This document shows positions 1 to 64,000 of a DNA stretch of 64,000 nt, one piece after another. Position numbers and translations under genes: made by a program. The notes under the pieces are model-generated. The model was given only the letters and a program-made list of their open reading frames with translations, did no database searches and was not told where the DNA came from. Location of the stretch: positions 4,987,001 through 5,051,000 of the forward strand of contig NZ_LR134338.1 in NCBI RefSeq assembly GCF_900637055.1, given 5' to 3'. How positions within the stretch are numbered: position 1 is the stretch's first letter; each line of letters begins with the position of its first letter. The DNA is from Brevibacillus brevis (GTDB lineage Bacteria > Bacillota > Bacilli > Brevibacillales > Brevibacillaceae).

Positions 1-219
1 GTGCTGGTTGCCCTGTTGCTCAAATGGTACCCGGATTCTTCCGGCCTCGTCTGGGCAGGCTGGTGCTTTACAGCCGGAACCTTGATCTTCTCCGGCAGTC
101 TGTACACGCTGGCATTAACCGGAATTAAGGTTCTCGGTGCGATTACGCCGATTGGCGGTGTACTGTTCCTCGCTGGATGGGCGCTGCTTGCGATTCATGC
201 TTGGAAGACCGTGTCATAA
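1..219 (+). CDS. DUF423 family membrane protein, C-terminal part
   Basis: This is the last 72 codons of a gene that begins before the window; the GTG at position 1 is only the first in-frame codon visible. The product is very hydrophobic, with about two membrane segments and a Gly/Ala-rich stretch ([16 protein letters not shown]) typical of the end of DUF423 proteins such as Bacillus YwdK. DUF423 proteins are small integral membrane proteins of about 120 residues with no established biochemical role. A hairpin terminator follows the stop codon within 25 bases, so this is the last gene of its transcript. Confidence 0.75.
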
Positions 220-241
220 AACTAAAGTAAACAATGCTTTC

Positions 242-275
242 AAAAGGTTGGGATTATCACTCCTAGCCTTTTTTC
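242..275 (+). terminator. Intrinsic terminator after the DUF423 gene
   Basis: AAAGGTTGGGA pairs with TCCTAGCCTTT, using two G-T pairs, across a 7-base loop and is followed by a T-rich tail. Confidence 0.75.
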
Positions 276-366
276 TTTTCTCGCCAACCTATTCTACACA
301 GGTACACACCTGCTAAAATAAATCATCTGAATTTACAAAAAACCACTGATAGGGAGGTTGAATCAG

Positions 367-1212
367 ATGAAAACTCTACCAAATTGGGCGAATACGTATT
401 TGCACAGGCTCGGATTAAAACAAGAAGCAGCAAGCCTTTCTTACCTTTCTGCATTGTGCCGTGCTCATTTACAAACGTTCCCCTACGAAAACGTTAGCAA
501 GCTCCTCTCTTACTACTCTTACAAAACCAACAGCGTCCCTACTCCTTCTGCATACATAGAAAATGCGATACTCCATGATTTCGGTGGAACCTGCTATGCC
601 AGTAACGCCAGCTTTCTCGCTTTGCTACGCGAGCTTGGTTTTAGCGGCTATCTCATCTCGCTAGCTGATGAACACGCGGCCATTATAATTACGGAATTGT
701 TGGATTCAGCTGATCTACTGTATGTGGACACTGCGGCAGCAGCTCCCTTTTTTCAACCTGTCCCATTTACATCTGACCCTCTCTACCTATCTTCCTTTGG
801 CTACGAATCAGCCCAGATTGCACCTGATCCTGCCCATCCACGCCGTTATCGTTTTCGTCGGATGAGGCATCAAGAGCTGGTAAACGATAGCTGGTACTTT
901 GATCCTATACAAAAACGCGAGCTTGCCGATCTTGCACCAGCCATTGCCCGCTCTTTTCAGCCAGACGCTACTTTTTTAACATGCCTACGTCTCCATTTGT
1001 ATCAACTCTCGCAAAACCGGTGTCTATCGCTGAAGAACAATTCCCTGTTCATCCTCTACGAAAACGGCGAAGACCAAAATCTGCATCTCCGCTCTATTGA
1101 TGAGTTGGAGTCCATTGTCGCGAGCGAATTCGGATTGCCTCGACTCCCAGTCCGTGAAGCTGTGAGTGCACTTGCTGCTGCCGGTATCGATGTGTTCGCT
1201 GACAAGTCCTGA
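367..1212 (+). CDS. Arylamine N-acetyltransferase (NAT family)
   Basis: Predicted 281-residue cytosolic enzyme that transfers the acetyl group of acetyl-CoA to arylamines and hydrazines through a cysteine intermediate. The NAT catalytic triad can be placed at Cys76 (in FGGTCYASN), His103 (DEHAA) and Asp121 (YVDTA). The segment before the cysteine deviates from the usual RGGxCxE pattern, so this is a divergent member. I place the start at the ATG at 367 because the ribosome binding site AGGGAGG ends at 357; the TTG at 358 sits directly on that site and is too close. Length is normal for bacterial NATs (260-290 residues). It stands alone, 145 bases after the preceding stop codon. Detoxification of xenobiotic amines is a family inference. 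Confidence 0.82.
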   Translation: MKTLPNWANTYLHRLGLKQEAASLSYLSALCRAHLQTFPYENVSKLLSYYSYKTNSVPTPSAYIENAILHDFGGTCYASNASFLALLRELGFSGYLISLADEHAAIIITELLDSADLLYVDTAAAAPFFQPVPFTSDPLYLSSFGYESAQIAPDPAHPRRYRFRRMRHQELVNDSWYFDPIQKRELADLAPAIARSFQPDATFLTCLRLHLYQLSQNRCLSLKNNSLFILYENGEDQNLHLRSIDELESIVASEFGLPRLPVREAVSALAAAGIDVFADKS

Positions 1213-1291
1213 TTTCCACCTGACACCCTCCATGGACGATTGCCATATGCTGTAGAGTTAGCAGTTACCCCACTCACAAGGAGAGGAAATC

Positions 1292-1912
1292 ATGACGAAA
1301 CCCTCCTACACACGCTCGTACTTTTATGGCGGAATACCAGATGTCTACATGCAGATGGGGTACTATCCGTTTCCCACTCCTTCTGCTACGGAACAGCTGA
1401 GTCGGAGTGTTCACATTCCGTATGCGATGTCGATGGCGGATCAATGTAAATACTTCATGGGGCAATCGGAAAAAATGATCGTGAGCGATGGAGCTATCGG
1501 GATTGCTGCCTTGTCGAATCCCTTACGCTCCGGTGTTCATTTATTTGTCCATCACTGGATGATCACCAATCCTTCCCCGCACCCGATAGAAGCACATTTC
1601 TTGTTTGGCAAAGCCTCCTCTATCACAGGTACGACCCTCTCTCGTCAAGTGACTTCAGGTTATGTTCAACTCCCCGCTTGTCCCGCCGCCCAAGGGCAAC
1701 TTTTGCATGGCACTGGTATGACGGATACCTTTTCTGATCACATTCATACCGCCACGCGAATCATTCCGGCGTCCTCCACTGTTGAGGCGACCCCTGGCGG
1801 ACAGTGGATTCTCGGACCAGGAATGGCGCTCATCGTTCGCGTTCCAAGCACAGGTGAGAGGACATCCTTTTACTTTTCAATAGACTGGTGGGAACAACCC
1901 GTATATGGGTAG
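1292..1912 (+). CDS. DUF6143-like protein of unknown function
   Basis: 206 residues with a clear ribosome binding site (AAGGAGAGG) nine bases before the ATG. There is no signal peptide and no membrane segment. The core contains a MGQSEKMIV segment and a SNPLRSGVHLFVHHWMITNP segment that resemble DUF6143 proteins, which occur mainly in spore-forming Bacillales and have no known function. The N-terminus is rich in Tyr, Phe, Met and Pro, as in some spore-coat-associated proteins, but nothing here proves such a role. It lies between the NAT gene and the helD gene and has its own terminator. Confidence 0.5.
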   Translation: MTKPSYTRSYFYGGIPDVYMQMGYYPFPTPSATEQLSRSVHIPYAMSMADQCKYFMGQSEKMIVSDGAIGIAALSNPLRSGVHLFVHHWMITNPSPHPIEAHFLFGKASSITGTTLSRQVTSGYVQLPACPAAQGQLLHGTGMTDTFSDHIHTATRIIPASSTVEATPGGQWILGPGMALIVRVPSTGERTSFYFSIDWWEQPVYG

Positions 1913-1956
1913 CTCTCAATGGAATGCTTGGCGGACAAGTCTAACCGCAACAAAAA

Positions 1957-1985
1957 AGGGAACCCCCAAAGGAGTTCCCTGTCAT
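1957..1985 (+). terminator. Hairpin terminator after the DUF6143-like gene
   Basis: AGGGAAC (1957-1963) pairs with GTTCCCT (1974-1980). The following tail is only moderately T-rich, so termination strength is uncertain. Confidence 0.55.
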
Positions 1986-2165
1986 TTCACTTTGTATTTT
2001 TCCTACACCATGTTGAAAAGCCAATTTTCACGTGATAGAATGAGAATTGGTCTGTCGATCAATCAATAGGATCTGACTATTTTATCTCCAATATAATAGT
2101 ACCACATTCACTTTCGATTGTCAAACCTTCAGGCCAAAAATGGGGAACGAAAAAGGAGCGGTACC

Positions 2166-4526
2166 ATGAGCGTGACTGATCAAGATAGGCAAAACGAACA
2201 ACAACGTGTTGAACGAGTCATCTCAGAGATAAAGAACCGAATAGATGACCTCAAAGAGCATGTGAATGTCGTGAGCGAGGATATCATCGGAATTCGCAAG
2301 CATTTTTGGGACGATGTGACAGTCAACTTCGAGGATGCCATCGAAGCTGTCGAGACTTACGCCAGTATCAAGCAGCAAGCGGAAGTCCTGTCCGAGCGTG
2401 AACGCATCCATCGCCATGCCCAAAATCAGTTGCGTACGCTGCAGCGATTGTTGCACTCTCCCTATTTTGGCAGGATTGATTTTCAAGAAGAGCTGGAATC
2501 GAAGCCAGAAGCCATCTATCTCGGCATTGCTTCCTTGCTGGATAAAAACGACGAGGAGTTTCTCGTCTACGACTGGCGCGCACCGATCTCCAGTCTGTAT
2601 TACGACTATTCGCCGGGGCCAGCAGAGTACAATACCCCAAGCGGAAACGTAAATGGAGAGATTACGTGCAAAAGACAATACATCATTCGCGACGGCAAAT
2701 TGCTGCACCTGTTCGATACGGGCGTGACGATTGGCGACGAGCTGCTTCAGGAGGTACTCGGCAAACAGGCTGACTCGCAAATGAAAAGCATCGTGGCCAC
2801 GATCCAGCGGGATCAAAACCGCATCATCCGCAACGAACGCAGCCGACTCGTCATCGTCTCCGGAGCTGCCGGCAGCGGAAAAACGTCTGCGGCTTTGCAA
2901 CGAATCGCTTATTTGTTATACCGTTATCGCAAGACATTGACCGCGGAGCAAATCGTCTTGTTCTCGCCCAACTCTTTGTTTAACAGCTACGTCTCGACCG
3001 TTCTTCCTGAACTCGGCGAGGAAAATATGCAGCAAACGACTTTTCAGGAATACGCGGAGCATCGTCTCGGTGACGACTTCCGCCTGGAAAACCCGCTTGA
3101 ACAGATGGAGTACGTACTGACAGCAAGTGATCAGTCTGGATACGAGGCGCGGCTGGAAGGAATCCGTTTCAAATCAAGCGCCTTGTTTTTGCAGGCTATG
3201 GACGAATACGCGAATAGCTTGAAACAATCTGGTATCATGTTTCGTCCTGTTACATTTAGAAACCAGACTTTGATCAGTGCTGCCCACATCCATGAGCTGT
3301 TTTATTCTCTCGATACGAGTCTGCCGATCCCCAATCGGATGGTACTCGTTGCGAAATCACTGCTGACGGAGCTGAAAAAGCTGGAACAGCGAGAACGATC
3401 AAAGCCATGGGTAGAAGAGGAAATGGAGCTGCTTGACCGAGACGCTTATGTAGCTGCCTATCAATCGCTGCGCCGCAAAAAACAGTTTCGGGAGGACACC
3501 TTTGATGACTTCGAACGCGAGCAGGAGCTCTTAGCCACATGGGTCGTCAAAAAGCAGTTTCGGCCTCTGCGCGATTTTATTCGGGAACTTCAATTTATTG
3601 ATACTCGCTCCATTTACCGCCAGCTTTTCTTGTCACCTGACTTACTCGGGACACTTGCGCCAAACACTCTCCAACACGATGTAATGGACAATTGGCCCGC
3701 AGTGTGCGTACAGACAGCAGAGCGTTTAGAGCAACAGTATTTGGCTTGTGAAGACATCCCTCCCTATTTGTATTTGCAGGAACGATTGGAGGGCAAGCAG
3801 ACGAATAACCTCGTCCGTCATGTCTTTCTCGATGAAGCCCAGGACTACTCCGCCTTTCAGTTCGCTCTCATCAAGAGCTTGTTTCCCCGTGCCAAAATGA
3901 CCGTGCTGGGAGATTGGAATCAGGCGATTTACGCCCATGCTTATCACCAGAATAGCTTTGAGGCAGTCACATCCCTGTTTGAGCCTGAAGAGACGGAGAC
4001 CTTCGTCCTGACCAAAAGCTACCGCTCCACCTATCCCATCGTCTTATTTACGCGACAGCTTTTGCGAGATGGGAATATGATTGAGCCTTTTATGCGTGAC
4101 GGTCGCTTGCCAACACTAACCAAAGTGACATCCCCTCAAGCTCATGCCGATCAAATCGAAGCACGCATACGTGAGCTCGCCGATCGTGGTCATCAGACCA
4201 TCGCTGTTATCACCAAAACGCTAGAGGAAGCCCAAGCCGTGCATGACACTTTGCAAGAGAGATTGCCGGTTCGCTTGATCAAGCCCGCTACTCTTTCCTT
4301 TGAGAAAGGAATCTTGATCATCCCCTCTTACTTGGCAAAAGGAGTCGAGTTCGATGCGGTCATCCTTTATAATGCTTCCGCCTCATGCTATGGCGAAGAA
4401 AGTGAACGCAAGCTTTTTTATACGGCATGTACACGTGCCATGCACGAGCTGCATCTTTACTATTCGGGTGAAAAAAGTCCATTTTTAGATAGCGTTTCTC
4501 CTGAGTGTTACGAGCTGTTTGTTTAA
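2166..4526 (+). CDS. helD: RNA polymerase recycling motor ATPase HelD
   Basis: 786-residue superfamily 1 (UvrD/PcrA-like) ATPase. In Bacillota HelD binds core RNA polymerase and uses ATP to release it from DNA and stalled complexes. Visible features are an N-terminal coiled-coil arm (about residues 1-90), a YDWRAPISSLYYD segment typical of HelD, Walker A (SGAAGSGKTS) near residue 235, a Walker B-like LDEAQDYS near 560, and C-terminal motif V/VI-like segments (KGVEFDAVI, YTACTRA). Length matches B. subtilis HelD (774). The start is ATG 2166, preceded by AAAAAGGAGCG; an in-frame TTG further upstream has no ribosome binding site. The gene is monocistronic and shares a bidirectional terminator with the convergent doxX gene. 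Confidence 0.9.
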   Translation: MSVTDQDRQNEQQRVERVISEIKNRIDDLKEHVNVVSEDIIGIRKHFWDDVTVNFEDAIEAVETYASIKQQAEVLSERERIHRHAQNQLRTLQRLLHSPYFGRIDFQEELESKPEAIYLGIASLLDKNDEEFLVYDWRAPISSLYYDYSPGPAEYNTPSGNVNGEITCKRQYIIRDGKLLHLFDTGVTIGDELLQEVLGKQADSQMKSIVATIQRDQNRIIRNERSRLVIVSGAAGSGKTSAALQRIAYLLYRYRKTLTAEQIVLFSPNSLFNSYVSTVLPELGEENMQQTTFQEYAEHRLGDDFRLENPLEQMEYVLTASDQSGYEARLEGIRFKSSALFLQAMDEYANSLKQSGIMFRPVTFRNQTLISAAHIHELFYSLDTSLPIPNRMVLVAKSLLTELKKLEQRERSKPWVEEEMELLDRDAYVAAYQSLRRKKQFREDTFDDFEREQELLATWVVKKQFRPLRDFIRELQFIDTRSIYRQLFLSPDLLGTLAPNTLQHDVMDNWPAVCVQTAERLEQQYLACEDIPPYLYLQERLEGKQTNNLVRHVFLDEAQDYSAFQFALIKSLFPRAKMTVLGDWNQAIYAHAYHQNSFEAVTSLFEPEETETFVLTKSYRSTYPIVLFTRQLLRDGNMIEPFMRDGRLPTLTKVTSPQAHADQIEARIRELADRGHQTIAVITKTLEEAQAVHDTLQERLPVRLIKPATLSFEKGILIIPSYLAKGVEFDAVILYNASASCYGEESERKLFYTACTRAMHELHLYYSGEKSPFLDSVSPECYELFV

Positions 4527-4528
4527 AA

Positions 4529-4575
4529 AAAGAGATCCAGCTGACCGCTTACTGGTTCAGCCGGATCTCTTTTTC
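4529..4575. terminator. Bidirectional terminator between helD and doxX
   Basis: AAAAAGAGATCC pairs with GGATCTCTTTTT, with an inner GCTGACC/GGTTCAGC stem. There are A and T runs on both sides, so it can serve both convergent genes. Confidence 0.85.
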
Positions 4576-4912
4576 ACCTTTTTAGACCCACACAAATCGT
4601 GACAAGCAACAGGATCAAATCCAGCTCATAACCGCCCACGAACCCTTTCGCCCATTTCACCGTCACAATCGCTCCTGCCATGATCGCAGCTAATCCCCAG
4701 GCAGCATATCTCGCCCCGACTCCGATGATCAGCGCGAGACCGCCGATCAATTCTACGATCAACACCAGATACGCCAGCCACCCCGGCAAGCCGAGATCGC
4801 CAAACGTCGTCACAACGGCAGCCATCCCTCGTTGCAGCTTGGCTATGCCATGGATGAAAAACAAGATACCCGTCCCGATCCGTAATACAGCAAACGCTTT
4901 TTCGTAAGCCAT
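4574..4912 (-). CDS. DoxX family membrane protein
   Basis: 112-residue integral membrane protein with four predicted hydrophobic segments. The N-terminal RIGTGILFFIHGIAKL and central GGLALIIGVGAR segments are typical of the DoxX/DoxD family. DoxX proteins are associated with redox or thiol stress systems in some bacteria, but a precise role here is unknown. A GGAGGG ribosome binding site precedes the ATG. It starts 53 bases after the bpsA stop codon on the same strand with no terminator between, so bpsA-doxX is likely one transcript. Confidence 0.8.
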   Translation of the reverse strand: MAYEKAFAVLRIGTGILFFIHGIAKLQRGMAAVVTTFGDLGLPGWLAYLVLIVELIGGLALIIGVGARYAAWGLAAIMAGAIVTVKWAKGFVGGYELDLILLLVTICVGLKR

Positions 4913-4965
4913 CTTATCTTTTTCTCCCTCCCCTCCACCACTACCATATGTCCACTTGCGTACAA

Positions 4966-6138
4966 TCAGTCTTGTGCTCTCCGGCGAGACATCAGCTCAA
5001 AGCTCTGGTGCTTGCAACGAGGGCAGCCGCGTTTTTTCAATTGTTCGATCGTCACTATTTTTGCCTGTGCCCCAACCTGGATCGATCTTTTGCAACGCTT
5101 GCATTGATACTCACGCTTGGAAGGAGTCTCTTCGCCTGTGTACAGCGACTCTAGAAATGAATGCTTGATCGTCGGAGCCGTCATCTCTGTGGTGGTGAGC
5201 ACGATCATTTGACCCTTATTTCCAATCATTTGCGCCGCTTCGTATTCATTGAAATGACTGAGCACCTCTCGTACAGTCAAGCCTGCCAGCACGAACTCCC
5301 GCTGCATATTCAGCGTGAAATCAGGCGATTTATGCGCAAAGGACAGGAAGATGGACAGTCCTTTTTGCTTTTGCAGCCCACTGATTCCACGTGATAAAAA
5401 CAAAGCCATTCCTTGCAGTGTGTAAGGGGGATCGGTGAAAAAGCAATCGTACCCACCCTGCAGCTTCTTTGGCAGCGGCTGCCGTAAATCAGCCTGATGG
5501 CATACTATGGACAATGATTTTTGCTTGGACACATCCGTAATGTACTGGAGAAAGCGTTCATCGATGTCGACTACGTCAATTTGCTCTGGACGTTGCTGAT
5601 TCCCTGGAAACAAGCGCTTGAGCAAAAGCCCTAGCGAAATGCTGACCAAATCATCATCCCCGACGCATAATATTTTTTTGCCCACCAAGCTCTGATGCCG
5701 CAAGCATAAAATCGCCCTGCGCAAGCTCGTCTCGACTGTGCATTTGGACTGATCGATCTGTACATCGACTTGCGGACGCCCAGCAAAAATCGTCTCCATC
5801 TCCGCTTGCAGGTCAGCCAGCTCGGTTTTCCAAGCTTCGTCGCCTCTCATCAGCTTCTCGTACAGCTCCCGATCCAGCCCACCATACCCTAGCTTTTGCT
5901 CAATGAACGCTTCCCCTTCTACGGTGCATCTCACCCCGCTCCCCTGCTGTATGGCACCTGCCTTGATCAGCTCTTTTTTAATGGCAGTCGCCACAGGTAC
6001 AGGCAAGAGTACTTTTCTCGCCAGCTCTTTCGTAGGCAAACCCGGATGAAAATAACACGCGAGCAGAAACTGTTCGATTACACGTTGTCCTTCTTGCAAA
6101 CGTACTTGTTTATAGGTGTCTTCGATATAATTTTTCAT
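4966..6138 (-). CDS. bpsA: Branched-chain polyamine synthase-like aminopropyltransferase (BpsA family) with C-terminal zinc ribbon
   Basis: 390 residues. BpsA enzymes (DUF43 family) of thermophilic archaea and bacteria add aminopropyl groups from decarboxylated SAM to spermidine, giving N4-branched polyamines. An N-terminal winged-helix-like region (about 1-110) is followed by a Rossmann-type catalytic domain with KILCVGDDDLVSI (near 155), DVVDIDERF and FFTDPPYT; the GDDD motif is diagnostic of the family. The C-terminus carries a putative zinc ribbon, C346-x2-C349 and C372-x2-C375, which I believe is an extension beyond the archaeal form. The ribosome binding site AGAGG lies eight bases before the ATG. 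Substrate and product in a mesophile are unproven. The gene lies behind a structured RNA and two hairpin terminators. Confidence 0.75.
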   Translation of the reverse strand: MKNYIEDTYKQVRLQEGQRVIEQFLLACYFHPGLPTKELARKVLLPVPVATAIKKELIKAGAIQQGSGVRCTVEGEAFIEQKLGYGGLDRELYEKLMRGDEAWKTELADLQAEMETIFAGRPQVDVQIDQSKCTVETSLRRAILCLRHQSLVGKKILCVGDDDLVSISLGLLLKRLFPGNQQRPEQIDVVDIDERFLQYITDVSKQKSLSIVCHQADLRQPLPKKLQGGYDCFFTDPPYTLQGMALFLSRGISGLQKQKGLSIFLSFAHKSPDFTLNMQREFVLAGLTVREVLSHFNEYEAAQMIGNKGQMIVLTTTEMTAPTIKHSFLESLYTGEETPSKREYQCKRCKRSIQVGAQAKIVTIEQLKKRGCPRCKHQSFELMSRRRAQD

Positions 6139-6182
6139 GTGGAGAACCTCTCTTCAAAAGGGATGGACCCATCGATGCATGC

Positions 6183-6221
6183 AAAAAAGGCAGAGCATGA
6201 ACATTCGTTCATCTCCGCCTT
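6183..6221 (-). terminator. Intrinsic terminator just upstream of bpsA
   Basis: Read on the minus strand, AAGGCGGAGATGAAC pairs imperfectly with GTTCATGCTCTGCCTT and is followed by TTTTTT. It lies 45 bases before the bpsA start, so it either ends upstream transcripts or attenuates bpsA. Confidence 0.65.
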
Positions 6222-6263
6222 GAGGGCATACGTTCGCTACGTGCGCGTGGATAGTCACGCAAA

Positions 6264-6470
6264 AAAACCGTGCGTAAGAGCACGGTTCCCGTAGTCGAGC
6301 AAATGGGTAGATGGATGACCGTAAGTTCTTAACTAATCAAGGCCTCCCTTTTTCCATAGCAAATAAGCCGACATGAAATGTGGTTTTTGCCAAAAATACT
6401 GGGAGTACCCTATCCAATTGCTTAGTTAAGAACACACACCGACATCAAAACGTCCCCTTTTGAAAAAGAT
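6264..6470 (-). ncRNA. Unassigned structured RNA (riboswitch-like leader or free-standing sRNA) upstream of bpsA
   Basis: Read on the minus strand, a good promoter (next entry) would start an RNA near 6470. It contains a perfect 12-bp long-range stem, GTTCTTAACTAA (6422-6433) with TTAGTTAAGAAC (6325-6336). This encloses about 85 bases with an inner CTCCC/GGGAG stem and small hairpins. It ends in a textbook terminator, CCGTGC-TCTTAC-GCACGG plus seven T. Total length is about 205 nt. I compared it by eye with the common Bacillota riboswitch consensus patterns and with the general 6S RNA shape and could not assign it. Having its own promoter and terminator, it could be an independent sRNA or an attenuated bpsA leader. 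Confidence 0.6.
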
Positions 6471-6477
6471 ACTTTCT

Positions 6478-6506
6478 ATTATACGGCACTCGCAAATAAA
6501 CGGCAA
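6478..6506 (-). promoter_or_regulatory. Sigma-A-type promoter for the structured RNA
   Basis: On the minus strand TTGCCG (6501-6506), a 17-base spacer and a perfect TATAAT (6478-6483). It lies immediately after the stop codon of the MFS gene. Confidence 0.75.
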
Positions 6507-6510
6507 GAAG

Positions 6511-7749
6511 CTAAATGGCAGTCTCTACAATCGCATTTCCAGGCTGCTTCCGCTTTTCATGCAACCTGCGTCCAAGCCAATAAAAGATCAAGCTGACCAG
6601 CGCCAATACTGCCATGACCAAAAACATTACGGGGCCACCATATGCGGTGAGCACCATGCCACCTGCCCATGGACCGAGGAAGCTGCCCAGCATCGTTGCG
6701 CTTTGTGCCCCATAGTAAGTCCCTCTCATATTCGCGGGACTGATCTCGTCGATTTGCGCATACTCCGCCGGTACAATCAGGATTTCACCTAGCGTAAAAA
6801 CGATCATCGCTGTAATAAACCAAGCCCAGTCTGGCGAAAAAGCAAAGCCGACTTCTCCTATGGCCATCAATACAGCGCCACCTGCTATCCGTGTAAACAA
6901 GGAATAACGCTCAACTAGTCTCGTCAATGGAATTTGCAAAAGCAAGACGGTAAATCCGTTGAGGCTCATCAACGTTCCAAACAAGGCGACTCCTTCCGAA
7001 AAGTTTTCCCGCAAGTATTGGGAGAGCGTAACAGACATCTGACCGTACACCGTCACTAACAGGATTCCGCCTGTGACAAATGTAAGAAGGACGACATCCC
7101 TTCTGAGCACTTGCCAGATCTCAGGCAAACTGGCTCTTTCTACCTCGCCGTTCCCCCCGCCTTCATCAGTGACGCCACATCTCCGACATGCCACTAATAA
7201 AATGACAGCAAAGCTCACCAAGGATACCGCAGTCAGAATATATGCCAGATTGCTGCCGGAAATCCCCAAAAAAGCACCGAGCATAGGACCAATCGCAAAA
7301 CCTAGATTGTTCGCAAGATAGCGATTCGAGAACACACGAAAACGTTTATGCTCGGGAGTCAAGTCACCCATCAGCGCTTTTGAAACCGTCGCAAAAATTG
7401 AAGCCGCCAATCCCATAACCAAGCTGATCAACAGCAAACCGATCGGATGAGCCACCGTAATGAATCCGATAATCGAGCACGCCATAGCAAGCAAGGAAAA
7501 AAACATCAGCTTTTGTCTGCCAAACAAATCCGAGAGAATCCCGCCAGCAAATCCCCCTACTGTTCCAGCCAAAGGACCTGCACCGATAATAAGCCCAATA
7601 TAGGCGTGAGAGAGCTTCGTCGTTTCACCGAGATAGATGGCCAGAAAAGGGATACTCATCGATTGGGTGAGCTGAACGAACACCGACCCTGCCATCAACA
7701 GATGAACAATCGGGTGATACGCCTCCCACACTTGCCTCATTTTGCTCAT
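6511..7749 (-). CDS. MFS transporter, probable multidrug efflux
   Basis: 412-residue membrane protein with 12 predicted transmembrane segments. The MFS loop 2-3 signature is visible as GGILSDLFGRQKLM, and motif C-like glycines occur in the fifth segment (LGFAIGPMLGAFLG). The family (DHA1-type, MdtH/YttB-like) exports small drugs in exchange for protons, but the substrate cannot be read from sequence. It lies 51 bases downstream of an ArsR-type regulator on the same strand, so the pair probably forms a self-regulated resistance operon. No terminator is seen between the two. Confidence 0.8.
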   Translation of the reverse strand: MSKMRQVWEAYHPIVHLLMAGSVFVQLTQSMSIPFLAIYLGETTKLSHAYIGLIIGAGPLAGTVGGFAGGILSDLFGRQKLMFFSLLAMACSIIGFITVAHPIGLLLISLVMGLAASIFATVSKALMGDLTPEHKRFRVFSNRYLANNLGFAIGPMLGAFLGISGSNLAYILTAVSLVSFAVILLVACRRCGVTDEGGGNGEVERASLPEIWQVLRRDVVLLTFVTGGILLVTVYGQMSVTLSQYLRENFSEGVALFGTLMSLNGFTVLLLQIPLTRLVERYSLFTRIAGGAVLMAIGEVGFAFSPDWAWFITAMIVFTLGEILIVPAEYAQIDEISPANMRGTYYGAQSATMLGSFLGPWAGGMVLTAYGGPVMFLVMAVLALVSLIFYWLGRRLHEKRKQPGNAIVETAI

Positions 7750-7800
7750 ACTGATTCAACCTACCCTCTCAACAAAATCATGTCATTTCCGTAAGCAAAA

Positions 7801-8721
7801 TTACTCTGATGCATGGAAGAAGGAACGAAGCAAGACCGGGAGACGCTCGACGAAGGCTTCTCGCAGACTGTAGTAGGAAATCGTCGTACTTCCCGTGTAG
7901 TGAGCACGAATCAGCCCCGCTCTGCGCAACGCCGTTACATGATGATGGACGGTGCTTTTTGCCAGTGATACTTGCTTCTGTAATTCACCTAGAGTGCACG
8001 TCTTTTTTGCCAGGCAGCGCAAGATTTGCAGGCGCTTCTCATCCGCTAGGCACTGTGTGATGGGCAACAGCTCCAGGAGCGGCTGTGGTTTTGTCGTTGC
8101 CGCATCTTTGACAGGGTACATGCAAGTGGCAAGCCCCCGATAAAAGTCGAGAACAGAAGAATGGGCACAATGATATTGCGGGATCAGTACAACCTCGCGC
8201 AAATCTGACATCGGCTCAATCCAGATACCGTTCGTAACATGATCGACCAAATCGATAGGAGGCGTTTCTTTGGCGCGGACTGTCAGCTCATCGGCTCTCC
8301 GTTGCAGACTCTCCAAAATGCGTGAGTCCACTTTCGAAAAATAATGTTCATTCCACCGGGTAAGCAACGATAGGCTGTGATCACGGATTTCCCCCAGGTT
8401 CAGCGGGATTGTCTCCACCCATGGCGCGAGGCGCTCATAAATTTCACCGGGAGGGATGCTCTCCAGCCACCCAAGAAATTCTTCAACGGATTTGGTCTGG
8501 GGCGATTGCGCTACCAGCAGCACCAAACGGTGGAGCACCTCCCAGCGTTCATCTGCGAGTTCATCTGCAAAAGACGCCGGGAGCTTTTGTTTTGTCTCCT
8601 CTTTCCAAGCAGAACCAAGCAAATAATGCTTGCGCTCCTTTTCGTAAATGTAAGTGTAGAGGCTAATGATACATTCATACGCAGGAGACCATTCTACTCT
8701 AATCGAATACATATCATTCAT
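7801..8721 (-). CDS. ArsR-type winged-helix transcriptional regulator with large N-terminal domain
   Basis: 306 residues. The C-terminal third (about 215-295) is an ArsR winged helix: ADEKRLQILRCLAKKTCTLG followed by the recognition region SLAKSTVHHHVTALRRAGLI. The N-terminal 200 residues resemble the DUF5937-type domain found fused to such HTHs and may sense a ligand. No metal-binding CxC motif of classical ArsR is seen, so metal sensing is unlikely. The start is the ATG at 8721, with a GGTGA-type site upstream. Its position directly before the MFS gene suggests control of that transporter. Confidence 0.75.
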   Translation of the reverse strand: MNDMYSIRVEWSPAYECIISLYTYIYEKERKHYLLGSAWKEETKQKLPASFADELADERWEVLHRLVLLVAQSPQTKSVEEFLGWLESIPPGEIYERLAPWVETIPLNLGEIRDHSLSLLTRWNEHYFSKVDSRILESLQRRADELTVRAKETPPIDLVDHVTNGIWIEPMSDLREVVLIPQYHCAHSSVLDFYRGLATCMYPVKDAATTKPQPLLELLPITQCLADEKRLQILRCLAKKTCTLGELQKQVSLAKSTVHHHVTALRRAGLIRAHYTGSTTISYYSLREAFVERLPVLLRSFFHASE

Positions 8722-8840
8722 TCTATCACCATCGAACGTTTTAGTTTTTCTCAGTGTATCATTCTTGCTAGATTTTGCATAGCGCCATTTCGTTAGAATA
8801 ACTTATAAAGGTCCTTATGAATGGGGTCAACATAGTGGAG

Positions 8841-8985
8841 GAGAAGAAAAAGCACAGTTCTCTTCGACTCTGACACGCCAGCAGGGGTGATTCACTGTCC
8901 GTCTCCACTTCCAAAAGGGGAGGCGCTATCAAGGTCTACAAGCCCTGTGTTTTCTTCTCACCAGCTTTGTTGGTGTTATTGTTAT
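8841..8985 (+). ncRNA. Possible structured RNA in the ArsR/YfhP intergenic region
   Basis: This gene-free stretch (8722-9057) contains a long-range stem: GAGAAGAAAAAGCACAG (8841-8857) pairs with CTGTGTTTTCTTCTC (8945-8959), one bulge. It encloses two smaller hairpins, CGTCTCC/GGAGGCG (8900-8906 with 8919-8925) and CACGCC/GGGGTG near 8875. A CACCA/TGGTG hairpin (8959-8975) follows. Strand is inferred from the trailing T-rich hairpin and is uncertain, and no convincing promoter was found. I could not match it to a known RNA family. Confidence 0.3.
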
Positions 8986-9000
8986 AAATGTCCTTACACA

Positions 9001-9043
9001 AAAAAAGTAAGCCCCCAGCTTCACCAAACTGACGGGGCTTACC
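9001..9043 (-). terminator. Intrinsic terminator of the YfhP-like gene
   Basis: On the minus strand GTAAGCCCC pairs with GGGGCTTAC, followed by seven T. Confidence 0.85.
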
Positions 9044-9057
9044 TATACTAGCTTTCC

Positions 9058-10020
9058 TTATACAAACGGCGGGTCCCACGCTTTTTTTCGCCAGCCCAAC
9101 CGATGATCAACAACGTTCAAATCACGGTCCAAGACAACATCTACGCCAAATGGCAGCTTGCGGTTGTACCAAAAGCGCACATCGCTCCACGTGACTTCAT
9201 AACCGTCGGCAATCTCCTTCCACGTGACGTGGATGCGTTGAGCAAATCCGAGAAAAGCACGAACTCCGTCCACACCGACTGTAGCCTGAATAATTGCATC
9301 ACGCTGCTGTTTCGGATACACATCCTCCAGTATTACACGTGCATACTCGATTCTCCCTGTGTAAAACAGTTCCTCCGTCTCTACGACGAATCGCCAGTGA
9401 AAAGGATGTATGCTCGGGAAAACATGGGATATGCCTCTTGTTTCCAATGCCCTTGCTACCCGCTTGACGTTACGGTGATGCTGCCAAGCCCGCACGCCAA
9501 TATACAGGAGCGTCATGCCATACGCTATCGGAAATAACACGCTGGGATCTCCGTTAAAAGCTATCCACCATATCGCCGCTGCCAGATGAACCGCGAACAC
9601 CAGTGGCTCAAAAATCGCGAGTACATCCAAATGCACCCAGCGCCTGCTAATAGGACGAATGCATTGAACTCCATAGGCGTTTAACATATCGAGAAATACA
9701 TGCAGCACAACGGCCAACAGCGTCCATCCGTACAAAATCCCGAACTGTCCCATGAGACCAAACCCCCAGGCAAGAGGAAGACTGATGATAAGGGGCCACA
9801 GAAACAAGGCGGGAATCGAATGAGTAATTCCCCGATGAAAGCGAATGTAAAAAGAAATACCGCGAAGTCTGGCCACAGTGTCGAAATCCGGGGCATGAGA
9901 TCCCACTACCGTTGCGACCATCAGCGCCTGAGCAAGCGCCGGATCATGTGCCACTGCCGGCGTGATATGGGCTAAGCCCGCCAGTGTGACACCCAACAAA
10001 AGATGACTGCCAGTGTCCAT
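9058..10020 (-). CDS. YfhP/YdjM-like metal-dependent hydrolase family membrane protein
   Basis: 320-residue membrane protein of the LexA-binding-inner-membrane/YdjM family (PF04307-type). The start is MDTGSHLLLG at 10020, behind AAGGGAGG; the longer upstream reading lacks a site. The family histidine-rich motifs are present: DTGSHLLLG, GSHAPDFDTVARL and FHRGITHS, with several predicted membrane helices between residues 60 and 210. A soluble C-terminal half (about 215-320) follows. B. subtilis YfhP is the likely relative. The catalytic activity suggested by the family name has not, to my knowledge, been shown for this group. It is monocistronic with its own terminator. Confidence 0.75.
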   Translation of the reverse strand: MDTGSHLLLGVTLAGLAHITPAVAHDPALAQALMVATVVGSHAPDFDTVARLRGISFYIRFHRGITHSIPALFLWPLIISLPLAWGFGLMGQFGILYGWTLLAVVLHVFLDMLNAYGVQCIRPISRRWVHLDVLAIFEPLVFAVHLAAAIWWIAFNGDPSVLFPIAYGMTLLYIGVRAWQHHRNVKRVARALETRGISHVFPSIHPFHWRFVVETEELFYTGRIEYARVILEDVYPKQQRDAIIQATVGVDGVRAFLGFAQRIHVTWKEIADGYEVTWSDVRFWYNRKLPFGVDVVLDRDLNVVDHRLGWRKKAWDPPFV

Positions 10021-10144
10021 TACGATGCCTCCCTTTGCAAGTATTCCCTTCCCTTTTACTGTACGAAAAAATGGCGAGGATTCTATAAACCGCAGGTAAA
10101 GGTTATCCGAAGATTTCGTCTGCGATATTAACAATCTCTCAACG

Positions 10145-10178
10145 AAAAAGCAGCCTGTCGGAAAAGCGACAGACTGCT
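10145..10178 (-). terminator. Intrinsic terminator of pepF
   Basis: On the minus strand GCAGTCTGTCG pairs with CGACAGGCTGC across a 6-base loop, followed by TTTTTCG. Confidence 0.85.
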
Positions 10179-10200
10179 TGGAGCTTATTTATTCCTGAAT

Positions 10201-11991
10201 TTATGCTTCTTCTGTCAGGCGCAGGAATTCGTCGATGTCTGCCACAGCCAGATCAACAGCTTTTTGCCAGAACTCGACTGTCGTCATATCCTCGCCGAGA
10301 TGCTTCTTCGCCAAGTCTTCTACCATCAGGCGGCCCGTATCTTGGAGCAGTGCATCGTATTTCGGTGCGAAGCTCTCGCCTTCTTCAAGCGCACGCGCAT
10401 AGACACTCATGCTGAACAAGTACCCGAATGTGTACGGGAAGTTGTAGAACGGATACGACGTGATATAGAAATGCAGCTTGGATGCCCAGAAGTGCGGCTC
10501 GTAATCTGCCAAAGCTCCGTTGTACGCTTGCTTTTGCGCCTCTTCCATGATTCGGTCGAGATCAGCCGCGCTAACAAGACCTTCTTTGCGCTTCTCATAG
10601 AAGTTTTTCTCGAAAATAAAGCGAGCGTGGATGTTCATGAAAAACGCGACAATGGATTGCAGCTTATCTTCCAAGAGCACCAGTTTCTCATCATCATTGG
10701 CTGCATTTTTCACAGCAGCGTCAGCGAGGATCATCTCTGCGAAGGTCGATGCTGTTTCCGCTACGTTCATCGCGTAGTTTTGGTTAAGCGCCGGCAAATC
10801 CCACATGACTTGCTGATGATATGCATGCCCCAGCTCATGTGCCAGTGTGGATACATTGCTTGCGCTTCCCGCATACGTCATGAACACGCGGGACTGCTTG
10901 CTGACTGGGAAGCTCGTGCAGAATCCGCCTGGGCGCTTGCCAGGACGATCCTCTGCCTCGATCCAGCCTTCATCGAATGCCTTTTGCGCAAACTCAGCCA
11001 TGCTCGGATTGAAGCGGTTGAAATGCTCAACGATCAGGGCAGCTGCTTCATCGTAAGACACTTCTTTATGTACCTTACCGACTGGAGCTCCTACATCGTA
11101 CCAGCTCAGCTTGTCTACACCGAGCAGCTTTGCCTTGCGCTCCAGGTAGGCAACCAGACGATCCTTGCGATTTTCGATGGCCTGCCACATCGCATCGAGT
11201 GTTTTTTCCTGCATCCGTCCAATATCCAGCGGCTCACGCAGGACGGAATCCCAGCCGCGATGTCGGTACAGAGAGAGACGGAAACCACCCAAGTGATTCA
11301 GCGCCTGCGCGCACAGCTCCGTTTCCTTGCCCCAGGCTTCTTTCCACTTTTCAAATACTTGGGCACGTACAGCTCGATCAGGACTGCTCATCAGATTAGA
11401 AGCTTGCCCGACAGACATCTGCTTCGTCTCTCCATTGACCTCAACCTCAATGGTCATACGTCCTACGACCGCATTGTACAAATCTTGCCAAGCGTGATAC
11501 CCGTCTACAGCTAAATCGTTTGCCAGCACTTCTTGTTCAGGCGACAGCTTTTCCTGTGCACGGCGGCGGCGCTCATTCAGTACAAAAGCAAGCGGTTGCA
11601 ATTCTTCGTCTGCCAACAGCTTCTCCCATGCAGCCGCTTCAATAGCCAGCAGCTGTTCTTCCCAGCGCGTCAATACTGCACCAAACGCAGCCGAGATACT
11701 CTTCACACGACCACCCATCAGCTTGGCTGGCTCATCTTTTACATTTTGAGCAGTCAGGCAGGAAATGAATGCACCTGCTTGTCTCACACGCACGGCAATG
11801 CTTTGGACATGAGTGACAACTTCCTTGAAAGCCGCTGTCTCATGCAAACCAGCGCCAGATTGCTCCAACCGTGCTTTCAGGTTCGCAATATCCCCTTCCA
11901 AAGTCCCTAAAAACGCCCGAAAATCCTCCGATTCACTCCCACCAGGAAAAATCACATCCATATCCCAGCGTTGTGGCAATGCTTTTGTCAT
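10201..11991 (-). CDS. pepF: Oligoendopeptidase F family M3 metallopeptidase
   Basis: 596-residue cytosolic zinc endopeptidase of family M3, which cleaves short peptides of roughly 7-17 residues inside the cell. The zinc and catalytic motif is TLAHELGHAYHQQ (HExxH near residue 385), with a downstream glutamate ligand region NVAETASTFAEMI. An N-terminal helical oligopeptidase domain (about 115-180) precedes the catalytic domain. Length agrees with the PepF family (about 600). The ATG has a strong GAGGAGGGG site. A 416-codon open frame on the opposite strand of this gene is a composition artefact. Confidence 0.9.
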   Translation of the reverse strand: MTKALPQRWDMDVIFPGGSESEDFRAFLGTLEGDIANLKARLEQSGAGLHETAAFKEVVTHVQSIAVRVRQAGAFISCLTAQNVKDEPAKLMGGRVKSISAAFGAVLTRWEEQLLAIEAAAWEKLLADEELQPLAFVLNERRRRAQEKLSPEQEVLANDLAVDGYHAWQDLYNAVVGRMTIEVEVNGETKQMSVGQASNLMSSPDRAVRAQVFEKWKEAWGKETELCAQALNHLGGFRLSLYRHRGWDSVLREPLDIGRMQEKTLDAMWQAIENRKDRLVAYLERKAKLLGVDKLSWYDVGAPVGKVHKEVSYDEAAALIVEHFNRFNPSMAEFAQKAFDEGWIEAEDRPGKRPGGFCTSFPVSKQSRVFMTYAGSASNVSTLAHELGHAYHQQVMWDLPALNQNYAMNVAETASTFAEMILADAAVKNAANDDEKLVLLEDKLQSIVAFFMNIHARFIFEKNFYEKRKEGLVSAADLDRIMEEAQKQAYNGALADYEPHFWASKLHFYITSYPFYNFPYTFGYLFSMSVYARALEEGESFAPKYDALLQDTGRLMVEDLAKKHLGEDMTTVEFWQKAVDLAVADIDEFLRLTEEA

Positions 11992-12077
11992 ATGTACCCC
12001 TCCTCAACAAACTCCTTCGATAAAAATATTTCTATAATAAGGTAGCTATTCCCTCCCCGTTTATTCATATCAATTAG

Positions 12078-12105
12078 AAAAGCGACTGCTATGTACGCAG
12101 TCGCC
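12078..12105 (-). terminator. Intrinsic terminator of the MBL hydrolase gene
   Basis: On the minus strand GCGACTGC pairs perfectly with GCAGTCGC across a 7-base loop, followed by TTTTCT. Confidence 0.8.
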
Positions 12106-12117
12106 AACTTTTCACAC

Positions 12118-13059
12118 CTATTGAACAGGGATTGAAAACGTCTCCCCTTGTTTTTCAACAACAATCCTGTCCCTCTCGTCCCCCGCTGCTGCCAACAGAC
12201 GCTCGAACGGCTCATCAACAGGCTCACGTGAGAGCACAAACGTATTCCAATGAATAGGTACCAGCCACTTGGCTTGGGTCTCCTTGAACATTTGCCATGC
12301 TTGCTCTGGCGTACAATGCGCTGCTTGATACGAGTCTGGCTTGTAGGCGCCAATCGGCATGAACACCAGATCGATAGCCCCGAATTGTTTCGGCAAATTT
12401 TCCATGGAGATATAAGCAGTATCACCTGGATAGAGGATGCGCACGCCATTTTTCTCAATCATATAGCCGTTGTAGCCATATTCATGATTCCATGGAAAGC
12501 GGTTGCCCCAATGGCGAACAGGAATCGCAGTAATCGTCATTCCTTCTTTGGTAGTAATGACTTCTCCCGGCTGCATTTCCTCATACGAACCAAATGGCAT
12601 ATGCTTGAACAGCTTGCTCGTCTGGTGCGCCGTAATGACATGTGTGGAGCGATTCGCTATTTTCTGCAAAGTAGGCAGATCGACATGATCCAAATGGGCA
12701 TGCGATAGCAAGATGATATCTACCTCGCCAATTTCAGCAAAGTCGAGGGCAGGAGGTGTAAAACGCTTGGGACCAAAATGGACACCAGCAAGCTTAATCC
12801 CGAGCTTCTCGCCCAAAACCGGATCTGTCAGTATTTTCGTACCAAACATATTCAACAGAATCGTCGAGTGGCCGATCCATGTAAACGTAACCTCATCATG
12901 ACTCCAGTCGGCAGGCACTGGTTTTTTCGTGTCCAGATAACGAAACTCCGGCTTCGGAAGCTGTCCCATATGGTACCAGTAGCGGTAAGCCACATAGGCA
13001 ATCAATCCGAGTGTGAGTACCCCCATGATGGAGCCTACCCATGTAAAAAAGTTGAACAT
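12118..13059 (-). CDS. MBL-fold metallohydrolase, NAPE-PLD/UlaG-like, membrane-anchored
   Basis: 313 residues. One N-terminal transmembrane helix (about residues 5-28) is followed by a metallo-beta-lactamase fold domain. The metal motif HAHLDHVDLPTL is intact (HxHxDH), with later ligands in VRHWGNRFPW, LYPGDTAYI and PIHWNTF. Segments such as TWIGHSTILLNM and FGPKRFTPPALDF match the subgroup that includes N-acyl-phosphatidylethanolamine phospholipase D. The substrate is unknown; a membrane-linked phosphodiesterase is a reasonable guess. The start is ATG 13059 behind AAGGGAG. The product is probably tethered to the membrane, with orientation unclear. Confidence 0.78.
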   Translation of the reverse strand: MFNFFTWVGSIMGVLTLGLIAYVAYRYWYHMGQLPKPEFRYLDTKKPVPADWSHDEVTFTWIGHSTILLNMFGTKILTDPVLGEKLGIKLAGVHFGPKRFTPPALDFAEIGEVDIILLSHAHLDHVDLPTLQKIANRSTHVITAHQTSKLFKHMPFGSYEEMQPGEVITTKEGMTITAIPVRHWGNRFPWNHEYGYNGYMIEKNGVRILYPGDTAYISMENLPKQFGAIDLVFMPIGAYKPDSYQAAHCTPEQAWQMFKETQAKWLVPIHWNTFVLSREPVDEPFERLLAAAGDERDRIVVEKQGETFSIPVQ

Positions 13060-13224
13060 CAGACAACTCCCTTTATTCATCTGTGATTTCCCCATTATAG
13101 CAAAAGGCATCCTTGCTGTAGCAAGCCTAAAAAAGCGGCAAACTGCTTTTTACGCTTGCTTACTTCCTCCTGCCGGGCTTGCTATAATTGCTAGAGAAAG
13201 ACTCAGAGAATCGAGGAGAAACCC

Positions 13225-13734
13225 ATGATCCTGCACAAGGGAGAAGTTTTGTTTCGACAAGGAGAATCTGGACCGCTCTATCATTTGAAGAGCGGTCTGT
13301 TAAAAATCGTTCGGGTACATGCAGACGGAGCATTGACGCTGGTTAACATCATCGTTCCGGATGAGATCATTCCGCATCATTCGTTGATGAGCCCGAATCC
13401 CTATTACGGGACAGCAATCGCTCTCGTGACCTGTGAGGTCGAAGTACTGTCTGCCCCGGATTGGTATCGCCATCTGGATGACAATCCTGAAAAATGTCGT
13501 GATATCGCGTTACAGCTGCAAGGGAAGCTGCGGATGATGCAGCAGCGTATCGACCAACTGACCGAAGTCTCTCCTGCTGAAAAGCTTCGCAAGCTCCAGC
13601 TTTGGTTTCAGACATTTATCCCTGTCGCTTCGCTTTCGGATTTGCTGACTCAGGATGAAATCGGTCAGCTCATCGGGCTTCGCCGCGAGACGGTAAATCG
13701 GCTGCTGCGCGCTCAAGCTGCGAATCGCGAGTAA
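13225..13734 (+). CDS. Short Crp/Fnr family transcriptional regulator
   Basis: 169 residues, shorter than the usual 220-240 because the N-terminal strands of the cyclic-nucleotide-like beta barrel are reduced. Residues 1-95 show a cNMP-barrel pattern (GEVLFRQGESGPLYHLKSG). A dimer helix and winged helix follow, with TQDEIGQLIGLRRETVNRLL at the C-terminus. The recognition helix has R-E-x3-R spacing, as in E. coli Crp, which contacts TGTGA half-sites. No cluster of cysteines suitable for an Fe-S cluster is present (only two Cys). It converges on hmp, whose promoter has a TGTGA-N6-TCACA site. A link between the two is inferred. GAGGAG lies upstream of the ATG. Confidence 0.8.
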   Translation: MILHKGEVLFRQGESGPLYHLKSGLLKIVRVHADGALTLVNIIVPDEIIPHHSLMSPNPYYGTAIALVTCEVEVLSAPDWYRHLDDNPEKCRDIALQLQGKLRMMQQRIDQLTEVSPAEKLRKLQLWFQTFIPVASLSDLLTQDEIGQLIGLRRETVNRLLRAQAANRE

Positions 13735-13760
13735 GCTTGGGCTTTTTTTGTAAGAGCTCT

Positions 13761-14978
13761 TTATGCCAAGGTCGCTGCCGGGCCAAAGAACTCATAATGA
13801 ATATCGGCAGCTGGCACTCCCCATTCCAACAGAGCACCGTTGATCGTCTTCATGAATGGAATTGGACCACAAAAATAGTAGCTCGCCTCTTTTGTATCGA
13901 TGACCTTTTGCAGCCATGGCAAGTCGATATATCCTTCTTTCTGAAAAGCACCGTTCAATCGATCTTGTTCAGTCGGCTGTGTATAGCACCAGTGAACAGA
14001 AAGCAGTGGATGTTTTGCGGCCAACTCCTCTACTGCCGGCTTCATGGCATGCACATTTCCGTTTTTTGCTGCGTGAATGAAGGTGATCGGACGGTCTGTT
14101 CCCGAATTGATCAGTGTGTTCAGCATGCTGATCATTGGGGTCAATCCTACACCGCCACTGAGCAGCACAACCGGACGGCTGTCCTCTTGCTGTAAGGTAA
14201 AATCTCCAGCCGGAGCAGACAGCTGCAGGCTATCTCCTTCCTTCACTTCCTCTGACAAATAGACGGATACTTTTCCTGCCGGCTTATCTTGCATCGCGTC
14301 CTCGCGTTTGACAGAAATGCGGTAGTACGCATTCCCTGGCGCATCAGAGAGACTGTACTGGCGAATGTGTGTAAATTGCTCGCCCGGTAATTCTACCTTG
14401 ACGCTGACATATTGCCCTGGCTCAAAGCTGGAAATCGGTTGACCATCCGCCGGAACCAGATAAAAGGAAGTAATCACGTCACTTTCCTTCACCTTGCGTT
14501 GGACGATAAACTCTCTAAAATCTACCCATCCTCCAGTCTGACCGCTTGCCTGTTCATACATTTCATGTTCTACACTGATGAAAGCATCTGCAATGACGCC
14601 ATACGCTTCCGCCCACGCCTGTAAAATCTCGTCCGTAGCGGCATCGCCAAGTACATCTTTGATCGCAGCAAGCAGGTTTTCCCCAACGATTGGGTAGTGT
14701 TCAGCCTTCACTCCCAAGCTGCGGTGCTTATGTCCAATCTGCTTCACCACTGGCAAAATCGATTCCAGCTTATCAATATACAATGCCGCAGCATACACCG
14801 CATTGGCCAAAGCCATTTGCTGTCTTCCCTGCTTTTGATTAGCGTGGTTGAAAATATTGAGAAGCTCAGGGTGCTTGGCAAACATCATTTGATAAAAACG
14901 TTTTGTAATAGCAGTTCCGTGCACCTCTAGCACAGGAACGGTTGATTTTATAATTTCAATGGTTTTTTGGCTTAACAT
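13761..14978 (-). CDS. hmp: Flavohemoglobin, nitric oxide dioxygenase
   Basis: 405-residue flavohemoglobin that oxidises nitric oxide to nitrate using O2, FAD and NAD(P)H; in B. subtilis it is induced by nitrosative stress and oxygen limitation. The N-terminal globin domain (1-140) carries the proximal histidine region GHKHRSLGV. The FAD-binding barrel has RQYSLSD near residue 205, and the C-terminal NAD domain contains LLSGGVGLTPM and YFCGPIPFM. The start is ATG 14978 with AAGGAGG, giving the normal family length (about 400). An Fnr-type operator lies about 70 bases upstream. It is monocistronic. Confidence 0.92.
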   Translation of the reverse strand: MLSQKTIEIIKSTVPVLEVHGTAITKRFYQMMFAKHPELLNIFNHANQKQGRQQMALANAVYAAALYIDKLESILPVVKQIGHKHRSLGVKAEHYPIVGENLLAAIKDVLGDAATDEILQAWAEAYGVIADAFISVEHEMYEQASGQTGGWVDFREFIVQRKVKESDVITSFYLVPADGQPISSFEPGQYVSVKVELPGEQFTHIRQYSLSDAPGNAYYRISVKREDAMQDKPAGKVSVYLSEEVKEGDSLQLSAPAGDFTLQQEDSRPVVLLSGGVGLTPMISMLNTLINSGTDRPITFIHAAKNGNVHAMKPAVEELAAKHPLLSVHWCYTQPTEQDRLNGAFQKEGYIDLPWLQKVIDTKEASYYFCGPIPFMKTINGALLEWGVPAADIHYEFFGPAATLA

Positions 14979-15019
14979 CGTAGAACCTCCTTGAAGTGCT
15001 TCGTACTTTCTATATTTCA

Positions 15020-15062
15020 AGTGTACGGGAGGTTCACAGATACACATGTGATTCTGGTCACA
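15020..15062 (-). promoter_or_regulatory. Fnr/Crp operator and promoter of hmp
   Basis: On the minus strand TGTGACCAGAATCACA (15047-15062) is a perfect TGTGA-N6-TCACA palindrome. A -10-like TACACT lies at 15020-15025. With a start near 15013, the operator centre (15054.5) is at about -41.5, the classical class II activator position. The start site itself is inferred. Confidence 0.75.
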
Positions 15063-15150
15063 GGAAATAGAAACAATTTGTGACAATTGCAAAACATCCT
15101 GGCAGCAGGCATAGCAGCTTCTTCGACTTTTCCAATCCTTCTTATGCTAC

Positions 15151-15186
15151 AAAAAAAAGATCATCCCAAATCAAGCTGGAATGATC
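15151..15186 (-). terminator. Intrinsic terminator of the fdhF-moeA-mobB operon
   Basis: On the minus strand GATCATTCCA pairs with TGGGATGATC, followed by eight T, ten bases after the mobB stop codon. Confidence 0.85.
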
Positions 15187-15195
15187 TCAATGTTT

Positions 15196-15714
15196 CTAAT
15201 CAGTTTTGAAATACCAACCAGATACCCGTTCCCTTACAAACTTGGCCAAGTTGTCTATGTCATTTATATCGAAAAAGGGCAACCCCGGCTGACGATTGTC
15301 TGACCAACCTACGATCCCTACCAAATCAGTAACGATCGATAAGAGCTCCTCATCTTCTGACCTGCGAAGCAGTACGAGCTTAGGATAGCCTTCACGCTTG
15401 AAGCCTTCTACCAAAACGAGCTGGGCCCCAGCATCTGCCAAGCGCTGGATAAGGACGGACAGCTCCTGCGGCTTTTGCTCCACGATGGCCGTTTTCGTTT
15501 TGGATGTGATCGCAACCAGCGAAGCTCCGGCTTCACGATAACGCCAGGTGTCCTTCCCTGGCTGATCCCACTCAAAATCGTGTCCGCCATCATGCTTGAT
15601 GACCCCGACCCTTATCCCTGCCTGTTCGAGAATCGGAATGAGCTTGGTGAGCAGCGTCGTCTTGCCACTGTTCGAATAACCGACAATCTGCAAAACACAA
15701 GGTGGCTTGACCAT
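15196..15714 (-). CDS. mobB: Molybdopterin-guanine dinucleotide biosynthesis adaptor MobB
   Basis: 172-residue GTP-binding protein that assists MobA in converting Mo-molybdopterin to the guanine dinucleotide form. Walker A is VGYSNSGKTTL at residues 11-21, followed by the family motif KHDGGHDFEWDQPGKDTWR and a Walker B-like LVLVEGFKREGYPKLVL. Length is typical. It follows moeA with a 3-base gap and is the last gene of the formate/molybdopterin operon, in front of a strong terminator. Confidence 0.9.
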   Translation of the reverse strand: MVKPPCVLQIVGYSNSGKTTLLTKLIPILEQAGIRVGVIKHDGGHDFEWDQPGKDTWRYREAGASLVAITSKTKTAIVEQKPQELSVLIQRLADAGAQLVLVEGFKREGYPKLVLLRRSEDEELLSIVTDLVGIVGWSDNRQPGLPFFDINDIDNLAKFVRERVSGWYFKTD

Positions 15715-15717
15715 TCG

Positions 15718-16977
15718 CTATCCCTCTCTTCTCCAGGTTGGGGCGGCATGCGTGAGAACATCAACTAGCTCTCCTGCTTTTTGCCCGCTTCCCCCGGCTG
15801 GTATGATCATAAAGCATTCGCTGTCCTTCAATGTCCCAAGATTCCCTGCCTTTTCATTGAAATCAGGGATCGCGTGCAAAACCCCGTCTTTTTCGAGGAG
15901 CCTCCCTCGCAGGTAACGCGGGTATGGACAAGGCTTCGTATAATCGACGCCAAGTCTCGCCTTAATCACCTGTTGCACTACATGGGCTTCTCCCGAGATG
16001 CGACGAATGGCTGCTCGCGCAAATAGCTCAAACCCGAGAAAACAGGCCCCCGGATTACCTGATAGGGCAATAAAAGGCTTGCCTTCCATGATCATGGCTG
16101 TCGTCGGACTTCCTGGACGTATCGCAATCCGATTGAACAGAAGCTCCACCTCAGGCTCATCCACTAAAGCCGCGATCACATCAAAATCCCCAACGGACAC
16201 ACCGCCGCTTGAAATGACCAGATCCACGCCCCGCAAGCATTCACTGATTTTCGCCTTTGCCACAGCCAGATCATCCGGCAGTCTTGAAAACGAAACAGGG
16301 ATGCCCCCTGCCTCAGCAATCAAGGCAGTCAGCATCACCGTATTACTGTTGCGAATTTTGCCTGGGGCAAGCGGCTGATCAATCTCCAACAGCTCGCTTC
16401 CAGTCGAAATCAGACCGACACGCGGCTTGCAGAAAACCTCGACCTGCGAATAGCCAAACGTAGCCAAGCTGGCGAGAGTACCTGCGTTGATCCGCTCGCC
16501 CGCCCTGGCAATGATCGTTCCTGTCGCCATCTCTTCACCGCGACGAGATACGTTTTCCCCAGGCTTCATCTCCCGCTTGATCCGTACCGTATCCGCCTCT
16601 TCCGCTGGGTTGTACGTTTGCTCAAACATGATGACCGCATCCGCACCCGCAGGCATCATCGCACCTGTCATGATCCGCGTAGCATGGCCCTTTTTCCATT
16701 CTCTAGTAGGTACTTGCCCAGCCGCAACCGTCTCTAGCACTGTTAGCGTAATCGGGTGGTCAACGGAGGCCCCAACCGTATCCGCAGCTCTCACGGCAAA
16801 CCCATCCAGCGGCGAGCGGTCAAAGTGCGGCAAATCGTATGTTGCACGTAGATCAGAGGCCAGTATCCGCCCGTATGCCTCCCCGATCTGCACTTGTTCC
16901 GTTCTCCCTGTCAGCAATTTTGCCAACAGCTTGCTCATCGCTTCTTCAACCGAGAGTGTTTGTCGCGAAAAACGCAT
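15718..16977 (-). CDS. moeA: Molybdopterin molybdenumtransferase MoeA
   Basis: 419-residue enzyme that inserts molybdate into adenylylated molybdopterin to form the molybdenum cofactor. The MoeA order is visible: an N-terminal domain with LPHFDRSPLDGFAVRAAD, the MoCF-binding domain with ISSGGVSVGDFDVI near residue 255, ALSGNPGACFLGFELF near 305, and a C-terminal barrel. Length agrees with the family (about 410). It starts 42 bases after the oxidoreductase stop codon and is followed by mobB after 3 bases, so cofactor maturation is made together with the enzyme that uses it. Confidence 0.92.
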   Translation of the reverse strand: MRFSRQTLSVEEAMSKLLAKLLTGRTEQVQIGEAYGRILASDLRATYDLPHFDRSPLDGFAVRAADTVGASVDHPITLTVLETVAAGQVPTREWKKGHATRIMTGAMMPAGADAVIMFEQTYNPAEEADTVRIKREMKPGENVSRRGEEMATGTIIARAGERINAGTLASLATFGYSQVEVFCKPRVGLISTGSELLEIDQPLAPGKIRNSNTVMLTALIAEAGGIPVSFSRLPDDLAVAKAKISECLRGVDLVISSGGVSVGDFDVIAALVDEPEVELLFNRIAIRPGSPTTAMIMEGKPFIALSGNPGACFLGFELFARAAIRRISGEAHVVQQVIKARLGVDYTKPCPYPRYLRGRLLEKDGVLHAIPDFNEKAGNLGTLKDSECFMIIPAGGSGQKAGELVDVLTHAAPTWRREG

Positions 16978-17019
16978 GGCTTGTTCCTCCTAATCTTGAC
17001 CACCCATTGCTGCAGCTCG

Positions 17020-19368
17020 TCAGCCGACGTTTACTTCCAAATCTTCTACTTCTCTCTCCACGTATTTCAAATCTTTGTTGGCGTGGAAAGTGTCCGCTTT
17101 TTCAACCTTCACGGCTGTATTGTATTCAGGAATACCTGCGTATGTCTCGTATACACCTTTCGGAATGAGTACGTTTCCTTCCGGCCAGTGTACTTGAATG
17201 TTGCCGCGTCTGGTGTCCTCGAATTTGGCCCGTCCTTGGAACGTTCCATATTTATTGTAAACGACGATATTTTCGCCTTCTGCAATGCGCAGTTCTTTTG
17301 CATCCTCTGCATTGATCAGGATATCATAACGGTCCGCATTGTTGAACGGGTCTTTCTTGCTGTAAATCATCGAGTTGAACTGCTTGCCGCGACGAGTCGT
17401 TACATAGAAGTGTCCCTCTGGCTTGTTCAAATCCGGAATCTCAATCGGAATCAGATTCGCTCGGCCGTCCGGTGTCGGGCATACGCCACCTTCACACAAC
17501 CATGCACCGCCCCATTGGAAAACATCTCCGCGGTTTTTCAGATGCTGGATACCGTCATAGTTCGGATTCGCTAGGGCAATCTCTGCGCGAATTTCGGCTG
17601 CGCTTGAGAAGTGCATCAGATGCTTTTTCTCTGGATTTACCCGTGCCGCCAGATCTACGTAAATCTCCCATTCCGAACGCGCTTCTTCAATACGTGGCCC
17701 TTCCACTTCGGCACTGAAGTAAACCATGCGCTCTGTACTTGTCGAAGTTCCGCCACCTGGCTGCTCATAGCGAGTCATTGCTGGCAGTACGATCACTTCT
17801 TCTTTTGCATCCACCAACGTAGATGTATTGAAAATGATGTCCTGATGCACACGCACTTCTATGCTCTCCAAGCATTTTTGCATGAAGTCCGGATCTGGCA
17901 TCGTCTCCAGGAAGTTGCCGCCGCTCGTATAGAACAATCTGGTCTTGCGCTCGTGACCATCTGGCAACACGGCATTTTCCAAAGAAATACCGACGATATC
18001 TCCTTGCCATTTCGGGATCGGGAAGTTCCAGATCTTTTCAATCCGGTTCCATGATTTTTCTTCAAAATCTCCACCCGGCAAGCTGAACGGGTCGGCACCC
18101 ATTTCACCGGAGCCTTGTACGCCGGAGTGTCCGCGAATTGGCATAAGACCCGTGTGCTTGCGACCCAAGAATCCACGAAGGATGGCCAGATTGGCTACCT
18201 GAGAAATATTGTCCGTACCGAATTTGTGCTGAGTCAGACCCATACTCCATACGAATACACCATTTTGGGAGTTGGCGAGCAGTTGCGCGAATTCTTTGAT
18301 ACGCTCGCGGCTGAGACCGGAGGATTCCACGATCTTCTCCCATGATTCATTCATCACATGCTTGCGCAGCTCTTCGATTCCGTTCGCATGCTCCTTGATG
18401 AATTCATGGTTGATCGCAGAACCTGGCTTGGCTTCCTCCATCTCAAACCAAATCTTCATCACGCCGTTCATGAAAGCGATATCGCCGCCAATGTTCACTT
18501 GGTAGAAATCATCCGCAATCTTCGTTCCGAACAAAGCACTATCCGGTACAGATGGAATCCAGTACTTTTCCATCGCTGGCTCTCTGTACGGGTTGATCAG
18601 GATGATTTTCGTTCCTGCTTTTTTCGCAGCATACATATATTTCGTCGATACAGGCTGGTTGTTACCAGGTACGGAACCCCAGAATACGAGCACATCTGTA
18701 CCGATCCAATCCTGATAGTTACAGCTCGATGCACCTATTCCAACCGAACGCTTCAATGCTGTCTTACTCGGCGAGTGACAAATACGCGATGCGTTGTCGA
18801 TGTTGTTGGTTCCGAGGAAACGAGCCATTTTAGCAGCCGTGTAGTATACCTCGTTGGTAATTCCACGAGCGGTCAAGAAAAAGGCCAACTGTTTCGGGCT
18901 GATGTTTTTGATTTTTCTCGCGATGCGGTTCAACGCTTCATCCCAGCTGATGCGGGTGAACTTGTTTTCGCCTGGCTTTCTTGAAAGCGGATACGGAATT
19001 CTACCCAGCTTGCGCAATTCTTCGCTGGACAGCGTGCGCAGCGCGTTCACGTCTTCAAACCATTTGGCATCCATGGCAGGCATGGTATTGAGACGCAATA
19101 CGTTCAGTCGCGTGGTGCACAAATGCGGACCAGTCAACGTCTGATCGTAGAGACCGGATACGCCGAGGGCGCAGCCATCACATACCCCTTGCGTCAAAAT
19201 GCGATAGGCATAACCCAAATTATCGCGATTGTCATAGGCCACCTTCATCGTATCGCGAATGTGATGCGGCTTGATTTTTCCGAGTCCCATCGGCATTAGT
19301 GAAGCCCATAAGGAAGGCTTCCACGAAGTATCCAGCTTAATTGGTCCGCCATGCTTGGTCTTGCCCAT
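17020..19368 (-). CDS. FdhF/YdeP family molybdopterin oxidoreductase, probable formate dehydrogenase
   Basis: 782-residue molybdopterin-dependent oxidoreductase. The N-terminus holds the YdeP-type cysteine motif GVCDGCALG, with a later cysteine in GPHLCTTRLN. The molybdopterin domains follow, with the probable metal-ligand cysteine in ASRICHSPSKTAL. The C-terminal dinucleotide-binding domain contains FYVTTRRGKQFNSM. The YdeP subfamily is distinct from classical FdhF and its substrate is not firmly known. Formate is inferred from the fdhD and OFA antiporter neighbours. The start is ATG 19368 behind AGAGGGGAG; the ATG ten codons upstream lacks a site. It has a 194-base structured leader and is co-directional with moeA and mobB. 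Confidence 0.82.
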   Translation of the reverse strand: MGKTKHGGPIKLDTSWKPSLWASLMPMGLGKIKPHHIRDTMKVAYDNRDNLGYAYRILTQGVCDGCALGVSGLYDQTLTGPHLCTTRLNVLRLNTMPAMDAKWFEDVNALRTLSSEELRKLGRIPYPLSRKPGENKFTRISWDEALNRIARKIKNISPKQLAFFLTARGITNEVYYTAAKMARFLGTNNIDNASRICHSPSKTALKRSVGIGASSCNYQDWIGTDVLVFWGSVPGNNQPVSTKYMYAAKKAGTKIILINPYREPAMEKYWIPSVPDSALFGTKIADDFYQVNIGGDIAFMNGVMKIWFEMEEAKPGSAINHEFIKEHANGIEELRKHVMNESWEKIVESSGLSRERIKEFAQLLANSQNGVFVWSMGLTQHKFGTDNISQVANLAILRGFLGRKHTGLMPIRGHSGVQGSGEMGADPFSLPGGDFEEKSWNRIEKIWNFPIPKWQGDIVGISLENAVLPDGHERKTRLFYTSGGNFLETMPDPDFMQKCLESIEVRVHQDIIFNTSTLVDAKEEVIVLPAMTRYEQPGGGTSTSTERMVYFSAEVEGPRIEEARSEWEIYVDLAARVNPEKKHLMHFSSAAEIRAEIALANPNYDGIQHLKNRGDVFQWGGAWLCEGGVCPTPDGRANLIPIEIPDLNKPEGHFYVTTRRGKQFNSMIYSKKDPFNNADRYDILINAEDAKELRIAEGENIVVYNKYGTFQGRAKFEDTRRGNIQVHWPEGNVLIPKGVYETYAGIPEYNTAVKVEKADTFHANKDLKYVEREVEDLEVNVG

Positions 19369-19404
19369 TTCTTTTGTCTCCCCTCTAATAAACTCCATTG
19401 AGAC

Positions 19405-19547
19405 GAAAAAACCACCATGAAACCGTCCCTTGTCCTATAGGAAAAGAGCGTGTTCACGGTGGTTGTCTACGGCAGGTTCGCTACCTAGTCTCAACTTCGT
19501 GTTTGCTTTCGCGAATTCCGTTACGTCTAAGCCGGTGAACAGGGACG
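19405..19547 (-). promoter_or_regulatory. Riboswitch-like leader with terminator upstream of the formate dehydrogenase gene
   Basis: Read on the minus strand, an intrinsic terminator pairs AACCACCGTGAA (19453-19464) with TTTCATGGTGGTT (19410-19422), plus TTTT, just before the ribosome binding site. A closing stem CGTCCCT (19541-19547) with AGGGACG (19424-19430) would trap the terminator 5' arm. GTTCAC (19535-19540) can pair directly with GTGAAC in that arm. The two states are mutually exclusive, as in transcriptional riboswitches. The sensed ligand is unknown; molybdenum cofactor or molybdate/tungstate is a guess from context. It includes the shared hairpin motif at 19471-19494. Confidence 0.5.
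19471..19494 (-). other. Shared leader hairpin motif, copy 1 (formate dehydrogenase leader)
   Basis: 24-base motif identical at 18 of 24 positions, without gaps, to 21482-21505. On the minus strand it begins TTGAGAC and forms the hairpin GGTAG-CGAAC-CTGCC. Confidence 0.5.
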
Positions 19548-19562
19548 CTGCTTCGTTTAGAC

Positions 19563-19928
19563 TTACGGTTCGTTTTTCATTTTCTTTTCAATGTCTTGAT
19601 CAAAAACAAAGATCGACATTCCAAAATCCCGTTCAATGTCAATATCGACGAAAAGATCAACGAGTTTTGCTCCAAGAAACGCTTCCATGTCAACTGGCTG
19701 GTGTTTCCGATAGATCTCTTTGACCATTTCGGTTCGGGCAGCTCGTAATGTCTGCTTTCCGTCTTCCGAAGTGGCGATGAACTTTTCCACCGGAGAAAGG
19801 TTGCCTTCCATCTCGCAGATCGCCCAGTTCTTGCAGAACGTGGTGCTGATCTTGCTAGGTCCCTTTCCCATATGGCGCTTTCGGAAAGCCCTGACCAAAT
19901 TACTGAATTCTGCTTCGAACTTATTCAT
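19563..19928 (-). CDS. DUF2294 family protein
   Basis: 121-residue soluble protein of the DUF2294 family: the N-terminal FRKRHMGKGPSKISTTF and the central EMVKEIYRK are characteristic. The family is small, cytosolic and often found beside formate dehydrogenase or other redox genes in Bacillales; its function is not established. It sits between the OFA antiporter (53-base gap) and the oxidoreductase (194-base leader) on the same strand, so it belongs to the formate module. An AAAGGTGATT segment precedes the ATG as ribosome binding site. Confidence 0.75.
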   Translation of the reverse strand: MNKFEAEFSNLVRAFRKRHMGKGPSKISTTFCKNWAICEMEGNLSPVEKFIATSEDGKQTLRAARTEMVKEIYRKHQPVDMEAFLGAKLVDLFVDIDIERDFGMSIFVFDQDIEKKMKNEP

Positions 19929-19981
19929 CGAGGAAAATCACCTTTACTTCAAATCATTCTCTACTTAAACTTTACCATTGA

Positions 19982-21256
19982 TTAACTAGCCAATTCAACA
20001 GACTTTTCTCTTTGTTTGGCTTCTTCCTTCAGTTTTTTGATATCCAGTCGGACAAATAGCGAGATCACCAGAGCGACAACGAACATTCCTGCGAAAACAC
20101 TCATAGTTCCTGTATAGCTTTCTGTCGTCTTGCGAACCCATGCTGCAAAGATCGGTCCTGCCAAGCCGGCAGCTGCCCATGCCGTCAGAATATAGCCGTG
20201 AATCGCGCCCAATTGCTTCGTTCCAAACAAGTCACCAATGTACGCCGGAATGGATGCAAAGCCACCACCGTAACAGGTCATAATGATAAACATCGCAACC
20301 ATGAACAGGATGGGATTGGACATATTCGGCAACAGGAAGAACAATACCATTTGAATGGCAAAGAAAGCTGTGTACGTATTTGGTCGTCCAATGAAATCAG
20401 ACAGAGACGCCCAGCCGATTCGTCCACCACCGTTGAACAAACCGTTTAGTCCTACCATCAGGGCTGCTGTTCCGACGGACATGCCTACCATTTCTTGCGC
20501 CATCGGCGATGCTACCGAAATAACGGCGATTCCACATGTCACGTTGATAAACAGCATCAGCCACAGCCAGTAAAAACGGTGTGTCTTGATCGCTTCGTTA
20601 GCAGTTAATTGGCACAAATCTTTTTTGATTTGCTTGCTGCCAGCTGTTCCCGAATCGGAAAATCCAGCCGGTACCCAGCCTTTTGGAGGTGGTGCCAAAT
20701 ATTGAGCCGAAGCCAGCATCACAACGAAATAAATAAGGCCCAAAATATAAAAGGTGTTCGCGATTCCTACATTTGCAATCAAAGCGTTCATAATCGGACT
20801 GGCAATCATGGAAGCAAAGCCGAAGCCCATAATCGCAAGACCTGTCGCTAAACCACGGCGATCCGGAAACCATTTGACCAGCGTCGATACTGGCGTAATA
20901 TAGCCTACCCCAAGTCCGATACCGCCCAGCACGCCATAACATAGGTACAACAGAGGCAAGCTGCTCAATTGAATCGCCAAGCCTGCCCCGACAGTTCCTA
21001 CTCCAAAAAAGATAGATGCGAGAATGCCAGCTTTGCGCGGGCCATGCTTTTCTACATAATGACCGAGGAAGGCAGCAGACAGCCCCAAGAACAAGATCGC
21101 AATACTAAACGTAAATTGAACGTCTGGCAAGTCCCAGCCGAACTGCTCGGTAATTGGCTTGGTGAATACACTCCATGCGTATACCGATCCAATCGAGATG
21201 TGGATGCCTACCGCAGCCAATGCAATGAGCCAGCGGTTTTTCACTTTTTGTTCCAA
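19982..21256 (-). CDS. OFA family MFS transporter, oxalate/formate antiporter-like
   Basis: 424-residue membrane protein with 12 predicted helices. The signature of the OFA subfamily (OxlT-like) is the first helix, AVGIHISIGSVYAWSVF, followed by FWLWLMLF- and NGLFNGGGRIGWASLSD-type segments. OFA members exchange oxalate for formate or transport related small carboxylates. The position at the head of a formate dehydrogenase operon favours formate. I prefer the TTG start at 21256 because AAGGAG ends nine bases before it. The ATG at 21289 is 11 codons upstream and has no recognisable site. A structured leader with a terminator-like hairpin precedes the gene. Confidence 0.85.
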   Translation of the reverse strand: MEQKVKNRWLIALAAVGIHISIGSVYAWSVFTKPITEQFGWDLPDVQFTFSIAILFLGLSAAFLGHYVEKHGPRKAGILASIFFGVGTVGAGLAIQLSSLPLLYLCYGVLGGIGLGVGYITPVSTLVKWFPDRRGLATGLAIMGFGFASMIASPIMNALIANVGIANTFYILGLIYFVVMLASAQYLAPPPKGWVPAGFSDSGTAGSKQIKKDLCQLTANEAIKTHRFYWLWLMLFINVTCGIAVISVASPMAQEMVGMSVGTAALMVGLNGLFNGGGRIGWASLSDFIGRPNTYTAFFAIQMVLFFLLPNMSNPILFMVAMFIIMTCYGGGFASIPAYIGDLFGTKQLGAIHGYILTAWAAAGLAGPIFAAWVRKTTESYTGTMSVFAGMFVVALVISLFVRLDIKKLKEEAKQREKSVELAS

Positions 21257-21320
21257 ATCATTCATCTCCTTTTCAATGGTCTTTGGCATGCTGTGGATCC
21301 ATCAGCAGCCTTCTCGAAAA

Positions 21321-21398
21321 AAAGAAAAACTGCTGATTTCACCGACTCACCCAGGTCTCCACAAATGGAAACGAGAGCTACGATGGAACACAGCAGTT
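21321..21398 (-). terminator. Terminator-like hairpin in the leader of the OFA antiporter
   Basis: On the minus strand AACTGCTG (21391-21398) pairs with CAGCAGTT (21328-21335) around a 55-base insert and runs into TTTTTCTTTTTTT. Competing CTGCTGAT/ATCAGCAG pairings (21403-21410 with 21330-21337) are possible, so it may be a conditional terminator. Confidence 0.45.
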
Positions 21399-21481
21399 AA
21401 TCATCAGCAGGAACGCTACATCAGCATCAACAAGCATTGTGTTCACTATGTAATTCGCTGCAAGGCTACAAAATAATCGGT

Positions 21482-21505
21482 GGCAGGGTCGCTGCTCCGT
21501 GTCAA
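21482..21505 (-). other. Shared leader hairpin motif, copy 2 (OFA antiporter leader)
   Basis: On the minus strand it begins TTGACAC and forms GCAG-CGACC-CTGC. It matches 18 of 24 bases of the motif at 19471-19494, with the same stem and the CGA(A/C)C loop. It lies in the 368-base gene-free region between the antiporter and fdhD. Confidence 0.5.
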
Positions 21506-21579
21506 TCTGTCCTTACGCTATGAATACATGGAAAGACGAAAATTTTATGACACTTTTCATCTCACATAGTATACTACCA

Positions 21580-21593
21580 TGTAAGCGTTCACT
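21580..21593 (+). promoter_or_regulatory. Candidate catabolite (CcpA) cre site between the antiporter and fdhD
   Basis: TGTAAGCGTTCACT matches 13 of 14 positions of the Bacillus cre consensus TGWNANCGNTNWCA. It lies beside TATACT/TAGTAT -10-like sequences for the antiporter promoter. A chance match is possible. Confidence 0.4.
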
Positions 21594-21657
21594 CGACAAT
21601 ATTTTCCTCACAAAATAGCCATGAAAACTTCATAATTTCGACAAAAAGGAGGCCCGT

Positions 21658-22455
21658 ATGTCCGAACTAACCATCACCACCCGATTGCCCGTGTTGAAAA
21701 TCTCGGCTGACCAACACGGCTGGGAAGACGACGAAATCGTTACCGAGTACCCCCTGACGATTTTCCTCAATGATGAGGAATTCGCTACAATCGTATGTAC
21801 CCCAGCCGACTTGGAAGAAATGGTCATCGGTTTTCTCGCAGCCGAGGGTGTCATCAAGAGCTACTCGGAAATCAAACAGCTTACGATGAATGAGGCCCAA
21901 GGGTTTGCTTACGTTGATTTGCATAAAGAAACAATTTTGTCGCAAAGCTTTTACTCCAAACGCAGAATTACTTCCTGCTGCGGAAAAAGCAGACAATCCT
22001 TTTACTTTTTTAGCGATGCACGCACAGCAAAGCCCGTTGAAAGCACAACAACTGTCACTCCCGCTCAATGCATGCACCTGATGAAGGAATTGCAAGCGTC
22101 GTCTGAGATCCACCGTCAAACAGGTGGCGTCCACAATGCTGCCCTCTGTACACCGGATGAAGTTTTGCTTCAGTTCTCCGACATCGGACGTCACAATGCT
22201 CTCGACAAGATCTATGGGAAATGCTTGCGAGATAACATATCCACCACGGACAAAATTCTTGTATTCAGTGGACGCATCTCATCTGAAGTGCTGCTCAAGG
22301 CTGCCAAGATTGGGGCTGGCATCATTCTGTCCAAGTCCGCTCCAACTGATCTCGCCCTTCAATTGGCAGATGAGCTGAAGCTCACCGCAGTCGGTTTTAT
22401 CCGCAATGACAAAATGAACGTGTATACACAAGCCCAGAGAATCCTCCTACCTTAA
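21658..22455 (+). CDS. fdhD: Formate dehydrogenase accessory sulfurtransferase FdhD
   Basis: 265-residue protein that passes sulfur from a cysteine desulfurase to the molybdenum cofactor of formate dehydrogenases, a step essential for their activity. The functional cysteine pair is Cys107-Cys108 (ITSCCGKS), the arrangement usual in Bacillota in place of the E. coli CxxC. The conserved FSDIGRHNALDKIYG and FSGRISSEVLLKA segments are present. A strong AAGGAGG site precedes the ATG. It is transcribed divergently from the antiporter/dehydrogenase operon, which supports a true sulfur-dependent formate dehydrogenase downstream. Confidence 0.92.
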   Translation: MSELTITTRLPVLKISADQHGWEDDEIVTEYPLTIFLNDEEFATIVCTPADLEEMVIGFLAAEGVIKSYSEIKQLTMNEAQGFAYVDLHKETILSQSFYSKRRITSCCGKSRQSFYFFSDARTAKPVESTTTVTPAQCMHLMKELQASSEIHRQTGGVHNAALCTPDEVLLQFSDIGRHNALDKIYGKCLRDNISTTDKILVFSGRISSEVLLKAAKIGAGIILSKSAPTDLALQLADELKLTAVGFIRNDKMNVYTQAQRILLP

Positions 22456-22470
22456 AGAAGGAATCAAGTA

Positions 22471-22504
22471 AAAGCGGGACAAGCTTTGCGCCTTCCCGCT
22501 TTTC
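22471..22504 (+). terminator. Intrinsic terminator of fdhD
   Basis: AAAGCGGGA pairs with TCCCGCTTT, followed by TTTC. Confidence 0.8.
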
Positions 22505-22529
22505 TATGTTTTTCTCATCTGGTAATCTC

Positions 22530-22558
22530 AAAAGCCCGAGTTAGCCTCTCGGGCTTTT
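22530..22558. terminator. Bidirectional terminator before the Cys/His-rich gene
   Basis: AAAAGCCCGAG pairs perfectly with CTCGGGCTTTT across a 7-base loop. On the minus strand it ends the Cys/His-rich gene. Confidence 0.85.
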
Positions 22559-22580
22559 GTTCTTTGTACGTGGGAATTTT

Positions 22581-23057
22581 TTATTTGCAGCAGCAATGTT
22601 TCTTTTTGTGATGCTTGTAGTGGTCGTCGTCATCATCTTCGTCCTCGTCATCTTCTTCATCTTTTTCTTCGTCTTCGTCGTCGTCATCTTCTTCGTCTTC
22701 ATCATCTATTTCATGCTTCTTGCAACAGTGATGGTCATGTTTCTCAAAGCCTTTGCAATCATGTTGTTTGCAGCAACAGCAGTGATCGTGGCAATGCTCA
22801 TGCTTTTTGCAGCAGCAATGCGGCTCATCGTATTGGCTGTGTTTTTTGCAGCAGCAGTGAGGCTCGTAGTAATCATCGTGTTTCTTGCAGCAGCAGTCGT
22901 AGTCGTAATATTTGTCGTGTTTTTTGCAACAGGAGTGGTGGTCGTAATACTTGTCGTGTTTTTTGCCGCAACAGTGGTGGTCGTAGTATTTGTCGGTTTT
23001 TTTGCAACAACAGTGGTGCTCGTAGCGTTTGCCCTGTTTTTTGCATTTTCTTGTCAT
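22581..23057 (-). CDS. Cys/His-rich tandem-repeat protein with acidic tail, unknown function
   Basis: 158 residues of extreme composition. After a basic start (1-11) come seven 13-residue repeats (12-102) of the form Y-D/E-x-H-C-C-C-K-K-H-D-x-Y. A Cys/His linker follows (103-117), then an almost pure Asp/Glu run (118-145) and a HHKKKHCCCK end. There is no signal peptide. Clustered Cys and His imply binding of metals such as Zn, Cu, Cd or Ni, and the acidic tail could bind Ca or cations; a spore-coat or metallothionein-like role is possible. The strand is set by the GGAGGG site before the ATG; the overlapping plus-strand frame is a Val/Phe-rich shadow. It lies between fdhD and mobA. Confidence 0.7.
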   Translation of the reverse strand: MTRKCKKQGKRYEHHCCCKKTDKYYDHHCCGKKHDKYYDHHSCCKKHDKYYDYDCCCKKHDDYYEPHCCCKKHSQYDEPHCCCKKHEHCHDHCCCCKQHDCKGFEKHDHHCCKKHEIDDEDEEDDDDEDEEKDEEDDEDEDDDDDHYKHHKKKHCCCK

Positions 23058-23156
23058 TGCGCTTCCCTCCTTTCGTTAGCCATCACTACTATTCATACGG
23101 TTTGTCCAGAGAAACGCTTGTATGATAGCCCTCTATGAAAAGCCCCTTTTTTCCAA

Positions 23157-23190
23157 ACAAAAAACAGGACACGCCTCAAGCATGTCCTGT
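23157..23190 (-). terminator. Intrinsic terminator of mobA
   Basis: On the minus strand ACAGGACA pairs with TGTCCTGT, followed by TTTTTTGTTTGG. It overlaps the last codons of mobA. Confidence 0.85.
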
Positions 23191-23808
23191 CTTTCTGCGT
23201 TTTTCTTCAAGCTTTGCCTGTTCGTACTCTTCAGGCGTGTTGACATTAAAAACAGACCAAAGGTCCAACCTTTCATCAGGCAAGGGCACCACGCGCAGCT
23301 CATCTAATGTCCGCATCAGTTTTCGCTGTCCATGCAACAGCGCCTGCTCCCAGTTCGCCTGTGTTCTACGATGGTACACGGCACATAATGGATGGATTCG
23401 TCCCTCTGATTGGGCGACAATCACATCCCACTCGTTGCTCTCCCTAGCAAATTCAATGAGCTTGGCGATTTGCACACGATCCATAAAAGGAAGGTCACAG
23501 GATAGTACCAGCAAAGCATCCTCGGAACTTATGCGAAAGGCAGTAACCAGCCCACTGACAGGACCGCAGGATGGTACCAGATCAGGTGTTATTGTGACGG
23601 GCTGTTCATCAATTTGTTCCTTTTGTGTCACTTGAGTGTTCGAAAAATCATTCGCTACAATGAAACAAGACAAGCCAACCGCCTGTACTTCCTTTACCAG
23701 TTCTGTTAAAAAGGTTCCGTCCCTCCACGGTAATTTTTGCTTGGGCGAACCCATTCTGCTGCTTTTTCCGCCAGCTAAAATAACCGCACCGATTCGCAGT
23801 TGCTGCAT
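23176..23808 (-). CDS. mobA: Molybdenum cofactor guanylyltransferase MobA
   Basis: 210-residue enzyme that attaches GMP to molybdopterin to form the guanine dinucleotide cofactor used by DMSO-reductase-type enzymes such as formate dehydrogenase. The nucleotide-binding N-terminus reads GAVILAGGKSSRMGSPKQKL, with a metal-binding LSCDLPFMDRVQI near residue 100 and HPLCAVYHRRT further on. The start is ATG 23808 with AGGAGG; an upstream in-frame ATG lies behind the site. It completes the visible molybdopterin set (moeA, mobA, mobB). Divergent from dps, whose promoter begins 18 bases upstream. Confidence 0.9.
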   Translation of the reverse strand: MQQLRIGAVILAGGKSSRMGSPKQKLPWRDGTFLTELVKEVQAVGLSCFIVANDFSNTQVTQKEQIDEQPVTITPDLVPSCGPVSGLVTAFRISSEDALLVLSCDLPFMDRVQIAKLIEFARESNEWDVIVAQSEGRIHPLCAVYHRRTQANWEQALLHGQRKLMRTLDELRVVPLPDERLDLWSVFNVNTPEEYEQAKLEEKRRKTGHA

Positions 23809-23825
23809 AAATTTCCTCCTGGGTG

Positions 23826-23878
23826 TTGACAATAATCCTTATTAGTTTATAATAAGTTTAAACAAATAATTATTATAA
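23826..23878 (+). promoter_or_regulatory. dps promoter with PerR-type box
   Basis: TTGACA (23826-23831), a 16-base spacer and TATAAT (23848-23853) match sigma-A closely. Downstream, 23864-23878 matches the PerR consensus TTATAATNATTATAA at 13 of 15 bases, at about +4 to +18. This suggests peroxide-inducible, metal-dependent repression, as for Bacillus mrgA. Confidence 0.75.
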
Positions 23879-23895
23879 ATAAGGAGAGATTCTCG

Positions 23896-24333
23896 ATGGA
23901 AAACACACTCTACAGCGTTTTAAATAAACAAGTGGCGAACTGGACAGTTCTCTATACGAAACTACACAATTTTCACTGGAATGTAAAAGGACCTCACTTC
24001 TTTACGCTCCACGCAAAATTTGAGGAATTGTACAATGAAGCAGCAGCGAATCTCGATTCCCTCGCTGAACGTGTTCTCTCCATCGGTGGAAAGCCTGTAG
24101 CGACTTTGGCTGCATGTCTGAACACAGCGAGCATCACCGAAGCAGAAGGAAGCGAAACAGCTGAGCAAATGGTAGAAACGATCGCGAGAGACTTCTCCAT
24201 TCTCGTAGACGAGTTGAAGCTGGCTATGGAAACAGCTGACCAAGCTGACGATGAAGCGACAGCCGATATGCTGCTGGGAATCCGCAGCAGCCTGGAAAAA
24301 CACATTTGGATGCTCAAATCCTTCTTGCAATAA
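23896..24333 (+). CDS. dps: Dps/MrgA family ferritin-like DNA-protecting protein
   Basis: 145-residue four-helix ferritin-like protein. Dps proteins form 12-subunit shells that oxidise and store iron with peroxide and shield DNA. The ferroxidase residues lie in LHNFHWNVKGPHFFTLH and the following KFEELYNE, with LDSLAERVLSIGGKP completing the signature. Length is that of MrgA (about 150). The gene has a GGAGAG site, a near-consensus promoter with a PerR-type operator and its own terminator, so it is a peroxide stress gene transcribed alone. Confidence 0.92.
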   Translation: MENTLYSVLNKQVANWTVLYTKLHNFHWNVKGPHFFTLHAKFEELYNEAAANLDSLAERVLSIGGKPVATLAACLNTASITEAEGSETAEQMVETIARDFSILVDELKLAMETADQADDEATADMLLGIRSSLEKHIWMLKSFLQ

Positions 24334-24361
24334 TCAAGAAAATCGAAAATCAATAGACACC

Positions 24362-24396
24362 AAAAGGCGATTGTGCATAGACACATCGCCTTTTTT
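24362..24396 (+). terminator. Intrinsic terminator of dps
   Basis: AAAAGGCGAT pairs with ATCGCCTTTT, followed by TT, with a 13-base loop that itself contains a GTG/CAC stem. Confidence 0.88.
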
Positions 24397-24438
24397 GGGT
24401 CTTGCCTCCCGTTGAACTGCCTATCTCACCCTGGTTGC

Positions 24439-24900
24439 CTAGAGTGAAAAAATCAGTTTCCGCCCGTCCTTTTCTACTTTTACTTGGGGTAGATACTTTA
24501 ATGACTTCTGTACACCTATGTAGGGACTCGCAAACTCTACCTGGTGCCGTGCTTTCAACACGGAACAGAGATCAGCCAATGACATCGGAGACATCGCTTC
24601 CCGTAACAGGTTTTCGATGTGCTTCGCAACTTCCACATAATCGTGGCGAATGTGAGCCTTTCTTACTTTCATTCGCTTCATCAGATCATCGGAAAATTCC
24701 TCAGTTGACATGGCTGTATCCTCTGGGCTTTCATCGACTCCGATCCCGGCTTCGTTATCCAACTCGCGAATGCGGCTCAAAAGCTGCTTGATGTCAGCTC
24801 CCAACTGCTTGTCCTGATCGACATACTGTCGACGCAGTGCCATACGCTGCTCTAGCATGGCCTGCAATGTCATTTGTAACGCTTTCCGTTCGTTAAACAT
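24439..24900 (-). CDS. Rok-like DNA-binding protein
   Basis: 153 residues. The N-terminal MFNERKALQMTLQAM resembles the oligomerisation coiled coil of the B. subtilis nucleoid repressor Rok, which begins MFNER as well. A charged linker (about 50-75) leads to a C-terminal domain (80-153) with a winged-helix-like pattern (SLADLCSVLKAR, PYIGVQKSLKYLP). Rok silences AT-rich, horizontally acquired DNA and competence genes. The assignment rests on the N-terminus and overall layout, so function is tentative. It lies upstream of the AT-rich duplicated PPC genes. A TATAAT -10 sits in the AT-rich gap after 24900. Confidence 0.5.
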   Translation of the reverse strand: MFNERKALQMTLQAMLEQRMALRRQYVDQDKQLGADIKQLLSRIRELDNEAGIGVDESPEDTAMSTEEFSDDLMKRMKVRKAHIRHDYVEVAKHIENLLREAMSPMSLADLCSVLKARHQVEFASPYIGVQKSLKYLPQVKVEKDGRKLIFSL

Positions 24901-25007
24901 TGCGTTATGTATTCCCCTTTTCGCAAAAAGTAGAATGATGAAATTATACCCAATGATAATATAATTCTCACTAGTTGGAAATGGGAAATTGAAGTGCCCA
25001 ATTTAGC

Positions 25008-25060
25008 AAATAAAAATAGCTTTTTACAAAGCCGTAATCTGCTTTCGTAAAAAGCTATCT
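25008..25060 (-). terminator. Terminator of PPC-domain gene 1
   Basis: On the minus strand AGATAGCTTTTTAC pairs with GTAAAAAGCTAT, followed by a T-run. The same hairpin recurs after gene 2. Confidence 0.8.
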
Positions 25061-25077
25061 GCATTTTTTAAGGCTAA

Positions 25078-25458
25078 TTACAGATTGTTCAATGAGAGAG
25101 TGTAATCAGACTTTCCAATAGACCAGAGTCTTATATAGTATGTTTCACCAGCAACTACATCGAATTCTGCTTCACCAGAACTCATTGCAAGAGTGGTATT
25201 TGTGTCTGAAGTCATTACAACGTATGGAACAGCTGATGCTTCCTTATTCGTAAGGCTCGTACTCATTTTTCCGGTTTGGTTTGCTACAAAAACAAAATGA
25301 TCAAAATCACTGTTTCCCGCTTGCCCTGAGATAGAGGAGTTAACCTCTAAAATATCCGCTGTTGCAATAGTATCGTTAGGCTCTGTTTCCGTATTCGCAG
25401 CAGATGCGGATGAGGATAGTGCAAATACTAGTGTCAATGCGAGTAAGATTTTTTTCAC
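25078..25458 (-). CDS. Secreted small PPC-domain protein, copy 1
   Basis: 126 residues with a classical Sec signal peptide (cleavage after SSASA near residue 20). The mature protein is a single pre-peptidase C-terminal (PPC) type beta-sandwich: TEPNDTIATAD, DFDHFVFVANQTGKM and a closing YYIRLWSIGKSDYTLSL. PPC domains usually sit at the end of secreted peptidases and are removed or aid folding; here the domain is free-standing, so the protein may act as an extracellular binding or inhibitory module. It is about 80 percent identical to the gene at 25826-26206. A near-consensus promoter and AGGAGG site precede it. Confidence 0.75.
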   Translation of the reverse strand: MKKILLALTLVFALSSSASAANTETEPNDTIATADILEVNSSISGQAGNSDFDHFVFVANQTGKMSTSLTNKEASAVPYVVMTSDTNTTLAMSSGEAEFDVVAGETYYIRLWSIGKSDYTLSLNNL

Positions 25459-25490
25459 AATGATTGCCTCCTATAATATGGAATAATCGA

Positions 25491-25519
25491 AATATACCAT
25501 TATCTGCAAATATTGTCAA
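25491..25519 (-). promoter_or_regulatory. Promoter of PPC-domain gene 1
   Basis: On the minus strand TTGACA (25514-25519), 17-base spacer, TATATT (25491-25496). Confidence 0.8.
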
Positions 25520-25564
25520 AACATAATGTTTTTTGAATTTATTTGTTGTTTTTCGTCAAAATTC

Positions 25565-25602
25565 CCCAAAAAAGACTCATCCAATAATGGACAGGTCTTT
25601 TG
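25565..25602 (-). terminator. Terminator overlapping the end of the 46-codon ORF
   Basis: On the minus strand AAAAGAC(C) pairs with (G)GTCTTTT-like sequence plus inner TCC/GGA, then TTTTTT. It closely resembles the symporter terminator at 26356-26388. Confidence 0.65.
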
Positions 25603-25717
25603 GGACTGTTCCCCGCCCGTTTCTATCCCAACGTACCATGCTTTCACCTGCGTTTTGTTCTTGATACAGAGGTGCTCCATTACTTCTCTCCGCAGGATAA
25701 CTTACTCTCGTTGCCAC
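25577..25717 (-). CDS. Candidate 46-residue small protein between the PPC genes
   Basis: A GTG start at 25717 lies 10 bases after a perfect GGAGG, and the frame runs 46 codons to a TGA located inside the terminator hairpin. The product begins VATRVSYPAERSNGAPLYQE, is polar and has no signal peptide or membrane segment. An overlapping ATG four codons long is available from the same ribosome binding site but stops at once. It lies directly downstream of the terminator of PPC gene 2, and no clear promoter was seen. It could be a real microprotein or a relic of a larger gene lost during the local duplication. I recognise no family. Confidence 0.35.
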   Translation of the reverse strand: MATRVSYPAERSNGAPLYQEQNAGESMVRWDRNGRGTVPKDLSIIG

Positions 25718-25755
25718 ATAATAAACACCTCCAAGTTGTCCCCATGCGTTCGAAA

Positions 25756-25808
25756 ATAAAAAGATAGCTTTTTACAAAGCCATAATCTGCTTTCGTAAAA
25801 AGCTATCT
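25756..25808 (-). terminator. Terminator of PPC-domain gene 2
   Basis: On the minus strand AGATAGCTTTTTAC pairs with GTAAAAAGCTATCT, followed by TTTTTA. It is nearly identical to the gene 1 terminator. Confidence 0.85.
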
Positions 25809-25825
25809 GCGTTTTTTAAGGCTAT

Positions 25826-26206
25826 TTACAGATTGTTCAATGAGAAAGTGTAATCAGATTTTCCAACAGACCAGAGTCTTATATAGTATGTTTCACCAGC
25901 AACTACATCGAATTCTGCTTCACCAGAAGTCTCTGCAAGGCTGGTAGTTTTATCTGAAGCCCACACAACGTATGGAACTACTCCTTGGGTCTTATTTGTA
26001 AGGCTCGTTCTCATTTTTCCGGTTTGATTTGCTACAAAAACAAAAGTATCCCAATCACCGCTCTCCCCTTGACCTAAGATAGAGGAGTTAATCTCCAAAG
26101 TATCCGCCATTTCAAAGGTATCGTTAGGTTCTGTTTCTGTATTCGCAGCAAATGCGGAAGAGGATAGTGCAAATACTAGTGTCAATGCGAGTAAGATTTT
26201 TTTCAC
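25826..26206 (-). CDS. Secreted small PPC-domain protein, copy 2
   Basis: 126 residues; the same signal peptide, PPC fold and length as copy 1, with the differences concentrated in mature-protein loops (for example GESGDWDTF replacing GNSDFDHF, and the TQGVVPYVVWASDKTTSL region). The conservation of promoter, ribosome binding site, leader and terminator shows that a whole transcription unit was duplicated in tandem. Retention of both copies with loop divergence hints at different extracellular targets, which is inference. It is transcribed before copy 1 on the same strand but has its own terminator. Confidence 0.75.
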   Translation of the reverse strand: MKKILLALTLVFALSSSAFAANTETEPNDTFEMADTLEINSSILGQGESGDWDTFVFVANQTGKMRTSLTNKTQGVVPYVVWASDKTTSLAETSGEAEFDVVAGETYYIRLWSVGKSDYTFSLNNL

Positions 26207-26238
26207 AATGAATGCCTCCTATATTATGGGATAAATGG

Positions 26239-26267
26239 AATATACCATTTTATTCAATAATTGTCAA
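26239..26267 (-). promoter_or_regulatory. Promoter of PPC-domain gene 2
   Basis: On the minus strand TTGACA (26262-26267), 17-base spacer, TATATT (26239-26244), conserved with copy 1. Confidence 0.8.
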
Positions 26268-26355
26268 AACATAATGTTTTTTGCCTTTATTTGTAGTTTT
26301 ATGTAGACTTTCACATAAAATTGTCGAGGTATAGCATAAGCACTCAGAATCAGAC

Positions 26356-26388
26356 AAAAAAGACCCATCCCAAAATGGACAGGTCTTG
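26356..26388 (-). terminator. Intrinsic terminator of the symporter gene
   Basis: On the minus strand AAGACCTGTCC pairs imperfectly with GGATGGGTCTT, followed by TTTTTG. Confidence 0.75.
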
Positions 26389-26414
26389 TTCCCCTACGCC
26401 TTTCTATTTCATGA

Positions 26415-27581
26415 TCAAGCCGCCTTCTCCTCGCTCAAACGATCCGTAATCACTGCAATCGCACCATCACCTGTTACGTTACAAGCAGTACCGAAGCTAT
26501 CCTGGGCGATGTACAGAGCAATCATCAACGAAGTCAACGTGGTAGTAAATCCGAGCATGGACTCCATCAATCCGAGTGCTGCCATGACTGCTCCGCCCGG
26601 CACACCTGGTGCGGCGATCATCGTTACGCCCAGCATCAAAATGAACGGAAACATCACGCCAAAGGATGTCGTCATGTCATTTAGCATCATGACTGCCATA
26701 GAACAGCTGACAAGCGTAATCGTGCTTCCGGAAAGATGGATCGTGGCACAGAGTGGAACGACGAAATCCGCAATCTTTTCGCTTACACCGTTTTTCTTGG
26801 TCTGGTTCAGTGTCACAGGAATGGTGGCCGCAGATGATTGTGTTCCAATCGCTGTGAAGTAAGCTGGAAGCATATTTTTCATCAGCGTGAATGGGTTTTT
26901 GCGCCCCATCTGGCCCGCTACCAAGTACTGTACGAACAAATAGAATAGATGCAAAGCAATAATCATCACGAAAACTTTAACGAACACGGACAAAATCATG
27001 GTGACTTGTCCACCATAGGTCAGATTGGAAAATACAGACAGGATATGGAATGGAAGCAACGGGATAATGACGGAAGCGATCAGCTTCTCGACGATATCTC
27101 TCAAGTCTACCATCACATTTTGCAGTGCGTTTCCTTTGATGACAGTCGCTCCAAGACCAAGGGTGAAGGCGAGCAATAATGCTGTCATCACACCTACAAT
27201 CGGCGGCATGTCCACGGTAAAGAACGGCTTCACCAGTGCTTTCTCCGGGTTGGCATACTGATTGACCAATCCGCCTATCTCAAGAATATGTGGAAAAATA
27301 CTCGTACTGACCAAATAAGCAAGTACTCCTGCAAGGATCGTAGACAAGTAAGCAACCCCTGTGGTTACCCCAAGCAAACGCCCTGCCCCTTTGCCCAGCT
27401 CACCGATGCCTGGCGCGATAAACCCAATGATAATCAACGGAATTGCAAATCCGAGGAAATTTCCAAACAGGCCACTAAATGTAGCCAATCCTTTCACAAC
27501 CCAAATCGGCGAAATGGAGCCGATCCCGATCCCAAGGACAATAGCGATCAGGATTTTGGGTAGTAAACCTAGCTGTTTCAT
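26415..27581 (-). CDS. Dicarboxylate/amino acid:cation symporter (DAACS family)
   Basis: 388-residue membrane transporter of the glutamate/aspartate/dicarboxylate family, which couples uptake to Na+ or H+. The hairpin HP1-like serine stretch appears as GTQSSAATIPVTL and the seventh-helix region as PLCATIHLSGSTITL, where the canonical family has a PLGATINMDGT-type sequence. The substrate may therefore differ from glutamate. HP2 glycine/proline residues are seen in GVPGGAVMAALG. The start is ATG 27581 behind a GGGGG site; the longer frame has no better site. The gene stands alone with its own terminator. Confidence 0.82.
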   Translation of the reverse strand: MKQLGLLPKILIAIVLGIGIGSISPIWVVKGLATFSGLFGNFLGFAIPLIIIGFIAPGIGELGKGAGRLLGVTTGVAYLSTILAGVLAYLVSTSIFPHILEIGGLVNQYANPEKALVKPFFTVDMPPIVGVMTALLLAFTLGLGATVIKGNALQNVMVDLRDIVEKLIASVIIPLLPFHILSVFSNLTYGGQVTMILSVFVKVFVMIIALHLFYLFVQYLVAGQMGRKNPFTLMKNMLPAYFTAIGTQSSAATIPVTLNQTKKNGVSEKIADFVVPLCATIHLSGSTITLVSCSMAVMMLNDMTTSFGVMFPFILMLGVTMIAAPGVPGGAVMAALGLMESMLGFTTTLTSLMIALYIAQDSFGTACNVTGDGAIAVITDRLSEEKAA

Positions 27582-27725
27582 GAATTGAACCCCCGTTACG
27601 TGTTGGTAAAGAATGTCCATGTGGAATGGACTATGTCTCTTTTACATGGACTATTGAATAACAAGGTAACACATTCCGGATGAGATTGTCATGGATCATA
27701 AAAAAGTAAAAATATTAAAACGAAA

Positions 27726-27763
27726 GAAAAACCCCCAATGAGCACTGCCTACTCACTTGGGGG
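27726..27763 (-). terminator. Intrinsic terminator of the BtrH-like gene
   Basis: On the minus strand CCCCCAAGTGAG pairs with CTCATTGGGGG, followed by TTTTTC. Confidence 0.88.
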
Positions 27764-27770
27764 AACGATA

Positions 27771-28703
27771 TTATTTGGCGCAAACCACTTGGCGAAATTC
27801 TTCTTCGATATCTGCCAGCACGCACATGGCATTCGCTAGCTCTTGCTCATTCTTTTCCACAATCAGTGTGTGACAACGACCGAATTGCTTCGCCTGCTTC
27901 TCTTTGATTGCCGCCAGCTCTGGCGCATGCTTCGAGAAAAACACAGCGAAATCCATGGCTCTCCTCGCTCCCAACTGGAAAGCAAAATAGGAGAGATGAC
28001 CAATTTCAGCTGGGGAGAGTCCGCCTTCCTTTTCTATCCGTTTTACTACCCGCAAAATCGCTTCCTTTCCGTATAGGACCGAAGGGTTTGGTTTTGCCGA
28101 TGCACTTTCCTGATAAATCCCTTGGAATAAACGAAGTGCTTTTGCAGCCTGTTCCTCCTCTGACGGACTCCCTACACGCTTTGGTGCTGTCCAGTAGTGA
28201 TAGGAAAAGAGGCGATCGAAGATTTTTTCGGCTTTCCACGCCAAGACAAACTGAGCCAACGGCAAGCTCACAAACGGGAATCCTGCTGGATCATGCAAAT
28301 AGATCGTTTGCTCATCCATCTCGTACGCGAGAACAAAATGGTCAGCGCCCCCCAAATAAGCAGCATTGGGATTATACGTCAAATAACCCATATCAAGCGG
28401 TCCGAGCAAAACAGGCCCATGTTCCAAATCACGCCGTAATTCCTCCAATGGTGGCTCGCTCTCAGCATCCCCTGACCTCTCCGTCCAGCGAAACGCTAGT
28501 AGCTCCAATGCATGACTTACACCACGATCGGGAATCACTTGTCCGAAATAAATGATTTTCTGCTCCTCATGCCACGTCGCCCCGATACCAACCCCAGAGA
28601 GTACTTCAAGTACAGCAGGCGAAACCTTCTCCCCAATCGTCTCTAAAAGCATAGCTGAAGAATTTGCGTAGCAGTACGCGCCACTTCCGATGTACGGTAA
28701 CAT
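27771..28703 (-). CDS. BtrH N-terminal domain-like protein with papain-like (C39-type) fold
   Basis: 310 residues. The N-terminal half resembles the domain of butirosin biosynthesis protein BtrH, an acyl-transferring papain-like fold. A cysteine in GSGAYCYANSSAML (near residue 14), a histidine in GGADHFVLAY (near 125) and an aspartate in YLHDPAGFPF could form the active site. The C-terminal 120 residues are helical and unassigned. In BtrH the domain moves an acyl group from a carrier protein to an aminoglycoside; no carrier or pathway genes are adjacent here. The gene next upstream encodes an aminoglycoside-kinase-fold protein. The start is ATG 28703 with GAGGGAG. Confidence 0.55.
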   Translation of the reverse strand: MLPYIGSGAYCYANSSAMLLETIGEKVSPAVLEVLSGVGIGATWHEEQKIIYFGQVIPDRGVSHALELLAFRWTERSGDAESEPPLEELRRDLEHGPVLLGPLDMGYLTYNPNAAYLGGADHFVLAYEMDEQTIYLHDPAGFPFVSLPLAQFVLAWKAEKIFDRLFSYHYWTAPKRVGSPSEEEQAAKALRLFQGIYQESASAKPNPSVLYGKEAILRVVKRIEKEGGLSPAEIGHLSYFAFQLGARRAMDFAVFFSKHAPELAAIKEKQAKQFGRCHTLIVEKNEQELANAMCVLADIEEEFRQVVCAK

Positions 28704-28797
28704 GCATTTCTCCCTCTTTCTCGTCAATGTATGGCTTACCTATCATTGACTTCGAGTCGCATGCTTTTCTGACAACGCTTTGCAAAACACTTCTCGT

Positions 28798-29781
28798 TCA
28801 CGCGAAATATTTTTTGAAAAATTCCATCTTCTCACTTAAGAAAGCATCATCCGATTCGATGCTACCCATGATATGAGGATCATGCATGCACAGCCCCATT
28901 AGCCATAATTGGCGAATGCCTGTCATAAGCGACACCGCAGCCCGATCGTTTTCAGATAGGGGGCGAACCTCGGTATATCCTTTTAGGAAAGCACTCCATA
29001 GTGACTCCACCAGTTCGTCATCTTCTTCGATCAATATTCGGCTCAGCTTGAAAGCAGCCAGATCATACGCTCGCCAGCCATATCCGCACAGGTCGAAATC
29101 AAAGTGGGTATAGGTGTTGTCCTCACAAAAATTCGTATTAAAATTCCCTTGAAGGTCTCCATGGCAAATCCCCCAGTCGAGTCCGGCACGGATATGCGCA
29201 TTCAACTTAGCTTCCAGCTCCATCGCCAGCTTTTGGAGAAATTGAAAATCTTCCTTCCGATGCTGCAGACGCGCCTCCATGATGGCTAACGGGCGATGAA
29301 TCAGCGTCTTGGCGTCCCATACCTCACGAGCTTGTTGTGTGGAAAAGCCTTCTGCTTTAACATGCAACTCGGCAACAGCCCTGCCAAATCGTGCGCTCAG
29401 TTCCTCGCTATCGATTTCCTGCTCCTTGCCCTCGGCATAAGTGAACAGCGCACCAAAGCGATTGCCTTCTGCTGCTTGCAGTCTCAAGACATGCTTTCCT
29501 GAGCCGTCCGCAATTGGCACAGAAACAGATACTCCTTGTCTGTCCAAATGGAGCAACAGCTCCATTTCGAACGCGACTGCTGCTTCCTCTGTTCGCCAAT
29601 CGCTGCGATACAGCCTGAAAATTCGTTTCTGATCGATCGTCTCCACAAGGTACGTATCGTTCATGCCTCGAAGCATGTAGTGAACCGATTGTATTTGTTC
29701 GGTTGGATATGCTTCCTGAAGTACTTTCTGTAATGCTTTTTCACAGATGGTTGAGTAGACGACGGGTAAATGCATAGTCAT
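28798..29781 (-). CDS. APH-fold phosphotransferase
   Basis: 327 residues with the aminoglycoside phosphotransferase/choline kinase fold. The catalytic loop is CHGDLQGNFN (HxDxxxxN) and the metal site is HFDFDLCGYGW; the N-lobe shows RGMNDTYLVET. Substrates in this family include aminoglycosides, homoserine, choline and others, and the overall pattern is closer to the homoserine kinase-like/Srk group than to known resistance enzymes, so no resistance phenotype should be assumed. An AAAGGAG site is followed by two ATGs two codons apart; I take the first. It starts 75 bases downstream of a terminator hairpin. Confidence 0.75.
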   Translation of the reverse strand: MTMHLPVVYSTICEKALQKVLQEAYPTEQIQSVHYMLRGMNDTYLVETIDQKRIFRLYRSDWRTEEAAVAFEMELLLHLDRQGVSVSVPIADGSGKHVLRLQAAEGNRFGALFTYAEGKEQEIDSEELSARFGRAVAELHVKAEGFSTQQAREVWDAKTLIHRPLAIMEARLQHRKEDFQFLQKLAMELEAKLNAHIRAGLDWGICHGDLQGNFNTNFCEDNTYTHFDFDLCGYGWRAYDLAAFKLSRILIEEDDELVESLWSAFLKGYTEVRPLSENDRAAVSLMTGIRQLWLMGLCMHDPHIMGSIESDDAFLSEKMEFFKKYFA

Positions 29782-29855
29782 GCTGCTCCTTTTTGCTAAG
29801 TATTGGATAAGTTATTATGGTAGACGTGTGAATGGGGGAAAGGACACAGCAAGTA

Positions 29856-29893
29856 AAAAAGGACCTTGAAGGGCTAAGAGCCGATTCAAGGTC
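29856..29893 (-). terminator. Strong terminator between the holin-like gene and the phosphotransferase
   Basis: On the minus strand GACCTTGAA pairs with TTCAAGGTC, with an inner GGC/GCC stem, followed by CTTTTTTAC. It ends the bhlA-like transcript. An 8-codon ORF (MVAACTRP) behind AAGGGAG at 29886-29912 ends inside the hairpin. Confidence 0.8.
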
Positions 29894-30011
29894 TGGTACA
29901 GGCTGCAACCATTTGTCTCCCTTGCTGTATAAGCTTTTCAAGGAATCGGGCAACATAAGTAATGGATTTGTATTCGTCACGCTCATCAGAAGGTTTGCTG
30001 TCCCAAAAGCT

Positions 30012-30206
30012 TTATTTCTTCACTTTTCCTTTGATCTCGCGCAATTCCTCGAGGATCAGATCGTATTTGTCGCTGTATTTGTCCAGCAAATCTTGTAAAC
30101 GTCCCTCGCGCTCGCGATTTGCTTTCATAATATAAAACAACAACCAGACAAACAAAGCAGCAAATGGCCCTTGCTGAAGTAATACGGTTGTTACTTGATC
30201 TTCCAT
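30012..30206 (-). CDS. BhlA/UviB family holin-like protein
   Basis: 64-residue protein with one membrane helix (about residues 14-30, PFAALFVWLLFYIMKANR) followed by a charged helical tail (REREGRLQDLLDKYSDKY). This is the layout of the BhlA/UviB holin-like family, found in Bacillus and Clostridium phages and bacteriocin loci, where it permeabilises the membrane or regulates export. AAAGGGGAG precedes the ATG. No endolysin gene is adjacent. A LexA-type SOS box lies 28 bases upstream of the start, and the gene is divergent from an XRE repressor, so DNA-damage induction is expected. Lytic function is unproven. Confidence 0.75.
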   Translation of the reverse strand: MEDQVTTVLLQQGPFAALFVWLLFYIMKANREREGRLQDLLDKYSDKYDLILEELREIKGKVKK

Positions 30207-30233
30207 GTTTGATCTCCCCTTTTGTCACTGTAC

Positions 30234-30247
30234 AGAACGAGTGTTCC
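30234..30247 (-). promoter_or_regulatory. LexA (SOS) box upstream of the holin-like gene
   Basis: AGAACGAGTGTTCC matches the Bacillus LexA/DinR consensus CGAACRNRYGTTYC at 13 of 14 positions, with a perfect GAAC-N4-GTTC core. It shares TACAGAACG and GTTCCT flanks with the box at 30867-30880. Confidence 0.75.
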
Positions 30248-30269
30248 TGCAACGTTCTTATCTGTATTT

Positions 30270-30288
30270 TGTACAAAAGACTTGTACA
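30270..30288. promoter_or_regulatory. Palindromic operator 1 of the XRE repressor
   Basis: TGTACAAAAGACTTGTACA is a perfect inverted repeat with a 5-base centre. Its partner lies 72 bases away (centre to centre) at 30342-30360. Confidence 0.75.
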
Positions 30289-30341
30289 TAATTCGTTGAA
30301 AACAAAATTAATATCCATACTTTTCTTTTTCCCTCTCATTT

Positions 30342-30360
30342 AGTACAATAGGCTTGTACA
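30342..30360. promoter_or_regulatory. Palindromic operator 2 of the XRE repressor
   Basis: AGTACAATAGGCTTGTACA repeats operator 1 with three base changes. It overlaps a -10-like TACAAT (30344-30349) 38 bases before the XRE start codon, so it should give autorepression. Confidence 0.75.
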
Positions 30361-30386
30361 TCCTCACAGGAAGGACTGGCACGCTC

Positions 30387-30833
30387 ATGCTATCTCAGCG
30401 CTTACGCACAGCTCGTAAGACAAAAGGTCTGACCCAGGAAGAGTTGGCAGAGCATGTCTGCACGACCAAGGGGACGATCAGTAACTACGAGAACAACCAC
30501 AGCACACCTCCGAATGACATGCTGCGGCAATTGGCTGATGTGCTGGACGTCACGACCGATTGGTTGTTGGGCCGCACAGATGAAGTCACGGCCTATATTC
30601 TCCCCGCAACTGAGCAGACAAATCAACGTTCGTTGGACGAGCTCTTGCAGGAAAAGATCGATGACCCGGACGACTACTATTTCCTAGACGGGTATCTGGA
30701 CGCTTCAGAAGAGGAGAAAAAAGAAATTCGCCGCTACTGGTACGACTTGAAGAAACAGTGGAAAGTCCGTAAAGTACGCGAGGAACGACCTCCGTCTTTG
30801 TTTGACATCACGGAAGACATCAAAAAAAAATAA
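30387..30833 (+). CDS. XRE family transcriptional repressor (Cro/CI type)
   Basis: 148 residues. The N-terminal 60 form a lambda-repressor-like helix-turn-helix (LTQEELAEHVCTTKGTISNY). The acidic C-terminal part has no recognisable fold and no S24 peptidase domain, so the protein cannot self-cleave. Such repressors, as in ICEBs1 ImmR, are typically removed by an ImmA-type metalloprotease, which is encoded next. The start is ATG 30387, with AAGGA 12 bases upstream. Two palindromic operators lie upstream, and a terminator separates the gene from immA. It is the probable controller of the divergent holin-like gene. Confidence 0.85.
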   Translation: MLSQRLRTARKTKGLTQEELAEHVCTTKGTISNYENNHSTPPNDMLRQLADVLDVTTDWLLGRTDEVTAYILPATEQTNQRSLDELLQEKIDDPDDYYFLDGYLDASEEEKKEIRRYWYDLKKQWKVRKVREERPPSLFDITEDIKKK

Positions 30834-30855
30834 CCCCAGTGCGGGGTTTTCTTTT
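30834..30855 (+). terminator. Terminator of the XRE repressor gene
   Basis: CCCC-AGTG-CGGGG followed by TTTTCTTTT. It lies between the XRE gene and the SOS box of the immA gene, making the latter an independent unit. Confidence 0.75.
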
Positions 30856-30866
30856 CAATGAAATAC

Positions 30867-30880
30867 AGAACGTACGTTCC
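30867..30880 (+). promoter_or_regulatory. LexA (SOS) box upstream of the ImmA-like gene
   Basis: AGAACGTACGTTCC matches CGAACRNRYGTTYC at 13 of 14 positions and lies 25 bases before the immA start codon, the same spacing as the box of the holin-like gene. Confidence 0.72.
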
Positions 30881-30905
30881 TTACCATTCATTTAGGAGGT
30901 CCTTG

Positions 30906-31430
30906 ATGCTTCACTCCCTTTTGAAAGAAATCTGCGAACCGCAAACATGGCTCGAGAGCCGCGTGTACTTGCTGCTTCAGCATCACGGCATCGATTCGCC
31001 CGAACAAATCGATCTGCATCTCTTGTGCGAGACATACGGCATTGAGATCCATCGTATTTGCGGCAGGAGTCGTGCACATGCGCATCCCTTTTTGCCGGGA
31101 CGTTATGTCATTGCGGTGGACGAGCGACTCGATCTGGCTACCCAGCGAGTTAAAATCGCGCATGAACTCGGACATTTGCTCCTTCATGAAGGCATTCAGC
31201 CCCAGAGCAGCGAATGGATGATTGACTGGCAAGAATCGCAGGCGAATCATTTTGCCGAGCATTTGCTGCTTCCTATTTACATGATGAGCCCCCTGCTTGC
31301 CGATTGCTCGCGATACAACGCTCCTGCTATGTTGGCTCAGCGCTTTCAGGTGCCGATGCCTCTTGCTCGTGCCCGTTTTGAGCGCATACTGAGCCGTCTG
31401 TATGCCAAAGGCTTTCCCGTCTATGGGTAA
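30906..31430 (+). CDS. ImmA/IrrE family metallopeptidase
   Basis: 174-residue zinc metallopeptidase. The active-site motif is VKIAHELGHLLLHE (His86, Glu87, His90), with the downstream glutamate region DWQESQANHFAEHLLLP (Glu110). ImmA of ICEBs1 cleaves the XRE repressor ImmR after DNA damage, and IrrE does the same to DdrO in Deinococcus. By analogy this enzyme would cut the XRE repressor encoded 75 bases upstream. The start ATG 30906 follows TAGGAGG. An SOS box precedes it, so repressor removal could be driven by increased synthesis of the protease, which would be unusual. Confidence 0.85.
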   Translation: MLHSLLKEICEPQTWLESRVYLLLQHHGIDSPEQIDLHLLCETYGIEIHRICGRSRAHAHPFLPGRYVIAVDERLDLATQRVKIAHELGHLLLHEGIQPQSSEWMIDWQESQANHFAEHLLLPIYMMSPLLADCSRYNAPAMLAQRFQVPMPLARARFERILSRLYAKGFPVYG

Positions 31431-31462
31431 ATTACGACGCTATATGGAGGAGGCGATACCTG

Positions 31463-31861
31463 ATGAAACGAGTCTTTATTGCCGGAGATGCGTACACGAC
31501 TCATTTTTTTGATCTCGCCTTGGACCAAGACGAGGAGCTGTCGCTGTTACCCTCCTTGCAGGTAGCCAGCTATCACGTGGCCCGCTTTGCTCTCATCATG
31601 CGAGATGACGGCTTTCGTGGTCTCGGTATCTTTCCTGGTGACGCCCTCTTGATCTCAGACTTTTCGATGGAGCCAGTAAAAGACAGACCCGTGTTGATCC
31701 GACAGGAGGGGCAGTTCCTTGTGCGCATTGCAGCAGACGTCAATCCATTGGAATGTCTGTTTACAACCACACGCGAGCAAGACAGCCCCATGCTACTCCC
31801 CTCGGAAAACATTCGCATTACAGGTGTTGTATCCGGTATTATTCCACGTTCATCATTGTAA
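31463..31861 (+). CDS. LexA/S24-fold protein lacking the catalytic dyad
   Basis: 132 residues, 32 bases downstream of the immA-like gene and behind a GGAGG site. The region GIFPGDALLISDFSMEP followed by PVLIRQEGQFLVRI and the C-terminal ITGVVSGIIPR matches the beta-rich peptidase S24/S26 fold of LexA and phage repressors. Where LexA has its nucleophilic serine this protein reads RDDGF, and where the lysine should be it reads FLVRI. No DNA-binding domain is attached. An inactive, HTH-less S24 module could act as a decoy or partner of LexA or of the XRE repressor. The fold call is by pattern only. Confidence 0.55.
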   Translation: MKRVFIAGDAYTTHFFDLALDQDEELSLLPSLQVASYHVARFALIMRDDGFRGLGIFPGDALLISDFSMEPVKDRPVLIRQEGQFLVRIAADVNPLECLFTTTREQDSPMLLPSENIRITGVVSGIIPRSSL

Positions 31862-32591
31862 CCTCATTAAGCAGCCAATCCTTAATCGCTGCCACCGTTT
31901 GCTGCCACTGCTCCTGCGGGGTAATGGCAGCGGGCTGGTCGCCCTCCTGCGATCCATAGCTACCGAACTGGGAGTGGTTCCCCCCTTCTATGGACATGTA
32001 CACGGTACGCTCCGGCAAATACTGCTTGCTATCCTCAAACGCTTTCATATCGATCACACCATCACGAGATCCAATTAAAGACAGCACAGGCAAATTCGCG
32101 GTCTTTAAGTTTCCCTGCCTGTTCGGATACGCCCCCAATAAAAACACACCCTTGATTCGGTCTGGATGGTTTGCTGCGAATTGTGCTGCCATGGTCCCAC
32201 CGAGCGAATGTCCTCCGATGACAAACGTTTTATTTGGGTACGCCTTTAATACTTGTGTGGCCCGCGTCATATCACTTACAGCCAAATTCAGCGGCATTCG
32301 TGCGAGAAAAACATGATAGCCGTAACCTGCCAAGGCACGGGCAATCGGTGCATAGCTCTCCGGTTTGACCAGTGCTCCTGGATATAAGATGAGTCCCGGT
32401 TCGCGTGACTCCCCGCCTTGGAAAATAATCCAGTCATTCGTATCCATGACCGTAATCCCTTCACCGCCTTGCATGGCCGTTAACGCTGCTTGATCGGGCT
32501 GATATGGCTGCAAATACCATATAGCCAGACAAATGGCTCCAAGTGTCACCAATACGATTGCCTGAAACCACTTTTTGCGTGCTTGACTCAT
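31839..32591 (-). CDS. Alpha/beta hydrolase, membrane-anchored
   Basis: 250 residues. One N-terminal transmembrane helix (about 9-28) tethers an alpha/beta hydrolase domain that probably faces outside. The nucleophile elbow is GGHSLGGTMAA, the acid lies in SRDGVIDM and the histidine in EGGNHSQFGSYG. The substrate is unknown; related proteins are annotated as carboxylesterases or peptidase-like hydrolases. The start is ATG 32591 behind GAGGTGG. Its 3' end overlaps the convergent S24-fold gene by 23 bases. Confidence 0.78.
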   Translation of the reverse strand: MSQARKKWFQAIVLVTLGAICLAIWYLQPYQPDQAALTAMQGGEGITVMDTNDWIIFQGGESREPGLILYPGALVKPESYAPIARALAGYGYHVFLARMPLNLAVSDMTRATQVLKAYPNKTFVIGGHSLGGTMAAQFAANHPDRIKGVFLLGAYPNRQGNLKTANLPVLSLIGSRDGVIDMKAFEDSKQYLPERTVYMSIEGGNHSQFGSYGSQEGDQPAAITPQEQWQQTVAAIKDWLLNEVTMMNVE

Positions 32592-32684
32592 CCTACCCAC
32601 CTCGTTTCCGTTCCCATGCATGATGCTACTTATTATGTCTTAAACACTCTGCGCATGTGCATGAATTGTAAATCTCGACAATTT

Positions 32685-32734
32685 CGTGGTGTTGACGAAC
32701 TGATTTCGTCATAGTAGTATTTAAAAATACTACT
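32685..32734 (+). promoter_or_regulatory. Promoter and palindromic operator of the inositol monophosphatase-like gene
   Basis: A TTGACG -35 (beginning near 32690) and a TAGTAT -10, 17 bases apart, precede the gene. A palindrome with 10-base arms, AGTAGTATTT-AA-AAATACTACT (32713-32734), covers the -10 and start region, as expected of a repressor site. The regulator is not identified. Confidence 0.6.
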
Positions 32735-32796
32735 CAAATTTGTTTAGAGGTTTTGCTCATGATTGTCTACCAAAAAGAGAAGGGATGGGAATTGTT

Positions 32797-33597
32797 ATGA
32801 ATCAACAGGATGTGCAATTTTGCGAGGAACTGGTAAGAAGCGTTGGAAAGGAGCTGCTAGTGGAATTTGAAAAAGGCGCGCCCTGCCACAGCAAGGCAGC
32901 AATGTCTAAACGCTTTGAAGAGGTGAATCCTGTAGTTGAAGCTCGATTGAAGCGCTCATTGTCCGAGCGTTTCCCCACCTATGAATTCTCTGACGCGGAA
33001 TTCGATCTGGCTGCACAGGAAAAGCCTGAATTCACAAGTCCTTATTGGGTGATGGATGCAATCGATGGAGCGGTCCACTTTCTGCAAAATATGCCGATGT
33101 GGGCTACCTCCCTCTGCCTGATTGACGGAGGACGCACGGTTGTTTCTTTTGTCTATGATCCATGCCGTGATGAGCTGTTTACAGCCATTGACGGACGCGG
33201 AGCTTTTCTAAACGGACAAAAAATCAGTACCTCATCCAAATCGCAGCTGAGTGAGTGCATTCTCGGCACGCTCTTTGCTTCCTCCGAGCCGATGAACCTC
33301 TTGGTCGGAAAGTATACGGCGAATTCCTTGACGCGAGTGATGCCAGAAGCTTTTGCCATCCGCATGCAAGGCGCAGTATCACTCCATCTCGCCTACGTGG
33401 CGTGTGGACGACTCGACGGTTACTGGGAATACGGTGAAGGGGTGTATGATTGGCTGGCTGGTGCTCTTTTGGTCCAGGAAGCCGGAGGCAAAATTACGGA
33501 TACGCAAGGAAATGATTTTTGCTGGAAAAGCACAGGCATCGTAGCAGCAGGCTCGTCCATCCACCCTAAACTGATCCAATTGACCCCAGCTTCCTAA
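32797..33597 (+). CDS. Inositol monophosphatase family protein
   Basis: 266-residue Mg2+-dependent phosphatase of the inositol monophosphatase/SuhB/CysQ group. The metal motif reads VMDAIDGAVHF where the family has D-P-x-D-G-T, and the second site is EYGEGVYDWLAGALLVQEAG, close to the WDxAAG consensus. The first glutamate site (SDAEFD) replaces the usual GEE. With two of three sites altered, activity or substrate may be atypical. A GGGATGGGA region precedes ATG 32797; an ATG four codons earlier is possible. The promoter contains a strong palindrome, so the gene is probably repressed under normal conditions. Confidence 0.75.
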   Translation: MNQQDVQFCEELVRSVGKELLVEFEKGAPCHSKAAMSKRFEEVNPVVEARLKRSLSERFPTYEFSDAEFDLAAQEKPEFTSPYWVMDAIDGAVHFLQNMPMWATSLCLIDGGRTVVSFVYDPCRDELFTAIDGRGAFLNGQKISTSSKSQLSECILGTLFASSEPMNLLVGKYTANSLTRVMPEAFAIRMQGAVSLHLAYVACGRLDGYWEYGEGVYDWLAGALLVQEAGGKITDTQGNDFCWKSTGIVAAGSSIHPKLIQLTPAS

Positions 33598-33603
33598 CAG
33601 ACA

Positions 33604-33642
33604 GATAAAAAGGGTGAGCCTATGCGCATCACCCTTTATCCT
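33604..33642. terminator. Bidirectional terminator between the IMPase-like and CGNR genes
   Basis: AAAGGGTGA pairs with TCACCCTTT; A and T runs on both sides. It overlaps the last codons of the CGNR gene. Confidence 0.78.
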
Positions 33643-34186
33643 TTTTCCGCTCACGAAAACGGCGCACCTTCATCAAGTTTCCGCACATTTTGTCATCACA
33701 CCAGCGGCGCACCCGGTTGCGGCTTTCATCATAAAACACCCAGCGGCAATCCTCGTTGTCACATATTTTGATTCGCTCCAGATGCTGCGGGGCAAGCAAC
33801 TCCGCGAAAGAAGCCGCAATTTGTGCCATGACGAGGGGCCAACCCTCTGTTGAGCTAACATGCTTTTGCCTGTAGCCGCCCTCCTCATCTACATACAACA
33901 CCTGCATATGAAAAGGGGCGAGAGCCAACGTGTTGTTCAATTCCGCAAGGTCCTCCTCTTGGAATCGGTCTCCACGGACAACGGCTTCCAGCATACGTCT
34001 CAAGCGTTCGCGCAATTGCAAAAGAGACGCGGCACACTCCTCCTTCATCGGCAACGGAGCAGTTAGATTGTATGTTTGCAAAAAGGATGTCAGCCATTCC
34101 TGGTTCTCCAAGCGATTTTCCGCACGACCAGAACCGCGCCAATCACGCCAATCACTATTTAAAAAATCGATACAAAGCCAGTCCAT
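33629..34186 (-). CDS. CGNR zinc-finger (ABATE domain) putative stress-related transcription factor
   Basis: 185 residues. The N-terminal 130 match the ABATE domain (putative stress-induced transcription factor), starting MDWLCIDFLNSD. The C-terminus is a CGNR zinc finger: KICDNEDCRWVFYDESRN, then RRWCDDKMCGNLMKVRRFR, giving four cysteines and the family CGN signature. The protein is thought to bind DNA, but targets are unknown. ATG 34186 has an AGGAG site. It stands alone and converges on the IMPase-like gene. Confidence 0.8.
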   Translation of the reverse strand: MDWLCIDFLNSDWRDWRGSGRAENRLENQEWLTSFLQTYNLTAPLPMKEECAASLLQLRERLRRMLEAVVRGDRFQEEDLAELNNTLALAPFHMQVLYVDEEGGYRQKHVSSTEGWPLVMAQIAASFAELLAPQHLERIKICDNEDCRWVFYDESRNRVRRWCDDKMCGNLMKVRRFRERKKDKG

Positions 34187-34354
34187 GTCATCATCTCTCC
34201 TGACGAAACCCTTCATTTTTCTCTCTTGTATGACTATACAGGATATGGTAATATCTATTTGTAACTATCGTAATTTAATTAACTGGTTACAAGTTCATTT
34301 CTTACTGCTATTATAGCGTTTCATCAATCTGTTTCACAGACGAGGAGGAAGCGT

Positions 34355-34849
34355 ATGAATCGGAAGGAATTGCTTTTGCACGGATGGGAATGTACGTATG
34401 ACAAGGAAGACTGGTATCCACCCTTAAAAGAAGCGCTTTCCGGAGTGTCAGCTGCCGAGGCTAGCTGGCGCCCTGTGGGAGAAGCAGCCAACACGATCTG
34501 GGAAAACGTCAGCCACCTTCTTTATTACAAAGAACGCCTGCTGCATCGTCTATTGGGCACCGAATTTCCTGGCTCCGCTGAAACGAACGATGATACCTTC
34601 ATCCCATCCGGCGGTCCAGATGATGAAAACGCTTGGCAAGCTACCCTTTTGCAAATGGAAAGCGTCCATCGCCACATTCATGAAAAGCTTTCCTTGCTGA
34701 CAGACGAGGATTTAAATCAGACGGCTACCTATACGCCCATCTACCAAACCGTGATGAGTCTCGTCCTGCATGATGCGTTTCATACGGGACAAATCGTCCA
34801 AATTCGCAAGCTGCATGGCTCTTGGCCTGCCAGACGCTCATTTGAATAA
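34355..34849 (+). CDS. DinB family protein
   Basis: 164-residue four-helix-bundle protein of the DinB/DfsB superfamily (metal-binding, thiol-transferase-like). Metal-ligand histidines fit in ENVSHLLYYKERLL and VLHDAFHTGQIVQIR, the typical spacing. Some members are bacillithiol or mycothiol S-transferases that conjugate toxins, others are uncharacterised. Bacillithiol-linked detoxification is plausible in a Bacillota but not shown. A GAGGAGGAAG site precedes the ATG. Length is normal (about 160). Confidence 0.8.
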   Translation: MNRKELLLHGWECTYDKEDWYPPLKEALSGVSAAEASWRPVGEAANTIWENVSHLLYYKERLLHRLLGTEFPGSAETNDDTFIPSGGPDDENAWQATLLQMESVHRHIHEKLSLLTDEDLNQTATYTPIYQTVMSLVLHDAFHTGQIVQIRKLHGSWPARRSFE

Positions 34850-34932
34850 CAAAATTTCACATTGATTAATCACAAACAATCCTTTATAGTGAATGAATCA
34901 CATAATTTCATACATGTTATCCTCATCTTTCA

Positions 34933-35190
34933 CGGTGAGGATAGAGGTCGCGGCTTTTATATCATCCTGTACGAGATTCAGAGAAAATCAATGACTCCAG
35001 GTAAGGAAAATCCGCCGAAGCTCATATCGCGTCTCTGTGCGATTGGGTTGGGGCTGTACTCGAAAGGGGCAGAACTGTCACGTTTGCATGCCAAGCAAAC
35101 GTGGTGAGCTATCTTCAGTGAAGGCTTGGTGGGGATTGGATGATACCGCCCTATGCCATTTTTTTGGCTATGGCGGTTTTTTCGTTTCCG
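34933..35190 (+). promoter_or_regulatory. Lysine riboswitch (L box) with terminator
   Basis: The leader carries the lysine-riboswitch hallmarks in order: GATAGAGGTCGCGG near 34936, GGAAAATCCGCCGAAG near 35005, a GGTTGGGGCTGTACTCGAA segment near 35045 and the closing GTGGTGAGCTATC near 35100. The intrinsic terminator ACCGCCCTATGCC/GGCTATGGCGGT plus TTTTTT (35149-35187) follows. Lysine binding favours the terminator, switching off the permease gene. This explains the 383-base gap before the permease. Confidence 0.9.
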
Positions 35191-35232
35191 ACCTTCCTTC
35201 TCAAAAATCAAGAAAGGTCGTGCAAGCAGCTT

Positions 35233-36681
35233 ATGTCACAGAATCAATTGCAACGTGGTTTAAAAGCCCGACACCTGACGATGATCGCCATCGGCGGTTC
35301 GATTGGGACGGGATTGTTTCTCGCCAGCGGAGGCTCGATCCATTCCGCCGGACCAGGTGGAGCTTTAGTCGCCTATCTCGCTATTAGTATCATGGTTTAC
35401 TTCTTGATGACCAGCTTGGGGGAAATGGCGGCCTTCATGCCTGTGTCCGGTTCGTTTTCGACGTATGCCACACGGTTCGTCGATCCATCTCTCGGTTTTG
35501 CTCTCGGCTGGAACTATTGGTACAACTGGGCCATTACCATTGCCGTCGAGCTTTCAGCTTCCGCACTCATTATGAAATATTGGTTCCCGGATACCCCAGC
35601 GATATTGTGGAGCGCTTTATTCCTCGGATTGCTGTTTGCCTTGAATCTCCTGTCTGTGAAAGCCTATGGAGAATCTGAATATTGGTTTGCTTTGATTAAA
35701 GTAGTAACGGTTATCGTCTTTATAATTGTCGGTGTGTTGATGATTTTTGGCATTATGGGCGGCCAAGCAGTCGGCTTCCAAAACTTCACCAAAGGCGACG
35801 CGCCATTCAATGGCGGCTTCATGGCCCTGCTCGGTGTCTTTATGATTGCCGGATTCTCTTTCCAAGGGACAGAGCTCGTTGGTGTCGCAGCTGGGGAGAG
35901 CGAAGACCCTGCCCGCAACATTCCAAAGGCCATCCGTCAAATTTTTTGGCGCATTCTGCTCTTCTACATCCTCGCTATTTTGATCATCGGGTTGTTGGTT
36001 CCATACGATAATCCAAATCTGATTAGTGGCGACCTTACGGATATTGCAATCAGTCCGTTTACGATTGTTTTTGAAAATGCAGGTTTTGCTTTTGCAGCCT
36101 CCGTCATGAATGCCGTTATTCTTACGTCTGTATTGTCTGCTGGTAACTCTGGCATGTACGCCTCTACACGCATGCTGTGGAACTTGGCGAAAGAAGGAAA
36201 AGCACCAAAATGGTTCGCAAAAGTAACAAGTAACGGCGTACCGATCAATGCTTTGATCTTGACTGCGCTCATCGGCGCCCTTGCTTTTCTGTCCTCCCTG
36301 TTTGGGGAAGGCGAGGTGTATGTCTGGCTATTGAATGCGTCCGGTATGTCAGGCTTCATCGCTTGGCTGGGAATTGCCATTAGTCACTACCGTTTCCGCA
36401 AAGCGTTTATCGCTCAGGGCCGTGACTTAAGCGAACTGCCTTATCGGGCAAAGTGGTTCCCGTTTGGACCGATTTTTGCTTTCATCATTTGCTGCATCGT
36501 TATTTTGGGGCAAAACTACTCCGCATTCATGGGTGGAACAATCGACTGGTATGGCGTCCTGGTCTCTTACATTGGCCTGCCACTTTTCTTAATCATTTGG
36601 CTCGCTTATAAAATCACGCAAAAGACCAAGATCGTCCCTCTTGAACAAGTAGACTTCAGCATGGATGAATACACGAAATAA
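35233..36681 (+). CDS. lysP: Lysine-type amino acid permease (APC superfamily)
   Basis: 482-residue membrane protein with 12 predicted helices and the APC signature of the first helix, MIAIGGSIGTGLFLASGGSI. FSFQGTELVGVAAGESEDP is the typical sixth-helix region of basic and neutral amino acid permeases such as LysP and YvsH. Control by a lysine riboswitch makes lysine the probable substrate. Translation must start after the terminator, and ATG 35233 is the first suitable codon, with AGAAAGG 15 bases upstream, a long spacing. A terminator follows the gene. Confidence 0.88.
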   Translation: MSQNQLQRGLKARHLTMIAIGGSIGTGLFLASGGSIHSAGPGGALVAYLAISIMVYFLMTSLGEMAAFMPVSGSFSTYATRFVDPSLGFALGWNYWYNWAITIAVELSASALIMKYWFPDTPAILWSALFLGLLFALNLLSVKAYGESEYWFALIKVVTVIVFIIVGVLMIFGIMGGQAVGFQNFTKGDAPFNGGFMALLGVFMIAGFSFQGTELVGVAAGESEDPARNIPKAIRQIFWRILLFYILAILIIGLLVPYDNPNLISGDLTDIAISPFTIVFENAGFAFAASVMNAVILTSVLSAGNSGMYASTRMLWNLAKEGKAPKWFAKVTSNGVPINALILTALIGALAFLSSLFGEGEVYVWLLNASGMSGFIAWLGIAISHYRFRKAFIAQGRDLSELPYRAKWFPFGPIFAFIICCIVILGQNYSAFMGGTIDWYGVLVSYIGLPLFLIIWLAYKITQKTKIVPLEQVDFSMDEYTK

Positions 36682-36696
36682 TAGAAGAAAAATTAC

Positions 36697-36728
36697 GGAC
36701 TTCCGTTATCTGAACGGGAGTCCTTTTT
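36697..36728 (+). terminator. Intrinsic terminator of lysP
   Basis: GGACTTCCGTT pairs with AACGGGAGTCC, followed by TTTTT. Confidence 0.85.
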
Positions 36729-36899
36729 CATGTTTGCCAGCATATTTAAAACTGCCCAAAAATAGCCGATAGTATAGACAAGAAGCAATTGAGATCCGTT
36801 TCCTTCCGTTCCCACAACTCATCCCAGTCATCTGATAAAAGGTAACCATGATCTCCTTCCATCACGACTGAACATGAATCCATGTGAGGAGAGTAGAAC

Positions 36900-37760
36900 A
36901 TGCACATCCAATCGAATACCCGCTACCTTACACCCCAGCTATCAACTAACCAAGCTGCACCCAAAATGGTGACAGGACCTCGTCTAGGATTGCCCGAGCA
37001 CGATACAGTAGACCTTCGTTCTCACCAGGCACGTGAGCTCCCTGCTGGTGTCATCGAACATCATAGCGTCCAATTTTTCTTTAGCACAGAGATTAATGAG
37101 CGTTTGGATAAACTTTTTGCAGATAAACCGCCCGAGGCTCGCAAAGCCTTTGACCACATCCTGGAGCAAAATTTTTTCAACTCCCAATCCACCTACACGG
37201 AGGAAGAAAGAGCTGCTTTGGTAGAAGCCGGTTTAACCCAAGGCAAATATTTGGCAGAACAATTCATGACTGACGATGAAAATGCTGCTGAATTTTTGGA
37301 TACCCTCCATCTGCTCGCTGGCGTTGCCAAAACACGGAAGGCTGACCCTGCCACTGGCAGTGTCAGCTACGTAGAGCTTCCTCAAAAACCACATGGGGCT
37401 CCGAACGACTATGTCAATCCATCCAAACTGATGGAGCGGTATGATCCAGAAGCCTACAAAAAAATGCAAGCGACTACCAATCAAACAGAGAAAGTAAGCA
37501 TGCTGATTCAATTCGTCAAAAAGCTGCAACATCGTCCAGACTGGATCTCACAATACCGGAACGAACAAGCTACGCTTCTCTCCGATTTAAAAAATACAAA
37601 AATCGCTAACCGCTTTGAGAATGTCAATACAAAGGACGCCACTGAATTTGTTCATCAAATGAATACGCTCACTGAAAATGCTTCCTTTTCTGCCTTCACA
37701 CCAATGCTACAAACGAATCTTGCTTCTTTTATGAAGATCCTGGCCAAGAAAACGAGTTAA
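36900..37760 (+). CDS. Hypothetical protein, unknown family
   Basis: 286-residue soluble, mostly helical protein with a strong GAGGAG site before the ATG. There is no signal peptide, membrane segment or recognisable motif. The first 55 residues look unstructured (Asn/Gln/Pro-rich); the remainder contains long amphipathic helices (for example EINERLDKLFADKPPEARKA and AAEFLDTLHLLAGVAKTR). I do not recognise the family. The codon usage is like that of its neighbours. The gene has its own terminator, and two small spore-protein-sized ORFs follow. A secreted-by-other-route or sporulation role is possible but unsupported. Confidence 0.6.
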   Translation: MHIQSNTRYLTPQLSTNQAAPKMVTGPRLGLPEHDTVDLRSHQARELPAGVIEHHSVQFFFSTEINERLDKLFADKPPEARKAFDHILEQNFFNSQSTYTEEERAALVEAGLTQGKYLAEQFMTDDENAAEFLDTLHLLAGVAKTRKADPATGSVSYVELPQKPHGAPNDYVNPSKLMERYDPEAYKKMQATTNQTEKVSMLIQFVKKLQHRPDWISQYRNEQATLLSDLKNTKIANRFENVNTKDATEFVHQMNTLTENASFSAFTPMLQTNLASFMKILAKKTS

Positions 37761-37779
37761 TTGCACAAAGACGATCGTC

Positions 37780-37820
37780 ACAGCCTCCGCCCGAACTTCC
37801 CTGGGACTGGGGCTGTTTTT
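37780..37820 (+). terminator. Probable terminator of the 286-residue protein gene
   Basis: ACAGCC pairs with GGCTGT at the base of a larger hairpin with an inner CCC/GGG stem, followed by TTTTTTC. Confidence 0.65.
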
Positions 37821-37906
37821 TCTTAGTACCAGTCTCGTTCCTTTTCCATTTAAGGAAATGTACAGGCAGATGGTGGACATACTAACCAGTAAAGGAGGAG
37901 ACGAAC

Positions 37907-38095
37907 ATGGACGACAATCGTGAAAACGACCTGCCTGATTTCAAACAACTGGACGACAGACTGATCGCTCAACCTCCGAATAGCCCAATCATCGCAATCC
38001 GTACCAATCTGGACAAGGAACCAAATAACGTCGACAATCCGTATGTGCAGCAAGACTCTAAATCTGGACAAAATAAGGGGGAAGCAAATGACTGA
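37907..38095 (+). CDS. Small acidic hypothetical protein
   Basis: 62 residues, strongly hydrophilic and rich in Asp, Asn, Pro and Gln, with an AAAGGAGGAG site seven bases before the ATG. No membrane segment or motif is seen; it is probably disordered. Its last codons overlap the start of the next small gene by 8 bases, so the two are translationally coupled. The family is not recognised. Confidence 0.55.
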   Translation: MDDNRENDLPDFKQLDDRLIAQPPNSPIIAIRTNLDKEPNNVDNPYVQQDSKSGQNKGEAND

Positions 38096-38234
38096 TCGCA
38101 TCTCAAAGGAAAAACCGGACATGGGTTATAACGGAAGCAATATGCATGGTTATTCCCTTACACCAAAGGAAGGGACATTGGACCAAACTGCCAAGGCGGC
38201 TGCGGAAAACAAAGAAAACAGAGAACAAGAATAG
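38088..38234 (+). CDS. Small hydrophilic hypothetical protein
   Basis: 48 residues starting at ATG 38088 behind AAGGGGGAAG, overlapping the preceding small gene. The product (MGYNGSNMHGYSLTPKEGT in the middle, then an Ala/Glu/Lys tail) is charged and probably unstructured or helical. Size and composition recall small spore-associated proteins, but there is no specific signature. A large hairpin terminator follows. Confidence 0.5.
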   Translation: MTDRISKEKPDMGYNGSNMHGYSLTPKEGTLDQTAKAAAENKENREQE

Positions 38235-38262
38235 TTCTTTCCCCACTACGAAGAACAAATCA

Positions 38263-38325
38263 AATCCCCTTTAGGAAAACAGGCAGATGCTCACTTTGCC
38301 TTTTTCCGGAAGGGGATTCTTTTGG
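38263..38325 (+). terminator. Probable terminator of the small-protein pair
   Basis: AATCCCCTT (38263-38271) pairs with AAGGGGATT (38310-38318), with inner AGGCA/TGCCT pairing, followed by CTTTT. Confidence 0.55.
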
Positions 38326-38362
38326 ATTTCTGACCAAGAACACGGTGAAAAACATTTTTTTA

Positions 38363-38422
38363 TTGACGAAATTCTGTTGGAAATATATACTTTTCATGGA
38401 TTTGATAATGAGAATCGTTATC
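38363..38422 (+). promoter_or_regulatory. Promoter and Fur box of the TolC-like gene
   Basis: TTGACG (38363-38368), 17-base spacer, TATACT (38386-38391). A Fur box, GATAATGAGAATCGTTATC (38404-38422), matches the 19-base consensus GATAATGATAATCATTATC at 17 positions and covers the start region. Iron-responsive repression is expected. Confidence 0.8.
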
Positions 38423-38455
38423 ATATTCTTGTATATATGATCAGGAGGTTGCCCC

Positions 38456-38456
38456 A
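38456..38456 (+). other. Start codon of the Fur-controlled TolC-like gene
   Basis: ATG at 38456 is preceded by AGGAGG nine bases upstream, fixing the start. Confidence 0.8.
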
Positions 38457-39511
38457 TGAAATCCAGGCTCTTCAAACACATTTACAGCACAACATTAGTC
38501 ACTTCTCTCCTCACAGGTGGCGCCCATTTGGCTCTGGCCGCTCCACTCGTGGCCACTGCTGAACAGACGGATGTTTCCCCTTTGTCGCTAGATTTCGCAG
38601 TTGAACAGGCACTAAAGAATAGCGTTGATCTGGAGGTGCTTCGGCTTGACTTAGATACTACGAAGTACGAAACATCCATCACCCTGAGAGAAAAAGCAGA
38701 AATCAAAAAAGCCGACATCATGACCTTGGCTGATGCAAAAAAGAAATTCGAAGACGCAGCCAAAGCGATCAAAGAAGTGGTTGTCGATGAAGTCGCCCTG
38801 AATACGCAAAAAAATACCCTTCAATTGCAAGTGCAAAAAGCATTCTTCGAAGTCCAATCATTAGACGCCAAAATCAAAGCGCAGAAGAAAAGCTTGCAAA
38901 GACAGTACTGGTTGGACTCCCAAGAAACAGAAGCTCACAAAAATCTTGCTGCCCTTGAAGCCAGCTACAAGCAAGCATTGGCCAAGCTCAACGATTTAAT
39001 GAATGAAAAAGCGGACAGACAATGGAAAATGATCGCCACTGATCTGACCCACCATGAGCTGCCTTCCCTGGAGCAATTGCAAGCAAAAGCTTTTGAAAAA
39101 CGTCCTGAGATGCTCAAGGCACAAGCAGAAATAGACTTTGCCCAAGTAAGAATTGATTACACAGCCGAGTATTCCGCACTCAGTACACATAAAGGTACAA
39201 TCGCAAAAAATGAGCACAAAAAAGCGGAACTGCAAAAACAAAAAACACAAAAGAAAATCGGTCAAGAAGTAAGTGACAACTATACGAAGGTACTGGCAGC
39301 GAAAAAAGCCTTAGAGGAAAGTACAACAAAGAAAGAAGCCGCATTGGAGCGCTATCAGGCAACAATCGATCAATATAGATTAGGAAAAGCATCGATGAAA
39401 GAACTGATGGAAGACGAAGCAAACCTGTTTGACTCCGAAACAAAAGCAATCGAATCGGTTTATCAATACAATCTCGCTGCTTCCACCTTGAATCAGTCAA
39501 GTGGCTATTAA
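38456..39511 (+). CDS. TolC-like (outer membrane efflux family) secreted coiled-coil protein
   Basis: 351 residues with a Sec signal peptide (cleavage near HLALAA, residue 28). The mature protein is an alpha-helical hairpin rich in Lys, Ala, Glu and Gln with long coiled coils. It has the TolC-family pattern LSLDFAVEQALKNSVDLEVL at the start and PEMLKAQAEIDFAQVRIDY and YQATIDQYRLGKASMKELM later. TolC proteins of Gram-negatives form outer-membrane export channels; Bacillota lack an outer membrane, so the role must differ, perhaps as a wall-spanning or cell-surface helical protein. A Fur box in the promoter ties it to iron starvation. No transporter gene is adjacent. Confidence 0.75.
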   Translation: MKSRLFKHIYSTTLVTSLLTGGAHLALAAPLVATAEQTDVSPLSLDFAVEQALKNSVDLEVLRLDLDTTKYETSITLREKAEIKKADIMTLADAKKKFEDAAKAIKEVVVDEVALNTQKNTLQLQVQKAFFEVQSLDAKIKAQKKSLQRQYWLDSQETEAHKNLAALEASYKQALAKLNDLMNEKADRQWKMIATDLTHHELPSLEQLQAKAFEKRPEMLKAQAEIDFAQVRIDYTAEYSALSTHKGTIAKNEHKKAELQKQKTQKKIGQEVSDNYTKVLAAKKALEESTTKKEAALERYQATIDQYRLGKASMKELMEDEANLFDSETKAIESVYQYNLAASTLNQSSGY

Positions 39512-39552
39512 TATTTCGTGTTACGAAGGATCTAATTTATTCATTTAACATA

Positions 39553-39585
39553 AAGAAGGCTTCATCCGACAGGGTGAAGCCTTTA
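39553..39585. terminator. Bidirectional terminator between the TolC-like and kinase genes
   Basis: AAGGCTTCA pairs with TGAAGCCTT across a 10-base loop, serving both convergent genes. Confidence 0.8.
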
Positions 39586-40494
39586 CTCATATAACAGCCT
39601 CTCAAAAACTCTCGGCATCACCAGACGACCGCCGTCTACACCAAAATCCTCTATGAACCACCAAGCCGACAGCACACTATGGCAATAGGCCCACGCCAAC
39701 ACTCTCTCTTTTTGCAAAGACAGCGCCTTTGTCAGCCCATCGACTCGCTGTTTCATTACTTCTTCTACCCCAACCTCGGGCAAATGGTTCAGCAAAAACG
39801 GAATCACCTCGTATTCCGTCTCCCCGATCAGCCCCTTTGGATCAATTGCCAACCACGGCTCTCTTTCTGCTCGTAAAATATTTTCATGATGAAGATCACC
39901 ATGCAGCAGACACTGTTCTTTTTGTGTGGAGAGAAGTTTTTTGTACCATCGCATGGCCTGCTCCACCATTTGTTCGGGAATTGGTCCTGTCCCCCCTTGG
40001 AAATAAGGGTGAATCTTTTCCAGTCCCACAGCCCAGTCCGCGATCGTCGGAAACGTAGCGGCAAGCTTACCAGCTCTCGAAACGGGGGTATGCATCCTTT
40101 TGATCACGTCCGCCAAGCATTCAATTCGATCGTCTTCGCTGCTCAGCTTATCCAGTGTCTCCCCTGGCATGATGCGCTCCAAAAGCATGATGCCTTTTTC
40201 CTCGTCAGCATCGAGCAGCTGCACCATTCCCCGCCCTGCAAAAGCTCGAATCACTGCTAGCTCTCTTTGCCATTCCACTCCAGGCAAACCAAGCTTTAGC
40301 ACTGCGTTTCTCCCATCCTGCAACACAACTGGTGCGACAAAGTTATAAGAAAGTGGAAATGGCTCAAGCACCTTTAGAGACCACCGTGCTTCGCAATCAG
40401 CAATCAATTCATGAAAGGAATCCAGCCATAGACGCCCCTCTTCTTTATGTACGCCCGTAATTGTTTGTATAAAATGGGGTGGCAATGAAATCAT
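39583..40494 (-). CDS. Aminoglycoside/hydroxyurea kinase-like phosphotransferase, APH(6) family
   Basis: 303 residues of the family containing streptomycin 6-kinases and hydroxyurea kinase. The catalytic loop is CLLHGDLHHENIL and the metal site WLAIDPKGLIGE; the N-lobe shows APVVLQDGRNAVLKLGLP. Enzymes of this group phosphorylate streptomycin on the 6-hydroxyl, and chromosomal copies are common in soil Bacillota. Actual resistance is not shown by sequence. ATG 40494 follows CGAGGAGGGG. A 164-base inverted-repeat element lies just upstream. Confidence 0.8.
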   Translation of the reverse strand: MISLPPHFIQTITGVHKEEGRLWLDSFHELIADCEARWSLKVLEPFPLSYNFVAPVVLQDGRNAVLKLGLPGVEWQRELAVIRAFAGRGMVQLLDADEEKGIMLLERIMPGETLDKLSSEDDRIECLADVIKRMHTPVSRAGKLAATFPTIADWAVGLEKIHPYFQGGTGPIPEQMVEQAMRWYKKLLSTQKEQCLLHGDLHHENILRAEREPWLAIDPKGLIGETEYEVIPFLLNHLPEVGVEEVMKQRVDGLTKALSLQKERVLAWAYCHSVLSAWWFIEDFGVDGGRLVMPRVFERLLYE

Positions 40495-40575
40495 TAAGGA
40501 ATCCCCTCCTCGAACTACTTGCAAAACATCCTCTTGCACCAACTTTCAAGCTGTTCCCTTCCCACAGCCGCGTAA

Positions 40576-40739
40576 GAAGAAGCGCATTTCCAGTCAAGCG
40601 CCTCTGGAGCCCATCCCAGCTTCGAAACACTTCATCGAAACTTCTACGTTTGAAGCGCTCCCGCCATTTTTCCCGAGGCGGACAGTGAATCCCCCTTGCA
40701 GGGCGTAGGCCGAAGCGTAGACTGGAAATGCGCTTCTTC
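40576..40739. repeat. 164-bp element bounded by 20-bp perfect inverted repeats
   Basis: GAAGAAGCGCATTTCCAGTC (40576-40595) is the exact reverse complement of 40720-40739. The interior is GC-rich with no open frame or ribosome binding site, and contains further short complementary segments (AAGCGC, CGAAGC). It occupies most of the 312-base gap between the APH(6)-like gene and alaT. It could be a MITE-like element, a long structured RNA or a dispersed genomic repeat; no target-site duplication was confirmed. Confidence 0.5.
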
Positions 40740-40756
40740 CCCCCACAGCCACTCGT

Positions 40757-40798
40757 TAAAAAAGGGAGCAGCTTGAAAGCCGCCCCCCTTTATTTCCC
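40757..40798 (-). terminator. Intrinsic terminator of alaR-alaT
   Basis: On the minus strand GGGGGGCGGCTT pairs imperfectly with CTGCTCCC, followed by TTTTTT. Confidence 0.75.
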
Positions 40799-40806
40799 GG
40801 AAAATG

Positions 40807-41985
40807 TTATGACAGTCGTCCCATCAAGCGCTCCATACGATCCAGCGCCTTCTTCAACTGCTCCATCGATGTTGCATAAGAACAACGGATATGCCCCTGT
40901 CCGCTTTCGCCAAACACATCTCCAGGTACAACAGCTACCTTTTCCTCCATGAGCAGCTTCTCCGCAAACTCAGAAGAGCTGAGACCTGTAGAAGCTACAG
41001 ACGGGAATGCGTAGAATGCGCCGTCCGGCTCATGGCAAGTCAATCCGATTTGACGAAATCCATCTACCACATAATTGCGTCGCTGACGGTAGCTCTCGAT
41101 CATTCGTTCCATATCAGAACGTCCGTGGCGCAGGGCTTCCAACGCAGCCATCTGAGCCATTGTCGGTGCACACAGCATGGTGTACTGGTGGATTTTCAGC
41201 ATGCCTGCGAGCAAATCAGGTGACGCGCAGACATATCCCAGACGCCAGCCGGTCATCGCGAACGCTTTGGAAAAACCGGAGATCAGGATTGTCCGATCTT
41301 TCATCCCTGGCAGAGCCGCGATACTATCATGCATTCGTCCGTAGGTAAGCTCCGCATAAATCTCATCGGAGATCACCATGAGGTCATGCTTTTCAATGAT
41401 CGGCAAAAGTGTTTTCCACTCTTCAGCCGTCATGGTCCCCCCGGTCGGGTTATTTGGATAGCAGAAAATGATTGCTTTTGTACGCGCGGTGATGTGCGCC
41501 TCCAACTCTTGCGGTGTCAGCTTGAACTGGTTTTCCATCGTTGTTTTCAGGAATACTGGCACCCCGCCAGCCAAGCGAATGACTGGTTCATAGGAGACAT
41601 AGCAAGGTTCTACGACCAATACTTCATCACCTGGATCGAGAATGGCACGCAGAGCGATATCAATCGCTTCGCTGGCACCAACCGTCACGAGAATTTCTGT
41701 CTCTGGATGATAGCTGACAGAAAAACGTTCTTCCAAGTATTTCTGAATTTCCACACGCAATGGCAACATACCTGCATTGGATGTATAAGCTGTATGTCCA
41801 CGCTCCAACGAAGAAATCGAAGCTTCTCTCATGCGCCAAGGAGTGACGAAATCAGGCTCCCCTACACCTAAGGAAATGACTCCCTCCATCGATGCTGCCA
41901 AATCGAAAAAGCGGCGAATACCTGATGGCTTCAACGATTGAACTGTACTGGATAAACGGTTTTTGACTTTGACTTGTGTACTCAC
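40807..41985 (-). CDS. alaT: PLP-dependent class I/II aminotransferase, AlaT-like
   Basis: 392-residue fold-type I aminotransferase. The PLP lysine is Lys240 in ISGFSKAFAMTGWRLG, with the conserved CYPNNPTGG near 178 and the ISDEIYAELTY aspartate/tyrosine region near 207. In B. subtilis the gene directly downstream of an Lrp-type regulator in this arrangement is alaT (yugH), needed for alanine synthesis from pyruvate; a PatA-type role in lysine synthesis is the main alternative. It overlaps alaR by 4 bases (ATGA), so the two are coupled. The upstream T-box appears to read an alanine codon, which supports AlaT. Confidence 0.8.
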   Translation of the reverse strand: MSTQVKVKNRLSSTVQSLKPSGIRRFFDLAASMEGVISLGVGEPDFVTPWRMREASISSLERGHTAYTSNAGMLPLRVEIQKYLEERFSVSYHPETEILVTVGASEAIDIALRAILDPGDEVLVVEPCYVSYEPVIRLAGGVPVFLKTTMENQFKLTPQELEAHITARTKAIIFCYPNNPTGGTMTAEEWKTLLPIIEKHDLMVISDEIYAELTYGRMHDSIAALPGMKDRTILISGFSKAFAMTGWRLGYVCASPDLLAGMLKIHQYTMLCAPTMAQMAALEALRHGRSDMERMIESYRQRRNYVVDGFRQIGLTCHEPDGAFYAFPSVASTGLSSSEFAEKLLMEEKVAVVPGDVFGESGQGHIRCSYATSMEQLKKALDRMERLMGRLS

Positions 41986-42482
41986 GGCGTAACCACCATC
42001 CTGTGATCTTCGTCACGATCTTCCAGCTCAATGCCATCGTGCTTGTAACGTTTCAAAATAAAATGTGTAGCTGTTGAGACAACCGAATCGAGAGTGGACA
42101 GCTTTTGCGAAACAAAAGTGGCTACCTCTTTCATGGTTTTGCCTTCCAAAATAATCGACAAGTCATAGCTTGCACCAGACATCAAGTAAACAGCCTTCAC
42201 TTCTGGGAAACGGCAAATTCGTTCCGCTACTTCATCAAAGCCGACGTCGCGCTTCGGCGTCACTTTCACATCAATCATGGCATTTACGTACGGATGATCG
42301 TCCACACGCTCCCAGTTCACTAGCGCTGGATATTTGACAATGACCTTCTCGGCTTCCAAGGCTGCAATCGTCTGCTCAACAACCTCGGTTGGCTCCCCGA
42401 TCATTTTTCCGATTTGCTCAGCGCTCATGCGACTGTCTTCTTCCAACAGGTGCAACAGCTCTCTTTGCTTCAAGCGATCCAT
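41982..42482 (-). CDS. alaR: Lrp/AsnC family transcriptional regulator, AlaR-like
   Basis: 166 residues. The N-terminal helix-turn-helix (about 5-60) contains LKQRELLHLLEEDSRMSAEQ, and the C-terminal RAM ligand domain shows KVTPKRDVGFDEVAERICRF and YLMSGASYDLSIILEG. Lrp/AsnC proteins bind amino acids and regulate their metabolism. It precedes and overlaps the aminotransferase gene, matching the alaR-alaT pair of Bacillus. The start is ATG 42482 with a GGAG ten bases upstream; the longer frame would begin within the T-box terminator. Confidence 0.8.
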   Translation of the reverse strand: MDRLKQRELLHLLEEDSRMSAEQIGKMIGEPTEVVEQTIAALEAEKVIVKYPALVNWERVDDHPYVNAMIDVKVTPKRDVGFDEVAERICRFPEVKAVYLMSGASYDLSIILEGKTMKEVATFVSQKLSTLDSVVSTATHFILKRYKHDGIELEDRDEDHRMVVTP

Positions 42483-42566
42483 GCCCCACCACTCCAGTTT
42501 TCTCTTTATTTTTGTACATAAGTGCGTATTCAAGTAGTCGACTTTTTGAACAACGCCATCATGCAA

Positions 42567-42872
42567 AAAGCCTCAGCAACCAGGCTCATGATTTCCATGA
42601 ATCCGGTTGCTGAGGCGAAGGTATCGCGGTACCACTCAGCTTTTTTGCCTCTCTCACAAAAGGCAAACTCGTGCTGTCTACAAAGACATGCGCCCCATAA
42701 CGTGGGCCATCCGCTGCTTTCTACTTGGCATTTTCAAAAGCAGAGCTCCAAGGTGGCTTTCAAAAAGAGTTCGCGGCTGCCCTCTCAGCTAACAGGCAAC
42801 TCTCTGGACGTCAAAATCCCTTTTTTACTTTCCTTTTCACGGCTGTGTTGGTTGTTTTATTGAATGTCTCAG
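42567..42872 (-). promoter_or_regulatory. T-box riboswitch upstream of alaR-alaT, apparent alanine specifier
   Basis: On the minus strand the conserved T-box antiterminator sequence appears as GAGTGGTACCGCGATACC (about 42619-42636). It is followed by a strong terminator, GCCTCAGCAACC with GGTTGCTGAGGC plus TTTTT (42567-42616). Stem I is recognisable upstream: an AGTA loop-E segment near 42818 and, on the 3' side, GGA-GCT-C (42742-42749). GCT (42744-42746) would be the specifier and encodes alanine. Uncharged tRNA-Ala would favour antitermination. The specifier placement rests on hand folding. Confidence 0.85.
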
Positions 42873-42902
42873 ATTATAAATGAGGTTTTCTCTCATTGTC
42901 AA
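42873..42902 (-). promoter_or_regulatory. Promoter of the T-box leader
   Basis: On the minus strand TTGACA (42897-42902), 18-base spacer, TATAAT (42873-42878). The -35 overlaps the last codons of the histidine kinase gene. Confidence 0.8.
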
Positions 42903-44395
42903 CTAACAACTTCTGTCTTCTGACCCTCTTTCAAATCGTTAGGCAACCATACGCGAAACACGGTCCCTGTTCCCAAGCTGCTTTGTACGTCAATTTTTCC
43001 CCGATGATTTTCTACAATGGATTGGGTAATCGACAGCCCCAGACCAGCCCCTCCGCTTTTGCGTGCACGGGAGGATTCAATCCGGTAGAAACGGTCGAAT
43101 ACATGCGGGACATGCTCCGGTGCGATTCCGGCCCCATTATCTCTGATCGTCAGTTCAATGCCATTGGCAATCTTGCTCAATGTAAGCTCGATTTCACCTT
43201 GGACAGGGTCAGTATGCTGCACCGCATTTTGAAACAGATTGAGAATAACTTGCTTCATTCCATCACAATCGAAAGCAACCGTAACATTCGGTTCTACGCG
43301 GAAATGAACGTTTCGGTCACCCGCCAGAACCATGAGCTGCGATTCCATACTGTGCACGACCGCGTCCAACTGCCCTTCTTGCAAAAGGAAAGCCGGTTCC
43401 CGATCCATCCGAGCCAGGTACAGCAAATCGTTGACGAGTTTGTTCAGCCGCTCTGTCTCGCCGTGCATGCTTTTCAATGCTTTCTGCAAATGTTCGGGAT
43501 TTGCCGCCGCACCACGCAGCAGCACTTCCAAAAAACCATGGATGGATGTCAGCGGTGTTCGCAATTCGTGTGAGGCATCTGCTACAAAGCGCCGCATCCG
43601 TTCTCCAGCTTCTTGCTCGATTTTAAAGGAGGTTTCCAACCGCTCCAGCATTCCGTTAAAGACCGCCGATAATTGATCAATCTCCATCTGACCTTGATCC
43701 ATCGGCAGCCGCTCATCCAAATTACCCGCATTGATCCGCTCAACGGTAACCTCAATACGCGAAAGTGGGTTCAGTGTACGGCGAAGCACAGGCACATAGG
43801 TTAACAAGCCGATTAGCAAGGCGAGTGCAGATGCAGAGAAGAAAATGATCAACTGTGGAAATAGCACTTCCCGCATCGAGCCGACAGGTGTACTCAGTTG
43901 TACGATTCCTTGCAGCTGTTCAGATGATTTGATCGGTGCCAGCACGACCAAATAATCCGTCCCAGTGCTACCTTCCAAAATTTTGTATTTGAAAGTGCAT
44001 ACGCCACTAGCTAAGATCTCGCGGTATAAACTATCAGGAAAGCGCGGGGAATACCCTTCGCTCGGAATCGCAAACAGCTCCGTCACGTTGGCATCGTTGT
44101 CAATAAAGGCATACTTGATATCGGGTGTACGCAAGGAGAGCAACGCGCTGACATACTGATCGTTTTTCGGGAGTGTTTCCGTATCTTCCAAGACCTGATA
44201 CGGAACGGTAACTGCCAGATTTAACAGACTTTCGGCTTTGCTGCGATACAAGAATTGCTCCATCAATAAGTATTGAATCATGCCGATTAGAAGCAGCAAC
44301 CCGGATAAGATAAATAACGAACGAGACAACAGCTGATAACGCAAAGAGTTCGGTTCTAGGAAGGAGGCCCATTGATTGTTTCGATTCATTGTCAT
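42899..44395 (-). CDS. Two-component sensor histidine kinase
   Basis: 498 residues. Two membrane helices (about 22-44 and 175-197) flank an extracellular sensor domain, followed by HAMP, HisKA with the phospho-histidine in DASHELRTPLTSIHG, and the ATPase domain with NLFQNAVQHT, DNGAGIAPEH and GGAGLGLSI. It is an EnvZ/PhoR-class kinase, and its signal is unknown. It overlaps the response regulator gene by 4 bases. The cognate regulator and divergent YceI gene suggest an envelope or redox-lipid signal. Start codon support is weak because it lies within the regulator gene. Confidence 0.88.
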   Translation of the reverse strand: MTMNRNNQWASFLEPNSLRYQLLSRSLFILSGLLLLIGMIQYLLMEQFLYRSKAESLLNLAVTVPYQVLEDTETLPKNDQYVSALLSLRTPDIKYAFIDNDANVTELFAIPSEGYSPRFPDSLYREILASGVCTFKYKILEGSTGTDYLVVLAPIKSSEQLQGIVQLSTPVGSMREVLFPQLIIFFSASALALLIGLLTYVPVLRRTLNPLSRIEVTVERINAGNLDERLPMDQGQMEIDQLSAVFNGMLERLETSFKIEQEAGERMRRFVADASHELRTPLTSIHGFLEVLLRGAAANPEHLQKALKSMHGETERLNKLVNDLLYLARMDREPAFLLQEGQLDAVVHSMESQLMVLAGDRNVHFRVEPNVTVAFDCDGMKQVILNLFQNAVQHTDPVQGEIELTLSKIANGIELTIRDNGAGIAPEHVPHVFDRFYRIESSRARKSGGAGLGLSITQSIVENHRGKIDVQSSLGTGTVFRVWLPNDLKEGQKTEVVS

Positions 44396-45075
44396 ACAAA
44401 ATCAACCCGATAGCCCGCACCGCGCAAAGTGCGAATGATCCGATGCTGACGATCGTTCAGTTTGTCACGCAAGGAGCGAATATACACCTCGACAATATTC
44501 TCCTCCCCACCAAAATCATAGCCCCATACGTTATCCAGAATCATTGGTTTGCTCAGCACCAAGCCGTGATTCGTCACCAAATATTTCAGCAAAGAGTATT
44601 CCGTTGGCGATAGCTCCAGAAGTGTGTCCTCGTAGGTAATTTCCTTTCGTCTGTCATCGATCTGGAATGGCCCGAGATGTACCTTGGAGAGCAAATGTGG
44701 GTAATGATTGCGAATACGCGCATGGATACGGGCAAGCAGCTCCTCAAAGCTAAACGGCTTAATCATATAATCATCAGCACCCAGCGTTAGTCCTTTTACC
44801 CGATCCTCCACGTCTTCTCTGGCTGTTAGCATGATCGTTGCTACATTCTGTATCTTTTTCAGCATCCGGCATACCTCGAAGCCGTCCATGCCTGGCATCA
44901 TCACATCGAGAATGACGACATGGGGCTGATGCTCCTTTACCATGGTCACCGCGGTCATCCCGTCTTGTGCCGTCAATACTTGGAAACCTTCATTTTCAAG
45001 ACCCATCTCCAAAAATTGCAGGATGGTCGGCTCATCATCGACAAGCAATATTTTAATGCCTTTGTTTTGGCTCAT
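44392..45075 (-). CDS. OmpR/PhoB-type response regulator
   Basis: 227 residues. The receiver domain has the phospho-acceptor aspartate in VVILDVMMPGMDGF and a conserved lysine in YMIKPFSFEEL. The C-terminal winged helix (about 130-227) contains LSPTEYSLLKYL and VEVYIRSLRDKL. The start is ATG 45075; the GTG three codons earlier overlaps the GGAGGTGA site. Four 11-bp-spaced repeats upstream suggest autoregulation, and the same repeats face the divergent YceI gene. Confidence 0.9.
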   Translation of the reverse strand: MSQNKGIKILLVDDEPTILQFLEMGLENEGFQVLTAQDGMTAVTMVKEHQPHVVILDVMMPGMDGFEVCRMLKKIQNVATIMLTAREDVEDRVKGLTLGADDYMIKPFSFEELLARIHARIRNHYPHLLSKVHLGPFQIDDRRKEITYEDTLLELSPTEYSLLKYLVTNHGLVLSKPMILDNVWGYDFGGEENIVEVYIRSLRDKLNDRQHRIIRTLRGAGYRVDFV

Positions 45076-45120
45076 TTCTTTCACCTCACCTCCATTTTAC
45101 CTGATCAGGCCAAGAGTAGC

Positions 45121-45159
45121 TGAATGTTTGCTGAATATGCCCTGAGTGCAAGCTGAAAG
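45121..45159 (-). promoter_or_regulatory. Response-regulator direct repeats on the two-component side
   Basis: On the minus strand CTTTCA, CACTCA, TATTCA and CATTCA occur exactly 11 bases apart (45154, 45143, 45132 and 45121). This is the geometry of OmpR/PhoB-family dimers bound in tandem on one face of the helix. Confidence 0.65.
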
Positions 45160-45231
45160 CTTTTTGCAGAATAATAAACCAAAAAATGTAAATTCAACAT
45201 AAAAAACGTTGATTATTCTCTTCCCCTTGCA

Positions 45232-45287
45232 CTTTCAACAAACTTTCAGCCAGCTTTCAAGACCCATTCAGCTTCCTCTCTCATAAT
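45232..45287 (+). promoter_or_regulatory. Response-regulator direct repeats and promoter of the YceI gene
   Basis: CTTTCA at 45232, 45243 and 45254 and CATTCA at 45265 are spaced exactly 11 bases. They run into the -35 region of a promoter with CATAAT at 45282-45287. The placement fits activation by the divergently encoded regulator. Confidence 0.7.
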
Positions 45288-45355
45288 GATCCCTGCGCAG
45301 TCAAATACATACGACTCAAGTCTGAACACTTCAAAAACATGGAGGTTATCCAATA

Positions 45356-46042
45356 ATGAAAAAGAATTCGGTTATCCTGACAGCTTCAGTTGCCACGCTC
45401 GTGGTCGGTATCGGAGGCTACATGCTCTATGACTATTTTGTGGGAAACCATGTGGAGATTCAGCCTGCAGCTGCGGTAGCAACAGCCTCATCTACCGCTT
45501 CATCAACGGCTCTGACAGCAGATCAACTGAATAAAAAATGGACGATCAATGACCAGTCCAAAGTCTATTTCTCCGTAACTACGTCGAAAGAAACGGTAAA
45601 CTTTGAAATGGACGGCATTACCGGCAGCTGGGATGTGAACCTCTCTGCACCCGATCAAATGAAAGCAACGGCTTCCGCTGACTTGAATCAGCTGAACTCC
45701 GGTAATGAAAAGCGCGACACGCATATCAAATCGCCTGATTACTTTGATACAGCCGTCCATCCAGCTGCTACCTTTGAAGCGAAATCTTTTGAGAACTGGC
45801 CTACCACATGGACAGAAGGACAAAAGGCTTCGTTCACCATCAATGGTGTTTTGACTCTCAAAGGAATTGCCAAAGACGTGAAAATTGATGCTGACGCGAT
45901 TTATTCCCAAGGCAAGCTGCAGCTGGAAGGCACGTCTGTCGTAACGTTTGGTGACTTCGGATTAACCAGCCCGCATACGATCGTGGCGAAAACGGAAGAA
46001 AACATTAACATTACATTGCGACTCGCGCTGGATGCTGTTTAA
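45356..46042 (+). CDS. Membrane-anchored YceI family lipocalin-like protein
   Basis: 228 residues. An uncleaved N-terminal helix (about 7-27) anchors the protein outside the cell. A Ser/Thr/Ala linker follows, and then a YceI beta-barrel domain (about 60-228) with WTINDQSKVYFSV, HIKSPDYFDTAVHPAATFEA and LTLKGIAKDVKIDADAIY. YceI proteins bind isoprenoid lipids such as polyprenyl pyrophosphate or quinones. The divergent two-component system and the repeats in its promoter suggest it is a target of that system. A GGAGG site precedes the ATG, and a terminator follows. Confidence 0.85.
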   Translation: MKKNSVILTASVATLVVGIGGYMLYDYFVGNHVEIQPAAAVATASSTASSTALTADQLNKKWTINDQSKVYFSVTTSKETVNFEMDGITGSWDVNLSAPDQMKATASADLNQLNSGNEKRDTHIKSPDYFDTAVHPAATFEAKSFENWPTTWTEGQKASFTINGVLTLKGIAKDVKIDADAIYSQGKLQLEGTSVVTFGDFGLTSPHTIVAKTEENINITLRLALDAV

Positions 46043-46071
46043 TCAATCCTTTTCGCGCGAACTGCTCCGAG

Positions 46072-46102
46072 AGACGTCTGACATCCACAGACGTCTTTTT
46101 TC
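46072..46102 (+). terminator. Intrinsic terminator of the YceI gene
   Basis: AGACGTCTG pairs with CAGACGTCT, followed by TTTTT. Confidence 0.85.
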
Positions 46103-46123
46103 ACAGTTTTTTACATTGTAATA

Positions 46124-46152
46124 TTGACATTGTTAAAATGATATCATAATAT
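46124..46152 (+). promoter_or_regulatory. Promoter of the NAD salvage cluster
   Basis: TTGACA (46124-46129), 17-base spacer, TAATAT (46147-46152). The spacer contains the palindrome ATGATATCAT, a possible operator for the NUDIX-type regulator encoded first. Confidence 0.65.
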
Positions 46153-46195
46153 AAAAGCATGAGAACTGATTCGAGCAAACGGAAAGGATGATCTT

Positions 46196-46984
46196 GTGAG
46201 TACATCTCCCCTTCGAGCCAAACGCATCCGCTATCGGACCAAAAAGTACCGCTCGCCGGATGGACTTCCAACAGATATTTGCCTCTTTACGATCCTTTCC
46301 ATCCCGCGCCAAACGAAAACCAAATCGCTGCCACTCAAGCAATTGGCCGTTCTTCTGATCAAGCGTAAAAGCGATACTTTTGGGGAGCAATGGGCCTTGC
46401 CTGGCGGTTTTTCCCTTGAATCGGAGACACTGGACGAATGCGCCTATCGTGAGCTGAAAGAAGAGACGAATATTGACCGCGATGTACACATTGAGCAGCT
46501 GAAGACGTACTACAAGCCGGGTAGAGACCCTCGTGGCTGGATCCCAAGTGTTGCCTATGTCTCCCTCGTTCATGAAGATTTATTGAAGCACGCACAGGCA
46601 AACGACGATGCATCAGACGCGCAGCTGTTTCCGATTGAGAAAGCTTTTGCCCTCAACCTTGCTTTTGATCATCGTGAAATTTTGACTGACGCCTTACAGC
46701 GAGTTCGTGAGCAAATGCTGCAAACAACTATCGCCAAAGCGTTTTTGCCAGATGAGTTTACCTTGAGCGAACTGCTGCAAGTGATCGAGACAGTCGTTCC
46801 ATCCTTTTCGGCAAAAGATCGCGGCAATTTTGAGCGGCGCTTGCTTGCGACGACCAGACGGCAAGGACTTCTCGAACCAGTTCTATCGGCTGACGGACAG
46901 CCTGTCTACTCGACCGAGTTTTCGAATTCCCCAGCCAAGCTGTATCGTTTTACCGGCTTCACCCCTACTGCCATGATTTACTGA
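46196..46984 (+). CDS. NUDIX hydrolase with C-terminal winged helix (NrtR-like)
   Basis: 262 residues. The N-terminal NUDIX domain (about 30-170) has the full catalytic box GGFSLESETLDECAYRELKE followed by ET, with the REL-x-EE core intact. The C-terminal part (175-262) is a winged helix of the NrtR type (FTLSELLQVIETVVPSF, NFERRLLATTRRQGLLEPV). NrtR proteins are NAD-metabolism repressors that sense ADP-ribose. An intact box means this one may also hydrolyse ADP-ribose. The start is GTG 46196 behind AAAGGATG. It is followed by pncA (34-base gap) and nadD, so a NAD-salvage regulator or enzyme is likely. Confidence 0.8.
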   Translation: MSTSPLRAKRIRYRTKKYRSPDGLPTDICLFTILSIPRQTKTKSLPLKQLAVLLIKRKSDTFGEQWALPGGFSLESETLDECAYRELKEETNIDRDVHIEQLKTYYKPGRDPRGWIPSVAYVSLVHEDLLKHAQANDDASDAQLFPIEKAFALNLAFDHREILTDALQRVREQMLQTTIAKAFLPDEFTLSELLQVIETVVPSFSAKDRGNFERRLLATTRRQGLLEPVLSADGQPVYSTEFSNSPAKLYRFTGFTPTAMIY

Positions 46985-47018
46985 GCAAGTCCACACTCAC
47001 ATTCAGGAGGTTTTTGCC

Positions 47019-47564
47019 ATGAAAGCTTTGATTGTGATCGACTACACGAATGATTTTGTCGCGACAGATGGTGCATTGACTTGCGGCGAGCCTGGTCAGG
47101 CTATTGAAGGACGCATTGGAGAACTGATCCGCGACTTCCTCGCAGAAGGCGACTTTGTCGTCATGGCAGTCGACGCTCATCGAGAGCAGGACCCGTACCA
47201 CCCTGAGACAGGACTCTACCCTCCGCACAACATTATCGGGACAGCTGGCAGGAATTTGTATGGCAGCATTCAGGAGATTTACGAAGAATTCGAAGATACG
47301 ATTCACTGGATGGATAAGACGCGTTACAGTGCTTTCCAAGGCACCGACCTTGCACTATTGTTACGCACGAGAGGTATTACTGAGATTCATCTGGTAGGTG
47401 TCTGCACAGACATTTGTGTGCTGCATACAGCGATTGAAGGCTTCTATAACGGCTTTTCTGTCGTCATCCACGAGGATGCCGTAGCGAGCTTTCTTCCAGA
47501 AGGTCACAAATGGGCTCTCGGTCATTTTCAGAACCAGCTTGGTATGACTGTTCGAAAAAAATAA
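47019..47564 (+). CDS. pncA: Nicotinamidase (isochorismatase superfamily)
   Basis: 181-residue cytosolic hydrolase converting nicotinamide to nicotinate in NAD salvage. The catalytic triad is visible as Asp8 (VIDYTNDF), Lys100 (DKTRYSAF) and Cys129 (GVCTDICVLHTA). Metal ligands Asp52 and His54 (VDAHREQD) and His70 (YPPHN) are present. Length agrees with PncA (about 185). An AGGAGG site precedes the ATG. The neighbours are a NUDIX regulator and a nicotinate-nucleotide adenylyltransferase. Confidence 0.88.
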   Translation: MKALIVIDYTNDFVATDGALTCGEPGQAIEGRIGELIRDFLAEGDFVVMAVDAHREQDPYHPETGLYPPHNIIGTAGRNLYGSIQEIYEEFEDTIHWMDKTRYSAFQGTDLALLLRTRGITEIHLVGVCTDICVLHTAIEGFYNGFSVVIHEDAVASFLPEGHKWALGHFQNQLGMTVRKK

Positions 47565-47593
47565 CAGGCTCATGACGATAGGAGGCAATTTTC

Positions 47594-48232
47594 ATGCGAA
47601 TCGGCATTTATGGCAGCAGCTTTGATCCCATCACGTACAGCCATTTGTTCACGGCAGCGACCGTCGCTCACCGGAGACGACTGGACAAAGTCATTTTCGT
47701 ACCATGCTCTTCAAAGCGTAATGATAAAAAATTGCAGACAGAGGACGTCCATCGCTTGCACATGCTCAAACTGGCTTTGGCTGGCAGCGCACACAAAACA
47801 AACAAAAATGGCGAACCTCTTTTCGAAATTTCTACAGTCGAGATCGATGCCTTGCCAGGTGAAACCTATACGTATGATACGATGATGCACATGAAAAAGA
47901 AGTACCCAAACGACGAGCTCTTTTTCATCATGGGGTCAGATTTGTTAGAGGGACTATCGAACTGGGGCAACGCTGAAAAGCTGGTCGCAGGCTTCAACTT
48001 CATCGTGATGTCGCGCGAAGGCTATCCGACCGCTGACCTGATCGCAGAGGACGCGCTGCTGCGCAATCACGACGAGCATTTTCTCATCATGAGCAAGGGC
48101 ATCAACATGGGAATCAGCTCTACCTACATCCGAGACGAAATCCGCAAAGGCGGCGACCCCAGCTTCCTGTTGCCGGATGCTTGCCTCCAGTACATTTATG
48201 AAAAGGGAATCTACAAAGAACCTTACGTATAA
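47594..48232 (+). CDS. nadD: Nicotinate-nucleotide adenylyltransferase-like protein
   Basis: 212 residues of the nucleotidyltransferase alpha/beta phosphodiesterase superfamily. The ATP-binding motif is YGSSFDPITYSHLF, where the classical GxFxPxHxGH has Thr-Tyr-Ser-His, and the second motif is ISSTYIRDEIRKGGD. The enzyme joins nicotinate or nicotinamide mononucleotide to AMP to give the dinucleotide. A housekeeping nadD normally sits beside rsfS/yqeK, so this is probably a second, salvage-type copy. AGGAGG precedes the ATG, 29 bases after pncA. Confidence 0.82.
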   Translation: MRIGIYGSSFDPITYSHLFTAATVAHRRRLDKVIFVPCSSKRNDKKLQTEDVHRLHMLKLALAGSAHKTNKNGEPLFEISTVEIDALPGETYTYDTMMHMKKKYPNDELFFIMGSDLLEGLSNWGNAEKLVAGFNFIVMSREGYPTADLIAEDALLRNHDEHFLIMSKGINMGISSTYIRDEIRKGGDPSFLLPDACLQYIYEKGIYKEPYV

Positions 48233-48241
48233 TCTCAATAA

Positions 48242-48277
48242 GAAAAACAGCCGAACCTGTGAAGTGTCGGCTGTTTT
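48242..48277. terminator. Bidirectional terminator after nadD
   Basis: AAAACAGCCGA pairs with TCGGCTGTTTT across a 12-base loop. Confidence 0.88.
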
Positions 48278-48291
48278 CATTGTCGTTTCCA

Positions 48292-49197
48292 TCAACGATT
48301 GAGCGTATTGGCAATGACAGGCTTTTGTATCTTTTTCTGATAGTTCACCAAGTAAATACTGCACACGATCAATACAAGACCGGCGATGAGTGAATACGTA
48401 ACCGGCTCGTCCATGAAAATGGTGCCAGTGACGACTGCGATGAGCGGCACAAGAAACGTAAAGGCGGCTACCTTGCTCGCTTCGCCTGCATTCACAAGCC
48501 CAAAGTAAATGGCAATGGCAATCGGCACGCCAAATGTAGCACCATAGCTGAGACCGATCAAATAAGGCACATTCCAGACAATGTCTGACCAGCTTTCTAC
48601 GCCTGTCCCCAAAAGAGTTAAGGCCGCGCCACCAATCATGCATTGCATGGCAACCATCCACAGCGAATCTACCTTGGCACTGACTTTTTTCACATAGATC
48701 ACGCCCAGCGCCCACGTCAGAGCCGTCAACAAACCTAAAATGACGCCCACGATGGAAACCTGTCCAGTCAGTCCATCCGCACTGACCGCAAGTATCCCGA
48801 GGAATCCCATGACCAGCCCAATGATCTTGAGCACTGTCATGCTCTCACCCAGCCACAACCAGGCAAAGAGTCCAATCAAGATTGGCTGGAAGTACACCAA
48901 CACAGAGAATAATCCACCTGGCAAATACACGAGTCCAACCGTCTGAATGCCGTAAAAGCACAATGTATTCAGAAAGGCAGATATACAATAGCGCAACCAG
49001 TTTTCACGCCAGTTGATCTTTTTCCATTTCGGCAAAATGAATAAAGCGAGCAGAAGTCCGCCAATCAGCGAACGCATTCCTGCGAATAAAATCGGTGGCG
49101 TATAGGCGAGTGACATTTTGTAGATCGACCAGCTTAATCCCCACATCAACACCAAACTTGCGATAGCTAATACAGTCTTTCCCGACAACTTTCCCAC
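48292..49197 (-). CDS. EamA/DMT family transporter
   Basis: 301-residue membrane protein with ten predicted helices and two EamA repeats. The N-terminal LVLMWGLSWSIYKMSL and the end of each repeat (GLFAWLWLGESMTVLKIIG and VTGTIFMDEPVTYSLIAG) carry the signature glutamate. DMT exporters move metabolites such as amino acids or drugs; the substrate is unknown. It is monocistronic and converges on the NAD cluster. Confidence 0.82.
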   Translation of the reverse strand: MGKLSGKTVLAIASLVLMWGLSWSIYKMSLAYTPPILFAGMRSLIGGLLLALFILPKWKKINWRENWLRYCISAFLNTLCFYGIQTVGLVYLPGGLFSVLVYFQPILIGLFAWLWLGESMTVLKIIGLVMGFLGILAVSADGLTGQVSIVGVILGLLTALTWALGVIYVKKVSAKVDSLWMVAMQCMIGGAALTLLGTGVESWSDIVWNVPYLIGLSYGATFGVPIAIAIYFGLVNAGEASKVAAFTFLVPLIAVVTGTIFMDEPVTYSLIAGLVLIVCSIYLVNYQKKIQKPVIANTLNR

Positions 49198-49265
49198 GAG
49201 GGGCCTCCCTTTCTAGCTGCACACTTGCTCTTGTGTTTTTGTCCGCCTCCTATAGTACCACACAA

Positions 49266-49295
49266 AAGAAACAGCCGGATGTACTCACCCGGCTT
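49266..49295 (-). terminator. Terminator of the GGDEF-EAL gene
   Basis: On the minus strand AGCCGGG pairs with CCGGCT, followed by GTTTCTTTT. Confidence 0.65.
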
Positions 49296-49309
49296 TGCTT
49301 CCTGCCATT

Positions 49310-51436
49310 TTATTGCTGTTCTTGACGAAGGAACTGGTCGAAAGCATCTGTCGGAAGCGGCTTGCTGAACAGATAGCCCTGACCGTGATCGCAGCCGTTT
49401 TCCTTCAGAGCTGCTACTTGATCATCCAGCTCAATTCCCTCTGCGATGACATTCATATTGAGACTTTGCGCGATCGTGACAATCGCTTTTACAATCGCTT
49501 GACTCTCTTGGTTGTGATGAATGTCGCGAATAAAGGAGGCGTCAATTTTGATTGTATCGACTGGCAAGCTTTTAATATAACTAAACGAGCTATAGCCTGT
49601 CCCAAAATCATCAATCGAAATTTGGATACCGATATCCCGAATCTGTTGCAGGACTGCCGTCGCCTCTTCCATTTTAACAAAAATGCTCTCCGTAATCTCG
49701 AGCTCCAGCCAATCAGGAGACAGATTTGTTTCCCGAAGAATATCCTTGATCATCTCGACCAGATCTTTTTGATAGATTTGTCTCGCCGACAAATTCACAG
49801 ACACCTTTAGCGTATAACCTTCATCGTGCCAAATTTTATTTTGTTTGCACGCCTGTTTCAAAATCCATTCCCCGAGCGCCAGAATCATCCCTGTCTCCTC
49901 GGCGATTGGAATAAAGCGATTCGGCGGGATGATGCCCAGCTCTGGATGCACCCATCTAACAAGCGCCTCCATGCCTGTCATCGCGCTTGTTGCGATATCT
50001 ATTTTGGGCTGGTAGTAAATTTGGAAATGCTCTTGTTCAATGGCTTTCCGCATCTCATTTTCCATCAAGATACGCTCGAGTGACTTCGCCTCCATCGTCG
50101 GATCGAAAAAGTCATAGCCATTTTTCCCGCGCGATTTCACTGTATACAATGCCGTATCGGCCCGTTTCAGCAAATCTTCGGGATTGTCCCCATCCTGCGG
50201 GTACAAGGCAATGCCGATGCTGCACGACACGTTGAACACATGACCATCCAATTCAAAGGGCCGCTGCAACTGATTCATGATCTGCTCTGCCAATGCAGCC
50301 GCTTCACTTCGATCTTGCAGCTGGTTCTGCATAATCGTAAATTCGTCTCCACCCAACCTGGCCACGACATCTCCCGGCTTGAGGCACGCCTGTAGACGAT
50401 TTGCTGCTTCGATCAGCAACATATCCCCTACGTCATGACCGAACGAATCGTTCACATCCTTGAAGCGATCCAAATCCAAAAACAGCACAGCCAGATTCGA
50501 TTGGAAACGCTTAGCCTGCATCATTTCCTTGCTGAGCTGTTGGACATACATCCGGCGATTCGGCAGGTCTGTCAACGCATCGTGATAAGCCAAGTGGTGA
50601 ATCGTCTCTTCGGACTGTTTCCGGTCTGTGACGTCACGGGTAACGAGGAGCAGCTTGGTCACATTTCCTTCTTCATCCATAATCGGATTGATTTTGCTTT
50701 CTGTCCAAATTACATCGTTTATTTGGGTGTTAATCCGGCACTCTACCATGTACTCTTTACGTGTAGAGAAGGCATGCTGAATCGCATAAGCAAAAATATC
50801 CCGATCATCCTCCACAATCCACTCGAACAGGTTATGGATTTCCTCATCAGGAACGGTATGCTCCCATACACGCTTGTGAGACGGGGACAAATAGAGAAAA
50901 TCCCCATCCAGGTTGATGATGCTGATGATATCCGACGTATTTTCCGCGATGATGCGATACTTTTCTTCACTCCGCTTGAGCTCGTCTTCCATCTGCTTGC
51001 GTGCTGTGATATCGCTGCGAATGGACAGGTATTGATAGATTTCGCCCGCTTGATTCTTAAATGGCACGATGGTTGTATCGACCCAATAATAGCTGCCATC
51101 TTTTGCGCGATTGCGAATTTCCCCCCGCCATACCTGGCCAGATCGAATACAGGACCACATTTCTTTAAAAAAGCCTTTCGGATGGTAACCCGAATTAAGA
51201 ATACGATGGTCCTTTCCAATCAATTCACTTCGTTCGTATTTCGATATGCGGCAAAATTGCTCATTTGCCCGCAAAATAATCCCCTTATGGTCCGTAATTG
51301 CCAAGATCGTGGATTGGTCCAAAGCGTATTTGACATCTGCCAGCTCATTCACAACCATGTTCAGCTCACCATCTTTTTCACGTAGTAGCCCTGCCCAATC
51401 TTGGGGTGTCAGTGAAGATATCATTTGGTTTTTCAT
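49310..51436 (-). CDS. PAS-PAS-GGDEF-EAL cyclic di-GMP signalling protein
   Basis: 708 residues, cytosolic, with no membrane segment. Two PAS domains (about 30-145 and 155-270, the first with ILRANEQFCRISKYERSELI) precede a GGDEF domain with an intact RLGGDEFTIM motif and an EAL domain with MEALVRWVHPELG. The inhibitory I-site position reads KPGD in place of RxxD, so product inhibition may be weak. Both catalytic motifs look usable, and the PAS domains could sense redox, light or small ligands. The start is ATG 51436 with AGGTG; two nearby upstream starts are possible. The c-di-GMP riboswitch at 63.2 kb is a plausible downstream reader. Confidence 0.9.
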   Translation of the reverse strand: MKNQMISSLTPQDWAGLLREKDGELNMVVNELADVKYALDQSTILAITDHKGIILRANEQFCRISKYERSELIGKDHRILNSGYHPKGFFKEMWSCIRSGQVWRGEIRNRAKDGSYYWVDTTIVPFKNQAGEIYQYLSIRSDITARKQMEDELKRSEEKYRIIAENTSDIISIINLDGDFLYLSPSHKRVWEHTVPDEEIHNLFEWIVEDDRDIFAYAIQHAFSTRKEYMVECRINTQINDVIWTESKINPIMDEEGNVTKLLLVTRDVTDRKQSEETIHHLAYHDALTDLPNRRMYVQQLSKEMMQAKRFQSNLAVLFLDLDRFKDVNDSFGHDVGDMLLIEAANRLQACLKPGDVVARLGGDEFTIMQNQLQDRSEAAALAEQIMNQLQRPFELDGHVFNVSCSIGIALYPQDGDNPEDLLKRADTALYTVKSRGKNGYDFFDPTMEAKSLERILMENEMRKAIEQEHFQIYYQPKIDIATSAMTGMEALVRWVHPELGIIPPNRFIPIAEETGMILALGEWILKQACKQNKIWHDEGYTLKVSVNLSARQIYQKDLVEMIKDILRETNLSPDWLELEITESIFVKMEEATAVLQQIRDIGIQISIDDFGTGYSSFSYIKSLPVDTIKIDASFIRDIHHNQESQAIVKAIVTIAQSLNMNVIAEGIELDDQVAALKENGCDHGQGYLFSKPLPTDAFDQFLRQEQQ

Positions 51437-51462
51437 TTCCATCACCTGCTTTGGATACAGTC

Positions 51463-51489
51463 AAAAAAAATGATCCTTACAGAAGGATC
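51463..51489 (-). terminator. Terminator-like hairpin upstream of the GGDEF-EAL gene
   Basis: On the minus strand GATCCTT-CTGT-AAGGATC followed by ATTTTTTTT, 25 bases before the GGDEF-EAL start region. Confidence 0.65.
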
Positions 51490-51578
51490 GTAACGTTCTG
51501 AATACAAGTTCGTTCCATTTTACCATGTTTTTCCGAAAGATCAACGAGAACACCTGCGGTAGAAACAACATTTTTGCG

Positions 51579-51612
51579 AAAAAAATGAACCAGTGCATGA
51601 AGACTGGCTCAC
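51579..51612 (-). terminator. Terminator of the hydroxyacid oxidase gene
   Basis: On the minus strand TGAGCCAGT pairs with ACTGGTTCA, followed by TTTTTTT. Confidence 0.82.
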
Positions 51613-51644
51613 TTTTTTCAATGGGTATGAACGAATTGTTTCCC

Positions 51645-52790
51645 TTACAACCGGGCAAGAATGCTGCGATTGAGGTCTGCGACAGAATTGCTGCCAGACA
51701 GCGCCATCGCGACGTCAAATTCATGAATGAGTGTATCTAACACACTCGCTACGCCCTGCTCTCCAGCAACAGCCAGTCCATACAGGAATGGGCGACCAAT
51801 CAGAATGGCATCGGCACCTAAAGCAATCGCTTTAACGACATCTGCTCCTGTACGCACGCCACTGTCGAGCAAAACAGGTATTTTGCCAGCTACCACCTCG
51901 GCAATCGCTGGCAACGCATCCAGCGTAGAAATAGCTCCATCCATCTGCCGTCCACCGTGATTGGAGACGATGATTCCATCGACACCATGCTCTAAAGCAA
52001 GTCGCGCATCATCCGGATGCAAAATGCCTTTTACCAAAATCGGCAGACGAGTATGCTCACGCAAAAACGCGATATCGTTCCAATTCAGTGCTGGATGATA
52101 AATGTTTTTCAACACTTCCTCTACTGCATTCTCCGGTGTTACCTCAGGGAGTCGCGAGCAAAAAACAGGATCTGTCAAGTAATTCGCCAGTCCTCTTCCT
52201 TCGCGCAGTGGCGAATAGCCGTTGCGGAAGTCTCTACGCTTCCACCCTAGCATGACGGTATCCACCGTGAGAACAATGGCAGAATAACCAGACTTTTCCG
52301 CTCGTCTGACCATGCTCGCAGAAACCTCTCGATCGTTCGACCAATAGAGCTGGAACCAGCGATAGGCATCGCCCATCACTTCGGCAATCTGTTCGAGTGA
52401 GTGAGCAGAAACTGTACTGGCTACGAACGGTACTCCAGCTGCTGCTGCCGCCTTGGCAGACGCCAGCTCTCCATCGGGATGTGAAATCGTCTGCATACCC
52501 ACAGGAGCCAAGAAGATCGGCGTGCGCAACGCTTGATTGTACATTGAAATACCAAGGGTACGATTCGTCACGTCCCGCATCATCCGCGGAATGATTGCCC
52601 AACGGGAAAAAGCTGTCCGGTTTTCTACCAGCGTTTCTTCTGCCCCTGATCCCCCGGCAACGTAATCAAATGGCCCATCCGGCAAAACCTCTCGCGCCTT
52701 TTTCTCCCAATCTTCAATGGAAATCGGCAGTGCCTGCGTGTCCTTGTTCACACGGGTAAATAAGAGTGTTTCCTCATTTGTTTTCGTCAT
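51645..52790 (-). CDS. FMN-dependent alpha-hydroxyacid oxidase/dehydrogenase (LldD-like)
   Basis: 381-residue TIM-barrel flavoenzyme that oxidises 2-hydroxyacids such as L-lactate. The FMN and substrate motifs are present: FDYVAGGSGAEETL, the catalytic histidine in VSNHGGRQMDGAISTLDALP, and LDSGVRTGADVVKAIALGAD with IGRPFLYGLA. Oxidase, dehydrogenase and lactate monooxygenase activities cannot be separated by eye. The start is ATG 52790 with AAAGGAAG. It stands alone with a terminator. Confidence 0.88.
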   Translation of the reverse strand: MTKTNEETLLFTRVNKDTQALPISIEDWEKKAREVLPDGPFDYVAGGSGAEETLVENRTAFSRWAIIPRMMRDVTNRTLGISMYNQALRTPIFLAPVGMQTISHPDGELASAKAAAAAGVPFVASTVSAHSLEQIAEVMGDAYRWFQLYWSNDREVSASMVRRAEKSGYSAIVLTVDTVMLGWKRRDFRNGYSPLREGRGLANYLTDPVFCSRLPEVTPENAVEEVLKNIYHPALNWNDIAFLREHTRLPILVKGILHPDDARLALEHGVDGIIVSNHGGRQMDGAISTLDALPAIAEVVAGKIPVLLDSGVRTGADVVKAIALGADAILIGRPFLYGLAVAGEQGVASVLDTLIHEFDVAMALSGSNSVADLNRSILARL

Positions 52791-52914
52791 CTGGTTTGCT
52801 TCCTTTCTGCGATCGTCTTTCATCTTTTTTATCTCAATTCTCATAAATTCGCAATAGTCTTAATCTCAATTCTATTTCGGAGCTTGTCCACTTTCACACG
52901 CGCCTTTTTCAAGG

Positions 52915-53184
52915 CTACTTTTTCTTTTTGCCTTTTCGGGCTGCTCGACGGACCCGATTCTTTGTCTTCACTGTCTTCATCGTCTTCATTCCAGCGGCTC
53001 CTGAACCCACCCATGTATTGGTTTGGCTATTTTCATTGATGACCTTCACTACGTTGCCGCTATTGTTTCCACCCGAACCGGAAAACGCTTTGGTTACGCT
53101 TTTCGGAGAGTTGTTTGCCGTGTCGCCAAAGTTGATATTTCCGACATTATTGGTGATGATCACCTTGCCCACAAAAGTCGGCAA
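52915..53184 (-). CDS. GerPA/GerPF family spore germination protein with basic tail
   Basis: 89 residues. The first 65 follow the GerPA/GerPF pattern: MPTFVGKVIITNNVGNINFG, then Gly/Asn/Ser-rich sequence, and NVVKVINENSQTNTWVG. GerP proteins are deposited in the spore and help nutrients pass the coat. The last 25 residues are an unusual Lys/Arg-rich tail (RRAARKGKKKK). The start is TTG 53184, four bases after GGGGGGAGG; the conserved MPxxVG beginning supports it. The gene stands alone rather than in a gerP operon. Confidence 0.7.
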   Translation of the reverse strand: MPTFVGKVIITNNVGNINFGDTANNSPKSVTKAFSGSGGNNSGNVVKVINENSQTNTWVGSGAAGMKTMKTVKTKNRVRRAARKGKKKK

Positions 53185-53287
53185 AACTCCTCCCCCCCGC
53201 TGCGTAATGGCTTTTTCCCATCATATTCGAACCGTTTTGCGCCCGCTTGGACGATGGTTGAGGGCATTTGTCTGATGTGGTCTTGCC

Positions 53288-53327
53288 AAAAAAAATCTCC
53301 CCGAGTAGATAATTCTACGCGAGGAGA
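53288..53327 (-). terminator. Intrinsic terminator of the SDR gene
   Basis: On the minus strand CTCCTCGCGTAGA pairs with TCTACTCGGGGAG (two mismatches), followed by eight T. Confidence 0.85.
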
Positions 53328-53337
53328 AAGACCTTTT

Positions 53338-54084
53338 TTATTGCGCGGTATATCCGCCGTCGACCAGCAGGCTCGTCCCTGTGACAAAGGAAGCATCGTC
53401 GCTGGCAAGGAACAGAACAGCCTTGGCGACTTCTTCTGGTTTACCCAAGCGTCCCATCGGATGCAACCCGATCAGGTGCTCATTCAAGGCTTCATTGCGC
53501 CCAGCAATCAGCGGTGTATCAATGTAGCCCGGGCAGACCGCATTTACGCGAATCCCTTGCTTTGCATACGTAAGTCCCAGCGTCTGAGTCAGGAGCTTCA
53601 CGCCGCCTTTTGCGGATGAGTATGCAGTTACGCCTGCTTTCCCCGCATGACTATGGATCGACCCGCAGTTTACAATCGCGCCGCCAGTCCCTTGCGCCAA
53701 CATTTGCTCGATGACGTATTTATCGCACAAGAACACGCCGGTCAGATTGATATCTATCGTTCTTTGCCAATCATCCATGCTCAACAGATGACCTGGTGCG
53801 TCTTTCGCTATTCCTGCATTGGCAAACAGAATGTCTACCTTTCCGTACTTTTCTACTGTGGTGCTCACCATGTTTTTGACTTCGTCTTCTTTCGTTACAT
53901 CCGTTTTCACGAACAACGCATCGAAGCCTGCTTGATTCAGCTCTTCCGCTAATTCATTTCCACGTGGGGAGAAGTCAGCAATCACTACTTTCGCCCCTTC
54001 TTTTGCGAAGAGACGGACGGTCGTTTCACCGATCCCACTTGCTCCACCCGTAACGATCGCTACTTTTCCTTCGAGTCTCGCCAT
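53338..54084 (-). CDS. Short-chain dehydrogenase/reductase (SDR)
   Basis: 248-residue classical SDR. The NAD(P)-binding motif is VTGGASGIGE (11-20), with NAG near 89-91, and the catalytic set Ser142, Tyr155 and Lys159 (AYSSAKGGVK). Asp37 after the second strand (VIADFSP) favours NAD(H). The substrate is unknown; 3-oxoacyl-ACP reductase-like or glucose dehydrogenase-like names are common for such proteins. The start is ATG 54084 behind GGAGG. It is divergent from a LysR regulator, its probable controller. Confidence 0.88.
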   Translation of the reverse strand: MARLEGKVAIVTGGASGIGETTVRLFAKEGAKVVIADFSPRGNELAEELNQAGFDALFVKTDVTKEDEVKNMVSTTVEKYGKVDILFANAGIAKDAPGHLLSMDDWQRTIDINLTGVFLCDKYVIEQMLAQGTGGAIVNCGSIHSHAGKAGVTAYSSAKGGVKLLTQTLGLTYAKQGIRVNAVCPGYIDTPLIAGRNEALNEHLIGLHPMGRLGKPEEVAKAVLFLASDDASFVTGTSLLVDGGYTAQ

Positions 54085-54220
54085 TGTAAATACCTCCATT
54101 CGTTATGTCTCTAGTACCTGATCTCTTGCCTTGCTTTCATTATAGGACTCTTTTATATTTAAAAATATGTAAACATGCTTACCCTTCCTTAAGTACGACT
54201 AAAGGATGTGATATTACCAA

Positions 54221-55147
54221 ATGCATCTGGAACAACTGGAATATATCGTAGAAATAGCGAAGGCAGGCTCCCTGACCAAAGCCGCTCAGAACAAGCATGT
54301 CACCCTCTCCGCCATCAGCCAGTCGCTCTCCAGTCTGGAAGCAGAGCTGGGCGTTACTCTTTTTTCACGTTCGCGTCTTGGGGCGGTACCTACCCCTGAA
54401 GGGCGCATCATCATCAAAAAAGCGTTTGAAGCCTTGGGCAAGATCCAGGAGATCTGGGAGGAAGCACAAAACTATACGAACACGTTGAGTGGAGAGCTGA
54501 GGCTCGCCACGATTCCCGGTCCCATGAATCTTCTGGTCGATGCCGTCGCGAGCTTTAAAAAAGATTATCCTTACATCCGTACGGAAATTGCAGAAAAAGG
54601 CACACAGGAAATATTAGAGGACATTCTTCAGGACAAGCTGGACATTGGTCTGGTCATTATCCATGAGAACCTGCTCAAAAAGAGCGAGGGCCTCGGGTTG
54701 GTGTTCGAACAGTTGCTAGAGGGAAAAATGGTCGTAGGTGTAGGCAAAACCTCTCCGCTTGCCTACCAGGATTCCGTCACACCTGAAGAGCTTCGCAAGC
54801 AGTCCTTCGTCCTGTACAACGACGACTACGTCAAATGGTTCGTAGAGGATTTTGCCGCTACTTATGGTCCCGTCGACATTTTGTTTACGTCGAACAACAC
54901 AGAAGCGCTCCGCAATGCAATCCGGCAAAATCTCGCGGTAACCATCGGACTGGACTACTCTTTTGTTCATGAACCTCATTTGCAAGACTCCGATTCAATC
55001 ACGCTTGATTTGGATATTCCTTATCAACAACCCATCTATTATGGGTGGGTGCGCTCGGAGGAACGGCATTATTCCCGTATTTCGATGAACTTTATCAATC
55101 GACTCCAATACGATTTGAAAAGCAAGAAATCCCCACCCACTCCTTAG
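54221..55147 (+). CDS. LysR family transcriptional regulator
   Basis: 308 residues. The N-terminal winged helix (1-62) contains SLTKAAQNKHVTLSAISQSL and LFSRSRLGAVPTPEG. The effector domain (about 90-300) has two Rossmann-like lobes. LysR proteins usually regulate a divergent gene, here the SDR oxidoreductase 136 bases away, with a small inducer. An AAGGATG site is present. A strong terminator follows. Confidence 0.9.
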   Translation: MHLEQLEYIVEIAKAGSLTKAAQNKHVTLSAISQSLSSLEAELGVTLFSRSRLGAVPTPEGRIIIKKAFEALGKIQEIWEEAQNYTNTLSGELRLATIPGPMNLLVDAVASFKKDYPYIRTEIAEKGTQEILEDILQDKLDIGLVIIHENLLKKSEGLGLVFEQLLEGKMVVGVGKTSPLAYQDSVTPEELRKQSFVLYNDDYVKWFVEDFAATYGPVDILFTSNNTEALRNAIRQNLAVTIGLDYSFVHEPHLQDSDSITLDLDIPYQQPIYYGWVRSEERHYSRISMNFINRLQYDLKSKKSPPTP

Positions 55148-55150
55148 CAG

Positions 55151-55189
55151 AAAAAGGCTGCCGCTTCATTTTCGCGGACAGCCTTTTTC
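55151..55189. terminator. Bidirectional terminator between LysR and the glycosidase-like gene
   Basis: AAAAAGGCTGCCGC pairs with GCGGACAGCCTTTTT. Confidence 0.88.
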
Positions 55190-55198
55190 AAATCGTTC

Positions 55199-57493
55199 CT
55201 ACTGCGCAGGGGCAAGGAAGGTCTGGATATCGTTACCGTCGATGATCAGAACTGATCTCGCCTTCACTACTTGACCCTCGTACGTGAAATCTTGCTCAGA
55301 GAAGTTGGCAATCACTTGCAGATCATCCCCGTAGACTGCCTTCTGCACGAGCCTGTCTTCGGACAACACACGATAATCAGTCATCTCGTGCTGCACCGCT
55401 TTTTTGTGGAAGGGAGACCACACCTTCAAATAGTTCGTGATCAATGGTTGGTTTGCATCCCACACCTTTTCATCCAAATGATAGAGCGGCGGTACATTGT
55501 AAAGCAGCTCCTTGAGCATACGGGTACCGACTTCACCCTTAATCTTCAGGCTGCCCCACTCCCAATGATGGCTCGTGATCACTGCGTTATTGTACACCAG
55601 CTTGTATAGCGGCAAAGAATACGCAGGATCAATGTATACATGACGATACTCTTCCTTGATCGGAACCTGTTTGGCGTATCGTTCCGGAATCTCTCCCGCC
55701 GGGGACCAGTAGCCTCCTACATAATACGGGCTTTGCTTGTTTTTTCGCATGTCCGGATCGGCCCATTTGATGACAGGCGTCTCAATGCCATGGGCATAGG
55801 CGATGCTTCGGCTGGCGAAGTCATTTCCAGTCTCAGAGCCGATGACCAAATTCTTTTCATCGCGAATGTAGTCCATACGCGCAAGCTTCGCCTTCATATC
55901 CTCTGCCTCAGTCGTCGTGTGCTGCGGCGAATAATCATCGTTGAAATCTCCAGCTGCATCCACATCAATAAACCACGAATTAAAAGCGACATCGTTACTC
56001 ATGATTTCATCCATGCGCTGTTTGACACTTGGCAGCGATAGAGTCGGATTCAGCAATCTCCCCTGTTGGAGAAAACCAGCTTTCTTCTCTCCATTTTTCT
56101 TCGTGATCGTCGCATTCTCATACAAGCTCTTATCCTTGAAAATAGCCGTGTTCCAATCGGGATTTTCTTCCTGATGAATCGAATGGTAGGAATCGTAGCT
56201 GGCGATCAAATAACCTGCCTCATTCACCTCTTGAATGAATGCTGGCTTCATGTAGGCAGCCGTCCAATCCGGCAAACCGATCCATGCCTGATCAATCCCC
56301 GCCGCTTTCATTTCTTTCAAGAGATGAGTAGAGTCGGCATTCCCCCACTGTTCCACAGGTGGAACGACATCCTGCAGCACACTCTTTAGCAGCCTTTTAT
56401 TCAAGTCGTACAGCTGTGATTCCGTCAACGAGTCGCTCCCTTTTCCAAGCGCTTTCTTTGCCTCTTCATCGATATGTGGAAATAGCTGCGGATTGTAAAA
56501 CTCACGGGAACGCAAAGCGTAATTCAACCCGCCTAGGATCGCTTTCTTTTGATAATCCGCAACGTAATCCTGCTTCTGAATCTCGCGGAATTGCTGGATG
56601 CTCTCTTTTCCGTCCACTCCATTGGAAGCCAAGATTTGCTCAAGTGTCCCGATGAAGCTCTCATTCAGTTTCGTTTTCAGCGCATTCCATTTCACATCGT
56701 TGACCGATAGGAAGCTCTTGTTCCACAAGTAAAAATGAGGAGCGCCGTAAAGCTTTTCGATATTCGGATTGGCTTTGGCTTTTTCGGCAAGCGTCAGCAG
56801 TTCTCCCTGCTCTTTGACATATTGCTTGTACACGCCCGCTACACTAACCGGATCGTTGTCTGTGACATACAAGCGGAACCCGTAGGTCTTGTCCGGGTTA
56901 ATCGTGGGAAACTCGTGAGAAAACGTAAACGCAATCGTCGGATTAACGGCAAAATCGACGGTGTTGTTAAACAAATTGTCCACGACGTACATCAGCGCAT
57001 ACTTGCTCTTGTTCACAGCAAAAAAGCGCATGGAAAAAGACTCAGCAAAGCTAAGACTCTCTTCTTTAAAAAAGGACTGCCACTTGCTGTCATCCGCAGG
57101 AATCCATTTCCCCTCTCCCAAAGGCAATATGTAGCTTGATCCTTTTACTGTCGGCCAGGAAAAGCTCTCTGTTCCTGTGGAGGTCAGGGTAATTTGCAAA
57201 TGATCCTCTTTCTTTTTGATCGAGACATTCAGCCGATCGTCCGGGTAGCTCCAAGCAATTTCTTGTACACCTTTCTGTACATTCGTTACCTTGCGCGCAG
57301 GCATGGGCTCCGAAGCACTTTCCTTCACTCCGTCTCTCTCGACGAACACTTCGAAGGTCTCCGGCTTCACATCAAAAGTAAAATCTGCAAGCTGCTTCAT
57401 CTGCACCTGCTCAGTAGCATTATTACTCTCGCAACCAACTACGACCTGGAGCAGGAAAACAACTACCATGAGGAAAATCGCTGTTCGTTTCAT
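55199..57493 (-). CDS. Lipoprotein related to glycoside hydrolases (DUF5696/GH101-like)
   Basis: 764 residues. A lipoprotein signal peptide ends at Cys21 (QVVVGC), so the protein is tethered outside the membrane. Residues 30-240 look like a beta-sandwich carbohydrate domain. A TIM-barrel-like region (about 370-650) has WIGLPDWTAAYM, FIDVDAAGDFNDDYSP and LVIGSETGNDFASRS, whose acidic residues could be catalytic. The layout resembles DUF5696 proteins and distant GH101/GH129-type alpha-N-acetylgalactosaminidases. The substrate is unknown, perhaps cell-wall or environmental glycan. The start is ATG 57493 with AGGGGG. Confidence 0.65.
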   Translation of the reverse strand: MKRTAIFLMVVVFLLQVVVGCESNNATEQVQMKQLADFTFDVKPETFEVFVERDGVKESASEPMPARKVTNVQKGVQEIAWSYPDDRLNVSIKKKEDHLQITLTSTGTESFSWPTVKGSSYILPLGEGKWIPADDSKWQSFFKEESLSFAESFSMRFFAVNKSKYALMYVVDNLFNNTVDFAVNPTIAFTFSHEFPTINPDKTYGFRLYVTDNDPVSVAGVYKQYVKEQGELLTLAEKAKANPNIEKLYGAPHFYLWNKSFLSVNDVKWNALKTKLNESFIGTLEQILASNGVDGKESIQQFREIQKQDYVADYQKKAILGGLNYALRSREFYNPQLFPHIDEEAKKALGKGSDSLTESQLYDLNKRLLKSVLQDVVPPVEQWGNADSTHLLKEMKAAGIDQAWIGLPDWTAAYMKPAFIQEVNEAGYLIASYDSYHSIHQEENPDWNTAIFKDKSLYENATITKKNGEKKAGFLQQGRLLNPTLSLPSVKQRMDEIMSNDVAFNSWFIDVDAAGDFNDDYSPQHTTTEAEDMKAKLARMDYIRDEKNLVIGSETGNDFASRSIAYAHGIETPVIKWADPDMRKNKQSPYYVGGYWSPAGEIPERYAKQVPIKEEYRHVYIDPAYSLPLYKLVYNNAVITSHHWEWGSLKIKGEVGTRMLKELLYNVPPLYHLDEKVWDANQPLITNYLKVWSPFHKKAVQHEMTDYRVLSEDRLVQKAVYGDDLQVIANFSEQDFTYEGQVVKARSVLIIDGNDIQTFLAPAQ

Positions 57494-57632
57494 AAAAATC
57501 CCCCTAAATCGATTCACTATGTATATCGCATTACGATGTACATATGCAAAAAAATGGGCAAAGCCTTTGCCAAGGTCGCCTCACAACTGTACGACCCCAG
57601 TCAAGCAAAAGGCTTTTACGACTCTTGTCCTA

Positions 57633-58388
57633 CTAAGACGATGTGGCTGACAGATCGTCATCGAAATTACTGTTTTTCCGTCTCCTGTGGATCAGCTCCG
57701 CCCCGACTCGAAACATTCCGTAGCCAATCAGTCCGCCGAGTACATTTAGCAGCAGATCATCGACATCAAAGCTGCCTAACGAAAACAATAGCTGTAAGGT
57801 TTCGACGATGAGACTCGCCGAAAGTGTGAGAAAAAACACGCGATGCACGCTTTGGAAGGACATAAATATCAGCGGCAGCAACAGCCCGAGCGGAACAAAC
57901 AACATGACATTGCCAATCAGGTTATACATCACAATGCCAAAGCTGTAATTGTCATAATGAAAAACGTAATCCACCAAGGTTTGAAATGGTTTCGTATTTT
58001 GGAACAGATGCGTATATTGCGGGACGCCGTATTCCAGCATCCTTTGCTTCCATTCCACGGTAAAAGCTCTGCGTCGGAAGCGATCCGGTGACAATAGCAA
58101 GAGATAACTGGAGATAGCTACATACAACAAAAACAACGACAGGAGCCATTTACGGATGTATTTATCAATAAGCGGCATGGACTCAGACAGTTGCCGACTG
58201 ATTGCTTTCGTCGGACCAAATCGTTGAATGGTCAGTAAAACGGCTTCCTGTTCTTCACAGCCTTCTTCGACGAGCTCACTCTTCATGCTGTTCAAATGAT
58301 CCATCAGCTCATCTTTGACATCCTGCTTTTCCCATTTCGAGCACGGCAAGCGACTGACGACCTGCTCTGCATATTCTTCGAGCTTCAT
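57633..58388 (-). CDS. VanZ-like membrane protein with N-terminal permease-prefix domain
   Basis: 251 residues. Residues 1-70 form a small helical permease-prefix-type domain (MKLEEYAEQVVSRLPCSKWE, GCEEQEAVLLTIQRFG), followed by five membrane helices with the VanZ pattern (YNLIGNVMLFVPLGLLLPL, ETLQLLFSLGSFDVDDLLLN, GGLIGYGMF). VanZ-like proteins are linked to resistance to lipid II-directed and other cell-wall agents. It starts 5 bases after the PadR stop codon, so PadR-VanZ is a coupled, regulated pair. Confidence 0.82.
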   Translation of the reverse strand: MKLEEYAEQVVSRLPCSKWEKQDVKDELMDHLNSMKSELVEEGCEEQEAVLLTIQRFGPTKAISRQLSESMPLIDKYIRKWLLSLFLLYVAISSYLLLLSPDRFRRRAFTVEWKQRMLEYGVPQYTHLFQNTKPFQTLVDYVFHYDNYSFGIVMYNLIGNVMLFVPLGLLLPLIFMSFQSVHRVFFLTLSASLIVETLQLLFSLGSFDVDDLLLNVLGGLIGYGMFRVGAELIHRRRKNSNFDDDLSATSS

Positions 58389-58393
58389 TTCGT

Positions 58394-58720
58394 TTACTCA
58401 CTTCCCTCATTGCAAAGCAAAATGAGTCTGCTCAAGCTCTGCCAATCCTTCATCTTGTCTTGAAGAAGTCCCTGGCCGGTCTTGGTAATCCGATAATATT
58501 TGCGGCGTCCGCCTTCGCTGGCTTCCCCCCAGTAAGACTCTACTGCCTTTTGCGTCTCCAGCCGCTTTAGGGCAGGGTATAGTGTACCTTCACCGATTTC
58601 ATACAGCTCATCGCTTTTATCGCGAATCTTCTTGGCCAACTCATAGCCGTACTGATCTTTCTGTGCGATCAGCGATAGAAGCAATAGATCGATGCTTCCT
58701 TTCAACAACTCCTTGTTCAC
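58394..58720 (-). CDS. PadR family transcriptional regulator
   Basis: 108 residues with the PadR winged helix: KGSIDLLLLSLIAQKDQYGY, then GTLYPALKRLETQKAVESYW and GGRRKYYRITKTGQGLL. PadR-s1 proteins repress efflux or envelope-stress genes and respond to drugs or phenolic compounds. The start is GTG 58720, eight bases after GGGAGGAG; an upstream ATG lies within the site itself. Autorepression is expected through the palindrome at 58765-58783. Confidence 0.88.
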   Translation of the reverse strand: MNKELLKGSIDLLLLSLIAQKDQYGYELAKKIRDKSDELYEIGEGTLYPALKRLETQKAVESYWGEASEGGRRKYYRITKTGQGLLQDKMKDWQSLSRLILLCNEGSE

Positions 58721-58764
58721 AAAAGCATCTCCTCCCAGTGACATGCCTAGAGATTATCACACTA

Positions 58765-58783
58765 TACCTCGTGATACAAGGTA
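58765..58783. promoter_or_regulatory. Candidate PadR operator
   Basis: TACCT-N9-AGGTA inverted repeat, 45 bases before the PadR start, within a minus-strand promoter region (TTGTAT, 17 bases, TAATCT). The rest of the 307-base gap (58721-59027) holds only the plus-strand promoter at 58829. Confidence 0.5.
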
Positions 58784-58828
58784 GTTGACCAAGGAAATTT
58801 CCGGAAACAAGTTTTGGTGCTATGTAAT

Positions 58829-58857
58829 TATTGACAATAATAAAATAGGTAATATAG
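58829..58857 (+). promoter_or_regulatory. Promoter upstream of the small membrane protein
   Basis: TTGACA, 16-base spacer, TATAGA, leaving a leader of about 160 bases before the 41-residue ORF. Confidence 0.5.
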
Positions 58858-59027
58858 ACTATATTCGACAACATTTTTCATGAGTCTACATACTTTCGGA
58901 TGATCATTCTTTTCTATACACAACCAGATCACAGGCCCATAGAACGAATAAAAAAGAAGATTTTCACTTTTTTGGATCAGGTTACTTTCAATTCGTGACT
59001 TCATTCTCTCTAACAGGAGGCACTTAC

Positions 59028-59153
59028 ATGCTTGCCGACTTTTCAATGATTGTTCTGAATACGGTTCTCTTAGCCTATTTTGCAATCGGTGTGCTATTTT
59101 TGTATTCCGAATCCAAATTTTTGCGTAAAATGAAGACTCGTAGAAATAGATAA
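59028..59153 (+). CDS. 41-residue single-pass membrane protein
   Basis: The short ORF starts at ATG 59028, seven bases after a perfect AGGAGG. It encodes an N-terminal hydrophobic helix (about residues 5-27, FSMIVLNTVLLAYFAIGVLF) followed by a very basic tail (KFLRKMKTRRNR). The layout of a small membrane protein with a positive cytosolic end is common among stress-induced regulators and type I toxin-like peptides. No antisense RNA was identified. It precedes the KTSC gene by 33 bases and may share its transcript. Confidence 0.6.
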   Translation: MLADFSMIVLNTVLLAYFAIGVLFLYSESKFLRKMKTRRNR

Positions 59154-59186
59154 GCCGATTTTTCGATAAAGGAGTTTGCACGTACA

Positions 59187-59450
59187 TTGAGATCTTTTTT
59201 CCGCCAATTTCTGCCACGTCAGAATCAACCTCACGAAATTACATACAAGAAACTGGATTCGAAATTGATCAAAGCTGCTCGCTACGATCTGGCTGCAAGC
59301 CACCTCTACATCCGTTTTCACGATGGACGAGAAGTCGTTTACTGTCGGGTCACTCCTTACGCTTACAATGCGTTTTTAAATGCTGACTCGTTCAGCGATC
59401 ATTTTCATTCGTTCATCAGCCAACGGTACTTGAACTATCAGGTGATGTAG
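59187..59450 (+). CDS. KTSC domain protein
   Basis: 87 residues. The core from residue 24 is a KTSC domain: LIKAARYDLAASHLYIRFHD, VVYCRVTPYAYNAFLNADS and a terminal FHSFISQRYLNYQV. This compact fold occurs alone or at the end of lysyl-tRNA synthetases; its function is unclear. The start is TTG 59187 with AAAGGAG 12 bases upstream, a long spacing, so the N-terminus is uncertain. A bidirectional terminator follows. Confidence 0.75.
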   Translation: MRSFFRQFLPRQNQPHEITYKKLDSKLIKAARYDLAASHLYIRFHDGREVVYCRVTPYAYNAFLNADSFSDHFHSFISQRYLNYQVM

Positions 59451-59462
59451 CCTGTCTATACA

Positions 59463-59501
59463 AAATGCCCTCAGTCTGTCTTCTCGACACTGAGGGCATT
59501 T
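59463..59501. terminator. Bidirectional terminator after the KTSC gene
   Basis: AAATGCCCTCAGT pairs with ACTGAGGGCATTT. Confidence 0.88.
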
Positions 59502-59515
59502 GTTGTTGAACTTCT

Positions 59516-60262
59516 CTACTTTAAGGCGCGATGCAAAAAAGATTTGGTCCGCTCAAATTTGGCGTTTGTAAACAATTGCTCAGGCGTCCCCGACTCTACG
59601 AATTCCCCGTTGTCCATAAACATGATTTGATTCGCCACCTCGCGCGCGAATCCCATCTCATGCGTCACAACCATCATCGTCATATGCTCCTGGGCAAGCT
59701 GCTTGATGACTTGCAGGACCTCACCCGTCAGTTCGGGATCGAGCGCAGACGTAGGCTCGTCAAACAACAAGATTTGCGGATTCATCATCAGTGCTCTGGC
59801 GATCGCCACACGCTGCTTCTGTCCGCCTGAGAGCTTCGCCGGATACGCGTCTGCCTTATCAGACAGACCGACCTTCTCCAAGAGATCTGCACTCTTTCTG
59901 TGGATGTCCTGGGGCGCCTCCCCCTTGACTACGCGTGGTGCGATCTCCAGATTTTCTTTTACGGTGAGATGAGGAAACAGATTAAAATGCTGAAAGACCA
60001 TGCCCATTCTCGATGTGATCTGCTTGATTTCCTGGTTGCCGGCATAAACGCCGTCCTTCACCAAATAATCTTCCTGCACACGAATGCTGCCACCATTCAC
60101 CTGCTCCAGATTGACCAAGCTGCGCAGCATCGTACTTTTGCCGGAGCCAGAAGGCCCGATTACTGCCACGACTTCGTTCTTTTTCACCGAAAACGAGACA
60201 TCTCGCAAAACTTCCTGATTGCCAAATGATTTCTTTAGATTCGATACTTGAATGATATCCAT
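59516..60262 (-). CDS. Polar amino acid ABC transporter, ATP-binding protein
   Basis: 248-residue ATPase of a PAAT-family importer. Walker A is GPSGSGKST, the Q-loop lies in [15 protein letters not shown], the signature motif is LSGGQKQR and Walker B is [13 protein letters not shown], all intact. It drives uptake with the permease encoded 14 bases upstream. The start is ATG 60262, with AAGGG upstream. It is the last gene of the operon. TcyC/GlnQ-like; the substrate may be cystine or another polar amino acid. Confidence 0.9.
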
Positions 60263-60276
60263 ATTACGCCAGCCCT

Positions 60277-60936
60277 TTATTCGAATTTGAACCTTTTTTC
60301 CAGCCACTTAAAGAACAACGTCAACAATAGCGTCATCAACAAATAAATGATTCCGGCAATAAAAAACGGAACGATGGTAAAGTCGCGATTCACAGCCGTT
60401 TGTGCAAAGTGAAGCAATTCTGGGACGGCAACTGCATAGAGCAGCGCTGTGTCTTTTACGAGGGTAATGGATTCATTTGCGACGGCAGGCAAAGCCACGC
60501 GAAACATTTGCGGCAAAATAATCTTGTTGGTTGTCTGCCATTTGCTAAAGCCGAGGACCTGCGCCGCCTCGTACTGTCCTTTGTCGATCGACAGCAGTCC
60601 TCCACGGAAAATCTCCGCGAAATACGCTGCGTAATTCAGCACAAAGCCGACACATGCAGCGACGAACCGATCCATCACCAAATACTCTCCCACTACAGGC
60701 AAGAGGGGCAGCCCGAAGCAAATAAACAACAGCTGCAACAAGAGAGGCGTCCCGCGCATCACATACACATACGTATGCGCGAACCAGGACACCGCCTTAT
60801 TACTGCTCTTTGCCATTAAGGTGATCAGAAAACCTAATGGAATGGAAAGCAGTATGGCGATGATAAACAACAGCACCGTCATCTGCGCCCCTTCTAGCAT
60901 GGGCTTCGTAATGGAGAGAATGTAGTCTACGCTCAT
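60277..60936 (-). CDS. Polar amino acid ABC transporter, permease
   Basis: 219-residue inner membrane protein with about five helices and the binding-protein-dependent permease EAA loop ([20 protein letters not shown]). The [20 protein letters not shown] segment is the signature of the HisM/GlnP/TcyB type. It is probably homodimeric because only one permease gene is present. It lies between the binding-protein and ATPase genes. Confidence 0.9.
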
Positions 60937-60965
60937 CTTGGTATGCTCCTAATCCTGAAAATAAA

Positions 60966-60998
60966 AGCGTGGCTTCGCCAATCATGCGGCGAAGCCAT
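60966..60998 (-). terminator. Partial terminator or processing hairpin between binding protein and permease
   Basis: GGCTTCGCC pairs perfectly with GGCGAAGCC, and the minus-strand tail is CTTTTATTTTC. Such intercistronic hairpins raise binding-protein expression over the membrane components. Confidence 0.6.
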
Positions 60999-61009
60999 CG
61001 CTGTTCTTC

Positions 61010-61786
61010 TTATTTCAATACACGATTTTCGCCGAACCATTTTTCCGATATTTTTGCAGCTGTACCATCCTGATTCATCGCATCCAGCGCTTTTTGCAGC
61101 TCATTCAACAATGCCTCGTTGCCTTTTTTGACGCCTATTCCATATTCCTCAGGGGACAGCGATTCTTCTAATTGCTTAAAAGTTCCAGGCTCTTTTGCCA
61201 TATAGTAATCGGCAACAATCTGGTCGATGACGACCGCTTCTACACGACCGATCTTCAAATCACTCAGTGCCAATACGTTATCAGGGAACTCGGTAACCGA
61301 TTTGACCTGATTTTTGATATCGCTCGCATTAATCGCGTCAGCTGCGGAAGACAGCTTTTGCAAACCAATTCCTTTACCTGCCAAGTCTGACAGCTTGGTC
61401 AAGTTGCTGTTTGCCATCGTGACAACTACTTGTGCGTTTTTCAGATAAGGCTTGGTAAAGAGAACCTTCTCTTTTCTCTCATCTGTAATCGTATATCCAT
61501 TCCAGATCAAGTCAATACGACCGCTGTTTAGTTCAGACTCTTTTGCACTCCAATCGATTGGTTGAAACTCGACTTGTTTTCCCATTTTTTCGCCGGCCGC
61601 ACGCGCATAATCAATATCAAAACCGACTAGCTCATTTTTCTCATCCCGGAATCCCATTGGTGCGAACTTATCATCAATTCCGATAATCAGCTTGTTCGCG
61701 TCAGCGCCAGTGTTTGCGCTGGAACAGCCCACTACCAATGAAACCATCGCACTCAACAACAATGACATCCATGCTATTTTCTTCAT
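61010..61786 (-). CDS. Polar amino acid ABC transporter, substrate-binding lipoprotein
   Basis: 258-residue lipoprotein; the signal peptide ends with the lipobox SLVVGC (Cys21). The solute-binding fold of PAAT-type proteins is visible in LIIGIDDKFAPMGFRDEKNE, LVGFDIDYARAAGEKMG and WNGYTITDERKEKVLFTKPY. The ligand is a polar amino acid, perhaps cystine or glutamine, but this cannot be read reliably. It is the first gene of the operon, with its promoter in the AT-rich gap upstream (TATAGA -10-like). Confidence 0.9.
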   Translation of the reverse strand: MKKIAWMSLLLSAMVSLVVGCSSANTGADANKLIIGIDDKFAPMGFRDEKNELVGFDIDYARAAGEKMGKQVEFQPIDWSAKESELNSGRIDLIWNGYTITDERKEKVLFTKPYLKNAQVVVTMANSNLTKLSDLAGKGIGLQKLSSAADAINASDIKNQVKSVTEFPDNVLALSDLKIGRVEAVVIDQIVADYYMAKEPGTFKQLEESLSPEEYGIGVKKGNEALLNELQKALDAMNQDGTAAKISEKWFGENRVLK

Positions 61787-61946
61787 CGTGATGATCCCCC
61801 TCGTTTCCCTACTCTATATTTTACTCTGATAAAGTGGTAATACGTTAACAAGGTATCATGATAGCACATTAGCAAACAATAGTCGATACTTTAGTAAACA
61901 AAAGCACCTTAGAAATATACGCCAAATGAACGAGAAAAATGCCCGA

Positions 61947-62654
61947 CTAGCAGATGCATGTCTTTTTCTTTTTTCCGACACTCCCTCGTTCCTCTATCTT
62001 TTTGATATACTCCGTAGCCAACGGAACCTTGCACGCTGTCTGTCCAACGTCCACATGTACTTTGCCAATCGCTGCGGCCACTTCCAACGCTTCCTGATGA
62101 AGTTCCGGCACATACGCGCCTACTGAAATAACGAATTGATTCATGGTGTACCGAACGCGATTTTGTTCCTGGTGAATCGTCTCCTTCACTCTCATGAGGA
62201 GCCGTTTGATTTCTTCTTTATCTAGCTGTTCATCGGGAGTAATCGACAAGTAGTTCGAATACGTATTCCACCCACATGTGGCTACCATCTCTTCCTTTGA
62301 CTCGATCCATTCCCGTGCCAACTCCATGGCAAAATGGCTCTCAGCGGCTACACTCGCAACCGTATATTCGGCGGGGGCGTACCAAGACGCTTCCTGGACC
62401 CAAGCCTGCAGTCGCTCTTTTGTCATGCTCTTCGGGTCAACCGTCAATCCGGCCAAGTACATGGCGTCGTAGTTTCCCGTATCGTATAGCGCCTGAACGA
62501 GCTGCTGATCACGCTTTACCTCCTTGACCAGCTTTTTCATATCACCGATTCGCACGCCAAACAAAGGCTCTTTCGCCCCATGCCGCAATAACGTTTTTTT
62601 CGTCTGTTCTGTCCCCATCGCTTCGAGCTTCTGCATGACTTCTTCCAACGTCAT
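61947..62654 (-). CDS. DNA alkylation repair protein, AlkD-like HEAT-repeat family
   Basis: 235 residues forming helical HEAT-like repeats. The N-terminal ALFGVRIGDMKKLVKEVK-type segment and the central YLAGLTVDPKSM and VATCGWNTYSNYLSI match the DNA alkylation repair (AlkD) family. AlkD glycosylases remove bulky alkylated bases. In this copy the W-x3-D pattern expected around the catalytic aspartate is not obvious (GWNTYSN), so it may belong to a non-catalytic or divergent subgroup. The C-terminus ends GKKKKTCIC. It is monocistronic. Confidence 0.72.
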   Translation of the reverse strand: MTLEEVMQKLEAMGTEQTKKTLLRHGAKEPLFGVRIGDMKKLVKEVKRDQQLVQALYDTGNYDAMYLAGLTVDPKSMTKERLQAWVQEASWYAPAEYTVASVAAESHFAMELAREWIESKEEMVATCGWNTYSNYLSITPDEQLDKEEIKRLLMRVKETIHQEQNRVRYTMNQFVISVGAYVPELHQEALEVAAAIGKVHVDVGQTACKVPLATEYIKKIEERGSVGKKKKTCIC

Positions 62655-62706
62655 CTTGCCACCCTCCTTTTTCTTCTATTTAATAGGATAACCAGCAGCG
62701 CTACCT

Positions 62707-62755
62707 CCAACACGAAAAAGCCCTCCACATTCAAAGGAGAGCTTTTTCGTGTTGG
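62707..62755 (-). terminator. Long perfect-stem terminator of the 61-residue gene
   Basis: CCAACACGAAAAAGC is the exact complement of GCTTTTTCGTGTTGG (15 bp), with an inner CTCC/GGAG stem. Confidence 0.8.
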
Positions 62756-62778
62756 AGCTTGACGCCCTTTTCCTATCC

Positions 62779-62964
62779 TTACGCCTGATTGCGTACTTTG
62801 ATATACGAAACATTTCTGACGTTGATGACAACATCATCATACTGAAGCCATCCGTCGTTTTGATTAGCGACCATTTGAATGATCTCTTCCGGTTCCGTCG
62901 TTTCGACGCTAATCGTTTCACCGCCTCCGGAAAAGTAAAATTGAATCACTTTTACTTCCTTCAT
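62779..62964 (-). CDS. Small conserved-looking protein of unknown function
   Basis: 61 residues with a strong AGGAGGGGAT site before the ATG. Predicted beta-strand rich: EVKVIQFYFSGGGETISVET, then WLQYDDVVINVRNVSYIKV. There is no signal or membrane segment. The pattern of strands ending in IKVR suggests a small barrel or a YlzJ-like single domain, but I do not recognise the family. It has a long terminator hairpin and is otherwise alone. Confidence 0.6.
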   Translation of the reverse strand: MKEVKVIQFYFSGGGETISVETTEPEEIIQMVANQNDGWLQYDDVVINVRNVSYIKVRNQA

Positions 62965-63073
62965 AAAAATCCCCTCCTATTCCTTCTAGTTATCGGATAG
63001 TTGGAAAATTTTTGTTACGGGTGATTTTCGGGAAATACTTTATGAACAATTAGTTTCTTTTCCCTACCAAAAC

Positions 63074-63125
63074 TTGACAAAGATACATCTTTTGGCTTAT
63101 ATTTTGCTAGATTATATCTAGCAAA
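63074..63125 (+). promoter_or_regulatory. Promoter with palindrome upstream of the c-di-GMP riboswitch
   Basis: TTGACA (63074-63079), 18-base spacer, TATATT (63098-63103). A palindrome with perfect 10-base arms, TTTGCTAGAT-TAT-ATCTAGCAAA (63103-63125), covers the start region. It may be an operator or a 5'-end RNA hairpin. Confidence 0.7.
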
Positions 63126-63154
63126 TTTCGACACAACTTTACAAATTTTGCTAA

Positions 63155-63245
63155 ATAACGCAAAAGGCAAAGTCATCGAAAGGTGGCGACGCAAAACCAC
63201 GGGTCTACAGTCTTTGACCATGATAGCCGGGTTGCCATCATCTTG
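63155..63245 (+). promoter_or_regulatory. Cyclic di-GMP-I (GEMM) riboswitch
   Basis: The core order is that of GEMM-I: GGCAAAGTCATCGAAAGGTG (63166-63185) with its GAAA tetraloop, GACGCAAAACCACGGGTCT (63188-63206), and the closing TGATAGCCGGGTTGCC (63221-63236). The second stem loop lies between. Remaining gene-free sequence between 62965 and 63432 holds the promoter, this aptamer and a terminator. Control of the GNAT-like gene by c-di-GMP is expected, but the direction cannot be read with confidence. Confidence 0.88.
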
Positions 63246-63270
63246 TGACCATTTTTTGATGTTGGTAGCT

Positions 63271-63307
63271 TCGGTTGTTCCATTTCGATGGAACGGCCTT
63301 TTTTTGT
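63271..63307 (+). terminator. Terminator of the c-di-GMP riboswitch
   Basis: GGTTGTTCCAT-TTCG-ATGGAACGGCC, followed by TTTTTTT. It can act as the expression platform, 125 bases before the start codon. Confidence 0.85.
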
Positions 63308-63432
63308 GTTTACTTTTTTGAAAGGAGGATGAAAGCATTTTCATTTTCGTAACGGATGGAAACACATAACTTTTGAGACGACAAACATACACAACATGGT
63401 TCAATCAGAGAAAATGATGGAGTGGAGAAGTT

Positions 63433-63987
63433 ATGTACAAACAAGTAGAAACCGTACAAGAGTTAGCTAAATTTCATGAAATCAAAGAAACAGTATGGAC
63501 CAGCATGGGCTTCGAGATGGAGTACGCGAAAGAAGGCTCCGCTCAGTTCCTCTTAATTGCCGAAGATGGTGAAGCAGGCGGAACATTTGAAATGACGCCC
63601 TTTTCCAAATCAAGTGCTTATATGAAATCACTTTTTCAGGATGTTGTTACAGAAGATATGAAAGTAATGGAGGTAGACAGTCTCGCTGTTTTGCCGAAAT
63701 ACCGCGGACAACTGGGGCAAAAAGGAATTTGCCTGATGATAGATTACGCTGAAAAGCATGGTTATACCCACGCAATCGGGGTAGCTGATCCGACCTTTTT
63801 TAAGTTCATCAACAAGAAATATCAAATAAAGGCGACTCAGACCAAAGATATCGTCTTTTACAAAGGGGCCGACGCCATTCCGACCCTCTTTCATCTAAAA
63901 GATGTCTATGACAATAAGCACGATCCGAAATATTCCTGGTACAATTCGTCGTCATCCAACCAAGTAAAAGTCGAGGTAGGTGGGTAA
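63433..63987 (+). CDS. GNAT-like N-acyltransferase under c-di-GMP riboswitch control
   Basis: 184 residues with a GNAT fold pattern: KVMEVDSLAVLPKYRGQLGQ forms the acyl-CoA-binding region (VLPxYRGxLxxKG), with HAIGVADPTFFKFINKKYQI in the C-terminal half. Among GNATs this arrangement recalls N-acyl amino acid or autoinducer-type synthases (FeeM-like), but the match is by eye. The start codon ATG 63433 follows GGAGTGGAG. The riboswitch upstream suggests a role in the sessile/motile transition, for instance modifying a surface polymer or signal. It begins an operon that continues past the window. Confidence 0.7.
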   Translation: MYKQVETVQELAKFHEIKETVWTSMGFEMEYAKEGSAQFLLIAEDGEAGGTFEMTPFSKSSAYMKSLFQDVVTEDMKVMEVDSLAVLPKYRGQLGQKGICLMIDYAEKHGYTHAIGVADPTFFKFINKKYQIKATQTKDIVFYKGADAIPTLFHLKDVYDNKHDPKYSWYNSSSSNQVKVEVGG

Positions 63988-63990
63988 AAA

Positions 63991-64000
63991 ATGGATAACA
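63991..64000 (+). CDS. Start of the next gene in the c-di-GMP-controlled operon, truncated by the window end
   Basis: An ATG at 63991, preceded by GGTGGGT three bases after the GNAT stop codon, opens a frame (ATG GAT AAC) that leaves the window. Product unknown. Confidence 0.4.

Follow-up and report, generated by a model that had tools for sequence, protein, structure and literature searches.

A putative ribosome-mediated attenuator leader upstream of a bpsA homologue in Brevibacillus brevis and of MutS2-like genes in related bacteria

The region preceding bpsA on the minus strand of the 64-kb Brevibacillus brevis window (the whole stretch of DNA that was analysed) raises the question of what kind of regulatory RNA is made there. 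The initial annotation listed a TTGCCG-17-TATAAT promoter, a perfect 12-bp stem, inner hairpins, a terminator with seven T and a second terminator, all of which are present on that strand, and read them as a structured RNA unit that could be an orphan riboswitch or a free-standing RNA. The unit itself stands, being conserved and provided with its own promoter and terminators; neither of the two proposed identities is supported. A leader ORF with its Shine-Dalgarno site had been missed, and the 5' arm of the stem is the end of this ORF. In our reading the element forms the 5' leader of the bpsA transcript and acts as a ribosome-mediated transcription attenuator resembling that of vmlR; we assign this a probability of about 0.85. 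Its parts, listed in the direction of transcription over 6510-6139 and then bpsA, are the following.

6506-6478, minus strand: promoter TTGCCG-17-TATAAT (TTGCCG 6506-6501, 17 nt, TATAAT 6483-6478)
6461-6453, minus strand: Shine-Dalgarno region of the leader ORF, AAAAGGGGA
6445-6422, minus strand: leader ORF of seven codons, MSVCVLN* (ATG TCG GTG TGT GTT CTT AAC TAA)
6433-6422, minus strand: 5' arm of the anti-antiterminator stem, GTTCTTAACTAA, coinciding with codons 5-7 of the leader ORF plus its stop codon
6383-6368, minus strand: small inner hairpin, followed by TTATTT at 6366-6361; together a candidate for a pause hairpin with a pause motif of the NusG type (TTNTTT)
6336-6325, minus strand: 3' arm of the stem, TTAGTTAAGAAC
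6330-6318, minus strand: antiterminator segment, AAGAACTTACGGT, with a possible pairing partner, ACCGTGCTCTTA, in the 5' half and loop of terminator 1
6287-6261, minus strand: terminator 1 (hairpin 6287-6266, seven T down to 6261)
6219-6183, minus strand: terminator 2 (hairpin 6219-6189, then six T)
6138-4966, minus strand: regulated gene bpsA, encoding a BpsA homologue of 390 aa (PF01861)

The two arms of the stem pair perfectly over 12 bp, and the leader RNA has a predicted folding energy of -64.2 kcal/mol, compared with a mean of -50.1 (sd 4.0) for 200 dinucleotide shuffles (z -3.55). The RNA is expected to start near 6471. A consensus scan of 3.2 kb gave 2 promoter-like sites against 3.6 expected, so the window promoter does not rise above chance in that scan, which also listed neither window terminator. 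Across the family a -10-like box with at least five of six matches lies at about the same distance from the leader ORF in 124 of 182 elements, versus 19 of 180 at a control position 250 nt upstream. Across 55 aligned elements little or no variation is seen in the stretch that follows the leader stop codon (6416-6408, minus strand; consensus AA.T..ATA, AATTGGATA in the window). Another stretch, just before bpsA (6168-6150, ATCCCTTTTGAAGAGA), is by eye nearly complementary to the Shine-Dalgarno region of the leader (6465-6450, CTTTTTCAAAAGGGGA), and the two could possibly pair. The leader is itself preceded by two genes of its own orientation, that for an MFS transporter close to drug-efflux families (6511-7749, minus strand) and, further upstream, that for a protein with a C-terminal ArsR-type HTH (7801-8721, minus strand).

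The expectation that the RNA belongs to no known family was borne out by Rfam release 15, 6S models included: with the whole window searched at gathering scores no family matches the leader, and at E ≤5 the only hit in the leader region is to a snoRNA, at 13.6 bits where the cut-off is 50. The riboregulators that Rfam recognises elsewhere in the window are a T-box leader (42608-42849, minus strand, 115 bits), a lysine riboswitch (34934-35119, plus strand, 83 bits) and a c-di-GMP-I riboswitch (63156-63239, plus strand, 80 bits). That T-box is the only one in the window, and a T-box leader was rejected for the element itself, where RF00230 gives no match and which has clients of the wrong kind. 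A mobile element with terminal inverted repeats was also rejected, as a DNA search of the same genome with 361 bases finds this place only.

Within the genus Brevibacillus, DNA similarity detects the element in 21 of the 26 genomes. A collection of named genomes was then covered with a pattern requiring both arms exactly (22 bases, gap 70-100), which gave at least 117 stretches, 80 of them taken as loci; among the matches listed, these belong mostly to Paenibacillus, Brevibacillus, Halobacillus, Rossellomorea, Fictibacillus, Pontibacillus, Thalassobacillus and Clostridium, with others besides. In contigs of Elusimicrobia, four stretches (L056, L076, L111 and L121) contain inverted repeats, GGGGACGTTCTTAACTAT, that fit the arm pattern without a leader ORF and are probably an unrelated repeat. 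A covariance model (R1) built from 55 elements scores above 70 bits at 76 of the 80 arm-pattern loci, one of which, L055, is cut by a contig end and is matched only in part. Searches with this model at E ≤0.001 found the element in 25 of 39 genomes of the order and in 74 of 398 genomes of the class; for the phylum the figure is 16 of 398, several of these matches being weak, and for the family of G064, which is probably Paenibacillaceae, 246 of 295. A second, diverged copy is found in the same genome as the window at 2061128-2061285, where it precedes another gene, that of a MutS2 paralogue (2061449-2063467); it scores 121.5 bits, compared with 98.8 for the window copy. In total 199 elements were collected, of which 183 are distinct and 97 form a non-redundant set. 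Not carried into the distinct set were reverse-strand shadows, L055, L185 (which duplicates L246), four class hits that were repeats (L255-L258) and the majority of the near-identical loci from Brevibacillus.

The leader ORF has exactly seven codons in 181 of the 183 distinct elements and in 95 of the 97 non-redundant ones. Its start codon is ATG in 169 cases, GTG in 8 and TTG in 4, and its stop codon TAA in 164, TAG in 16 and TGA in 1. An SD-like 4-mer precedes the start codon in 95 of 96 non-redundant elements; at a control position 60 nt downstream the figure is 11 of 96. For the arm-pattern loci the ORF is an independent finding, because these were chosen by their arms alone and not by a start codon or Shine-Dalgarno site; loci found by the covariance model are not independent of it in this way. 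All 23 aligned Brevibacillus leader peptides end in VLN*, with a variable residue before this end.

An alignment of homologues, which had been suggested at the outset as the place to look for covariation, does contain compensatory changes in the stem. In an alignment of 76 matches (75 distinct), which was fitted to the covariance model and thereby favours the stem, 98.8% of the cells pair and three pairs are changed on both sides, in five cells. None of 500 shuffles reached the observed covariation, and when the stem was slid by one to three columns at most two pairs were changed on both sides and 24-50% of the cells were paired. The individual changes are instructive. A T-A pair is replaced by G-C in L259 and by C-G in L263, turning the leucine codon CTT into CTG and CTC, respectively; A-T becomes G-C in L236, where the stop codon TAA becomes TGA; and C-G becomes A-T in L262 and L264, where Asn7 is changed to Lys. 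In L260 one A-T pair became T-A and two neighbouring pairs are lost, while L261 has a shifted version of the stem. One element (L242:561-724, in G034), located before a bpsA-like gene, has lost the stop codon, so that the ORF runs to 12 codons, together with part of the 3' arm, which is degenerate; it is a decaying or altered element. Sequence comparison thus establishes the leader ORF, the stem and their wide conservation.

These data bear directly on the possibility that the leader peptide itself, mainly through its VLN end, stalls the ribosome in the presence of one ligand such as an antibiotic or a polyamine. Among the seven-codon leaders Val5 is found in 181 of 181, Leu6 in 180 and Asn7 in 175, and both leucine codon changes described above are synonymous, as such an arrest peptide would predict. 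This constancy is expected from the pairing as well, because the same bases form the 5' arm. Residues 2 and 4, on the other hand, vary widely, the Asn-to-Lys changes of L262 and L264 are accompanied by the compensatory change in the 3' arm, the leader of L260 ends in VQI, and Asn7 is replaced by Ser in L229 and L244. Three weak matches to the model (L314-L316, E 2e-4 to 0.0097) keep the arm GTTCTTAAC in another reading frame, which ends the peptide as MFIRS* and speaks for the RNA arm rather than the peptide end as the conserved feature. We therefore regard peptide-specific arrest as unlikely. With codons 2 and 4 variable, Asn7 able to change together with the base it pairs with and the reading frame open to shifts, stalling that is general or occurs early on the ORF appears more likely than a peptide-specific arrest.

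Terminators are a regular part of the family. Upstream of the gene, 181 of 183 elements have at least one terminator-like hairpin and at least 144 of 183 have two or more, the latter being a lower bound because the scan finds terminator 1 of the window and lists no second one. These counts come from a scan that replaced a stricter one by which both window terminators were missed. The TGAAC..GTTCA core seen in terminator 2 is not general, being found in 13 of 74 non-redundant two-hairpin elements, and the shorter TGA..TTCA in 39 of 74.

In the window the antiterminator would form by pairing of AAGA with TCTT and of ACGGT with ACCGT. Compared with shuffled terminators, the antiterminator-terminator pairing had a mean z of -1.48 in the 175 of 183 elements tested, and five or fewer of 100 shuffles were as good in only 76 of these 175; the signal is thus real but uneven. 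Masking the ORF in partial transcripts raised the mean number of expected antiterminator pairs from 0.45 to 8.39 (85 of 97 non-redundant elements). With the ORF masked and the terminator half shuffled the number was 5.07, the real sequence exceeding its own shuffle in 73 of 85 elements, and three or more pairs were expected in 79 of 85 real elements versus 65 of 85 with the shuffled half. For the window element with its ORF masked, an antiterminator with 10 pairs appeared once the partial transcript reached ...CTCTTACG; none appeared at the shorter of the two ends tried, nor when the masking was limited to a ribosome positioned on the start codon. When the complete terminator was present terminator 1 still won in the equilibrium fold with the ORF masked, so that the antiterminator must act during RNA synthesis, as a kinetic switch. 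The folding of partial transcripts lends support to a putative switch between antiterminator and terminator, which the equilibrium fold with the full terminator does not.

Such a switch might be assisted by a polymerase pause. Of the 97 non-redundant elements, 73 contain the published NusG pause motif TTNTTT in the region separating the two arms, compared with a mean of 43.0 (sd 4.5, maximum 56) in 200 shuffles, and the other 24 lack it. The 22 nt that precede the motif have a median folding energy of -4.6 kcal/mol, versus -1.6 in shuffled loops, and fold better than these in 56 of the 73 cases.

The attenuator would then operate as follows. The RNA would start near 6471 and a ribosome would begin translation of MSVCVLN*, while RNA polymerase probably pauses at TTATTT just behind the small hairpin, so that the outcome need not be settled at once. 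Once a ribosome has completed the ORF and departed, codons 5 to 8 could pair with the 3' arm and the antiterminator segment would be locked; terminator 1 would then fold, and transcription would end in a short RNA of about 210 nt. If instead the ribosome stalls on the ORF it would cover the 5' arm, leaving the 3' arm free for the nascent 5' half of terminator 1; with these two paired, the polymerase would read on into bpsA.

The genes that follow the leader were assigned by tblastn with five reference proteins to the 183 elements. A MutS2-like gene was found behind 129 of them and bpsA behind 44; rare clients are the GNAT gene of L225 with its relative in L303 (two elements) and the APH-like gene of L229, a weak match of 24.4 bits with a cut-off of 23.2. 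None of the five reference clients was found behind seven elements. Two of these, L079 and L113, are cut short by the fetched stretch; L310 precedes another GNAT gene, L262, L264 and L265 precede an ABC exporter, and L266 precedes an ABC-F gene that scores 383.7 bits against a cut-off of 380 with a ribosomal-protection-like ABC-F model. The weak matches L314-L316 also precede ABC-F genes, in one case with an APH gene (E 1.2e-36) in between. GNAT, APH, ABC-exporter and ABC-F proteins are of kinds known from drug resistance. Among the 23 aligned Brevibacillus elements, 5 precede the MutS2-like gene instead of bpsA. The distance from the leader start codon to the gene, which has the same direction, has a median of 349 nt for the MutS2 paralogue and 327.5 nt for bpsA. 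The clients are, like the leader ORF and the stem, shown by sequence comparison.

This set of clients can be used to weigh the remaining alternatives. An attenuator whose ribosome stalls in cells starved of Val, Leu or Asn would share the classical anatomy of a leader ORF, alternative stems and a terminator; yet the ORF contains one codon for each of these amino acids and no client is a gene for Val, Leu or Asn biosynthesis, which makes this reading very improbable. Still less credible is the riboswitch for a polyamine or other amine that the initial annotation proposed. Its appeal lies in the window client, a homologue of branched-polyamine synthase, but the MutS2 paralogue is the commonest client, the rare clients are not polyamine genes, a seven-codon ORF with its Shine-Dalgarno site is conserved, and no Rfam riboswitch matches the leader. 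The last proposal, a free-standing 6S-like or other trans-acting RNA, would account for the discrete RNA of about 210 nt expected from the promoter and terminator, and is most improbable in view of the conserved ORF, the lack of an Rfam match (6S included) and the position of the element just upstream of its gene in the same direction.

A ribosome-mediated attenuator, our preferred reading, has close known relatives in anatomy. The vmlR leader of B. subtilis is described as carrying a uORF within an anti-antiterminator stem, antibiotic-stalled ribosomes causing read-through, and as having a TTATTT behind a hairpin that was shown to matter (PMC9226507). The present leader resembles it in its short uORF within the stem, candidate pause hairpin with TTATTT and intrinsic terminator, and vmlR itself is an ABC-F gene, as are the clients of L266 and L314-L316. 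The vmlR uORF is MIN, of three codons (PMC9226507), whereas here there are seven, the last of which form the stem arm; moreover, the main clients here are the MutS2 paralogue and bpsA, and there are mostly two terminators. A similar likeness holds for the cplR, vmlR2 and lsaA leaders, in which an antibiotic-stalled uORF controls ABC-F expression by attenuation (PMC10201436); the uORFs are MR[I/M], MK[L/Q] and MAGN there and M-x-x-x-V-L-N here, and the clients differ. The published uORF sequences of the vmlR, cplR, vmlR2 and lsaA leader families are not shared by the VLN-ending seven-codon ORF (PMC9226507, PMC10201436). The uORF of E. coli topAI-yjhQ, which is reported to sense several ribosome-targeting antibiotics, is comparable as a broad sensor of stalling (PMC12121999).

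The commonest client deserves separate consideration. Canonical MutS2 is present in all 26 genus genomes (34-37% identical to the query, in frames of 785-828 aa), and no covariance-model match at E ≤0.001 was found at canonical mutS2 in these genomes. The MutS2 paralogue is present in 17 of the 26, and each of the 17 genes is preceded by the leader at a distance of no more than about 500 bases. It matches the solved B. subtilis MutS2 over the core only (E 1.8e-108). In four full-length paralogues Pfam detects MutS_V alone, and matches to the MutS2 model end at about position 510-575 of 790, which indicates that these proteins lack the C-terminal SMR domain. The only hint of a KOW-like stretch in the paralogue is a non-significant alignment.

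The window protein is, by sequence, a homologue of BpsA: it matches PF01861 with an E value of 1.4e-41 and the solved N4-bis(aminopropyl)spermidine synthases 2qm3 (E 1.6e-22) and 5xnc (E 2.7e-20), and no NCBIfam model matches it. A BpsA match was found in 22 genus genomes, and the leader lies directly before bpsA in 17 of them (18 genes). In three genomes (G014, G015 and G016) bpsA is found right behind the leader-carrying MutS2 paralogue gene and in the same direction; in G014 (L348) bpsA is apparently broken, in two pieces with one internal stop, while the leader and the MutS2 paralogue are kept. Two bpsA genomes have neither arrangement: G001 (L347), where only residues 106-387 are matched and the 4.8 kb examined contain no leader arms, and G009, with two short weak BpsA matches. 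The shared leader and the gene order are the best evidence that the MutS2 paralogue and BpsA serve one task.

An inducer of the kind of a ribosome-targeting antibiotic, or a similar translation stress, is likely, because the element also precedes ABC-F, APH, GNAT and ABC-exporter genes as well as that of the MutS2 paralogue. B. subtilis lacking MutS2 is reported to be hypersensitive to chloramphenicol, tetracycline and erythromycin (PMC10897456). From the vmlR-like anatomy, the resistance-type clients and this phenotype we infer an attenuator that is opened by stalled ribosomes. The RNA is, then, probably a widespread ribosome-read switch rather than a riboswitch.

While this kind of attenuator is already known, the leader family is uncatalogued in Rfam release 15. 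Literature searches of openly accessible journal articles did not find the leader family under MutS2 with leader peptide, attenuation, ribosome collision, paralog or Paenibacillus, and found nothing on attenuation with Paenibacillus; a search of the same scope for the peptide MSVVVLN or the 12-base arm gave only the 12-mer in a phage-lambda context. The family was also not found under BpsA or branched-chain polyamine in Bacill*, where the accessible part of a review contains neither Brevibacillus nor Paenibacillus (PMC12979288), and the available portions of the uORF literature give other uORFs, with no mention of MutS2 (PMC10201436, PMC10219788).

Since the same switch precedes ribosome-rescue-like and antibiotic-resistance-type genes, there are hints that the polyamine enzyme belongs to a ribosome-stress response. 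Branched polyamines are known from thermophiles, and the bacteria in which BpsA is found here are not known to be thermophilic. In Thermus, polyamines of the long and branched kinds are reported to maintain ribosomes (PMC12979288). We tentatively propose, as a possibility somewhat short of even odds, an undescribed ribosome-stress regulon of Bacillota in which the leader family co-induces the SMR-less MutS2 paralogue and the branched-polyamine synthase, together with ABC-F, APH or GNAT proteins in some lineages. If this is true, the MutS2 paralogue would be an inducible ribosome-rescue or resistance factor, and branched polyamines would acquire a new function, the protection of ribosomes that have stalled or been hit by a drug. 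The leader would thus represent a large attenuator family whose clients tie the SMR-less MutS2 paralogue and BpsA to ribosome stress.
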